Source: Lachnospiraceae bacterium (GTDB taxonomy: Bacteria; Bacillota; Clostridia; Lachnospirales; Lachnospiraceae). From it: 42,148 nt of DNA. The number at the start of each line of letters is the position of its first letter. Positions within the stretch are counted from its first letter, which is position 1. The position numbers were made by a program, and so were the translations under genes. Below are positions 1 through 42,148 of the stretch, piece after piece. The stretch lies in assembly GCA_017542245.1 (NCBI GenBank), contig JAFXXN010000106.1, positions 1 to 42,148 of the forward strand. The letters are read 5' to 3'. Under the pieces are notes generated by a model that made no database searches, was not told the DNA's origin, and was given only the letters and a program-made list of their open reading frames with translations.

Positions 1-1872
1 CTTCTCTATCTCATCAAAAAGCACAACAGAGTAAGGATTTTTTCTGATCTTCTCACTCAACTGCCCGCCTTCATCATAACCGACATACCCGGGAGGGGAA
101 CCTACCATCTTTGATACGCTGTGCTTTTCCATATATTCGGACATATCCACCCTGATCATAGAGTTTTCCGTTCCGAAAACAGCCTCTGCAAGAGCCTTTG
201 AAAGCTCGGTTTTTCCTACGCCGGTAGGACCCAAAAACAGGAATGACCCGATAGGTCTGCTCGGATCCTTCAGCCCGACCCTGCCTCTTCGTATGGCTTT
301 GGCAATGGCTCCTACAGCTTCCTCCTGACCTACAACACGTTTATGAAGGATTTCTTCAAGCTTTCTCAGCCGCTCGCTTTCCTCTTCCTTAAGCTTTCTT
401 ACCGGGATTTTTGTCCAACCCGAAACTACATCTGCAATATTCTCCTCGGTTACAAAGAGTTCCTCTTCTTCCCGTTCCTTAAGGTCTTCTGCCTCAAGCT
501 TCTCTATCTCCTTCTTCAGCCTGTTCTGTTTCTTCTTTATTTCACCGGCCTTTTCATATTCTTCGTTTTTAATAGCTTCTTCTTTTTCTGCCTCAAGAAC
601 TTTAAGTTTCTCTTCGGCCGCTTTCTTCCTGGGGGAATCGGAATACGTTTCAAGCCTGACCTTTGAAGCTGCTTCATCCATCAGATCGATTGCCTTATCG
701 GGAAGAAATCTGTCATTAATATATCTTGAAGAAAGCTTTACTGCTGCCTCTAACGCACCGTCAGTTATAGAAACCTTATGATGTGCTTCATAAGCCGGGC
801 GAAGTCCTTTTAGAATAGCAAGGGACTCTTCCGCGGTAGGTTCTTCCACATCTATTGGCTGAAAACGACGCTCAAGGGCGGCATCCTTCTCAATATACTT
901 CCTATACTCCTCACGGGTAGTAGCACCTATAAGCTGAAGTTCACCGCGTGCAAGTGACGGTTTCAGTATGTTTGAAGCATCCAGCGCGCCTTCCGCTCCT
1001 CCGGCTCCGATGATGGTATGAAGTTCATCAAGGAACAGTATAACGTCTTTGGAAGAAATAACTTCCGAAATAACAGCCTTTATCCTTTCCTCAAATTCTC
1101 CGCGGTATTTGGAGCCTGCCACCATACCGGACAGATCGAGAGTAACAACTCTTTTATCCTTTACGGTATCGGGAACATCTCCTTCCACTATCTTCATTGC
1201 CAGACCTTCAACAACGGCTGTCTTTCCTACGCCCGGTTCTCCTACAAGGCAGGGATTGTTCTTGGTACGGCGGCTTAGGATCTGGATAACCCTTTTAATT
1301 TCATCCACACGTCCTACAACCGGATCCAGTTTCCCTTCCGAAGCAAGTTTTGTCATATCGCGGCTGTATTTGTCAAGGGTAGGGGTTGCGCCCTTCTTTG
1401 AAGCCCGTAACGGCGATTCCGTCCGGAAATCTGCAGGATTGACATTTGCAGCACTGAGAATATCCATATAGATCTTCCTGATGTCAATCCCTATGGTATT
1501 CAAAAGCCTTAACGCTATACAGTCTCTTTCGGTCACAAGTGAAAACAGCAGATGTTCCGTACCTACTTCTTTGCTTTTAAACTTTTTGGCTACATCATAG
1601 CTTTTCATTATCACAGCTTTAGCACGCGGAGTGATATTGTTTATCTCTGCAAATCCGACTTTACCGTCCGGTGTTATAAGCTGATCGATAAGCTCAAGGA
1701 GCTTATCTTTCTCTAAACCGTTTGTTACAAGTATCTTTGAAGCAAGGCCTTCGGCATCCAGAAGTCCTATGAGTATATGTTCCGTTCCCATATAATTATG
1801 GCCGAGCTGTTCCGATATCTCCTCGGCTATCCTCATAGCCTGTCTTGCCTGTTCGGTAAATCTTTCGTACAA
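1..1872 (-). CDS. clpC: ClpC, AAA+ unfoldase of the Clp protease (3' end cut by window edge)
   Basis: Hsp100 ATPase that unfolds substrates and feeds them to ClpP in the cytoplasm. The first 624 residues are present. The N-domain (about 1-145) has two GTEH motifs (Glu31, Glu106) matching the two phospho-arginine pockets known in Bacillus ClpC. The first AAA+ module has a [10 protein letters not shown]-loop and an [15 protein letters not shown] stretch. A UVR-like coiled middle region follows near residue 450. The second module has GPTGVGKTE, and the window ends at its Walker B (VLFDEIEK). I chose the TTG at 1872-1870 because [10 protein letters not shown] is the family N-terminus and GGAGG lies 6 nt upstream; an ATG alternative would cost conserved residues. 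The gene starts 1 nt after the mcsB stop, so translation is probably coupled. Confidence 0.97.
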
Positions 1873-1873
1873 T

Positions 1874-2953
1874 TTATGCCTCCGTTTCTTCCTTTTTCTC
1901 CTCGATCAGTTCAGGAAGATTATCATTCAGATATTTTGCACGGTATTCATCCCTTTGGACACTTCCCATGCTCTTTTTATTATAAAATGTCTGTAAATTT
2001 CCGGGCTGCATCTCTATCATGAGCTTATGTATTTCGCTCCCGCCGCCCTTTACCTTTATCAATCCGCAATCCGAACCAAGTTTCAGCTGGGCCAAAAGTA
2101 CCATAGCATCTTTCTGCTGAAGATTTTTTGCGTATTTAAGTACCCCGTATGATCTGTAGACCCTGTCTTTAAGATCCGGACCGATATTTTTAACAAGTTC
2201 ATTTCTGAGCCTTTTTTCGATATTTACAATCTGGGCTGTTACCTGCTCCATGTTTTCAAGAATCTCATTCTCACTGACTCCCAGGGTTTTTCTGTTCATA
2301 AGCTGAAAAATAAACCCTGCGCTCTTAGATCCTTCTCCGTAAATCCCTTTCAAAGTCACATCAAACCTTGAAATTTCTTCCTGAAGAGCATCAACCTTCC
2401 CTCCCATCGTAATAGCCGGCAAAGAAAGCATATATGATGCATGAAGACCCGTTCCCGTATCCTGAAGCTTGGATGTGAGATATCCGTATTTTTCACTGAA
2501 ACAGTAATGAAGTTCGGAATCAATATAGTCATCTATCCGGTTAGCTGTTTTAAACGCTTCCCTTAAATTATAACCTGCATTTATAGCCTGGATGTGTATA
2601 TGATCATCCTCATTTACCATTATGCTGACACTCTCATCGTCCGAAATAATAAGTCCCGTCGGATCTTTCCTCCTTTTAAGAGAAGGTGTAATGGTATGGC
2701 TTTCTATCAGGCAGTCCTTATCAGTATTGCTGAGCCTGTCAACCCTGCAGGAATAGTACTCTTTTCCTTCTCTTGCTCCAAGATCCGGTGTTAGGGATCT
2801 GACGGCCTCCACTACTTTAAGTGCATCCTCCTCACTGAGCCGTGCCGGGAAATTGTAATCTGCAAGATTTCTGGCCAAAGTTATACTGCCGGAAAGAACT
2901 ACTTCATGATATGCTTTTGCATCATAATACCACTTACTTTTTCTTTTTTTCAT
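1874..2953 (-). CDS. mcsB: McsB-family protein (protein-arginine kinase fold), probably catalytically impaired
   Basis: Homologue of McsB, the phosphagen-kinase-fold enzyme that phosphorylates protein arginines to mark them for ClpCP. Length (359 aa) and blocks such as [19 protein letters not shown] and IYGEGS fit the family. Residues that bind ATP phosphates in the family are changed: the SSRIRLARN block reads SGSITLARN (Ser23, Thr25), NEEDHIRIQ reads NEDDHIHIQ (Asp116, His120), GTGLRAS reads GTGLHAS (His171) and RGIYGEGS reads KGIYGEGS (Lys202). The cysteine usually after GYLTS is Lys162. Glu207 in YGEGS and the C-terminal phospho-arginine-binding RDxxRA motif (RDEYRA, 334-339) are kept. 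The ATG start has a strong GAGGTGA site and overlaps the mcsA end by 20 nt. Family membership is sure; loss of kinase activity is inferred. Confidence 0.93.
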
Positions 2954-3632
2954 TCTTCACCTCTAAGGCTTTTATTTCATCACGTAAACCGGCAGCAAGT
3001 TCATAATCCTCAATTTCTATGGCCTGCTTTAACTTGTTCTTAAGCTCTGAAATCTTTTCTTCCCTGCTCTTTCTTGACGAACTCCGTTTACCGGCGGTTT
3101 TCTTTTTCGTTTCCGGTATCTTTTCCGTAAGTTCTGTTTCTTCCCCATTCGGAATCTGAAGTTTTTTATCAAGATCGGTCAGTTTTGCATCCGATCTTAA
3201 AGTTTGGGGAATACTGTCCTCTATCTCAATATATTTTGCGTAAGCCGGTTCCTTGCCAACATGTTTCATTCCGCCCTGCATAGTCTTAAAATTCTTGGCT
3301 ATCATATCCCGAAAAACATTATAGCATACAGGGCATCCCGTTCTTCCGGTCTTTAAGAAATCCGATTCGGTTGTCCCGCATTCCGGACATGTGGTCTCTA
3401 TACGGTTTTCACTTGTAAGAGCCTTTCCCCTGTCCTGGGCATAATTACTCATAATTCCCGAAAGAATGCTCCCTATTGCTGAAAGTCCCTGTCCTCCGAG
3501 CAATTCGTTCAAAGGTACCGCGGTATGCTCTGAAGCACACTGTTCGCAAAGATGCTGTTCCTTTTTCTGTCCGTTAATGATTTCCGTATAAAAAATCTTT
3601 GCCTGACGTGTCTGGCAGACATCACACAACAT
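2934..3632 (-). CDS. mcsA: McsA, zinc-binding activator of McsB with UVR domain
   Basis: McsA normally binds and activates McsB and helps control the CtsR/ClpC stress system. The 232-aa protein shows two treble-clef-like pairs, CDVC...CEQC at the N-terminus (about 3-33) and CPEC...CPVC in the middle (about 82-102), then a Lys/Thr-rich linker and a C-terminal UvrB/UvrC-type (UVR) helix pair containing EDYELAAGLRDEIKAL. The ATG start has GGAGG 6 nt upstream. It lies only 14 nt after the stop of the upstream cohesin-like gene, so it seems to be transcribed with surface-protein genes rather than behind ctsR as in Bacillus; no ctsR is seen in the window. Confidence 0.94.
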   Translation of the reverse strand: MLCDVCQTRQAKIFYTEIINGQKKEQHLCEQCASEHTAVPLNELLGGQGLSAIGSILSGIMSNYAQDRGKALTSENRIETTCPECGTTESDFLKTGRTGCPVCYNVFRDMIAKNFKTMQGGMKHVGKEPAYAKYIEIEDSIPQTLRSDAKLTDLDKKLQIPNGEETELTEKIPETKKKTAGKRSSSRKSREEKISELKNKLKQAIEIEDYELAAGLRDEIKALEVKNEKKKK

Positions 3633-3646
3633 ATATTTCCTCCGTT

Positions 3647-4708
3647 TCAGTCATCAAGCTCGTCATTGCCTTTCCTTGTGGCAAGCCTTATGACTATTAT
3701 CAGTAAAGCCATGGACAAAGCACTCAAAAGTGCAATTATAAGTGTCATCGTCGAAAGACTTTTCTCATAACTTTCCATGAGTTCCAAAGCTTCTATGGAA
3801 TCCGTCAGGGCTTTTGTCCCTTCCTGTTCCGGTTTTACTACATATTCCTTTTCTTCGGGATCATCTTCCGGATCGTTTTTCTTATGATCGTCATTTTCGC
3901 CTGTCTGATCTTGTTTTTTTTCCGTTTCGTCGGTATCCGATGATTTTTTCTCTTCCGGTTTTTGATCTTCTTTTAAAGACTCTTTTTCACAGATAATGGC
4001 ATAAATGCCTTCATCTCCGTTTTCGGCGGTTACCTTAATCTCTATCCGGTTATCTCCCTCTTTAAGCTCCGTATTTCCAAAAACCGAAACCTCAGCATTT
4101 CTGTCCGTAGCCAGTGCACTGACCGTCAGCCTGTTGGTTTCGTAAGGAACCGTAACATGATATTCCCTGATATCAGCAGCAAACTCCGGTTCCAGTTTCC
4201 CGGGATTTATCTTCAGTATGGCAAGGGTAGAATCCGAAGAGGCATTTTTTGCGGCAAGGACAGATATCTTGATTTCATTTGCAGATACTGACATCAGATA
4301 TCCTTCTTCAAGCTCATACAGTTCAGGTCCGTCCCTGAATGATATTACAGCTTCACCCCTGGCCTTTGCCCGGAATTTAATCGAATATTTTCTATGATTG
4401 CTGTAAGCAGCGGTTACATGATCAGTTATTCTTATTATGCCCTCTCCGCCTGCAATAATATCAAGTACCCCCGGAACAAATTCCAGATTATCTTTCGGAT
4501 AAAGTATATACGCTTCAAAATCTCCCGGCAGAACTTCGGCTTCAATATCAATATTTACATTGAAAGTATCTCCGACATTAACTACTGCCGTATCGGATGA
4601 CAGTGTTATATCCGCACTTGAAGCTTTTGCGGGGGTACTGCTTATTGACGCAGTCAAAAGCAATACCATAGATAAGACAAATAAAACTATGATCTTTATT
4701 CTGTACAT
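3647..4708 (-). CDS. Membrane-anchored cohesin-like / cadherin-like surface protein
   Basis: Predicted exported protein of 353 aa with unknown ligand. It has a signal peptide (about 1-31, hydrophobic core after MYRIKIIVLF), a cohesin-like beta-sandwich (about 33-150, with the VGDTFNVNIDIEA opening typical of that fold), a cadherin-like beta-sandwich domain (about 160-245, ending in VTAENGDEGIYAI), an acidic Lys/Asp/Glu-rich linker, and one C-terminal membrane helix (about 312-335) followed by a short basic tail. There is no LPxTG sortase motif. The reading frame opens upstream at a TTG (4756), but the ATG at 4708 has a perfect GGAGG site and begins the signal peptide, so I use it. It follows the glucosaminidase gene by 48 nt and shares the cadherin-like domain type with it. 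Domain assignments are by eye. Confidence 0.8.
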   Translation of the reverse strand: MYRIKIIVLFVLSMVLLLTASISSTPAKASSADITLSSDTAVVNVGDTFNVNIDIEAEVLPGDFEAYILYPKDNLEFVPGVLDIIAGGEGIIRITDHVTAAYSNHRKYSIKFRAKARGEAVISFRDGPELYELEEGYLMSVSANEIKISVLAAKNASSDSTLAILKINPGKLEPEFAADIREYHVTVPYETNRLTVSALATDRNAEVSVFGNTELKEGDNRIEIKVTAENGDEGIYAIICEKESLKEDQKPEEKKSSDTDETEKKQDQTGENDDHKKNDPEDDPEEKEYVVKPEQEGTKALTDSIEALELMESYEKSLSTMTLIIALLSALSMALLIIVIRLATRKGNDELDD

Positions 4709-4756
4709 AACACCTCCGGTTATAACCCGGCTCCAAACTGCATCTTTTTTTATCAA

Positions 4757-7700
4757 TTAAAATCTGTTGGCAGGTACCTCGGGAGGAACTGCCGCAGACG
4801 GTGTGGGTTCCGGAGTAACCTCGGGAACATCAGTGGATTCTTCCGGTGTAGGTGTAGGAGTATCAGGCTCCAAAGTTATATCGATAGGGATGGGCGTAGG
4901 CTCATCTGTCGGAGTATCTTCACTCTTATCCTCACGGATAATGTTTATAATATATTTTCTTATATCTCCGTTTTCTGCTTTAACCGGAATGACCAGCCTG
5001 TTTTCTCCGACAACAGGATAAATATATCCGTCTCCGAGTACCGTAGCAAGTGAACTTACGGTCGTGGCTCCGACTTTGATATAATCGGTTTCATAGCCGA
5101 CTATAAGACTGTATTCCTGATCCTTAGTTACCGAAAATGAAGGAGTAAGTGCCAGCGAATCACCATTGATATCATATAATTTCAGAGTCTTTAACCAGTT
5201 ATTGGGATTGTATGCCTTTTCAGGTACCGGACACGGTTCTTCGGGCATATTCTCATATACGGGGATCAGAAAAACTATAGGCGTATTGCCGGGATTCTCA
5301 TATGCTGCGAACATACGTTTTCCTTCCGAATAAGGCGCTTCAACATTAGCCATATACTGATGGTTATAAGTCGATGTTCCCGTAACGTTAAATTTCTGAA
5401 GGTAAATAGTGTTCTGTCCTCTGTTTATATAATTGTTCCCAATATAAAAAGCCCCGCCCATTATAGATCTTAATCTGGTATTCCAGGAAATAAGGCACTT
5501 GGTATTGAGCGTTTCACTTGTAGATCCGTCCCTGGCATACCTAAGGCCGTTAATTATCGCACCTCCGGCTTCGGTACTATGATAAGCTCCGATATTGTAA
5601 TAGTTATACAGGCCTTCATATCCGGGTACGGTACCCGAAACACTGTTACTCATGGCAGTAGACCCTATCGTTACTTCCTGCTTAACACGGGAAGCAAGAT
5701 GTATGGGACTGACCCCTGAAAACTCAGCTGCCGTTGCAAATGCCTCAGTATATGAAATCGTTCTTTCATAACCGCATTCATCAGTATAATCAAACGATGT
5801 CCCGCTCATAGCGGTTTTGTTCAGAATTGTATTAATTCCTTCTTTTGTCTGGTATGAAGGCTTATAATCCAGAACTTCAAACTGGAATATCGTATCATGG
5901 CCCAGAAAGTTTCTGGGATCCATATAATAACTTATGGCCGCTCTAGAGGCCGTGACCCAAGAAGAACCGTCAAAAACGGTAAAACTGTCACTTTCCCAGC
6001 TATAAGCACCGGCCTCTAAGGATTTCCATTCTACGCTTCTGGTATTCGGGATAAGGTTCTCGCCGACCACCGATTCCTTATCAATGACTGTCTCCCAGTC
6101 AAGTCCCGTTTTATACGCTTTGAATACCCAGTCAGGATACTGGGCATGAAGCTCGCGCAGAAAGGGCTTATAGCTTTCCGGAAAACCCTCGTTTGCCAGC
6201 AATTCCTCAAAATTGGAGGTTTCGGGTTTTTCCTCACCGGGTTTCGAGGGGAGGGTAAGTCCTGCCCCCAGTTCAATATAAATCGCATTTACATACCCGG
6301 TATATATTTTATTCTCATATTTTGCTTCTATACGGCACCAAAGATTTTCAGAATCCGTTTCGGTACCGATCACCTTAACAGCCTGACCCTGATAAACCAT
6401 GACAGGCTTTTTGTCATCCGTAAAAACAACTGCGGAAGAATATTTCGGTTCCTCCTTTAGACTCAAGGCTGCAGCATCTTTAATAACCGCATTTGCACCT
6501 TCTATATCCTCTTCACCGTCCTGCGGAGGAGTGACCGGCGGGGTAGCTGTGACTGTCACTTCTGCCGGCTTTTCCTTAATTCTGTAATAACTGAAATTTA
6601 TTTCTGTAGCATTTCCGACAAAATCAACCCTTGAGGCAAGAAGCCACCCGGTTACTGTTTCTGTTTTAAATTCACCTTCAACCTTTAACCACTTTACTCC
6701 GTTAACATCTTTCTCGGCCAAAACAGCTACTTCGGTCTCTAACGGGAACTTAACAATCTTCCCCTTTGAGGTCTTGATCTTTTTCCCATTGGATGCGGCT
6801 TTTTTCCGGATAACCTGTTTTTTAACATTAGTGGTAGCGATAAATCCTTCGGTATAGTCAAGCTTTACATAATCGCTCAGAACATATCCTCTTACAGGTG
6901 CTCCGTCAACAGCTGTAATTACTCTGTACCAGCGGGTCAGAACATTCTTTCCGTTCACACTGACTGTATTGGTTGTAGTTCCGACAAGGCAGACTATGGT
7001 ATCCTTAGGAAGGATAGCGAGAACCTCGGCGTCAAGTGAAGCACTTTCCCTCATATTCAGAAGCTCTGCGGTAACTGCTCCTTTAACGTCATACTGTGAA
7101 CTAAAAGTCTCAGTAACGATTTCAAGCTCATTTCCGTCAGCATCAATTACTCTTCCGTCATCGGTTTTATGTGCTCCTGCCGGAAGCGGAACCTCCTGAG
7201 GGATCGGGGTTGCCGAAGGTTCGTCCGGAGCTTCCGTTAAAGTAGGCACGGGAGTCGCTGTTGTTGTAGGCTGCGGACTGGGGGTAGGTGTAGAAGCGGA
7301 AGGTGTAGGTGTCACTGCCGCACTTGGCGTAACATCCGTTTCTTCATCTACTTTTCCTTTAGTAATGGTAATATATGTACCGAGTGAATATCCTTCAACT
7401 TTTTTCCCGTTGACCTTAGCTGTCAGATGATACCAGCCGTTCTTCTGTCCATAAAGGGTTACCACCTGGTCTCTTACAAGAAGGGCTTCAGCACCTTTTA
7501 CGAGAACAACCTCATATTCCTGTCCCGGACCTTTTCTTACACGAAGCTCATCCGCATTAACCTTACCTTTACCGGTACTTTCAGGCTTTGGTGTAGGAGT
7601 GGGGGACGGCGTCGATGTAGGGGTGGGAGTTATCTCGGTAAAATCTCCGGTTTCCTGTTTTACAGTCCCTTCTGTAAGGGTTATAAAAGTTGCAAGGGAA

Positions 7701-7999
7701 TATCCTTCAAAAGCTTCTCCCTTAAATTCAGCTGTTATATGGTACCATCCGTTTCTTTCTCCAAGTATCGAAACATATTGGTCCTTTACAAGAAGTACCT
7801 TTTCGTCGCCCCTAAAAATGTTCTTATAATCTGTTCCGGGGCCGGTGCGCATATAAAGCTCTGTGGCCGTAACCTGACCCTTTGCAGCCGTTTCTTTCTT
7901 CGCGAATACCGAAAGCTCCGGAACTGCCGAAACAATCAAGGCCAATACCATGATAAACACAAGTACGTTTCTTGTTTTCTTACTTAATAATCTGCTCAC
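4757..7999 (-). CDS. Secreted multi-SH3 N-acetylglucosaminidase-like cell-wall hydrolase
   Basis: Large secreted protein (1080 aa) likely cutting peptidoglycan glycan strands. Order: signal peptide (1-34); two SH3b domains (about 30-110, 145-215) with MRTGPG and VRKGPG motifs, separated by Pro/Thr-rich linkers; three more SH3-like domains (about 305-385, 395-465, 500-580); a glucosaminidase-type catalytic region (about 610-910) opening with FPESYKPFLRELHAQYPDW and containing AAISYYMDPRNFL and SRVKQEV, whose Glu is a plausible acid; a cadherin-like domain (about 935-1025); and a Pro/Thr/Glu tail. The start is GTG at 7999, with GGAGG 5 nt upstream; an ATG at 8017 has no such site. It sits in the operon leading to mcsA-mcsB-clpC. 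Exact bond specificity is unknown. Confidence 0.85.
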   Translation of the reverse strand: MSRLLSKKTRNVLVFIMVLALIVSAVPELSVFAKKETAAKGQVTATELYMRTGPGTDYKNIFRGDEKVLLVKDQYVSILGERNGWYHITAEFKGEAFEGYSLATFITLTEGTVKQETGDFTEITPTPTSTPSPTPTPKPESTGKGKVNADELRVRKGPGQEYEVVLVKGAEALLVRDQVVTLYGQKNGWYHLTAKVNGKKVEGYSLGTYITITKGKVDEETDVTPSAAVTPTPSASTPTPSPQPTTTATPVPTLTEAPDEPSATPIPQEVPLPAGAHKTDDGRVIDADGNELEIVTETFSSQYDVKGAVTAELLNMRESASLDAEVLAILPKDTIVCLVGTTTNTVSVNGKNVLTRWYRVITAVDGAPVRGYVLSDYVKLDYTEGFIATTNVKKQVIRKKAASNGKKIKTSKGKIVKFPLETEVAVLAEKDVNGVKWLKVEGEFKTETVTGWLLASRVDFVGNATEINFSYYRIKEKPAEVTVTATPPVTPPQDGEEDIEGANAVIKDAAALSLKEEPKYSSAVVFTDDKKPVMVYQGQAVKVIGTETDSENLWCRIEAKYENKIYTGYVNAIYIELGAGLTLPSKPGEEKPETSNFEELLANEGFPESYKPFLRELHAQYPDWVFKAYKTGLDWETVIDKESVVGENLIPNTRSVEWKSLEAGAYSWESDSFTVFDGSSWVTASRAAISYYMDPRNFLGHDTIFQFEVLDYKPSYQTKEGINTILNKTAMSGTSFDYTDECGYERTISYTEAFATAAEFSGVSPIHLASRVKQEVTIGSTAMSNSVSGTVPGYEGLYNYYNIGAYHSTEAGGAIINGLRYARDGSTSETLNTKCLISWNTRLRSIMGGAFYIGNNYINRGQNTIYLQKFNVTGTSTYNHQYMANVEAPYSEGKRMFAAYENPGNTPIVFLIPVYENMPEEPCPVPEKAYNPNNWLKTLKLYDINGDSLALTPSFSVTKDQEYSLIVGYETDYIKVGATTVSSLATVLGDGYIYPVVGENRLVIPVKAENGDIRKYIINIIREDKSEDTPTDEPTPIPIDITLEPDTPTPTPEESTDVPEVTPEPTPSAAVPPEVPANRF

Positions 8000-8089
8000 G
8001 TTAACCTCCTGTTGCATATTTAATCACTAAGGATTATTCAATAAAAATGTGAAAAGGATTTGACCAGTCTGAAAAATATATGTGAAAAA

Positions 8090-8407
8090 TCATACTGCGC
8101 CAAGTATGTAAGTGACCATATACGTAATAAATGCTATACCGTTTACTGCCATCCCGGCATAAGGTACGGCATAACTGCCCTCCTGTTCCCTTACACATTT
8201 GATAGAAACTATAAGACCTATAAAACTGACCACTAAAGCCGCCGTTGCACATACCGCAAAAGCCTGCGGTGTTTCTTCTTTTATTCCCGACCAGAATATC
8301 AGTACCAGAAATATCACTACGGTAAGACATCCTGTTATCAGTGCCGTAAGCGCTTTTCCCGAAAACCCTTTTCTTCGAAATTGAACATTATCTTTTTTTT
8401 TCTTCAT
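8090..8407 (-). CDS. Small membrane protein, DUF6142-like
   Basis: A 105-aa protein with a basic N-terminus (MKKKKDNVQFRRKGF) and three predicted membrane helices. It resembles the small DUF6142-type proteins common in Lachnospiraceae, of unknown function; the name is from memory of the pattern and is not certain. Two starts are possible: ATG at 8425, which overlaps the upstream VanZ stop as ATGA, and ATG at 8407, which has AGGGA 7 nt upstream and gives the usual short basic start. I prefer 8407. It is probably co-transcribed with the VanZ gene; 90 nt separate it from the glucosaminidase start. Confidence 0.7.
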   Translation of the reverse strand: MKKKKDNVQFRRKGFSGKALTALITGCLTVVIFLVLIFWSGIKEETPQAFAVCATAALVVSFIGLIVSIKCVREQEGSYAVPYAGMAVNGIAFITYMVTYILGAV

Positions 8408-8421
8408 ATTTGGTCCCTGTA

Positions 8422-8958
8422 TCATCCGTAACTCTTCTGCTTTTTCTCTAAAGGTCTGTGTGCCTTTCTCTCATATTCCCGCATCCTGCTGATACCCTTA
8501 AGCAATCTGACCGTAATATAAACACAGAATCCGAGTATCGCACCTGTAATATTCAGTATTATATCGTCAACATCAAATACGCCTACTCTTGAAAGCAGCT
8601 GGCATGTCTCAACCACAATACAGAAAAGGGATGCTGCCACAAACATGTCTATAAACGGCATGATCACTTTTTTATTTTTATACCGTCTCTCGTTAAGAGA
8701 ACAGAAAAGATAGCCAAATGGCATAAACAAAACAATATTTCCAACAATATTTACAAAAAATACCGCATAATCTTTTTCTTTTACTCTTGTACAAAATCTC
8801 TGTATTTCTTTAAACGGAGTAAGGTTATATCTGTACTCATCGTATGTCACCGTCCTTCCGAAAAGATCGCTGAAGAAAAGGAAATACATCAGAAATACAA
8901 GATAGGCTATAAAGACTATCCTGAACAGTATCCTGCGTCTTTTTTTATTTATATCCAT
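8422..8958 (-). CDS. VanZ-like integral membrane protein
   Basis: 178-aa membrane protein of the VanZ family. Visible family signs are NLTPFKEI, then GNIVLFMPFGYLF, a conserved ExxQ (ETCQLLSRVGVFDVDDIILN) and a Gly-rich last helix (ITGAILGF). About five hydrophobic segments are seen. VanZ itself gives low-level teicoplanin resistance; most relatives have no known role and a general envelope function is likely. The ATG start has GGGAG about 7 nt upstream. This is the first gene of the minus-strand unit that reaches clpC, directly behind a good promoter at 9018-9046. A second VanZ-like gene heads the polysaccharide cluster at 38311. Confidence 0.88.
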   Translation of the reverse strand: MDINKKRRRILFRIVFIAYLVFLMYFLFFSDLFGRTVTYDEYRYNLTPFKEIQRFCTRVKEKDYAVFFVNIVGNIVLFMPFGYLFCSLNERRYKNKKVIMPFIDMFVAASLFCIVVETCQLLSRVGVFDVDDIILNITGAILGFCVYITVRLLKGISRMREYERKAHRPLEKKQKSYG

Positions 8959-9017
8959 TAATAACTCCCATGGAATTTAAAAAATTCATATTTTAGTTTA
9001 CATTTTCATAATTTTTT

Positions 9018-9046
9018 ATTATACTATATTTGTTTTTTTTAGGCAA
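9018..9046 (-). promoter_or_regulatory. Sigma-A-type promoter of the VanZ-to-clpC transcription unit
   Basis: Reading the minus strand, TTGCCT (9046-9041; 4 of 6 to consensus) is followed by exactly 17 nt and a perfect TATAAT (9023-9018). Transcription would start near 9011, giving a leader of about 50 nt before the ATG at 8958. I see no operator repeat or CtsR-type paired heptad in this stretch. Confidence 0.7.
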
Positions 9047-9151
9047 GCAGAAACTTTGCTTTTGGCTGTGATATAAAAAGATTTCATTTTATTTTTATTT
9101 TTCGTCCGGCAGAGATAAAAGTTTTTTTAAAGAAAGGTACAGGTGTCCAAA

Positions 9152-10024
9152 ATGAAAATAATAGATTTTTTAAAAGATAACAAACCGCATATAAGCTGCG
9201 AACTGTTTCCCCCGAAAAAATGGGAAAATCTTGAATCGGCAAAAGCCGTAGTAGCTGAAACAGCGGCATTAAAGCCCGATTATATGAGTGTAACCTACGG
9301 TGCTACCGGAGGTACCAGCAAATATACCGTAGATCTGGTCGATGTTATAGAAAACACTCACAAAATTCCGGCCCTGGGACATCTTACCTGTGTTTCATCC
9401 GACAGAGAAACCGTAAGGGAGATGGTTTCCGAATACAAAAAACACGGTATCCAGAATATCCTTGCATTAAGAGGCGACATCCCTAAAGACAGCGGATTTG
9501 AGCCTTCCAAGGACTTTCATCATTCCGATGACCTTATGGCCGAAATAAAGTCCATGGGTGATTTTTGTATTGCCGGAGCCTGCTATCCCGAAGGACATCC
9601 CGAATCCAGATCCCTTGAAGAAGATCTGGAATATACAAAAAGAAAAGTCGAAGCAGGTTGTGATTTTCTGATCACTCAGATGTTCTTCGACAATAATATT
9701 CTTTATAATTACATGTATAAATTGCTCAAAAAAGGCATAGATGTACCTATAGATGCCGGAATTATGCCGGTTACAAACAAAACCCAGATAGCAAGGATCA
9801 TCTCCCTTTCGGGAAACCTTGTTCCGCCACGTTTCAAGATGATAGTAGATCACTTCGGAGACAATCCCGAAGCTATGAAACAGGCCGGAATAGCATATGC
9901 GACAGAACAGATCATCGACCTGTTTGCAAACGGGGTAAACTGTGTCCATATCTATACCATGAATCATCCGGAAGTAGCCGGTGAAATATTTAAGAACCTG
10001 TCTTTCATCGCACCCAGGCAGTAA
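9152..10024 (+). CDS. metF: 5,10-methylenetetrahydrofolate reductase
   Basis: Reduces methylene-tetrahydrofolate to methyl-tetrahydrofolate, the methyl donor for methionine synthase. The 290-aa protein shows the family opening MKIIDFLKDNKPHISCELFPPK-like block, YGATGG, LALRGD, FLITQMFFDN and GIMPVTN, all typical of the FAD-binding TIM barrel of MetF. I take the ATG at 9152, with AGGTG 6 nt upstream and the family N-terminus; an in-frame GTG at 9143 (with AAAGG upstream) would add three residues. It leads a plus-strand unit with the MetH reactivation gene 57 nt downstream and then metH, so the pathway steps are encoded in order. I found no convincing S-box riboswitch in the 190-nt upstream gap. 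Confidence 0.96.
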   Translation: MKIIDFLKDNKPHISCELFPPKKWENLESAKAVVAETAALKPDYMSVTYGATGGTSKYTVDLVDVIENTHKIPALGHLTCVSSDRETVREMVSEYKKHGIQNILALRGDIPKDSGFEPSKDFHHSDDLMAEIKSMGDFCIAGACYPEGHPESRSLEEDLEYTKRKVEAGCDFLITQMFFDNNILYNYMYKLLKKGIDVPIDAGIMPVTNKTQIARIISLSGNLVPPRFKMIVDHFGDNPEAMKQAGIAYATEQIIDLFANGVNCVHIYTMNHPEVAGEIFKNLSFIAPRQ

Positions 10025-10081
10025 GTACGCATTCAGAAAGTACCCTGTACATGTTTTGTCAAAGGGAAGGAAGGATTCCAG

Positions 10082-10726
10082 ATGGAAATACTCAGCATGC
10101 CCTCCGGAATTTCTTTAGATATCGATATTAAAGAAACCTACCGTTATCTCGGATATCATTTTCCGGGTAATATACATGAGGATCCCGAACTAAAAAGAAT
10201 AGTCACAGAACTGACTGAAAAAGAAAAGAAAATAATAGCTCCCAGATGTGCATATGAAATATACGGTTTAAAAACAGATGAATCCGCATGTTACTTCTAC
10301 AAGAATAGGCCGGTTCCGGAAGAAACTCCCATTCTTGTCATTGAGAGCAGACGGCTTTCCGCACACATAAAAGAATGCAGTAAAGCCATCCTTTTTGCCG
10401 CAACCATCGGTCCGGGAGCCGATACCATAATACGCAGGTATTCGGGAAGTTCATCTCTAAAGCCGGCTGTTCTTCAGGCAATAGGCGCGGCTGCGATCGA
10501 AGCCTATGCGGATGAAGTGACAGAACAGATAAAAACAGCCTTCCCAAACATAAAGATGCGTTTCAGCCCTGGATACGGAGATTTCAGCCTCGAGCACCAG
10601 AAAGATTTCTTCAGGCTTCTTGAACTCGAAAAAAATCTGGGCATGAATCTGAACAATGCACTGCTGATGACCCCAACCAAGAGCATCACTGCCGTTATCG
10701 GGATACTGCCCGATCCGAAAATCTAA
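10082..10726 (+). CDS. Stand-alone methionine synthase reactivation (activation-domain) protein
   Basis: 214-aa protein related to the C-terminal AdoMet-binding activation domain of MetH, which re-methylates cobalamin when it becomes oxidised. The key stretch is RFSPGYGDF (about 161-169) followed by the KSITAVIG block, matching the RxSPGYG-type region that binds AdoMet and the cobalamin edge. The MetH encoded 19 nt downstream lacks this domain, so the two are very likely partners. The ATG start has GGAAGGA 6 nt upstream. Confidence 0.9.
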   Translation: MEILSMPSGISLDIDIKETYRYLGYHFPGNIHEDPELKRIVTELTEKEKKIIAPRCAYEIYGLKTDESACYFYKNRPVPEETPILVIESRRLSAHIKECSKAILFAATIGPGADTIIRRYSGSSSLKPAVLQAIGAAAIEAYADEVTEQIKTAFPNIKMRFSPGYGDFSLEHQKDFFRLLELEKNLGMNLNNALLMTPTKSITAVIGILPDPKI

Positions 10727-10745
10727 AAGAAAGGATTTCTCTCAT

Positions 10746-13322
10746 ATGCTTTCAAGACAAAATTCGGTTTTAAATAGTCACAGACCACTTAGAGAACTCC
10801 TCGGAAAAGAACTTCTTTTCCTTGACGGAGCCATGGGAACACTGCTTCAGGCAAAAGGCCTTAAAGGCGGTGAGATACCCGAGACCTGGAATATTCTCCA
10901 TCCTGAAGCACTTTTAGATGTACATAAAAGCTATCTTTCGTCCGGTTCAAATATCATTTCCGCAAACACCTTCGGATGTAATAAATATAAGCTTGAACAC
11001 TGCGAATATGATCTTGAAACACTGATTTCTTCCGGCATAAAGCTTGCAAAAGATGCAATAGCCGAATTTGAAGCTGCAAACGAAGGCGAAGTTTATGAAA
11101 AAGGTTTTACACACAAACCTCACTTCACCGCGCTTGATGTAGGCCCTTTGGGCAAACTGCTTAAACCGATAGGTAATATTTCCTTCGATGAAGCCGAATC
11201 GGCATATGCCGAGATTATAAAGGCCGGTACCAAAGCCGGCGCAGATCTCATTCTCTGCGAAACTTTCACTGATCTATATGACCTAAAGGCTGCCATTATA
11301 GCAGCAAAAGAAAACAGCGATCTTCCCATCTTTGTTTCGGTTGCACCTGATGAAAACGGAAGATTGCTGACCGGTGGTGACCTTGAAGCGTATGTAGCCC
11401 TTGCGGAGGGGCTTTCGGTTGATGCTCTCGGAATGAACTGTGGTTTTGGTCCAAAACAGTTTCTGAAATTTCTTCCCACAATTACAAAAGTCTGCTCCAT
11501 CCCGATACTTGTACAGCCTAATGCCAGTCTTCCCAAAGTTGTAAACGGTAAGACTACATTTGATGTTACTCCCTCGGAATTTGCAGAAGATGTTCTGGAA
11601 CTTGTTAAAGAAGGCGTTGCTGTAGCAGGCGGATGCTGCGGCTCCACTCCCGGTCACATCGCTGAAACAATAAGCGTCTGCGAATCGGTTTTAAGTGCCG
11701 GATCTTTAGACTATGTCCGTATACCTTTGGTTCCGTGTGAAAAAAAGAATCTTTCGGTAATCTCCTCCTATACGCACGCTGTTTATTTCGGAGAAAAGCC
11801 GCTCCTTATCGGAGAAAGGATAAATCCCACCGGAAAAAAAGCTCTTAAGCAGGCATTACGAGATAAAGATATCACGTATATCATTAATGAAGCTATAGCA
11901 GAAGAAGATGCCGGTTCAGATATCCTTGACGTAAATGTCGGACTGCCTGAGATTGATGAATGCGAAATGATGGAGAAAGTTATCGAAGAGATAACCGCTG
12001 TAAGTGATCTTCCCCTCCAGATAGATACTTCAGATATAAAGACCATGGAAAGAGCATTAAGGATTTACAATGGCAAACCTCTTCTTAACAGCGTAAACGG
12101 CAAGGAAGAAAGTATGTCCGCAGTATTCCCTTTGGCTAAAAAGTACGGTGCTGCAGTGGTCTGCCTTACTCTTGACGAAAAAGGCATCCCCGAAACCGCA
12201 GCCGAAAGAGTAACCATAGCCGAACGTATTATAAGCAGAGCAAAAGAATACGGTATTGACAAAAAAGATCTTCTGTTTGATTCTCTCACCATGACCGTAA
12301 GTACCAATACCGATAACGGCTTAGTAACCCTCCAGGCATTACGCGAGATCCATGAACGTTTCGGAGTCGGAACAGTACTCGGAGTATCCAATATCAGCTT
12401 TGGATTACCGTTACGAAGTATACTTACCAGTACCTTCTTTACACTTGCTATGGAAAACGGTCTCAGTGCAGGTATTATAAACCCTCTAGATGAAAGACTC
12501 ATGGCTGCCTATGACAGCTTTCTTACTCTTAAAGGCCTTGACCATCAATGTTTAAGATATATAGAAAAATACAGCGAAAAAAATGACCCCTATGTCTCTG
12601 TTAAGATAGGTGCCATAAGCAATACTCTCCCGTCCGGAATCGGTAATGCCCCCGCTTCCGGTCAAAATGCCGCTGCTGCAGGCCAGGATGCGGGAACTTC
12701 CCAGCTCTTTAGCGCTGTAGTAAGAGGCATGACGGAAAAAGCAGGTTTAGAGTGCAAAGCCATGCTTGCCGCCGGAACAGAACCCGTGGATATCATAGAC
12801 AATAACCTCATCCCCGCACTTGATAAAGTAGGAAAATCTTTCGAAGAAAAAAAGACTTTTCTGCCTCAGCTTCTTATGAGTGCCGATGCAGCCAAGTCTG
12901 CTTTTGATGAAATAAAGAAATTCTATGCCGAAAACGGTAATAAGGGCGAATCAAAAGGTACCGTAGTTATGGCCACCGTAAAAGGAGACATTCATGACAT
13001 AGGGAAAAATATCGTTAAAGTTCTTCTTGAAAACTATGATTATACGGTAATTGACCTTGGAAAGGATGTTGCGCCCGAAACAATCGTAGAAACAGTCATT
13101 GAAAATAATATAAAGCTGGTAGGCTTAAGTGCCCTCATGACGACAACAGTTGTAAGTATGGAAGAAACCATAAAGCTTCTTCGTCAAAAAGCTCCCTTCT
13201 GCAAGGTCGTTGTCGGCGGAGCCGTTCTTACTCCCGAATATGCAGAAAAAATCGGTGCCGATGCCTACTCACCGCAGGCAATGGACACCGTTAAATATGC
13301 AAAAGAAGTTTTCGGAAAATAA
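10746..13322 (+). CDS. metH: Cobalamin-dependent methionine synthase lacking the activation domain
   Basis: Transfers a methyl group from methyl-tetrahydrofolate through cobalamin to homocysteine, giving methionine. Domains in the 858-aa protein: homocysteine-binding barrel (about 15-310) with the zinc cysteines in GMNCGFGP and GGCCGS; pterin-binding barrel (about 345-600) with IGERINPTGKK and DVNVGLPE; cobalamin cap (about 650-735) and Rossmann cobalamin domain (about 738-858) with the DxHxxG motif in GDIHDIGKN, whose His ligates cobalt. Bacterial MetH of the E. coli type is about 1,220 aa because it adds the activation domain; here that domain is the upstream gene. A short Ala/Gly/Gln-rich linker (about 635-655) separates the modules. 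The ATG has AAAGGA about 10 nt upstream. It converges with the next gene, with 2 nt between stop codons. Confidence 0.96.
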   Translation: MLSRQNSVLNSHRPLRELLGKELLFLDGAMGTLLQAKGLKGGEIPETWNILHPEALLDVHKSYLSSGSNIISANTFGCNKYKLEHCEYDLETLISSGIKLAKDAIAEFEAANEGEVYEKGFTHKPHFTALDVGPLGKLLKPIGNISFDEAESAYAEIIKAGTKAGADLILCETFTDLYDLKAAIIAAKENSDLPIFVSVAPDENGRLLTGGDLEAYVALAEGLSVDALGMNCGFGPKQFLKFLPTITKVCSIPILVQPNASLPKVVNGKTTFDVTPSEFAEDVLELVKEGVAVAGGCCGSTPGHIAETISVCESVLSAGSLDYVRIPLVPCEKKNLSVISSYTHAVYFGEKPLLIGERINPTGKKALKQALRDKDITYIINEAIAEEDAGSDILDVNVGLPEIDECEMMEKVIEEITAVSDLPLQIDTSDIKTMERALRIYNGKPLLNSVNGKEESMSAVFPLAKKYGAAVVCLTLDEKGIPETAAERVTIAERIISRAKEYGIDKKDLLFDSLTMTVSTNTDNGLVTLQALREIHERFGVGTVLGVSNISFGLPLRSILTSTFFTLAMENGLSAGIINPLDERLMAAYDSFLTLKGLDHQCLRYIEKYSEKNDPYVSVKIGAISNTLPSGIGNAPASGQNAAAAGQDAGTSQLFSAVVRGMTEKAGLECKAMLAAGTEPVDIIDNNLIPALDKVGKSFEEKKTFLPQLLMSADAAKSAFDEIKKFYAENGNKGESKGTVVMATVKGDIHDIGKNIVKVLLENYDYTVIDLGKDVAPETIVETVIENNIKLVGLSALMTTTVVSMEETIKLLRQKAPFCKVVVGGAVLTPEYAEKIGADAYSPQAMDTVKYAKEVFGK

Positions 13323-13324
13323 GC

Positions 13325-15304
13325 TTAAATATCCGCTTCCGTGATAGTCATCAGTTCCTCATCGCTGATGTTTTCATCGGTCATGACTCTGGAAGCCTGA
13401 TTTGAGATAATGGTCTCAAACATATTTCTTATGTCACGCGCATTTGAAAACTGTTCGTTCTTGTTTTTTACATGAGCCTCTATCTTTTCCGAAATGACCT
13501 TTGCTGCTTCATCATTCAGTTTATACTCGTACTTGTCACAGAGTGATGTAAATATTTGTATCAGTTCCTCCGAAGAATAATCCGGGAAATGAATATACTT
13601 GTTAAAACGGCTCTTTAAACCGGGATTTGAATTAATGAATTCCTTCATTAGATCGGGATATCCGGCCACTATGACGATAAAATTGTCCCTTCGTTTTTCC
13701 ATAAGGTTTATAAGGGTATCTATAGCTTCCTGTCCATAGTCATTCCCTTTCTTTGCAAGTGTATAGGCCTCATCTATGAACAGGATGCCCCCGTTTGCCT
13801 CATCGATTTTTTCCTGAGTTTTAATGGCCGTCTGACCGACATATCCCGCAACAAGGCCGGCACGGTCTACTTCAACAAGCTGACCCTTTGAAAGAACTCC
13901 TATTTCCCGGTAAATGTCTGCCATAATCCTGGCTACCGTCGTTTTACCTGTTCCGGGATTTCCCGTAAATACCATATGAAGCGATACCGGAAGGGATTTC
14001 ATGCCCTTCTCTTTTCTCAGCTTCTGCATTTTTACAAGATTTATGAGTTCCCTGACATCCTTCTTTATGGTTTCCATTCCGATCAGTTCGTCTAAATCCG
14101 CCATAGCAGAATGGTTTCCGTCAGATGTCTGTACTGCGCTCTTCTCATCTATTGCATTTTCAGCTTTCAGCCTCTCAAGTTCTTCAACTGCCCCCTGATT
14201 TCCGTTTGCGGCAGATCTTCTCAGCCAGTCAAGGGCTTCTCCTATATCCATATGGACATTATATCCATGCGACAGAATATATTCGGCTTTGTCGGAAGCC
14301 TCCTGTACTCCTGAAAGCGCTGCTCTCATATACCATGAGAAAGCTGCTTCTATATTGGGTTTAATATTTTCCTCAAGGAACCCATCCTCATACAGCTCTC
14401 CGAGGTACATCTGTGCTTTCGGATTTCCGGCCATGGCCGCTTTTATGTACCATGCACGGGCTTTTCTTCTGTCTGTATCCGTTCCTCTTCCGTTCTCATA
14501 AAATGTAGCCACCTTATACTGCGCACCCACGACTCCCTTCTGAGCTGCTTCAAGATAGTAGACGAAAGATTTCGAATCATCATGTATCACACCCGCTCCA
14601 TCCTCATAGATAACACCGAGCCTGTATGCAGCAAGCGCGTGTTCCTCGGCAACATCCGAGAATTTATGGGCATTTCTGTAATATTTTACAGCTTCGGTGC
14701 ATTCACCTCTTTTTTCACGGAGAACACCCATATAATAATACGAAGAAAGATCATTTAAAATATTTGCCTCTGTCATTAGTTCAAGAGCCTTATCCTGATT
14801 TTCTTCAACACCTTTGCCCTCCATGTAAAGAAGAGCAAGGCTTACCAGTGCTTTTGGATTACTGTTGTCATATTTTACGGTATCAGTAAGATATGCCGCA
14901 GCTTTCTGATAATTAATGGGAGTACCGCGGCCTAACCGGTACATTTCTCCAAGATAATACAGCGAATCAATACTGCCTTTCTGATTTGCATTTTCATAGC
15001 AGGCAAGCGCCTTTACATAATCCTGCTGAACACCGTATCCGAGTTCATAACAGAATCCCAGGAAAAGGCTGGCTATGGGCAGATTTGCATAGGGCATCTT
15101 ATGACACCATGCAACTATCTTATCGGCAGGTACCGATTTTATGTTCACTCTTGTAATCTGAAGAGAAAGATGAAAACGTGCATCATTATTTCCCTTCTTT
15201 ATTTCGTCGGTCAGGTAATCGAATTTTGCTTCTGCTGACATCTCTGCCCAGCGGGCAGGATCCGCTTCATATAATGGTTTGTAATTGTCAACTGTTAGCT
15301 TCAT
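13325..15304 (-). CDS. Sel1-repeat / CbbX-SpoVK-type AAA+ ATPase fusion
   Basis: 659-aa fusion protein. About residues 50-385 are Sel1-like (TPR-related) repeats with recurring A-x-x-x-LGxxYxxGxG patterns, usually a protein-binding scaffold. About residues 400-659 form one AAA+ module of the CbbX/SpoVK kind: P-loop GNPGTGKTT (about 446-454), pore-loop region GYVGQT, Walker B ILFIDEAY, sensor-1 VAGYPD and arginine-finger region GLKSRFNKYIHF. CbbX and SpoVK proteins are about 300 aa, so the repeat half is an addition. It starts with ATG overlapping the murI stop by 4 nt (ATGA), so translation is coupled to murI. The target remodelled by the ATPase is unknown. Confidence 0.88.
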   Translation of the reverse strand: MKLTVDNYKPLYEADPARWAEMSAEAKFDYLTDEIKKGNNDARFHLSLQITRVNIKSVPADKIVAWCHKMPYANLPIASLFLGFCYELGYGVQQDYVKALACYENANQKGSIDSLYYLGEMYRLGRGTPINYQKAAAYLTDTVKYDNSNPKALVSLALLYMEGKGVEENQDKALELMTEANILNDLSSYYYMGVLREKRGECTEAVKYYRNAHKFSDVAEEHALAAYRLGVIYEDGAGVIHDDSKSFVYYLEAAQKGVVGAQYKVATFYENGRGTDTDRRKARAWYIKAAMAGNPKAQMYLGELYEDGFLEENIKPNIEAAFSWYMRAALSGVQEASDKAEYILSHGYNVHMDIGEALDWLRRSAANGNQGAVEELERLKAENAIDEKSAVQTSDGNHSAMADLDELIGMETIKKDVRELINLVKMQKLRKEKGMKSLPVSLHMVFTGNPGTGKTTVARIMADIYREIGVLSKGQLVEVDRAGLVAGYVGQTAIKTQEKIDEANGGILFIDEAYTLAKKGNDYGQEAIDTLINLMEKRRDNFIVIVAGYPDLMKEFINSNPGLKSRFNKYIHFPDYSSEELIQIFTSLCDKYEYKLNDEAAKVISEKIEAHVKNKNEQFSNARDIRNMFETIISNQASRVMTDENISDEELMTITEADI

Positions 15305-16119
15305 CTCTGTTCAAAATTCCTTATCTTAACTTCATCGGGGCCTACTATGCCCTCACCCAAAAAAGATCCTGCAAGTTCCGCGAAGGCTCTAGGTCCGTCA
15401 CTTACATAAAACTCATGTACCGGATCCTGTTTTTCTTCGCATAACAGATCGTTTTCCTCCAGCATGTACCTAAATTCCCTTGCACATTCAAATGCCGGAT
15501 TGACCAGTTTGATTTTCTTTCCGGCAACTTTGGCTATCTCTTCCGCAAGCAGAGGATAATGCGTGCAGCCAAGTATCAGGGCATCTATATCCTTTTCTAA
15601 AAGTTCATCCAGATATCGATGTATGATCTGTCTGGTAATATCATCCGATATCCATCCTTCTTCCACAAGCGGAACAAAGAGCGGACAGGCTTTTTTAAAG
15701 ATTTTTATCTTGGGGTCTGTCTTATGGAGAAACTCCTCATAGATACCGCTGTTTATGGTAGCCCTTGTAGCTATAACACCGATCCGGTTATTTTCGGTGG
15801 CTTCTGCCGCTGCTTTGGCTCCGGGCTTTACCACTCCTATTATCGGGACCTTCAGTTCATGTCGCAAGGTCTCAAGTGCCAGAGCACTTGCCGTATTACA
15901 GGCTATAACTATGGCTTTTACTCCTTGAGATATCAGGAAATCTGCAATCTGCCTCGAATACATGATGATCGTTTCTTTAGACTTGTTACCGTAAGGAACT
16001 CTTGCAGTATCTCCAAAATAAACTATTTTCTCGTTCGGAAGGCTTTTCATAAGTTCCTTCACAACAGTGGTCCCGCCTATACCTGAATCAAATACTCCTA
16101 TCGGAGCCATGGAAGACAT
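15301..16119 (-). CDS. murI: Glutamate racemase
   Basis: Converts L-glutamate to D-glutamate for peptidoglycan stem peptides, in the cytoplasm. The 272-aa length is typical. Visible landmarks are GVFDSGIGG near the start (catalytic Asp region), YFGDTARVPYG, the first catalytic Cys in ACNTAS and the second in GCTHYP with its His. The ATG start has AAGGAG about 8 nt upstream. It follows the HIT gene by 45 nt and overlaps the Sel1/AAA+ gene by 4 nt. Confidence 0.96.
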   Translation of the reverse strand: MSSMAPIGVFDSGIGGTTVVKELMKSLPNEKIVYFGDTARVPYGNKSKETIIMYSRQIADFLISQGVKAIVIACNTASALALETLRHELKVPIIGVVKPGAKAAAEATENNRIGVIATRATINSGIYEEFLHKTDPKIKIFKKACPLFVPLVEEGWISDDITRQIIHRYLDELLEKDIDALILGCTHYPLLAEEIAKVAGKKIKLVNPAFECAREFRYMLEENDLLCEEKQDPVHEFYVSDGPRAFAELAGSFLGEGIVGPDEVKIRNFEQR

Positions 16120-16164
16120 AAACTTTCTCCTTTTTCTGTATTTATGCCGAGCATCTAAAAAATC

Positions 16165-16575
16165 TTACAGAAACGCCCTGATCTTCTTTGCATACTCCTC
16201 AGCTTCACCCTCTGCATATTCCAGATGGGTCCACGGAACCGCAATCCCATCATCCTTAAATCTCGGAATAAGATGTATATGCAGGTGAAATACCGACTGC
16301 CATGCAGCCTCTCCGGAATTCTGCAAAAGATTTATTCCGTCACAGTTAAATGCCTTCTTCTGTGCATTTGCTATCTTTGAAGCTAAGAGAAGCGCCTTCT
16401 CAGCCACTTCTTTATCTATGGAAAGCAGGTCCGCACAATGCTTTTTCGGTAAAATCAGCACATGGCCTTTTGCGGCCGGAGAAATATCCATTATTACCTT
16501 AAAGTCCTCATCTTCATAAACACATGTCGAGGGGATGCTCCCGTCGATTATCCTGCAAAAAATACAATTCTCCAT
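16165..16575 (-). CDS. HIT-family nucleotide-binding protein (Hint-like)
   Basis: 136-aa histidine-triad protein; Hint-type relatives hydrolyse nucleoside phosphoramidates and related nucleotides. The start CIFCRIIDG and the active-site triad HLHIHL (97-102) are diagnostic. The frame opens earlier, at 16665, but the ATG at 16575 has GGAGG 6 nt upstream and begins at the family N-terminus (MENCIFCR), so the extra 30 Arg-rich residues are not real. It is the first gene of the unit with murI and the Sel1/AAA+ gene, behind a hairpin-rich stretch. Confidence 0.95.
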   Translation of the reverse strand: MENCIFCRIIDGSIPSTCVYEDEDFKVIMDISPAAKGHVLILPKKHCADLLSIDKEVAEKALLLASKIANAQKKAFNCDGINLLQNSGEAAWQSVFHLHIHLIPRFKDDGIAVPWTHLEYAEGEAEEYAKKIRAFL

Positions 16576-16621
16576 ATCTTCCTCCGTCAGTATTTTCAAA
16601 TAATCATCAATGTCACCTCGA

Positions 16622-16741
16622 AAACGCCTTCTGCGTTTCCTTGGTAACAAAACGATGCTCCGCATCTCATTTCAGTCGGGGGCGACCCCCGACTGAAACG
16701 AAGATATCCCCCCCACCTTCGCTAGGGTGGGGGATATCTTC
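16622..16741 (-). repeat. Four consecutive hairpins in the probable leader of the HIT-murI unit
   Basis: Four inverted repeats lie side by side. H1 is AAACGC/GCGTTT at 16622-16638 with a 5-nt loop. H2 is GATGC/GCATC at 16654-16666. H3 is a perfect 13-bp stem at 16670-16698 with a 3-nt CGA loop, core GTCGGGGG/CCCCCGAC. H4 is about 16 bp at 16700-16741 with an 8-nt loop and two extra C residues in one arm. None is followed by a clean U-tract in either direction, so they do not look like simple terminators. If the promoter at 16763-16791 is right, they form a roughly 180-nt structured 5' leader ahead of the HIT gene. Confidence 0.8.
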
Positions 16742-16762
16742 TATTTTTGTTATATGCATACT

Positions 16763-16791
16763 ATATTACACTGATTTTATAATTCTTTCAA
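16763..16791 (-). promoter_or_regulatory. Predicted sigma-A promoter for the HIT-murI-Sel1/AAA unit
   Basis: On the minus strand TTGAAA (16791-16786; 5 of 6) is followed by 17 nt and TAATAT (16768-16763; 4 of 6). The transcript would pass through the four hairpins before reaching the HIT start codon. Confidence 0.5.
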
Positions 16792-16822
16792 GTATTCTTT
16801 GATTTTTTGATAATTTTTTTAT

Positions 16823-16850
16823 TTAACTTTTCCGGATTATATGCTATAAT
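16823..16850 (+). promoter_or_regulatory. Predicted sigma-A promoter for the acyltransferase gene
   Basis: TTAACT (16823-16828; 4 of 6) lies 16 nt before a perfect TATAAT (16845-16850). The start codon at 16950 is about 90 nt downstream of the expected transcription start. It is back-to-back with the HIT promoter. Confidence 0.55.
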
Positions 16851-16949
16851 ATTTTTGATACAGTCACAATTACCATTCGTTGCGGTATCAATTTCCATAT
16901 AAGGATAAGATTTCTATGTCTTATCCGCAACACTACCTGGATTTCACAT

Positions 16950-17723
16950 ATGGCCGAGTTTAAAAATCTGTATCATTCGGCCAGTTGGAGGGATATGAGA
17001 AGTATATTTATTGCTTTAACGATTTTTTTGTTCCTTGTTATTACATTCCCCGTTTATCTTGTAACGGCGTTGGTAAGAGTATTTAATAAACATGCCTGTG
17101 CATCTTTTTCACAAAGATTCATAAACTCTGCCTTCCGGCTTCTTATGTGGGAAGCCGGAGCTAAGATAACATTGCTCGGTAAAGAAAATATTCCAAAGGA
17201 TACTCCGGTACTTTATGTTTCCAACCACAGAAGCTATGCCGATACACCCTTAGGATATATGACCGTTGGCGGTCTTACGGGCTTCATAGCAAAGAAAGAA
17301 ATTAAAAAATTTCCCATTCTTCCCCTTTGGATGAAGAACATGACCTGCCTGTTCCTTGACAGAGACGATATGCGTCAGGGACTTAAAACCATCCTGACCG
17401 CGGTAGATAATGTAAAAGAAGGATATTCAGTATTTATCATGCCCGAAGGTACAAGAAATCATAATGAAGAAATGCTCCCCTTCAAGGAAGGCAGCTTTAA
17501 GATAGCCGAAAAGTCAGGCTGTCCCATAGTTCCCGTCGCCATCTCAAATTCCGACGCCCTCTATGAGCTTCATAAGCCTTGGGTCAAAAAAGCGAAAGTT
17601 GTCGTACATTACGGAGAACCCATCCCCACAACCGACTTAACCCGTGATGATAAAAAAGCTCTTGCAGGCCGTGTTCAGGGCATCATAGCCGATATGTTGA
17701 AAGAAGATAAAAAGCTGATATAG
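16950..17723 (+). CDS. 1-acyl-sn-glycerol-3-phosphate acyltransferase (PlsC family)
   Basis: Likely adds the second acyl chain to lysophosphatidic acid to give phosphatidic acid at the inner membrane face. The 257-aa protein has one N-terminal membrane helix (about 18-45), the acyltransferase HX4D motif in NHRSYAD (His93, Asp98) and the substrate-binding MPEGTR block (about 165-169). The ATG is preceded by a weak GGA site. It has its own promoter and a 91-nt gap before the next plus-strand gene. PlsC-like proteins may act on other lysolipids, so the substrate is by family only. Confidence 0.9.
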   Translation: MAEFKNLYHSASWRDMRSIFIALTIFLFLVITFPVYLVTALVRVFNKHACASFSQRFINSAFRLLMWEAGAKITLLGKENIPKDTPVLYVSNHRSYADTPLGYMTVGGLTGFIAKKEIKKFPILPLWMKNMTCLFLDRDDMRQGLKTILTAVDNVKEGYSVFIMPEGTRNHNEEMLPFKEGSFKIAEKSGCPIVPVAISNSDALYELHKPWVKKAKVVVHYGEPIPTTDLTRDDKKALAGRVQGIIADMLKEDKKLI

Positions 17724-17727
17724 GGTA

Positions 17728-17756
17728 TTGATTTTTAAAAAAAAAGATGATATTAT
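17728..17756 (+). promoter_or_regulatory. Predicted sigma-A promoter for the 184-aa membrane protein gene
   Basis: TTGATT (17728-17733) is followed by 17 nt, mostly A, and TATTAT (17751-17756; 5 of 6). It starts just after the acyltransferase stop codon, so the downstream gene probably has its own transcription start as well as read-through. Confidence 0.5.
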
Positions 17757-17814
17757 ACAGAATGTTGGTTTTTTATGTTAAAGAAAGGATATCCTATACA
17801 GGAAAGGTTTTATT

Positions 17815-18369
17815 ATGAGTGTACCGATGATTGTTTTTTTGTGCATACTCGGAGTTTTAGTCATTGGACTTATTGTTTTGTACATATTCGGAAGGAAAAT
17901 GCAGAAAAAGCAGGAAGCCTCCGAAGCTCAGATGAGGGAGACAGCACAGACCACCTCGCTGTTTGTTATTAAGAAAGACAGGGTCCGGTTAAAAGATGCC
18001 GGATTCCCGCAGATAGTAATAGATCAGACACCCAAGTACTTAAGACGTTCCAAAGTGCCTACTGTTAAAGCTAAGGTAGGTCCGAGGATTGTAACGTTTA
18101 TGTGTGATGAAAAAGCTTATGCAGTGCTTCCCGAAAAGAAAGAAGTTAAATGTGTAATTAACGGCATTTACATTATGGAAGCTAAGTGGGCAAGAGGCGG
18201 TCTCTTGGTTCCCGAAGGCAAAAAGACCTTCCGTCAAAAACTTGCCGATAAGTATTCTTCATTAAAGAAAAAGTCTGAAGACACAAGTGCTTCAGACAAA
18301 AAATCAAAATCAAAAAATAAAACCGGTAAGGAGAACACCGCTCCCGATACCGGCAAGAAGAAAAAATAA
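17815..18369 (+). CDS. Single-pass membrane protein of unknown function
   Basis: 184-aa protein that I do not recognise. It has one N-terminal membrane helix (about 5-26), then a basic stretch, a folded middle (about 50-140) that looks mainly beta (IVTFMCDEKAYAVLPEKKE and similar strands), and a Lys/Ser-rich, probably disordered tail (about 150-184, ending KKKK). The basic residues just after the helix suggest that the bulk stays in the cytoplasm. The ATG has AAAGG about 8 nt upstream. It converges with the DUF1934 gene; only 4 nt separate the stops, so no classical terminator fits between them. Confidence 0.75.
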   Translation: MSVPMIVFLCILGVLVIGLIVLYIFGRKMQKKQEASEAQMRETAQTTSLFVIKKDRVRLKDAGFPQIVIDQTPKYLRRSKVPTVKAKVGPRIVTFMCDEKAYAVLPEKKEVKCVINGIYIMEAKWARGGLLVPEGKKTFRQKLADKYSSLKKKSEDTSASDKKSKSKNKTGKENTAPDTGKKKK

Positions 18370-18373
18370 TATT

Positions 18374-18832
18374 TTAGATTATTACGGCAGCTGCGATTTC
18401 GAGATTAAAATCCGAAACGTGGCTGCCATTCATTTTCAGCCTTCCTTCAATATGACATTTGAAAAATTTTTCACTTTCTTCTGTCACTATTTCTTCCGTA
18501 TCTGTTTCCGTCTCAAGCCTCCCGTACGGCGTAAGGTAAAAACCCTTAACGGTTTTCCCTTTTTCATAAGAAATATCGGAAATCAAAGCCAAGCCTTCAT
18601 TCTCGTTCTTTTTTTCTTTATCCCCTATAATTTTTCTCTTAACTTCCACTCTTAAAGGCAATATTTTTATCACAGTTTTGATCTTTTCGGGTGATTCATA
18701 TACAATGAATAAACTGTCTCCCCTTTGTGAGAGATATCCTTCATGGTCATCCAGGATTTTTGAATCCTCACCTTCAGATAAATGAAATCCCGATATCCGG
18801 ACATTCACCGGAATCTTTCTGTCCTTTTCCAA
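18374..18832 (-). CDS. DUF1934 family protein (YwiB-like, calycin-type beta-barrel)
   Basis: 152-aa protein resembling DUF1934: opening VNVRISGF, the region around YESPEKIKTVIKILPLRVEVKR and YLTPYGRLETETDT, and a closing beta strand set. The family adopts a lipocalin-like barrel and its function is unknown. The start is TTG at 18832-18830 (MEKDRK) with GGAAGAG just upstream; no ATG is available that keeps the conserved first strands. It begins 21 nt after murG stops, so it is the last gene of the same unit. Confidence 0.8.
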   Translation of the reverse strand: MEKDRKIPVNVRISGFHLSEGEDSKILDDHEGYLSQRGDSLFIVYESPEKIKTVIKILPLRVEVKRKIIGDKEKKNENEGLALISDISYEKGKTVKGFYLTPYGRLETETDTEEIVTEESEKFFKCHIEGRLKMNGSHVSDFNLEIAAAVII

Positions 18833-18853
18833 TCTCTTCCGTTCTTCCCCTTA

Positions 18854-19921
18854 TTATCTGTTTGTTGCAAGTTCATCCAACATACCGGCAATTATTTCAG
18901 TAGCGTCTCTTTCAGTTGCCGTTTCCATGGCAGCAACATATTTTTCCCGATTATTATTGACCGTCTCCACTGCCTTAAGAAGGTTTTCTTCATTAAGATC
19001 CTCTTCTCTGAGCAGATAGCTGTATCCGTTCTTTTCAAAAGCTTCCGCGTTAAGTACCTGATCGCCTCTGCTGCCTATGGAAAGCGGTATAAGGATATTG
19101 GGTTTTTTAAGTGCCAAAAGCTCTGAAACCGCATTCGCACCGGCTCTCGATATAACTATATCCGAAACTGCAAACATATCCTTAAGGTCATCACTGACAT
19201 ATTCGTACTGACGAAGACCTGTAATATGATCATAATCCGGGTTAGTCTTTCCCTTTCCGCATATATGAATGACCTGGAAATCTTCAAGAAGTCTGGGCAT
19301 GATCTTTCGTACCGCTTCATTTACACGTGCTGCTCCGGTGGATCCTCCGACTACCATCAGAACAGGCATTCCGTTTGTGAATCCGGTTATCTCAAGCCCT
19401 TTTTCCCTGCTGCCGTTAAAAAGTTCCTTTCTTAAAGGTGTACCTGTATGTACAGCTTTCCCTGCCGGCAGATGTGCTAATGTAGCCTCAAAATTACAGC
19501 AGATTTTTGCCGCCTTTTTTATACAGAGCTTATTTGCCAGTCCCGGAGTCATATCAGACTCATGTATCACAGCCGGTATTCCTCTCTTTTTTGCAGCATA
19601 TACGACAGGAACCGCAACAAATCCTCCCTTAGAGAACACTACATCCGGATCTATTTCCCTAAGCAGTCTTTTGGCTTGAAAATACCCTTTAAGTACTCTG
19701 AAAGGATCTGTAAAATTCTTAAAGCTAAAATATCTTCTCAGCTTTCCTGAGGATATCCCGTAATAAGGAATTCTCATCCCTTCAATAAGCCCCTTCTCAA
19801 TCCCGTCTACTGAACCTATATAGGATATTTCATAATTCATCTGTTTTAACCGCTCTATAAGAGCCATATTCGGTGTTACATGTCCGGCGGTTCCTCCGCC
19901 GGTAAGAACTATCTTCTTCAT
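18854..19921 (-). CDS. murG: UDP-GlcNAc:lipid I N-acetylglucosaminyltransferase
   Basis: Makes lipid II by adding GlcNAc to lipid I at the inner face of the membrane. The 355-aa length is typical. Landmarks are the N-terminal GGGTAGHVTP loop, SKGGFVAVP, HESDMTPGLANK, GGSTGA and the donor-binding SRAGANAVSELLALKKPNILIPL region. The ATG start has AGGGG about 10 nt upstream. It sits outside a division/wall (dcw) cluster, between dtd and a DUF1934 gene. Confidence 0.96.
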   Translation of the reverse strand: MKKIVLTGGGTAGHVTPNMALIERLKQMNYEISYIGSVDGIEKGLIEGMRIPYYGISSGKLRRYFSFKNFTDPFRVLKGYFQAKRLLREIDPDVVFSKGGFVAVPVVYAAKKRGIPAVIHESDMTPGLANKLCIKKAAKICCNFEATLAHLPAGKAVHTGTPLRKELFNGSREKGLEITGFTNGMPVLMVVGGSTGAARVNEAVRKIMPRLLEDFQVIHICGKGKTNPDYDHITGLRQYEYVSDDLKDMFAVSDIVISRAGANAVSELLALKKPNILIPLSIGSRGDQVLNAEAFEKNGYSYLLREEDLNEENLLKAVETVNNNREKYVAAMETATERDATEIIAGMLDELATNR

Positions 19922-19981
19922 AATATTTTGCCCCTAACTTATGATACAGACTGCCCCGCAAAAAAGCAATCATTTTTTAAC

Positions 19982-20416
19982 TTACAGAATTATGGTAAAA
20001 GGTCCGTCATTTGTGAGTTCCACCTTCATATCCGCACCGAAGCATCCCTGTTCAACTTTTGATGCAACTCCCTTTTCCCTGCAATAGCCCACAAAACAGT
20101 CATACAGTTTTTCCGCTGTATCGGGAGGTGCCGCCTGTGTAAATCCGGGCCGGTTCGAGCTGCAGTCTGCATATAAAGTAAACTGAGAAATAAGAAGGAG
20201 CCCGCCGTTCACCTGTGCCAGGGAAAGATTTGTCTTCCCGTTTTCATCCTCAAAAATGCGAAGCTTCAACATCTTATCCGCATATTTGCGTACGATTTCC
20301 TCATTATCCTCTCTGCCTATCCCTATAAAGACCAGAAAGCCCCTGTCTATCTTTCCTATAACACTGTCATCCACAGTAACGGATGCCGATGTTACCCGTT
20401 GAATTATTAATCTCAT
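19982..20416 (-). CDS. dtd: D-aminoacyl-tRNA deacylase
   Basis: Removes D-amino acids (and glycine mischarged on tRNA-Ala) from tRNA. The 144-aa protein begins [13 protein letters not shown], has the catalytic SQFTLYAD block and ends with the cross-subunit Gly-Pro motif in NDGPFTI, all diagnostic. The frame opens 30 nt upstream, but the ATG at 20416 has GGAG 6 nt before it and matches the family start. It lies between deoB (32-nt gap) and murG (60-nt gap). Confidence 0.95.
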
Positions 20417-20448
20417 GATCATCTCCGCTGCCGATTGATTTCTCACTG

Positions 20449-21618
20449 TTACAAAATGCTTTTTAGGAACGATGTTCCCGCTATAGTAATCTCCTGCCCA
20501 AAATAGTCAAGTATGGTCGCGCCTATATCCGCGAAAGAATCTCTCGTCCCTAAATTTATACCGGTCTTAAGCTTCTTTCCGCAGCAGACAAGCGGAATGT
20601 ATTCTCTCGAATGATCTGTTGAAGGAGTAACAGGGTCGCAGCCATGATCGGCCGTTATCATCAGAATATCATCATCCCTAAGTTTTTCAAGTATCTCTGG
20701 CAGACGGCTGTCAAAATACGAGAGCGCCTCCGCATATCCTTTAGGATCGTTCCTGTGTCCGTATTTCATATCAAAATCGACCAGATTTGTAAATGAAATA
20801 CCTTCAAAATCCCTGTCCATATACTTTAGGGTTTTTTCTATGCCGTCTTCATTATTCTCGGTACGGACATATTCAGTAATACCCTTCTCTGCAAAAATAT
20901 CTATGATCTTACCTACAGACAATACATCAAATCCATTACGGCTTAATATATCCAGCATGGTATCCTTAGGCGGAACCAACGAAAAATCATGTCTTCTTGA
21001 AGTTCTGGTGTAAGGCCATTCTCCTTCAAAAGGTCTTGCGATCACCCTGCCTACTCCAAGATCCCCCTGAAGCATTTCCCTTGCTATACGGCAGTATTCA
21101 TAGAGCTGCTCCACGGGAACTACGGCTTCATGAGCGGCTATCTGAAAAACACTGTCTGCCGAGGTATATACTATGAGGTCCCCTGTCTGTACATGCTCTC
21201 TTCCGTAATCCGCTATTACACTCGTTCCCGAATAAGGTTTATTACATAGCATGCCTCGTTTGCATCTTTTGGAAAATGCATCCAGGAACTCTTTCGGAAA
21301 TCCGTCGGGGAATGTCGGCATAGGCTTTTCGGATACGATTCCCGCAATCTCCCAGTGCCCTGTTGTCGTATCCTTTCCTTTTGATTTTTCTGCAAGGCGT
21401 GATACTGCGTATTTCGGAGCTTCAGGGGTGTCTACATACATATCGTCTATCCCCTTTATGTTAAAGAACCCCAGGCTTTTCATAACCGGCATATCAAGGC
21501 ATCCGCTTGTTGCGGCAGCTTTCACCGTGTTACTGCCTTCATCACCGTAATTTGCAGCGTCCGGAAGTTCCCCAACTCCAACACTGTCCAGTACGATCAA
21601 AAAAACCCTTTTACCCAT
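20449..21618 (-). CDS. deoB: Phosphopentomutase
   Basis: Interconverts (deoxy)ribose-1- and -5-phosphates in nucleoside salvage. The 389-aa protein belongs to the alkaline phosphatase superfamily; metal-site segments are visible as [12 protein letters not shown] at the start, [14 protein letters not shown] (phospho-acceptor Thr), ITADHGCDP and DHSREYIP. I take the ATG at 21618 with AGGAG 8 nt upstream; an ATG two codons earlier lies too close to that site. No other nucleoside-catabolic gene is adjacent, which is unusual compared with deo operons. Confidence 0.96.
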
Positions 21619-21646
21619 ATACATTTCTCCTTTAATTTTTCTATAA

Positions 21647-24220
21647 TTATCCAACGTAGCTTATAAAAATATTACCGCTTTTCTTAAAATCCTTTATGGC
21701 ATCCGACAGAAGCAGTGAAACACGGCTGCCCCTTACCGGATCATAAATTGTTACATTTGACGGTTCATATCCGAATATGATACATGCTTCACCGTTTCCT
21801 CTGACCGCTATCACCGGATGTCCCCTGTATACACAGTACAGAACATCGTCAAGTTCCGATCCTGTCATGTCAACAATATGCGGTTCCATATTATTGCACA
21901 AAAACTCATAAATGCTTTCATTTTGTGAAACATATTTCGATTCATCAATCTCACAGTTTCTAAACTGTGCAAGCATTTTTATCACCGCCTGTACAGAAGA
22001 CATATCCTGCCCGGCTTTTACCTCATTAAGCCCTCTTATCTCGGTACGCGGCATTTTTATACCTCTTTCCCAGATAAGCTGTCCTTCACGGTTAATAACT
22101 GTTCCGACATTTTCATTTGCGGCGGCTATAGCCTCCGTCGCACTTTCCGAAGATTCTACGATCCGTCCGAATGAGTATGTATAATAACTGTTCCTGTTTT
22201 TCTCCGGTTCCGGAATACGGGCTATAGTTTCATGATTTAATACTTTGTTTCCGACGCTGTTTAAGATCGGCCTGTTTTCTATCTCCGCCTCAGTAGGAAT
22301 AGCCACACTGTATTCGGTAAGCATCCTGTCAGTCACATATTTTATTACAGGGATTGACATCTCCTTTTCCTCGAGTCTGTTCAGGATCGTGTCGCTTTCT
22401 ATTTCGTCATATTTCTCATAAGTCTCGTTTTTGGTAACTCTCTTTATAGTAATTATATTTTCACCCAGCTCTATATCCGAAATAAGTATTCCCTGCTCCT
22501 CATATGTTTTTAATATATTCCCCGTACCGTCGGCTATCATGACCCTGTAACACGGTCTGTCTATGCTTCCGTCACGCTGCCGAATCCCATCTGACGCTTT
22601 TTCGAAACCATATACCAGATTATTGTTTATCCTTCCGAAAAGCCTTATACCGTCTGCAGGTGTCTCTATCCTTATCTTCCGGCCATCGTCAAGATGAAGC
22701 ATGTTTATTGCTTCCTTCCTGCCCGCAATGCTCTGCTCTTTCCATGCCAGATAGTTTTCTTCCTCACAGAATACGATCTCTTTGCCGTCAATATTTTCAG
22801 CTATCGTTTCAAGATTTGCCGAAGCTAAATCATAAGAATATATCCTGTCATAGATTGAAAAGTAAAATATCTGTTTATCACCTATATAAGCAAAGTCCGA
22901 CAGATCGCAGGAAAGTACCTGATAGGAGCTGTTTATAGGCATATAAAGCCTTTCCTCGCGAATTTTTGCCGCATGCTCGTATGTATAGAGAATCATTCCC
23001 ACACGGCCTTCGTATTCACCCGAATTCATATATCCGCTGACATAGAAATCCATTGTACCGTCATCCAGCACTCTAAGTATCTTAATATCATAATTTCTGT
23101 AAACTTCTCTTTCAAAATCATGACTCTGCTTTCTGAAAGAAAAAGCAAGCGCCGCGGTATTGTTTTCTATATCATAAAAAATCAGCTCGCCTCCGTAAAC
23201 AAATGCCATGTACTTCCCATTGGGGCTTATGGCCGTGCTTACGGCGTCTTCTTCACAGATTCCCAGCTTAAATTCCTTTTTTGATACGGAGAAATTTTCC
23301 ATATCAAAGAATTCCTCCATAGTTCTCTCATAATTATACAGATATGTCTTGTTTCCGGAAAGACCTATCCTGTAATGTTCTTCTGCCCTATAGTATTCAA
23401 CTCCCAATTCCGTTTCCACTCCAAGGACATAGTCCATTCTCACGGAAGCATAATTTTCATAAAACTCTGTAATGGTAGGCAGCTGCTCATATACAACCTC
23501 CGGATTAAGATCTCCGTATGAAACCATATTCAGTCTTGATCTGATATTTACATTTGAAAATGTGGAATGGTCGGTAGATCTGTTCGGTTCAAGCCATTCC
23601 ATAAGTTCTTCAGCCCTCTTTCCGTTGGGGTTAAGAAGTGTTTTATGGAAATTAATGATAAAATCAAGCTTCTCGTCAAGCTTACCATCCTCATAAAGCT
23701 TAATACGTGTATAATAGTAAATACGTTTACTGCTGCCTGTGATCAAAGTTATCTTTAATATATATTCCGATCCGGTTTCATATGTTTCCTTTAAGTCTAT
23801 GGTTACATTCTTTTTACCCGAAGCATCCTCAAGCAGAGTATAGCTTTCCTCCTCTTTTTCTTTTCCGTCTAAGGTAAAAATCTCATATTTCAGTTTTTTT
23901 ACGTCACTGCCGCTTTCCTTAATATTTACTGTCAGACTTCTTCCGTTTGTTACAGGGGTTATACATTCACGTATTATCTGACTGTCAAGATTTCCGGCAA
24001 ACCCGTGAAGAAGATTCATTTCCCTGCCTGAAACTTCCATAGAGATAAGCGGAAATGATGCGGCTCTCATGGTCGTTGTCGCCTGTTCATCATCAAACAG
24101 GGTTTCTTTTATGCCTCCGCCGAAAAAAATGAGTGACCCTATAAAAACCGCAAGTACAAGCAGTATTTTATATATTAGCCTTACTTTCGGCTTTGTTTTA
24201 TTTTTTACTCTCTTATTCAT
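21647..24220 (-). CDS. Membrane-anchored propeller-like protein with a degenerate C39-type domain
   Basis: 857-aa protein that I do not recognise as a named family. It has a cytoplasmic basic start and one membrane helix (about 16-36), so the rest should be outside the cell. Residues about 60-300 look beta-rich; residues about 300-640 contain SPNGKYMAFVYGGELIFYDI and similar blades suggesting a beta-propeller. The last 130 residues resemble a C39/papain-like fold (GHPVIAVRG, IIFGYEPSNVTIYDP) but have QDMSSVQ near residue 740, where active members carry a Cys, and GEACIIFGYE where the catalytic His is expected, so I infer no protease activity. It starts 2 nt after the methyltransferase stop. 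Function unknown; an extracellular sensing or scaffold role is a guess. Confidence 0.75.
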   Translation of the reverse strand: MNKRVKNKTKPKVRLIYKILLVLAVFIGSLIFFGGGIKETLFDDEQATTTMRAASFPLISMEVSGREMNLLHGFAGNLDSQIIRECITPVTNGRSLTVNIKESGSDVKKLKYEIFTLDGKEKEEESYTLLEDASGKKNVTIDLKETYETGSEYILKITLITGSSKRIYYYTRIKLYEDGKLDEKLDFIINFHKTLLNPNGKRAEELMEWLEPNRSTDHSTFSNVNIRSRLNMVSYGDLNPEVVYEQLPTITEFYENYASVRMDYVLGVETELGVEYYRAEEHYRIGLSGNKTYLYNYERTMEEFFDMENFSVSKKEFKLGICEEDAVSTAISPNGKYMAFVYGGELIFYDIENNTAALAFSFRKQSHDFEREVYRNYDIKILRVLDDGTMDFYVSGYMNSGEYEGRVGMILYTYEHAAKIREERLYMPINSSYQVLSCDLSDFAYIGDKQIFYFSIYDRIYSYDLASANLETIAENIDGKEIVFCEEENYLAWKEQSIAGRKEAINMLHLDDGRKIRIETPADGIRLFGRINNNLVYGFEKASDGIRQRDGSIDRPCYRVMIADGTGNILKTYEEQGILISDIELGENIITIKRVTKNETYEKYDEIESDTILNRLEEKEMSIPVIKYVTDRMLTEYSVAIPTEAEIENRPILNSVGNKVLNHETIARIPEPEKNRNSYYTYSFGRIVESSESATEAIAAANENVGTVINREGQLIWERGIKMPRTEIRGLNEVKAGQDMSSVQAVIKMLAQFRNCEIDESKYVSQNESIYEFLCNNMEPHIVDMTGSELDDVLYCVYRGHPVIAVRGNGEACIIFGYEPSNVTIYDPVRGSRVSLLLSDAIKDFKKSGNIFISYVG

Positions 24221-24222
24221 TT

Positions 24223-25431
24223 CTATATATTTTCCTTAAACAGAAGTCTCTGCAGAGTAGGTTTTGCCTGCAGAAATTCCGTTGTTCTTTCATACCCGGT
24301 GTGTCTCTTTATTTTAAGCGGCTGTCTGACCGCTCTTATAAGTATGTTCTTTGGAGTATGCTCCATATCTATAAACTCAAGTATCTGCGTCCTGTATCCG
24401 GCTTCTTCAAGCATTTCTGCACGAAGCCCGTCTGTAACAAGCGCTGCAAAACGTTCCTTTAACAGCCCGTATTTCATTATCGGCGAAAGTATATCGCACT
24501 TTATCTGCCGGTTCAGTTCATGCTGACAGCAAGGCACGCACAAAATAACTGCCGCCCCCCATCTGACCGCCTTTTCAATGGCGTAATCGGTTGCGGTATC
24601 ACAGGCATGAAGCGTAACCACCATATCCGGTTTTATTGCATCTCCTTCAAAGCAGGCTATATCTCCCTGTCTGAAAAGCAGTCTGTCCTCATATCCCAAA
24701 TCTTTTGCCAGAGCATTACACTTATTTATAACATCCTCTTTCAGATCGAGTCCGATAATCCTAACTTTCAGCCCTTTTATATCATTCAGATAATAATATA
24801 TGGCAAAAGTAAGATAAGATTTTCCGCATCCGAAATCTATAATATTCAGCTCACGGTCTTTCGGAAGAGCGGGAAGTATGTCTTCTATAAATTCCAGGAA
24901 TCTGTTTATCTGCCTGAATTTATCATATTTCTGTGCCACAACTTTCCCGGACTGAGTCATTACTCCAAGTCTTACAAGAAACGGAACCGGAGTCCCTTCC
25001 GGAAGAATATATTTCTTCTCACGATTATGCGAAACGGTTCTCTCCATGTCCCTGTTCCCCATGTTCTGTTCCGTCGTGTTTATTTCCGTTTTTTTAGCCC
25101 TATGCTCTTTTACGGTCATATGCCCCTTTTTGTTTGTGAGCACACATAATTTATCTCCGTTATTAACTGCTTCTATATTTCCGAAAGGTTTTCCCGCTAT
25201 GAAGCAGAGAAGCTGTGCCGCCTCCCGGCTTTCAAGATTTTCGTGTATCTCTTTTTGTCCGACCGTTCGCGTCATCTGATAGGCAAGACGGTTTTTTATC
25301 AAGACCGGACGTATCTTAACCTTTGTGCAACCGGAAAATTTCGGGTCATAGCAGTCTGCATTTGTCAAAGGCTTTGAAGCGACTGCATACTCAAAACCTT
25401 CCGACAGATATTTCTCAAAAAGTTCCTGCAT
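24223..25431 (-). CDS. SAM-dependent methyltransferase, METTL25-like (Methyltransf_32 type)
   Basis: 402-aa protein with a Rossmann methyltransferase domain in the second half: motif I IIDFGCGKSYLTF, a following IIGLDLKED acidic loop, then LHACDTATDYAI and VPCCQHELN, the last two being hallmarks of the Methyltransf_32 family. The first 150 residues form an uncharacterised N-terminal domain. The target is unknown; RNA or protein are both possible. The frame opens further upstream, but the ATG at 25431 has GGAGG 6 nt before it. A hairpin separates it from the upstream cysE. Confidence 0.85.
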   Translation of the reverse strand: MQELFEKYLSEGFEYAVASKPLTNADCYDPKFSGCTKVKIRPVLIKNRLAYQMTRTVGQKEIHENLESREAAQLLCFIAGKPFGNIEAVNNGDKLCVLTNKKGHMTVKEHRAKKTEINTTEQNMGNRDMERTVSHNREKKYILPEGTPVPFLVRLGVMTQSGKVVAQKYDKFRQINRFLEFIEDILPALPKDRELNIIDFGCGKSYLTFAIYYYLNDIKGLKVRIIGLDLKEDVINKCNALAKDLGYEDRLLFRQGDIACFEGDAIKPDMVVTLHACDTATDYAIEKAVRWGAAVILCVPCCQHELNRQIKCDILSPIMKYGLLKERFAALVTDGLRAEMLEEAGYRTQILEFIDMEHTPKNILIRAVRQPLKIKRHTGYERTTEFLQAKPTLQRLLFKENI

Positions 25432-25463
25432 TGCTTTCCTCCATAAAGATATAAAACGGCAGA

Positions 25464-25498
25464 AAAAGTGCAATCCCCTGGAAAAGAGCTGCACTTTT
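25464..25498 (-). terminator. Hairpin between cysE and the methyltransferase gene
   Basis: A 9-bp perfect stem, AAAAGTGCA/TGCACTTTT, with a 17-nt loop lies 5 nt after the cysE stop. Read on the minus strand, the 3' arm ends in five T residues and then CTGCC, so it could act as a weak or partial terminator that lowers expression of the genes downstream of cysE. The long loop makes strong termination less likely. Confidence 0.45.
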
Positions 25499-25503
25499 AT
25501 ATC

Positions 25504-26409
25504 CTAATTTGCGGAATTGCTATATTTTAGTTCCTGTTTCTTGGCACTTACCTTCGTACCCTTCTCAACCGAGTTAACGATAAAAGTATTGCCCCCGACT
25601 ACTACATCGTCTCCTATAAAAGTCTCTCCTCCGAGAATAGATGCACCTGAATATATGGTCACATTATTTCCTATCGTAGGATGTCTCTTCTTGCCCTTAA
25701 GAGACTGTCCTCCTCTGGTAGACAGTCCTCCTAAAGTCACGCCCTGATATATCTTGCAGTGCTCACCGATCTCGGTGGTCTCGCCTATAACTATCCCGGT
25801 TCCGTGATCGATAAAGAAATATTTTCCTATAGTGGCACCGGGATGTATGTCTATTCCCGTAATACCATGAGCATACTCTGTCATTATTCTGGGGATCATG
25901 GGTACTTTAAGCAGGCTTAACTCATGGGCTATCCTATATACCGAGATTGCAAACAGTCCCGGATAGGAAAGGATTATCTCGTCCCTGCTGTCAGCTGCCG
26001 GGTCACCTTCAAAAGCTGCCTCAACATCTGTATCAAGCATTTCCCTTATATATGGGATCTTCCGCATGAAATCAAGTGTGATCTTTCTCGCCTCGGCTTC
26101 TAAATCCTTTTCTTCGGTATTTTTTCCCCGCCTGCAGTATTTTAACACTATCACTATCTGTTTGTTCAAGTGATAGATAATATCTTCGATAGTTGCAGGC
26201 ATATTGTTTTTTAAGCTGTATATCTTATAAACCTTATCGCTGTAATAGCCCGGATAAAGGATCTTCATAAGCTTTTCCACTATATCAACAATAGCCTGTT
26301 TGTCGGGCTGGTTATTTATATCTATTTTGTTTATGCTTCTGTTATCCTCATAATCGGCCAGTATAAGTCCGACTACATCAATTATCTCGGTGTCTTCAGC
26401 CTGTCCCAT
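25504..26409 (-). CDS. cysE: Serine O-acetyltransferase
   Basis: Acetylates L-serine with acetyl-CoA, the first step of cysteine synthesis. The 301-aa protein has an alpha-helical N-terminal domain (about 1-170) and a left-handed beta-helix of hexapeptide repeats (about 185-285) with the family block GIDIHPGATIGKYFFIDHGT, GIVIGETTEIGEHC and YQGVTLGG. The catalytic Asp/His region is visible in FFIDHGTG. The ATG has AAAAGGAG 6 nt upstream. It is 26 nt after the sugar transferase gene, so it is probably co-transcribed with the polysaccharide genes; no cysK is adjacent. Acetylation of a sugar instead of serine is a less likely alternative. Confidence 0.92.
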   Translation of the reverse strand: MGQAEDTEIIDVVGLILADYEDNRSINKIDINNQPDKQAIVDIVEKLMKILYPGYYSDKVYKIYSLKNNMPATIEDIIYHLNKQIVIVLKYCRRGKNTEEKDLEAEARKITLDFMRKIPYIREMLDTDVEAAFEGDPAADSRDEIILSYPGLFAISVYRIAHELSLLKVPMIPRIMTEYAHGITGIDIHPGATIGKYFFIDHGTGIVIGETTEIGEHCKIYQGVTLGGLSTRGGQSLKGKKRHPTIGNNVTIYSGASILGGETFIGDDVVVGGNTFIVNSVEKGTKVSAKKQELKYSNSAN

Positions 26410-26435
26410 AAACAGCTCCTTTTATAAGCGGAGTA

Positions 26436-27884
26436 CTACATGGCTCCTTTTCCTTTCAGAACGGCTACAAAGGTCTTAAAAATAATCTTTATATCCATCC
26501 ATATACTCCAGTTGCTTATATATTCAGTATCAAGCTTTACTACCTGTTCAAAATCAGTTATCTCGCTTCTGCCGCTGACCTGCCACATGCCGGTAATACC
26601 GGGACGTACCGCAAGCCTTGCACGATGATGAAGTTTATACTTTTCCCATTCATCCTTTGTGGGGGGACGGGTACCGACTATACTCATATCCCCTTTTAAT
26701 ACATTGAAAAACTGAGGAAACTCATCAAGACTTGTCTTCCTGATAAATTCACCGATACCGGTCTTTTTCCTGCCATCGGGCAGTTCCCGGTTTCCTATGA
26801 CTCTGGGATCCCATTCAAGCTTAAACATCATGCCGTCGCTGACCCTGTTCTGAGCCATAAGTTCTTTTTTACGTTCCTCTGCATCCATATACATACTTCG
26901 GAATTTATATATTTTTATTCTCTTGCCGTTAAGTCCTATTCTCTCCTGTTTAAAGAGAAGCGGTCCGGGTGATTTGATAAGTATGAACGGCGCAATGAAT
27001 ATTCCGATTATCACAGTAAAGATACTTCCGATAAGTCCCCCTATTATATCCATAAGCCTCTTAAGAAGCATCTGCAGAGGGGTAACATAATTGATACTGG
27101 AAGTAATTACATTATAACCGCCGAGTTTTTCCACAAAGTAATTCTGCCCAAGTCCGTCTGCTGCCTCTGCCAGATTTACGTGAACGGTAACTCCCATCTC
27201 TATTAAGTGCCCGATCAGCTGTTTTACTTCAGGATCATTATGAGGAAGGCTTACAAATACTTCATCTATCCATTCACGGCAGATATACTCTACCACATCA
27301 TCCTTGTTTGCTACTACAGCTACGTCTTTTATCTCCTGATCCTTCATGTCTTCATCGTATATGGCAAGACTCTTTACACGGATACCGTTATTGGCCGCCT
27401 TATTTATCTCGGCCATAACTTCTTCCGCCTCATTCTTGTTTACGATCAAAAGGAAGGATCTGTTGACTCTTATGCGTTTTCTTCTGAACATCTTATACGC
27501 CATGCGGAAAAAGTAGCTCGAAAACAGATAAATTCCCATCATGACGAATATGACAAATCTGGAATAGCCTTCATTTTTCTGAACAAGGAACATATAGAGC
27601 ATCAAAAGACCGGAAACCAACAGCACATGCTTCATGGTCTCCAAAAACTCTATCCAGTGATTTCTCTTAAGTACGCTGGTGTAAGAATTAAAGACTACGC
27701 TTACCAGAAGGTTCATAAGTGTAAGTACGATAGCTATCTCCCAGTATATATCTTCAAAGTATGGGAGCTCTATTGTGCTTTTTCTTATACAATATGCAAT
27801 GCAGTATGAAATATGCATCGCTATTATGTCAAACACTATAAAATCAAGGTGTTTTACCCATTTGGAAGAATATTTTTTATACAC
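26436..27884 (-). CDS. Initiating polyprenyl-phosphate sugar-phosphate transferase (WbaP/WcaJ type)
   Basis: Starts repeat-unit synthesis by moving a sugar-1-phosphate from a nucleotide sugar to undecaprenyl phosphate. The 482-aa protein has four N-terminal membrane helices (about 10-125), a CoA_binding_3-like soluble domain (about 140-265) and a C-terminal catalytic domain with KSPGPLLFKQERIGLNGK, YKFRSM, RKTSLDEFPQFFNVLKGDMS, GTRPP and PGITGMWQVSGRS. The first sugar cannot be read from sequence. The start is GTG at 27884 with only a weak site. In many clusters this gene is first; here it is the last glycan gene, far from the likely promoter. Confidence 0.93.
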   Translation of the reverse strand: MYKKYSSKWVKHLDFIVFDIIAMHISYCIAYCIRKSTIELPYFEDIYWEIAIVLTLMNLLVSVVFNSYTSVLKRNHWIEFLETMKHVLLVSGLLMLYMFLVQKNEGYSRFVIFVMMGIYLFSSYFFRMAYKMFRRKRIRVNRSFLLIVNKNEAEEVMAEINKAANNGIRVKSLAIYDEDMKDQEIKDVAVVANKDDVVEYICREWIDEVFVSLPHNDPEVKQLIGHLIEMGVTVHVNLAEAADGLGQNYFVEKLGGYNVITSSINYVTPLQMLLKRLMDIIGGLIGSIFTVIIGIFIAPFILIKSPGPLLFKQERIGLNGKRIKIYKFRSMYMDAEERKKELMAQNRVSDGMMFKLEWDPRVIGNRELPDGRKKTGIGEFIRKTSLDEFPQFFNVLKGDMSIVGTRPPTKDEWEKYKLHHRARLAVRPGITGMWQVSGRSEITDFEQVVKLDTEYISNWSIWMDIKIIFKTFVAVLKGKGAM

Positions 27885-27941
27885 TTTTTTCTCTCTTTAT
27901 ACTGTCCTTTACCGAAATAACCCGGTTTATGATAATAAGTT

Positions 27942-29315
27942 TTAAACATTAAGTTTCTTTTTCTCCGATATGATCATATAAATACCGAAGATTAAAAATG
28001 CAAACATACATGTCGGTATGCAGTATTTTACAGCTCTCTTAATATATGACATTGAAAACAGTGACGGAGATGTATAATAAACATCGTTTATGATAATATT
28101 GTCGGCAGTTACCTTATAGTCATTATAAGCTTTAATCATCTCTTTAAAGGTATCCTCTAAGTCTGAAAGCTTACTATTTGCTGCAGATATCTCCGCCTCG
28201 GCTTTTTCAATCTCCTGTGATGTAGCTTTTCCTGCATTAAGATCGTTCAGGTATTCTTTTAATTTTGCGATGCTCGTATTGGTATTTGTAATTTCTTCCG
28301 TAAGAGCAATCTTTCTTGATGTAAGCTTTTCATAGGTTCCTGAAGAGTTGCCATCGATTTTTACAGAAGAATCTCCCATCTCAACATATAGGATATCATC
28401 CATCTCATAGTTATCCCTTAAGGTATTTACAGAATCAAGATTTTCTTTCTTTCTTGTAAGCTGGTTCTCAAGAATCTCAATGTTATACTGATACATTTTC
28501 TTCAATCTGTCGGGATCCTTGGAATAAGCTTTCATGATGATAATAGCCTCTAATCCTGTAAGGCTTGTATCTTCTATATCATCGCATCTTACAACAAGGT
28601 CATGGAAATTAAGACCCTTATATGTGTAATTCATATCCTTTGAGAAAAGATAGCTTGCATATTCCTTAATTATATTCATTCTTCCTCTTATAAGAGAAAG
28701 CTGCTGACGGTAGTCAACCTTATCAAGGGAAAATACATTATTTTTGGTATCATTTGAATATACATATGTATAATTTGACAGGAAATAACTCTTATATTCC
28801 GTAACTATTTCCCTTAAAATATCTTCCAACAGTACAGTCGATACTCCTGGATCAAAATCATCATAGAGGGTGATCGTATAGACCGTCGGATAATAATTAT
28901 TCATCTGTACATCTCTCTTGTTTTGATAATCATATACAGAATCATACCGCTGGATACGTGAAAGAACATCCTCAGGAAATGAACCGCTTATGTTAATGCT
29001 GTTCCTGATCTGATCGGGTGTATAAGTATCCTGATATTCCAGCTTGGTAAGCGCAGCATTTATGATATCGTCACGCTCAATCCCGTCAAGTGTAAACGGT
29101 TCCCCGTTGGGCATTTTGTTCTGAGCTGCTTCTTCATAAGTAAATTCAATAGTCATCGACGCATTTCTTTTTACCGGTTCTGTATTAAAGAAATTAACCG
29201 CTCCTATTATAAGCCCGACGATACCGCCTAAAATAAGCAGGGCAATGCACAGCTTCAGTTTCTTACCAAACATCCTCTTACCGGAAGTATTCTTCTTTAC
29301 ATTCTTTTTCTCCAT
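27942..29315 (-). CDS. Wzz-like polysaccharide co-polymerase-type protein B
   Basis: 457-aa protein with a short basic start, one membrane helix near the N-terminus (about 22-44), a large external region with a long coiled coil (about 270-400) and a second helix near the C-terminus (about 427-450), the topology of chain-length regulators. Sequence similarity to named Wzz proteins is not evident by eye. It is homologous to the next gene upstream (29318-30856): both have an I-x-F-x-Y ... P-x-G opening, GLNFHDL/GLSFNDI and KDPDRLKK/KDKDRLVT in the same order. Start ATG with GAGG 7 nt upstream; 2-nt gap from the upstream stop, so translation is probably coupled. Confidence 0.7.
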   Translation of the reverse strand: MEKKNVKKNTSGKRMFGKKLKLCIALLILGGIVGLIIGAVNFFNTEPVKRNASMTIEFTYEEAAQNKMPNGEPFTLDGIERDDIINAALTKLEYQDTYTPDQIRNSINISGSFPEDVLSRIQRYDSVYDYQNKRDVQMNNYYPTVYTITLYDDFDPGVSTVLLEDILREIVTEYKSYFLSNYTYVYSNDTKNNVFSLDKVDYRQQLSLIRGRMNIIKEYASYLFSKDMNYTYKGLNFHDLVVRCDDIEDTSLTGLEAIIIMKAYSKDPDRLKKMYQYNIEILENQLTRKKENLDSVNTLRDNYEMDDILYVEMGDSSVKIDGNSSGTYEKLTSRKIALTEEITNTNTSIAKLKEYLNDLNAGKATSQEIEKAEAEISAANSKLSDLEDTFKEMIKAYNDYKVTADNIIINDVYYTSPSLFSMSYIKRAVKYCIPTCMFAFLIFGIYMIISEKKKLNV

Positions 29316-29317
29316 TG

Positions 29318-30856
29318 TTATGCCTCTGCCTTTCTGCTTGATTCTTTAAGTTCTTTGGCAAATCCATATACGAACCATGCTGCTAAGCCCAGGAACAATC
29401 CTGCCGCACATCCTATAGCGATCTTCTTCCCATTGTCAGAGAAGAATCCGCCGTAATATGAAGCATCAATGGTTGTTATAAAGGAACTCTTGTAAGTCTC
29501 GCTTTCCGAAATCTCAACTGCAAGATTTTTAACCAGATCGTAAATCTCGCGGCAGATGTCATTTACTTCTTTTATCTCCTGATCAACAAGTGCCATCTTT
29601 GATGCGGTACCTGAGCTTCTGGAGAAACCTGTGATCTTCTTCTGAAGATTGTCAATCTTTGTACTGATAGTTGCCTTCTGTGTATACAGCCCCGACTGCT
29701 TCATAATGAGATTGTTGTAATAATCGGTTACACTCTTGGCGGAAAGATCCTTTTCATCTCCTTCACCTGTAGCACGGCGGTTAAGAAGGATATTGTTATT
29801 CTTGTAATTTTCTATCAGTGTCGCTCCGTCCGTAATATTGGAATTAACAGTATTTAAATCATGGTTCAACGATCTTAAACTGTAATTAAACTTTGTAACC
29901 AGACGGTCCTTATCCTTAGCCAGATAATTATAATAAACATAGGAATAAAGGTAATCAACTCTGGTTGATCTTACAAGCTGGATCATCTTTCTTATATCGT
30001 TGAATGAAAGTCCGTTTGTTTCCGAACGAAACTGTAAGTAAGTACCCTTACCCTCATCGGCACAATAATCCGAAAGTGAATCCAGAACAGTATACATGTT
30101 ATCAAGCCACTCGATATAATCGAGCTCATCCAGGCTTATATCTTCTATAGTATTATCCGGAAGCCTGAAGCTGTCATATGTTTCAAAGAAATACTTTCTG
30201 TAAACATCTATAGTATTGTTAAGAAGAAGTGCAAGCTCTGCTCCGTTCAGATAAACCTTTTTGGAATTTGCGCCGCCTGTACTGAATCCATTATTTAAAG
30301 TAATTATATACTGATTTTTATAAGTATATTCAACATCCTTAACAGCAGATATGTATTTTGACGGATCGTCTGCATTAGGAGATGATCCATCCATCTTCTG
30401 AAGTATCTCCATCATCTTCTGAGTATCTTCGGAAAGCATACGGCTGACCTTCATATTCTGAGATACGGAATTGATGGATACATCTTTTGAAAGATGGGTA
30501 GATCTGACAGCATCTGATAAAACATAGGATGACATGATAAATCCTACATCAAGTTCACTTCCGTCAGGAGCCTTTAAATTTTCCGCACCGTCATAATGAA
30601 AGGTTATAACCGCAGATACGCTTTCTGCAGGCGAACCCATAAGACCGGCAACATAAGGTACAAGCACACCTACAATCATGCAGACAATGGTGATCCATGC
30701 AAAGAATCCCCTAGCCTTCTTCATGTAGGCAAAAACATTCATCAGGCTTATCTCTCCTTCAGAATCATCCATCATGACCGGTTCGGGATTGTTTAAATAA
30801 ATCTCAACCTTCGAATCCTTTTCCGGCCTAGCTACTAAATCATACTTTTCTGCCAT
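29318..30856 (-). CDS. Wzz-like polysaccharide co-polymerase-type protein A
   Basis: 512-aa paralogue of the downstream 457-aa protein, with a longer cytoplasmic N-terminus (about 50 residues), a first membrane helix (about 50-72), a large external helical region including a coiled coil (about 330-460) and a final membrane helix (about 475-497). A Pro-rich segment is not obvious. The pairing with a paralogue suggests a hetero-oligomer that controls glycan chain length or export. Start ATG with AGAGG 9 nt upstream; 44 nt after the stop of the third Wzz-like gene. Confidence 0.7.
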   Translation of the reverse strand: MAEKYDLVARPEKDSKVEIYLNNPEPVMMDDSEGEISLMNVFAYMKKARGFFAWITIVCMIVGVLVPYVAGLMGSPAESVSAVITFHYDGAENLKAPDGSELDVGFIMSSYVLSDAVRSTHLSKDVSINSVSQNMKVSRMLSEDTQKMMEILQKMDGSSPNADDPSKYISAVKDVEYTYKNQYIITLNNGFSTGGANSKKVYLNGAELALLLNNTIDVYRKYFFETYDSFRLPDNTIEDISLDELDYIEWLDNMYTVLDSLSDYCADEGKGTYLQFRSETNGLSFNDIRKMIQLVRSTRVDYLYSYVYYNYLAKDKDRLVTKFNYSLRSLNHDLNTVNSNITDGATLIENYKNNNILLNRRATGEGDEKDLSAKSVTDYYNNLIMKQSGLYTQKATISTKIDNLQKKITGFSRSSGTASKMALVDQEIKEVNDICREIYDLVKNLAVEISESETYKSSFITTIDASYYGGFFSDNGKKIAIGCAAGLFLGLAAWFVYGFAKELKESSRKAEA

Positions 30857-30900
30857 TTCTCTTTACCTCTTTTGAGGTCCTCCTCTTTTTGCTTGCTATA

Positions 30901-32442
30901 TTAATATATACATACTGCTCCCAAAATGTCAATACCGCAGTCTCCCGCCATAAGGATTTCCCTTTCTATATCCTTATAGGCCGAACGTATTTCTCTTTCA
31001 ACAAATACGATGTTCTTTTTCTCAGCTGCTTTCTTAAATACCTCAGGATTTTTGAGAATACTGCCATATGCTTCAACCTTTATGCCGCAGTTTCCCAGTT
31101 CCTCTTTAAACCTGTCTAAGAGCTTTTTGTTTCCCGAATTGGCAGCGGTACCCGCAAGAACTATACCGTCTATCCCGCGGCTGTCACAAACAGCCTTTAT
31201 TTTTACAGCCGTCAGCTTTATCCTTTTATCTGTATTAAACGGACCATATCTGCGCGTACTCAAGAACTTCACAAGTTTTTCAAAAGGAAGTATGAAGCCG
31301 TCGGAAAGAAGCGTTCCGAGAAGCCCGAGTGAAAACAGAGTTGAAAGTTCTTCTGCCTTTTGGAGCCTGCCGCCGAATATCATTATAAGAAGAAGAACTG
31401 CTATTCCGAGTGCCAGTCCTGCGGCTGCCCCGATAAGCGCAAGCTTTTTGGGATCGGAAGGCTGTTTTGCCGCTTCATCATCCTGTTTAGGCTTAGTAAG
31501 ATCCTTGACAGTTATATAACCGTTTCCTCCGTCTGCCTTGTTTACCATATATTCGTAATAATTGGATACCATGGCATTCTGTGCAAGAGCAAAGACATTT
31601 TTCAAGGAATTAAGACGGTTTGTATAATCTATGATCCACTGTTTATATGTATTCTGAGTTGCTGCTATATTGGTATCTGACTTTGTAAATATATTGGCTT
31701 CCACCTGGACCAGAGTATGGTTCATACCGGTAGCCTTTACAGTCTCTTTTCTTATACTCTCAAGTATATTCTCAAGCTTTGTCTTAATCTCCTGCATTCC
31801 TTCAAGACTGTCATAATACAAAGTAAGGCTAAACTGGTTGCCGTTTATGAATGAAAATGTATTGCATCCGGAAAACTGTGAATAATCTTCCTCTTTATAT
31901 CCTAAAGCCTGATACAGAAGAGTCCAGAGCCTCTGGGAATTGTGTGCATTCTGATAATAGGTATTGATCGTACCCTGCTGTTCCGGCAGTTCCGGAGATA
32001 CAGTATATATCATGCTGATAGTCGGAATGCTGTAAGGATTGACCCTTGCGATTATCTGATTTTCATCAAGCTTCGAAGCCTGATCCATCTGTTCTCTTAT
32101 CGCAAGCGCATCATTCACCGATATGATCATGTCAGAAGAAATTCGGCTCTTACAGAATTCAGCCATTTCATCCGCTTTCTTTGCTTTTTCTTCTTCGCTT
32201 CCGTTACTTACGGCTCTGTAAGAAGTATTAAAATCATACAGTTCTTCATAATTTTTCAGTTGAGCCAGATAAGCCGAATTATCCGCTTCATATTTTTTCA
32301 TGTCAGCATCATAATTCTTGGACGCATACTTATACATCACTACAGCGCCCAGTGTAGCAAATATGACCAATATCCACCATCTTGACAATGCTTTCCAAAA
32401 TAACTGAGCCAGTGTAACAGTGTTATAGTTTTTCTCGTTCAT
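30901..32442 (-). CDS. Wzz-type chain-length protein fused to a kinase-like domain without P-loop
   Basis: 513-aa protein. Residues 1-40 include a first membrane helix (about 21-40) after TLAQLFWKALSRWW, typical of Wzz-domain starts. An external region follows to about residue 330, then a second helix (about 333-357). The C-terminal about 130 residues resemble the cytoplasmic part of bacterial tyrosine kinases (GIVLAGTAANSGNKKLLDRF where kinases have a GEGKS/T-type Walker A), but the P-loop lysine-serine signature is absent and no tyrosine cluster ends the protein. I infer a regulatory pseudo-kinase tail. Start ATG with AAAGG 7 nt upstream. No separate BY-kinase or phosphatase gene is present in the window. 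Confidence 0.82.
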   Translation of the reverse strand: MNEKNYNTVTLAQLFWKALSRWWILVIFATLGAVVMYKYASKNYDADMKKYEADNSAYLAQLKNYEELYDFNTSYRAVSNGSEEEKAKKADEMAEFCKSRISSDMIISVNDALAIREQMDQASKLDENQIIARVNPYSIPTISMIYTVSPELPEQQGTINTYYQNAHNSQRLWTLLYQALGYKEEDYSQFSGCNTFSFINGNQFSLTLYYDSLEGMQEIKTKLENILESIRKETVKATGMNHTLVQVEANIFTKSDTNIAATQNTYKQWIIDYTNRLNSLKNVFALAQNAMVSNYYEYMVNKADGGNGYITVKDLTKPKQDDEAAKQPSDPKKLALIGAAAGLALGIAVLLLIMIFGGRLQKAEELSTLFSLGLLGTLLSDGFILPFEKLVKFLSTRRYGPFNTDKRIKLTAVKIKAVCDSRGIDGIVLAGTAANSGNKKLLDRFKEELGNCGIKVEAYGSILKNPEVFKKAAEKKNIVFVEREIRSAYKDIEREILMAGDCGIDILGAVCIY

Positions 32443-32479
32443 GATCCTACCTTTTCTTTATGCCGCCGTTATTTTATAT

Positions 32480-33928
32480 TTACTTTTTCCTGCCCATGGC
32501 GGTTTTTATAACATCAATAATGTATCTGTGTTTTATAAGAATGATCAGGCAAACTACTGCCATGATAGCATATCTTATAATATTTTCTTCATATAACAGT
32601 GATATCCCTAAGCATGAAGCCGTACATAAAATCGAAATCAGCAAAAAGCTCCGGTTGCTGAAAAGTTTTTCTTTACAGCATATCCTGAATCCCACATAAT
32701 GACAGAAAGTCAGTACCGCATTTGCTACCAGAGTTGTATATGCTGCGGCAGTAAGTCCGTATTCCGGTATAAATATAAGATTCAAAACTATGTTAACCAC
32801 TGCTGCTATTATAGTTGAGATCGCAATACCTATGGAACGCTTATAATAAAATTCTATGGATGCATAAATATTATAAAGTGCATTTAAGAATATCATTGCC
32901 GCTATGGGAGGTATGGCTTTAAGACCCTCGGAATATTCTTCCGGTGCAAGTATCATTAACAGTTCGGGAGCCGCAAGCGTAACCATAACGACAAGTCCCG
33001 CATAAAAAGTAACTATCAGTCTTGTTACCCTTCTTATGCTTTCTATATCTCCGCTGTTTTTCTTTTCAAAGACGAAAGGCATAAGCGATCCGTTTATTGC
33101 TGTCCAAATGTAAGATGTGGCATAGCCTATAGCTGATGCTACTCCGTATATTCCCGCAGCTCCGTCAGACACAAGATTTCCAACCATAATCCTGTCGGCT
33201 CCGTTCATAACATGAAGTGCAAGATAGTGAGGAAGAAGCGGAAGGGCAAACAGAGTCATGCTCTTTACCATCTTCATATCAGGTTTGATCCCGCCTCTTT
33301 TTATAGCTAAGATATAAAGCGGAAGCGCAACAATGACAAGCCCTGCGGTAACTCCCAAAACCTTAAGGTCCGACTCAGCCATCCCAAACGGAGGATTTCC
33401 GTTTGCCGCCATCAAAACCATAGCTACCGACAGCCCCTGTCCGACAAAAACAGAAATAATGGTTGCTACAGCCGCCGGCTTATATCTGTATTCATACCTG
33501 CATCTGGCCGTATAAAATGTTAGTGCCGGACTTATGAGATATCCGACAAGCATGATAAGAAGCATTACTGCCGGAAGCACGATCGTCCTGAAAAAGAAAT
33601 ACTTTATGAACAATATCACTCCGAACGTTATGATCGTAGATATATTGCACAGTATCAGCATTCCCGAGACAAAACGGTCACGCCTGTCACGATAATCGTT
33701 AAGTCCCACATTAAAAGCACCGACGGATGCCATGCCAAGCAAGGCAAATACTTCCAGAATATAATGCCACGAATTATACCTTGTTACAAACCCGTACTGC
33801 TCGGTATCCATTATTCTTGTAAACAACGGAGTAAGCAAAAATGAAACCCCGCTTGTCAAGAAAGAACATATTCCGAACACAAGAGCCGACCGGGCTGATT
33901 TCGGTAATTTTTCCCATTTTGAAAACAT
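32480..33928 (-). CDS. Polysaccharide flippase (Wzx/PST, MOP superfamily)
   Basis: Likely flips lipid-linked repeat units across the membrane. The 482-aa protein has about 12-14 hydrophobic helices spread over its length, a basic cytoplasmic start (MFSKWEKLPKSARSALVF) and typical PST features such as FLTSGVSFLLTPLFTRIMD and a central NGADRIMVGNLV block. The start has only a weak site and lies 5 nt after the GT32 stop, so coupled translation is likely. It sits between the GT32 gene and the Wzz-like genes. Confidence 0.9.
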   Translation of the reverse strand: MFSKWEKLPKSARSALVFGICSFLTSGVSFLLTPLFTRIMDTEQYGFVTRYNSWHYILEVFALLGMASVGAFNVGLNDYRDRRDRFVSGMLILCNISTIITFGVILFIKYFFFRTIVLPAVMLLIMLVGYLISPALTFYTARCRYEYRYKPAAVATIISVFVGQGLSVAMVLMAANGNPPFGMAESDLKVLGVTAGLVIVALPLYILAIKRGGIKPDMKMVKSMTLFALPLLPHYLALHVMNGADRIMVGNLVSDGAAGIYGVASAIGYATSYIWTAINGSLMPFVFEKKNSGDIESIRRVTRLIVTFYAGLVVMVTLAAPELLMILAPEEYSEGLKAIPPIAAMIFLNALYNIYASIEFYYKRSIGIAISTIIAAVVNIVLNLIFIPEYGLTAAAYTTLVANAVLTFCHYVGFRICCKEKLFSNRSFLLISILCTASCLGISLLYEENIIRYAIMAVVCLIILIKHRYIIDVIKTAMGRKK

Positions 33929-33933
33929 ATTGT

Positions 33934-34710
33934 TTAACTTTTTTCTTCCCGTCTGCCGAATATCTTACGGATTCCGGCGGCTGTTTTTTTCCCCAGAAAT
34001 CTGCGTATAAGTTTATATATACGTCCCCGCAGTCTGGAATATCCGTCCACCCAGCTGGATGCATAATGATGGATAGATATTGTATTTTCTTCTATTTTTA
34101 TCCTTCCCGTATTCATATCCATAGGATTAAAATACCCGGAAGGGTAAATACGTATTTCATCTTCTACGGTCTGTATGGCATTTTTACGTATAAGTCCATG
34201 CTTTTCAAGGTATTCCGTAGTATATCCCACCACTGTGGGCATTTCCTCTCCGTTTGCCGCCTTTTCCAAGTCTCTTTTAAAGTCTTTTTTATTGTAACCT
34301 TTTAAGAGATCTCCAATAATGCGGTTTCGCGGTTCAGCAGCACATATAAGTCCGGGAGCTACATCTGCGGTTTCGGGTCTTTCTATCCCGAAAAAACCTT
34401 TTATACCGTCTCTTTCACATTCGTCAAGTATCCCGTCAAGTGATTTTAAAAGTTCTACATCCGTATCAAGATATATCCCGCCTTTTGAATAAAGTATCCT
34501 GAACCTCGCATAATCACTTACGAATGCAAATTTTCCGTTGTTATAAGCATCAACAGCATATCTGCATTCCTCTATGGGGAAATTTCTTTCATCCCACCGC
34601 TTAATTTTATAGCCGGGACATTTTTCCTTCCAGCCCCTTATGTATCTTTTGAATTTGCGGGGCATGGGCTTTTTCCCGAACCAGCAGTAGTGGATCACTT
34701 TCGGTATCAT
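33934..34710 (-). CDS. Glycosyltransferase, GT32/capsular polysaccharide synthesis type
   Basis: 258-aa protein with the family start MIPKVIHYCWFG, the acceptor/donor block YARFRILYSKGGIYLDTDVE containing the DxD metal-binding motif (DTD), and HHYASSW near the end. Relatives transfer hexoses such as mannose or galactose; the sugar cannot be told. The ATG has GGAG 7 nt upstream and matches the family N-terminus exactly, so the start is firm. Its first 104 nt lie inside the end of the polymerase gene in another frame. Confidence 0.9.
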   Translation of the reverse strand: MIPKVIHYCWFGKKPMPRKFKRYIRGWKEKCPGYKIKRWDERNFPIEECRYAVDAYNNGKFAFVSDYARFRILYSKGGIYLDTDVELLKSLDGILDECERDGIKGFFGIERPETADVAPGLICAAEPRNRIIGDLLKGYNKKDFKRDLEKAANGEEMPTVVGYTTEYLEKHGLIRKNAIQTVEDEIRIYPSGYFNPMDMNTGRIKIEENTISIHHYASSWVDGYSRLRGRIYKLIRRFLGKKTAAGIRKIFGRREEKS

Positions 34711-35812
34711 ATGAATTCTCCTCAGGATTTATAAGGAATAGCAGGAAGGAGAGATAAAAGAAAGAATCTGCATAAAAAGACTCAAAAAATGAGATTACAA
34801 GTCCTGCCATCACTGCTATCTGAGCGGCTCTGCTGTAAGTACCGTTCTGCTTTAAAGGTCTTCTCTTAACAAGAATAAACGCATATGTCACAAGAGGAAC
34901 AATCCCTATTGTTTTCAACCAGCTTAAAACAGTATTATGAGCTGAATCATAGCCTGACATTTTCATATCGGTTCCCGAACCAAAAACAGGATATCGCCCG
35001 ATAAGCGAAAATGCATCCTTCCATGTTCCCAGCCTGTTAAAAGGATTTCCACCCATGATATCGTCAAATTCAAGTTCCACTATGTTTTCAACATAATATA
35101 TGGTAAACAATCCGCTGCATACGATTATTCCCAGTATTATAAGATAGTAATACCTGTACGGGATCGGTCTGTTTAAGAAAAGATAAAGCACACAGAATGC
35201 TGTTACTGCAATTGTGGCTGACCGGCATCCTGATTCGATTATCTTCCAGATAGGGAATATAAACATCGGTATGGCTACCAAAACCTTGGTTATCCTTCTT
35301 ATCCGAAGCTGTTCAAGTATGCATATCCAGTGGAATATACTTGCTAAAGCAAGTATGCCGACCGTATTTTTCTGAAATATGATCCCAAAACATTTATAGT
35401 GCCAGATTTCACCGGTTGGAACAGGATATGCTCCTCTTACGGAAGATATTGCAAGCACTGACCAGAGAACGGCCGGAATAAGATGGATAAAAAGATAAGT
35501 TTTCTTATCTAAATGCATATTGTTAAACAATACACAGGCAAGAAGCACATTTACAAACAGCAGCGTAACTCCCATGCTTTTATGATAGGATATGGTTATC
35601 AAAAGAGACGCTGCATTAACACACAATACAATTAGGAAAGTCCTGTCCGAAAACGCATTGTTTAAGAGAGCCATTACCAGGAATATACACAGGCTCATGA
35701 TCAGAAAAATCTGATTTATTCCGTCTTCCCAGTAAAAAAACAGGGTCAGTGACCCGATTACCGACAGGGCAATCAGCAGGATAGATGTTATTTTTTTTCC
35801 GGTTAATTGCAT
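34607..35812 (-). CDS. O-antigen polymerase/ligase-like membrane protein (Wzy type)
   Basis: 401-aa membrane protein with about ten helices and a large external loop (about residues 210-300), the layout of Wzy polymerases and WaaL ligases; in this cluster a polymerase is the better guess. It lacks strong sequence motifs. I take the ATG at 35812 with AAGGAG 5 nt upstream, giving a 10-nt overlap with the upstream GT4 gene. The last 34 codons, after about INPEENSYDTE, run inside the GT32 gene and are polar and unlike the rest, so the natural stop may have been lost. Confidence 0.82.
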   Translation of the reverse strand: MQLTGKKITSILLIALSVIGSLTLFFYWEDGINQIFLIMSLCIFLVMALLNNAFSDRTFLIVLCVNAASLLITISYHKSMGVTLLFVNVLLACVLFNNMHLDKKTYLFIHLIPAVLWSVLAISSVRGAYPVPTGEIWHYKCFGIIFQKNTVGILALASIFHWICILEQLRIRRITKVLVAIPMFIFPIWKIIESGCRSATIAVTAFCVLYLFLNRPIPYRYYYLIILGIIVCSGLFTIYYVENIVELEFDDIMGGNPFNRLGTWKDAFSLIGRYPVFGSGTDMKMSGYDSAHNTVLSWLKTIGIVPLVTYAFILVKRRPLKQNGTYSRAAQIAVMAGLVISFFESFYADSFFYLSFLLFLINPEENSYDTESDPLLLVREKAHAPQIQKIHKGLEGKMSRL

Positions 35813-36969
35813 GACCGCTCCTTGTGTCCGGAACAAATAATGTTTCGGTATATCTTCATAAGCTTTTCGGTATTGATCTCTTCAGAAAATTTTTTCCTTA
35901 TAAGTTTAAGGGCATTCAAGCTTTTAATTTCAAGCTCGCCCGATTCATCAACTGATTTTTTTATAAGTTCCGAAAGACCGTTTTCTTCGTTTTCTCCCCA
36001 ACCGGCATTATATTCGTTTACAAGATCGGAAAGACCGGAACCGGAACTTACCAGACACGGAATCCCATAACTTAATGCTTCAAGGACACCCAGGGGGAGT
36101 CCCTCCGATCGTGAAGAAAGAACAAATACATCTGTATTCTTCAAAATCCTGTCTTTTTCTTCGTCTGAAACCGACGTATGGATTTTTACAAGACTGTCTA
36201 TTTCAAGTTCTTTTATTGTTTGTCTTAAAGCCTTTTTGCTGCCATTTACATCAGGCCCGTAAAGATCGAAACAGCATGAGTTAACTCCCAAAAAATCGGC
36301 TTTGTCATGCACTGCTTCCAAAAGCAGATCGAGTCCCTTGATATATCTGTCTATACGGCCTATATAAGTATATCTTATGCCTTTTCGTCCTTCAGGAAAA
36401 AAGCTGTGATTTATCTCTCCTGTTGATCCGATACCCGCTCCCAAAGTGAAATTTTTTACCCGAAATTTTTTTAAGGTGTTCTTTTTTTCGTTTTCAGACA
36501 AAAATCTCAAACATACGGCACCAAATATATATCTGTTAAATAATAGGATATTTGCAGGAAGTTTTTTATAGCTTTTAATATGCTGTGCTTCAGAAGTAAG
36601 GCAGCCATGAGGAACAATGATATAAGGAATACCGCGTTCCCTAAGTTCCTTTGCTATCAATAAAAAACCGGGGTAGTAAACTTCATGGAACACCACAAGA
36701 TCAGGATTATCCGCAGGCTCTGGAAGATCACTTAAAGAATTTCCGTTTTCCCACTTCATTTCTATCTGTATTCCTTTAAGCCTGCTTATTTCCTTGTTTC
36801 TGATGTTTAAAAAACGGACTGTATCCTTAAGGGGGCCTGAAGCTAAACGGATGTCCATACCTATACGTCTGGAAATCTCCCTGTTCTCAGCAATGATCAT
36901 CTTAGGAACCATGCACGGAACCCCACTGAAAGGATCATTATCTATTGATGCGATATGAAGTATATTCAT
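35803..36969 (-). CDS. Glycosyltransferase family 4-like
   Basis: 388-aa GT-B enzyme. The second half carries YIGRIDRYIKGLDLLLEA and the nucleotide-sugar-binding E-x7-E region in SSRSEGLPLGVLEALSYGIP, diagnostic of GT4. The N-terminal domain has HEVYYPG and VPHGCLT. It acts at the inner membrane face on the growing repeat unit; donor and acceptor are unknown. The ATG overlaps the upstream GT2 stop by 4 nt (ATGA), with an AAGGA site about 10 nt away. Confidence 0.92.
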   Translation of the reverse strand: MNILHIASIDNDPFSGVPCMVPKMIIAENREISRRIGMDIRLASGPLKDTVRFLNIRNKEISRLKGIQIEMKWENGNSLSDLPEPADNPDLVVFHEVYYPGFLLIAKELRERGIPYIIVPHGCLTSEAQHIKSYKKLPANILLFNRYIFGAVCLRFLSENEKKNTLKKFRVKNFTLGAGIGSTGEINHSFFPEGRKGIRYTYIGRIDRYIKGLDLLLEAVHDKADFLGVNSCCFDLYGPDVNGSKKALRQTIKELEIDSLVKIHTSVSDEEKDRILKNTDVFVLSSRSEGLPLGVLEALSYGIPCLVSSGSGLSDLVNEYNAGWGENEENGLSELIKKSVDESGELEIKSLNALKLIRKKFSEEINTEKLMKIYRNIICSGHKERSCN

Positions 36970-37805
36970 TTATTCTTTTTCCTTAAAAGCTTACCATATA
37001 CAAATCTTTTTATGGTGCTTGGCGAATAGACAAAAAGCCTGATACAGAGCATATTCCAAAATGCTCTGGGTCTTCCTATCATACCATGAAGGAGCATATA
37101 GTTCTGAAGCTTCTTCCAGCTTCTTATTCTGTCCGTCCGGCTTCGTCTGATCTCAAAATCACTTCCGACACGAACTTTTACAAGCGTTTTGTTAAGATTT
37201 GCCAGCTTCATTCCGTTAGCAAGCATCCTCACCCAAAGATAATAGTCCTCGATCAGCGGCATTGTCACATAGCCTCCGACCTTAATGAGCGAACTCCGCT
37301 TAATTGCTACCGAAACATGATTCATGGGATTTCTCTTGCGGCTCATCTTTATTATCCCGTTTTTGTCCGAAGGACAGACTCTTCTTCTTATAACTCTTTC
37401 GGGATCATCTATAAACTCACCGATGTCAGAGCCTAGTACATCAATATCCGGATGAGACTCAAGATATTCCGACATTACCTCAAATCTTTGCGGAACAGAT
37501 ATATCATCCGCATCCATCCTGAAAATATAATCTCCTGTACAGTGCTTTGTCCCTTCCTTAAGAGCTGCACCCAATCCTCTGTTCTGTCCCAGATCTACAA
37601 TTTTTATCCTCGAATCACCGTTATTATATATTTTCTCAGAAAACCTTTTTAATACATCATCGGTTTCATCAGAAACCGGTCCATCCTCAACTATAACTAT
37701 CTCATCCGGTTTTTTTGTCTGATCTTTATATATGCTGTCAAGTGCTTCGGCTAAAAATACGGGTGAATCTTTCCTGTATACCGATAATAATACCGAATAA
37801 GTCAT
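36966..37805 (-). CDS. Glycosyltransferase family 2
   Basis: 279-aa GT-A enzyme: MTYSVLLSVYRKDSPVFLAEALDSI start, VEDGP, LGQNRGLGAALKEG and the DxD motif in FRMDADD, then a W/H-containing region (LIEDYYLWVRML). It adds one sugar to the lipid-linked repeat unit. The frame opens 99 nt upstream inside the VanZ gene, but the ATG at 37805 has AGGGA 6 nt before it and matches the family start; it overlaps the VanZ stop by 4 nt (ATGA). Confidence 0.93.
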   Translation of the reverse strand: MTYSVLLSVYRKDSPVFLAEALDSIYKDQTKKPDEIVIVEDGPVSDETDDVLKRFSEKIYNNGDSRIKIVDLGQNRGLGAALKEGTKHCTGDYIFRMDADDISVPQRFEVMSEYLESHPDIDVLGSDIGEFIDDPERVIRRRVCPSDKNGIIKMSRKRNPMNHVSVAIKRSSLIKVGGYVTMPLIEDYYLWVRMLANGMKLANLNKTLVKVRVGSDFEIRRSRTDRIRSWKKLQNYMLLHGMIGRPRAFWNMLCIRLFVYSPSTIKRFVYGKLLRKKNK

Positions 37806-38311
37806 GTCTTGTCCCTGTCTGCTTTTTTCAGCTTTCTTCTTACTAAATATCCAATTGCATGTGCTACGGCTACGCCCAGAACAGCACCTGCCATATCTAT
37901 CCATACATCCCGGATTTCCGATCCTCTGTCGGAAAACAGCTGAATGGTTTCATCCGTAAGAGCTACAAGCACAATTCCGAAAAGACAGTTAAAAGACACC
38001 TTTATACTGCCTTTTTTCTTTAAAAGGAGAATACACATAAGCTGAAAACTCAGTGCTGCATATTCTACAACATGTGCCAGTTTCCTTACTACTGTACTCA
38101 GTTCAACATATGTCCAACCGTTTTCACTTCTGTATCCCTGTTCAAGTTCATCTATGGGTTTTATCATTTCCACCACAATATCACTGCTGACAGTCGATTC
38201 TGACTTACTTATACAGGATTGTCCCCATATCAGCAGTAAAGTTACTGCCGTTGTCACATATAACACTTTCAGCAGTCTTGAACCGGGATTTTTATTATTT
38301 GTTTCACTCAT
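37802..38311 (-). CDS. VanZ-like membrane protein heading the polysaccharide cluster
   Basis: 169-aa VanZ-family protein with four hydrophobic helices and the family signs VRKLAHVVEYAALSF, DETIQLFSDRGSEIRDVWID and GAVLGV. I use the ATG at 38311 with CGGA about 7 nt upstream; a TTG five codons earlier has no site. It is the first gene of the minus-strand polysaccharide unit and overlaps the GT2 gene by 4 nt, so it is tied to that unit. Function within polysaccharide assembly is unknown. Confidence 0.88.
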   Translation of the reverse strand: MSETNNKNPGSRLLKVLYVTTAVTLLLIWGQSCISKSESTVSSDIVVEMIKPIDELEQGYRSENGWTYVELSTVVRKLAHVVEYAALSFQLMCILLLKKKGSIKVSFNCLFGIVLVALTDETIQLFSDRGSEIRDVWIDMAGAVLGVAVAHAIGYLVRRKLKKADRDKT

Positions 38312-38368
38312 AATTATATCCGGCAATTTTCCAATAAATTATGTTTCCTTAAAACTTTTTACCTTAGC

Positions 38369-38377
38369 ATCATATCA
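38369..38377 (-). promoter_or_regulatory. Possible extended -10 promoter of the polysaccharide unit
   Basis: On the minus strand TGATATGAT (38377-38369) has the TGnTATnAT form of an extended -10 element; I see no good -35 at normal spacing. The start codon is about 55 nt downstream. It is the best candidate I find for the first gene of the cluster. Confidence 0.35.
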
Positions 38378-38400
38378 TATGGTCACAAAACCACACAGTA

Positions 38401-38546
38401 TTCACAAGTTTACCGCAGGTATTATACACTTTTTGCACAATAAATGCAACCAAAAATTTTATTAGATTTTTTTACTGCCTTTCGATTTCTATATAATTTA
38501 CTTCATATATTTTATTTTTTCCCAAGCTTATGTAGAAACTTGTGAA
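38401..38546. promoter_or_regulatory. Two 11-bp inverted-repeat boxes in the divergent VanZ/XRE gap
   Basis: TTCACAAGTTT at 38401-38411 and its exact reverse complement AAACTTGTGAA at 38536-38546 lie 124 nt apart in the 349-nt gap between the divergent genes. The right box covers the -35 element (TTGTGA) of the XRE promoter; the left box is about 25 nt upstream of the candidate VanZ -10. Each gene therefore has the same box in the same orientation relative to its own direction. This layout suits a regulator acting on both, possibly the XRE protein; binding is inferred. Confidence 0.5.
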
Positions 38547-38568
38547 AATTTATGCTCTTTGCTATAAT
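38540..38568 (+). promoter_or_regulatory. Sigma-A promoter of the XRE regulator gene
   Basis: TTGTGA (38540-38545; 4 of 6) is followed by 17 nt and a perfect TATAAT (38563-38568). The start codon at 38661 is about 85 nt downstream of the expected start. A further TTGACG at 38573 has no good partner -10. Confidence 0.65.
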
Positions 38569-38660
38569 TATATTGACGCTTGCTTCTACCACTAAATTAT
38601 TATTTTTGATACAATGTAGTAGTTAACTATAAAAATTTTTAGGATATAAAAAGGAAAGGT

Positions 38661-39080
38661 ATGCGAAAAGGATATTACATCCTGCAAAAGGGTAGTTTAC
38701 AAATGGACAAATTTCCAAGTGGGTATGATGAATCTTACTCAAATTATTACAGAGATATCGCCGGCAATATGAAAAAATTCAGAAAGCTTCATTCCCTGAC
38801 CCAGGCGGAGCTTTCGGAAAAAATGAACATGGATTCCCAGTACTATGCTCAGCTTGAACGTTTTGACAATCCAAGCAGACATTTTACTTTAGACAAGATT
38901 TTAGCGGCATGCGATGTATTTAATTGCACTCCCAACGATATTATTGGCAAGACTCCTATTGAGAATTCTTTAAACCGTACACATATTCTCGATCAGATTT
39001 ACAGCGGAATAAAAAGTCTTAATGATCGTCAGCTGTATATTTTGCAACAATATCTTGAGAAAATCGCACCCCTTATCTGA
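38661..39080 (+). CDS. XRE-family helix-turn-helix transcriptional regulator
   Basis: 139-aa DNA-binding protein. The Cro/CI-type HTH spans about residues 32-92 (MKKFRKLHSLTQAELSEKM ... YYAQLERF ... LDKILAACDVFNCTPNDII). A C-terminal helical tail (about 100-139) may dimerise. The ATG at 38661 has AAGGA about 6 nt upstream; an ATG at 38703 would remove a basic, Tyr-rich start of 14 residues and is possible. It is divergent from the polysaccharide cluster and probably controls it or itself, but the sequence alone does not prove this. Confidence 0.88.
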   Translation: MRKGYYILQKGSLQMDKFPSGYDESYSNYYRDIAGNMKKFRKLHSLTQAELSEKMNMDSQYYAQLERFDNPSRHFTLDKILAACDVFNCTPNDIIGKTPIENSLNRTHILDQIYSGIKSLNDRQLYILQQYLEKIAPLI

Positions 39081-39100
39081 TTTAAAAAAAATTATACTCT

Positions 39101-39137
39101 AAAAAATCGGCATCCCTTTTTTGGGCTGCCGTTTTTT
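39101..39137. terminator. Bidirectional terminator between the XRE gene and leuA
   Basis: A stem CGGCATCCC/GGGCTGCCG (one mismatch) with a T-rich loop is flanked by six A residues on the left and six T residues on the right. It therefore has a U-tract in both directions and can serve the converging XRE (plus) and leuA (minus) transcripts. Confidence 0.85.
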
Positions 39138-39186
39138 ATGAGTGCATTTTGCATAAACTATATCATTTTGCTATCATTTTATTCTT

Positions 39187-40854
39187 TCATTGACACATGA
39201 CCATGTTTTCGAAAGCACTCAACAGTGCTTTGGCACTCGCTTTTATAACGTCTGTATCCGTACCTGCGCCCCAGTACATCTTTCCTTCCGTACTCTCAAG
39301 TCCGATATACGAAGCAGCCACGCTCTGTGAGCCCTGTCCCTGCATACTGTGCTGCGTAAACTCCTGCAGAATATATTTTTTCCCTGTATATTTCTTTAAT
39401 GCATTACTGATAGCACTTAGGGAACCGTTTCCTTCTGCTTCCATAGGAGTTTCAACTCCGTCTTGCATAAAGGAGATATAAATCTTTACATTACCTCCGT
39501 CATGCATGAACTCATAATCCGTAATAGTAATCTTTCCTTCTATATTAAGATAATTCTTACTGAAAATAGAAAGGATCTCATTGGGCCTTAGTTCTCTGTG
39601 TTCACGATCTGATGTAGCCTTACATATATAACTCAAAGCCTCCCGCATCTTAGGTGGCAGGACATATCCGAAATTTCTCTCCAGAATATATCCTATACCT
39701 CCCTTTCCTGATTGCGAATTTACTCTTATGATATCTGCTTCATATTTTCTTCCGATATCCGAAGGATCTATCGGGATATACGGAACATTCCATTCTTTAA
39801 GATGATTCTTATCCCTGTAATTCATCCCCTTGGCAATAGCATCCTGATGCCCGCCTGAAAATGCAGCAAAAACAAGTGCTCCTGCATAAGGCAGCCTTTC
39901 ATAAACATGCATACCCGTACATTTTTCATACATTTCAATAAGATATCCCATATCCGAAAAATCAAGTCCGGGATCTACTCCATGAGTATACATATTAAGG
40001 GCAAGTGTAATAATATCAACATTTCCGGTTCTTTCACCATTTCCGAAAAGAGTTCCCTCTACCCTGCCTGCTCCGGCCAGAATTGCCAGTTCCGTATCCG
40101 CTACTCCGGTTCCTCTGTCATTGTGTGTATGAACCGAAAGAGTAACATTCTCCCTGTATTTAAGATTTTTACTCATATATTCCACCTGTGAGGCATATAT
40201 GTGAGGAAGGCTCAATTCTACGGTAGCGGGAAGATTAATGATAACGTTATTATCGTCAGAGGGTTCTAAAACATCCAGCACGGCATTACAAACTTCAAGT
40301 GCGAACTCCGGTTCAGTACCCGTAAATGACTCAGGTGAATACTCAAATCTGAAATTACCCTTATATCCTTTAGAAAGCTGCTTTACAAGTCTTGCTCCGT
40401 CAACTGCAATCTGAAGAATCTCCTCTTTAGATTTTTCAAAAACCTGCTCCCTTTGTACCTTACTTGTAGAATTATAAAAATGAACTATAACATTTTTAGC
40501 CCCTTCGCAAGCTTCGAAAGTCTTCCTTATAATATGTTCCCTGCATTGAGTTAAGACCTGAACAGTCACGTCATCCGGAATCATATTATTGTCAATAATG
40601 GTTCTTAAAAATTCATATTCCGAGTCATTGGCTGCAGGAAAACCTACCTCTATCTCCTTAAAGCCTACCTTAAGAAGGACCTTAAAAAACTCAATTTTTT
40701 CTTCCGGACTCATAGGGACCACAAGGCTTTGGTTACCGTCTCGCATATCAACACTGCACCATATCGGAGTTTTTTCAATATGATCTTTCTTAGCCCAGTC
40801 ACAATATTTTTTTCCCACAGGAAAATACCCTGTCTTGTATTTACTCGCATCCAT
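39187..40854 (-). CDS. leuA: 2-isopropylmalate synthase, long form
   Basis: Condenses acetyl-CoA with 2-ketoisovalerate, the first committed step of leucine synthesis. The 555-aa protein has the TIM barrel (about 30-310) with DMRDGNQSL, the metal-binding HTHNDRG and FGNGERTGNVD, and a C-terminal regulatory domain (about 430-555) ending with VAASYIGLE and TDVIKASAKALLSA, where leucine feedback normally acts. The length and TPIWCSVDMRDGNQ start place it in the long (yeast/actinobacterial-like) type. I take the ATG at 40854 with AGGTGA 8 nt upstream; a GTG four codons earlier is less likely. It stands alone, without leuBCD. I saw no clear T-box leader in the 198-nt upstream gap. Confidence 0.96.
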   Translation of the reverse strand: MDASKYKTGYFPVGKKYCDWAKKDHIEKTPIWCSVDMRDGNQSLVVPMSPEEKIEFFKVLLKVGFKEIEVGFPAANDSEYEFLRTIIDNNMIPDDVTVQVLTQCREHIIRKTFEACEGAKNVIVHFYNSTSKVQREQVFEKSKEEILQIAVDGARLVKQLSKGYKGNFRFEYSPESFTGTEPEFALEVCNAVLDVLEPSDDNNVIINLPATVELSLPHIYASQVEYMSKNLKYRENVTLSVHTHNDRGTGVADTELAILAGAGRVEGTLFGNGERTGNVDIITLALNMYTHGVDPGLDFSDMGYLIEMYEKCTGMHVYERLPYAGALVFAAFSGGHQDAIAKGMNYRDKNHLKEWNVPYIPIDPSDIGRKYEADIIRVNSQSGKGGIGYILERNFGYVLPPKMREALSYICKATSDREHRELRPNEILSIFSKNYLNIEGKITITDYEFMHDGGNVKIYISFMQDGVETPMEAEGNGSLSAISNALKKYTGKKYILQEFTQHSMQGQGSQSVAASYIGLESTEGKMYWGAGTDTDVIKASAKALLSAFENMVMCQ

Positions 40855-40982
40855 TTTTTCTATCACCTGTGATATAACATTTTACGTACAATTAAACTAT
40901 CATACTTCCGAAAAAAAAGCAATCTTTTATTACTTTTCATCTAAAAACAAAAAAATTTTAAATAATCTGATATATCTGCTAA

Positions 40983-41011
40983 TTGCGTTTATTTTAATTT
41001 TATGTTACAAT
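40983..41011 (+). promoter_or_regulatory. Predicted promoter of the 73-aa protein gene
   Basis: TTGCGT (40983-40988) is followed by 17 nt of A/T-rich sequence and TACAAT (41006-41011; 5 of 6). The start codon is about 35 nt after the expected transcription start. The -35 is weak. Confidence 0.5.
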
Positions 41012-41052
41012 AATGTTACCGAAAGGAAATATCAAGAAAGAAGGTTTTTATC

Positions 41053-41274
41053 ATGGATATTAAAGCAAAGATTGATGAGCTTGTTGGAAAGATTAAAGAA
41101 GATCCTGCTATGATGGAAAAATTTAAAAGTGAGCCTGTTAAGACTGTTGAAGGACTTGTTGGCGTAGACCTTCCCGATGATCAGATCAACCCCATAGTTG
41201 ATGGCATAAAGGCTAAACTTGCAGCCGGTGCACTTTCCGGTATAACAGATAAGATCGGTGGACTTTTCGGTTAA
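41053..41274 (+). CDS. Small conserved-looking helical protein, unknown function
   Basis: 73-aa soluble acidic/basic protein without a signal peptide. It is Lys/Asp-rich, predicted mostly helical, with the core EDPAMMEKFKSEPVKTVEGL then VDLPDDQINPIVDGIKAKL and a Gly-rich end (KIGGLFG). I recall similar short proteins in Lachnospiraceae, but no function. The core spacing also resembles nitrile-hydratase-like leader peptides of some ribosomal natural products; no modifying enzyme is in the window, so this is only a resemblance. ATG with GAAGG about 8 nt upstream, own promoter and own terminator: a monocistronic, possibly well-expressed gene. Confidence 0.8.
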   Translation: MDIKAKIDELVGKIKEDPAMMEKFKSEPVKTVEGLVGVDLPDDQINPIVDGIKAKLAAGALSGITDKIGGLFG

Positions 41275-41320
41275 AAAAGATTATTTCGTTCTGTCATTTA
41301 TGACAGCATCCCTCTCTTTC

Positions 41321-41357
41321 AAAAAAACGTCGTTTCGTTAGGTAACGGCGTTTTTTT
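41321..41357 (+). terminator. Rho-independent terminator of the 73-aa protein gene
   Basis: Seven A residues, stem AACGTCGTT/AACGGCGTT (one G-U pair in RNA), an 8-9-nt loop and seven T residues. A smaller hairpin, CTGTCA/TGACAG, lies just upstream at 41291-41306. Confidence 0.88.
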
Positions 41358-41372
41358 GTGCGATAAACGAAG

Positions 41373-41448
41373 GCCCTCAGTGCAAGCTTGCTTGCTTACT
41401 GAGGGCTGAGTGAACGGTCATCGAGAAAGTTTTGCTTTCGAGATGACC
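41373..41448. repeat. Two compound hairpins downstream of the 73-aa gene
   Basis: Hairpin A (41373-41406) has a 9-bp outer stem GCCCTCAGT/ACTGAGGGC and a 6-bp inner stem GCAAGC/GCTTGC. Hairpin B (41416-41448) has GGTCATC/GATGACC, a 2-nt internal loop, and GAAAG/CTTTC around a TTTTG loop. Neither has a following U-tract. They fill the gap between a gene terminator and the tRNA terminator and encode nothing I can see. Confidence 0.7.
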
Positions 41449-41460
41449 AATCGAATCGAA

Positions 41461-41512
41461 AAATAAAATAAAAAAGAAGACATCAACAAGAAATCTTATC
41501 AATGTCTTCTTT
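41461..41512 (-). terminator. Rho-independent terminator of the tRNA operon
   Basis: Read on the minus strand, an 11-bp stem AAAGAAGACAT/ATGTCTTCTTT (41473-41483 with 41502-41512) is followed by TTTATTTTATTT. It begins 2-3 nt after the tRNA-Phe 3' end, fitting termination of the Val-Thr-Tyr-fMet-Phe transcript. Confidence 0.85.
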
Positions 41513-41514
41513 CA

Positions 41515-41587
41515 TGCCCAGAACCGGAATCGAACCAGTGACACAGGGATTTTCAGTCCCTTGCTCTACCAACTGAGCTATCTGGGC
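41515..41587 (-). tRNA. tRNA-Phe (GAA)
   Basis: 73 nt on the minus strand. The acceptor stem GCCCAGA/TCTGGGC with discriminator A, the D-arm TAGCTCAGTTGG, the anticodon loop CTGAAAA (anticodon GAA at 41554-41552) and the T-arm GGTTCGATTCC are all visible. CCA is not encoded. Last gene of the array. Confidence 0.96.
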
Positions 41588-41600
41588 GAATAGCGAATAT

Positions 41601-41775
41601 TGAAAATGCACAGATGTGCATTTTCATGAGACCGTCGAAAGCATGCTTTCGTAAGGTCGATTGAAATACATATCTGAATGTTTGCTCATTTATGAGCAAA
41701 TGTACATCCGACGAACACGAAGTGTTTGGCGGATGTACATTTTCAATACCGTCAAATACTTTTTTTGTTTGATGG
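41601..41775. repeat. Five hairpins in two related modules between tRNA-fMet and tRNA-Phe
   Basis: The 211-nt spacer holds stems at 41601-41626 (11 bp), 41636-41651 (16-nt perfect palindrome around GCATGC, with outer GACC/GGTC), 41681-41700 (9 bp, loop TT), 41700-41740 (11-bp outer ATGTACATCCG, inner AACAC/GTGTT) and 41749-41775 (8 bp, T-rich loop). The first two and the last two form degenerate direct repeats: GATGTGCATTTTCA...ACCGTC (from 41614) and GATGTACATTTTCA..ACCGTC (from 41733). They lie inside the tRNA transcript, so they could be processing elements or a mobile palindromic repeat family. No reading frame is supported here. Confidence 0.75.
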
Positions 41776-41798
41776 ACGTCTTCAACTCCTACGCTTAG

Positions 41799-41872
41799 TT
41801 GCGGGAGAAGGATTTGAACCTACGACCTCCGGGTTATGAGCCCGACGAGCTTCCAGACTGCTCTATCCCGCG
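41799..41872 (-). tRNA. tRNA-fMet (CAT), initiator
   Basis: 74 nt on the minus strand. Initiator marks are the unpaired C1-A72 end (CGCGGGA/TCCCGCA) and three consecutive G-C pairs in the anticodon stem (CGGGCTCATAACCCG). T-arm GGTTCAAATCC. CCA is not encoded. Confidence 0.96.
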
Positions 41873-41909
41873 ATAATCAATAAAAAATTCTCTATTAAAG
41901 AGAATTAAA

Positions 41910-41991
41910 TGGGCGGAGAAGGATTCGAACCTTCGAAAGCGTCGCTAACAGATTTACAGTCTGCCCCCTTTGGCCACTCGGGAATCCACCC
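41910..41991 (-). tRNA. tRNA-Tyr (GTA)
   Basis: 82 nt on the minus strand, a class II tRNA with a long variable arm. Acceptor GGGTGGA/TCCGCCC with discriminator A, anticodon GTA in loop CTGTAAA (41957-41955), T-arm GGTTCGAATCC. CCA is not encoded. Confidence 0.95.
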
Positions 41992-41995
41992 ATAA

Positions 41996-42067
41996 AGCCG
42001 ATGATCAGATTCGAACTGATAACCTGCTGATTACAAATCAGCTGCTCTGCCGTTGAGCCACATCGGC
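41996..42067 (-). tRNA. tRNA-Thr (TGT)
   Basis: 72 nt on the minus strand. Acceptor GCCGATG/CATCGGC with discriminator T, D-arm GGCTCAACGGC, anticodon TGT in loop TTTGTAA, T-arm AGTTCGAATCT. Only 4 nt separate it from tRNA-Tyr. CCA is not encoded. Confidence 0.95.
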
Positions 42068-42075
42068 AAATCAAA

Positions 42076-42148
42076 TGGGACCTACAGGGCTCGAACCTGT
42101 GACCCTCTGCTTGTAAGGCAGATGCTCTCCCAGCTGAGCTAAGATCCC
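42076..42148 (-). tRNA. tRNA-Val (TAC)
   Basis: 73 nt on the minus strand; its 5' G is the last base of the window, so the gene is complete but its promoter, and any earlier tRNA of the array, lies outside. Acceptor GGGATCT/AGGTCCC with discriminator A, anticodon TAC in loop CTTACAA, T-arm GGTTCGAGCCC. Confidence 0.95.

Follow-up and report, generated by a model that had tools for sequence, protein, structure and literature searches.

A McsB homologue beside mcsA and clpC in a Lachnospiraceae bacterium lacks residues reported essential for arginine kinase activity

The bacterial enzyme McsB marks damaged proteins for degradation. Does a McsB homologue with replaced catalytic residues still phosphorylate arginine, and what would it do beside mcsA and clpC if it does not? 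This question is raised by a locus in a 42,148-nucleotide stretch of DNA from a Lachnospiraceae bacterium (assembly GCA_017542245.1, contig JAFXXN010000106.1), hereafter called the window.

Residues replaced and retained in the window McsB

The mcsB-like gene (positions 1874 to 2953, reverse strand) encodes a protein of 359 amino acids containing both the phosphagen-kinase catalytic domain and the C-terminal McsB dimer/receptor domain. Its start overlaps by 20 bases an mcsA-like partner gene of the zinc-finger type (2934 to 3632, reverse strand; 232 amino acids, four CxxC motifs, and a UVR motif), which matched PF02151 and also NF053706 (E value, 1e-31, under that model's cutoff). On the other side lies the 5' part of clpC (1 to 1872, reverse strand; Clp_N and AAA domains), which extends past the window edge. 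The McsA-McsB-ClpC arrangement is thus present. Directly upstream of mcsA is a gene for a cadherin-like domain protein (3647 to 4756, reverse strand; PF12733). The window McsB scored under the cutoffs of two NCBIfam models (334.7 bits against 385 for NF002194 and 321 against 500 for NF053707), a weak test, since a score of 500 with NF053707 is reached by none of 397 Lachnospiraceae or 291 Clostridia genomes either. A Bacillus subtilis control genome, which we take to carry the genes for PF00217, NF053707, and PF05848, matched none of these three models and is uninformative on sensitivity; it did match the McsA model and LMWPc.

When aligned with B. subtilis McsB, whose numbering is used below, the window protein carries R29S, R31T, E121D, R125H, C167K, R176H, and R207K. 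The codons, all on the reverse strand, are those of Ser23 (2885 to 2887), Thr25 (2879 to 2881), Asp116 (2606 to 2608), His120 (2594 to 2596), Lys162 (2468 to 2470), His171 (2441 to 2443), and Lys202 (2348 to 2350). Retained are H92, E120, R34 (window R28), and E212 (window Glu207; 2333 to 2335, reverse strand). The receptor residues R337, D338, and R341 (window R334, D335, and R338) are also kept, within an RDEYRA sequence (residues 334 to 339; 1937 to 1954, reverse strand) that is the predicted phospho-arginine receptor motif. Of the six arginines R29, R31, R34, R125, R176, and R207, only R34 remains; with R337 added to this set, five of seven positions lack arginine. A sequence-only reading of the locus had named S23, T25, D116, H120, K162, H171, K202, E207, and RDEYRA, and a codon check found all of them correctly placed. 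Its five replaced arginines are R29, R31, R125, R176, and R207, the lysine that it saw in place of the cysteine after GYLTS falls at C167, and the fold, Glu207, and RDEYRA that it described as remaining are indeed there, with both domains present and E212 and R337 to A342 aligned. The replacements at R29, R31, R125, R176, R207, and C167 set the protein apart from the McsB kinases of B. subtilis and Geobacillus stearothermophilus (PDB 6tv6, 6fh1, and 8wtb).

We take the functional roles of E120, E121, and E212 to be those of the corresponding residues of arginine kinases. The sequence-only reading had also counted Asp116, in place of the catalytic Glu of NEED, among the signs of lost activity. 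The change is real (E121D) and conservative, but it is weak evidence, since the subclade of the window protein (described below) has Asp in 9 and Glu in 3 of 12 sequences at this position and since NEDD also occurs in the McsB proteins of Selenomonas and Pectinatus, both with all five arginines.

Several of the other positions have been mutated in B. subtilis McsB. Lilge et al. (2020; PMC7235348) report that R29K, R31K, R34K, R125K, R176K, R207K, and R337K each left no phosphoprotein signal in vitro; their account puts R29, R34, R125, R176, and R207 in the active site but not R31 or R337, and it terms the C167S mutant kinase inactive. For Staphylococcus aureus, it is said that McsB becomes active when McsA orients its catalytic cysteine (PMC12467219); with Lys at the cysteine position, activation of this type could presumably not run in the known way in the window protein. 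The phospho-arginine receptor site of McsB is described in PMC8370763, as is R194 as the carrier of the octamer phosphate in B. subtilis McsB. The window protein differs from B. subtilis McsB here as well, with Ala at R194 and, at the receptor's fourth residue, Gln280 for S285; Gln is found there in 12/12 of the subclade, and another ligand may be the consequence.

Clade-wide state, ancestry, and selection

An McsB was counted as intact if it had the eight-residue set R29, R31, E120, E121 (or D), R125, R176, R207, and E212, taken here as the catalytic residues. McsB was matched in 23 of 24 genomes of the genus; the exception, G408, is 64% complete, and G410 gave two sequences, so that 24 sequences were available, the window included. 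None of these 24 sequences, which represent a gut-bacterial lineage, has the intact set. The two copies in G410 (L132 and L133) are different degenerate McsB sequences on separate short contigs of the draft genome and are probably from two strains in one bin.

The genus falls into three subclades with differing losses. That of the window comprises 12 sequences from 11 draft genomes, 71 to 100% identical to the window protein. R29, R31, R125, and R207 are lost in all 12 and R176 is lost in 10. Ten members retain R34 alone of the six essential arginines that precede the C terminus, and 2 retain two. The receptor residues R337, D338, and R341 are kept in 12/12, whereas R337 is found in none of the 12 other genus sequences. 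A sequencing or annotation artifact was considered and is rejected, since the same substitutions recur in 12 sequences from 11 draft genomes. Alignment with McsB of Bacillus and of related Clostridia showed the five arginines lost in the window protein and present in intact kinases. At 88 positions, no fewer than 15 of the family's 16 intact McsB sequences share one residue; the subclade keeps 66 of these positions and has changed 22, all five arginines among them (hypergeometric P = 0.0007).

Several positions are constant in the subclade, some of them with new residues. Lys93 and Arg94, a gained basic pair (2672 to 2677, reverse strand), are each present in 12/12, as are His120, Lys202, and His86; position 162 is basic throughout (Lys in 10, Arg in 2), H16 is a further conserved histidine, and Ser23 is present in 11/12. 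Position 25 varies (T in 7, M in 4, C in 1), and two of the 12 have Arg instead of H171. These residues could supply a weak or substrate-restricted arginine kinase, acting through R34, E115, E207, and the new Lys and Arg side chains. In keeping with this, the positions of E115 and E207 are acidic in 12/12 (at E207, E in 10 and D in 2), and R34, like R337, is kept in 12/12. Such a kinase is nevertheless quite unlikely, because a single R-to-K change at each of the five positions left no signal in B. subtilis McsB (PMC7235348), the S23 and T25 positions are now uncharged, and the cysteine that McsA is said to orient in S. aureus McsB (PMC12467219) is Lys.

A PF00217 profile search of the window's own draft genome (97.06% complete and 8.58% contaminated) gave a single match, so the second, intact McsB that the sequence-only reading had proposed to look for did not appear in that search. 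Together with the single R-to-K losses reported for B. subtilis and the receptor pattern, this single match supports that reading's central claim: canonical kinase activity has very likely been lost from the window McsB, which in all probability does not phosphorylate arginine. The counterevidence that the sequence-only reading had asked for, ATP-binding residues supplied from other positions, may yet lie in Lys93, Arg94, and the Lys or Arg at 162, all of them newly conserved basic residues.

In a tree calculated without the catalytic columns, the genus sequences group together (SH-aLRT, 100). The genus sits within a branch (SH-aLRT, 97) that contains 19 further rows, of which 15 are intact McsB sequences and 4 are degenerate. 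The tree was calculated from 117 of 119 rows (the short G132 and G063b were omitted) by a quick search, and 37 of its 114 inner branches are weak. Because the genus is nested among mostly intact kinases, the degenerate state is derived.

Selection on the locus was estimated from dN/dS after removal of those pairs in which dS was saturated (26 of 66 for the subclade mcsB). The median within the subclade was 0.088 for mcsB (40 usable pairs), 0.055 for mcsA, and 0.049 for clpC, and the three least saturated mcsB pairs (dS < 0.6) gave 0.029 to 0.049; the intact kinases are mostly too distant for this comparison (101 of 120 pairs). The subclade mcsB is therefore under strong purifying selection, though less constrained than clpC. 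A relic decaying on its way to loss would fit the finding that only 95 of 397 Lachnospiraceae genomes match McsB, a few of them by fragments or weak matches, and that McsA was absent too from 51 genomes without an McsB match, except for one marginal match confined to the profile's end. Such a relic is very improbable, however: no internal stop codon occurs in the 24 genus matches, dN/dS is far below 1, and mean pairwise identity in the subclade is 80% in both domains. Low dN/dS and the retention of 66 of the 88 positions conserved in the kinases argue that this is not a decaying gene.

The window McsB shows all three features of a pseudokinase: a kinase fold, lost catalytic residues, and a gene maintained by selection. 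By descent and fold it is a McsB, but it lacks residues reported essential for the enzyme, and the name protein-arginine kinase should therefore not be given to it. Three observations go beyond the sequence-only reading: the state extends across the clade, purifying selection acts on the gene, and degenerate McsB proteins are common in Lachnospiraceae.

Degenerate McsB in the family and class

The last observation comes from the family sample. After G000 and G134 were counted with the genus, 93 of the 95 matching genomes remained, of which 87 were read, giving 88 sequences (two from G063); G138, G163, and G342 (weak or fragmentary matches), G205 (broken), and G291 and G375 (long matches) were left out. 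Sixteen of these 88 sequences from outside the genus are intact, two of them with Ser at C167, and 72 are degenerate. In 63 of the 72, at most one of the six essential arginines is missing; E120 is changed in 60, Phe or Tyr replaces C167 in 56, and R337 is kept in 8. Some differ by a conservative change only, so not all need be inactive. In view of the 16 intact sequences among 88, naming all McsB homologues protein-arginine kinase may overstate the reach of protein-arginine phosphorylation.

Fifty-two of the 72 form one branch of the tree. Most of its members (e.g., L038, L048, L063, and L070) are of the NGDD type, in which E120 is changed; C167 is replaced by Phe or Tyr, and H92R is frequent. 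They keep the majority of the essential arginines but seldom R337, nearly the reverse of the window pattern. The window protein and the NGDD type therefore have nearly opposite losses, the arginines being kept in the latter and E120, C167, and R337 mostly lost; both have McsA and ClpC at the locus.

Across the class Clostridia, McsB was matched in 200 of 291 genomes, three of these in Lachnospiraceae. The better-scoring McsB proteins of the other families were intact in 70 of 70 cases; all of them have C167, and R337 is found in 58. These were the 30 best and 40 hand-picked below them among the 150 best places listed of 197 genomes. Of 30 low-scoring sequences read, from 36 hand-picked low-scoring genomes, 17 are degenerate, 11 are intact, and 2 are fragments without the key columns, and the 17 degenerate ones carry seven family codes. 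These counts place degenerate McsB in several Clostridia families, with a concentration in Lachnospiraceae. Examples from elsewhere are L287 (G582), L301 (G534), L305 (G640), and L309 (G619). The degenerate McsB proteins of G582, G485, G534, and G619 resemble the window protein in having several or all five arginines replaced, but they belong to different family codes, have different replacement residues (Lys at all five positions in G582), and are low-scoring matches.

Partner genes and a possible role at ClpC

McsA was found at the locus in 16/16 intact, 71/72 degenerate, and 24/24 genus cases, and ClpC was found in 16/16, 70/72, and 23/24, respectively; several loci are short or are ended by the contig, so a missed gene may lie outside the locus. 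McsA and McsB thus occur together regardless of the kinase residues, and this co-occurrence is the chief argument that the window protein still works with McsA. The sequence-only reading had also noted that ClpC keeps both GTEH pockets. Both motifs are indeed present (1777 to 1788 and 1552 to 1563, reverse strand; codon check), but they are not evidence for phospho-arginine reading: GTEH or GSEH followed by GTEH is found in all but two of the ClpC proteins detected, alike at intact, degenerate, and genus loci, and so the pockets are not diagnostic.

On balance, we favor, with moderate confidence, the view that the window gene encodes an McsB pseudokinase that works with McsA on ClpC. The protein arose inside a branch made up largely of intact arginine kinases and has retained the McsB fold, the mcsA and clpC neighbors, and the receptor motif. 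The McsA-McsB complex would dock on ClpC and change substrate delivery or ClpC assembly, and a function as an McsA-bound scaffold or adaptor for ClpC is, by analogy, somewhat favored. The receptor motif is kept although no phospho-arginine writer is visible in the genome; its pocket may be occupied not by phospho-arginine but by another anion, either internal or from a substrate.

Published accounts differ on whether McsB needs its kinase activity to serve Clp proteases. In B. subtilis, MgsR had a half-life of 17.7 min in a delta-mcsB strain versus 12.3 min in a C167S strain, which the authors of PMC7235348 read as a kinase-independent adaptor function of McsB. They assign this mode to ClpX and not ClpC, report that deletion of clpC had no effect on MgsR, and concede that proof in vitro is lacking. 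The review PMC5506225, in contrast, ties the ClpC adaptor function of McsB, and its stimulation of ClpC, to the active kinase. The window McsB and the C167S mutant would share kinase inactivity (probable for the former) and a proposed remaining adaptor function (PMC7235348), but the mutant carries one engineered change and is taken as an adaptor for ClpX, whereas the state of the window protein is natural, fixed in a lineage, and found next to clpC. The involvement of ClpX rather than ClpC in this precedent weakens the pseudokinase-adaptor view, as do the Gln in place of S285 in the receptor, the higher dN/dS of mcsB than of clpC, and the fact that three of the lost arginines are now His or Lys. 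A search of open-license papers found none describing an McsB pseudokinase. Chlamydia McsB was considered as a known case and rejected, since in the literature that we located it is called a putative arginine kinase or its function is left open. With a natural McsB that lacks the kinase residues and is selected together with McsA and ClpC, the question becomes directly testable.

The His and Lys replacements raise a further reading, in which the old ATP site has become another conserved anion or nucleotide site formed by S23, K93/R94, H120, K162, H171, and K202 with H86 and H118 and serves as a ligand sensor or in other chemistry. K93, R94, and K162 could form such an anion site, and the constancy of H120, K202, K93, R94, H86, and the basic residue 162 in 12/12, and of S23 in 11/12, is unexpected under simple decay. 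We nevertheless consider this reading rather unlikely, as T25 varies, H171 is replaced by Arg in two members, and different residue combinations are seen in the sister subclades of the genus. A broader and equally doubtful proposal is that McsB has repeatedly been converted to conserved noncatalytic proteins in Clostridia and that in the window lineage the ATP site was rebuilt as a His/Lys anion site that would sense a ligand and gate an McsA-McsB adaptor on ClpC, giving a phospho-arginine-free McsAB-ClpC system.

The favored view of an McsB pseudokinase acting with McsA on ClpC can also be set against other genes of these genomes. YwlE-level matches (E ≤ 1e-25) were found in 0 of 24 genus genomes, two of which gave matches at about 2e-17, and in 15/16 genomes with intact McsB, 25/71 with degenerate McsB, and 141/302 without an McsB match. 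The YwlE-like profile was built from 14 sequences, all from the 16 intact-McsB genomes, and is biased to these; it matched solved YwlE structures at E values of 7e-33 to 8e-31, the best solved match being a chain named RpiB (4egs), with YwlE entries next. The absence of YwlE-level matches from the genus fits, but does not prove, a loss of phospho-arginine turnover. It is weak evidence, since nearly half of the genomes without an McsB match have YwlE-level matches, and in independent-pairs tests on the tree, YwlE and R337 alike yielded just 2 supported pairs. Some of the YwlE-like phosphatases of genomes without an McsB match lie in open frames of about 500 amino acids, which suggest fusions.

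The genus also differs from B. subtilis in lacking, together with a YwlE-level match, any CtsR match at E ≤ 0.001 (0 of 24 genomes). In the family, 1 of 397 genomes matched CtsR at E ≤ 0.001 and none scored above the cutoff; of the control genomes, only Lactococcus matched and B. subtilis did not. A GntR-type regulator had no match anywhere in the window. At mcsA-mcsB-clpC loci, where there is no ctsR, a gene for such a regulator is present in at least 14 of 16 intact, at least 61 of 72 degenerate, and at least 3 of 24 genus cases, some of the loci being short, and this regulator may stand in for CtsR in Lachnospiraceae.
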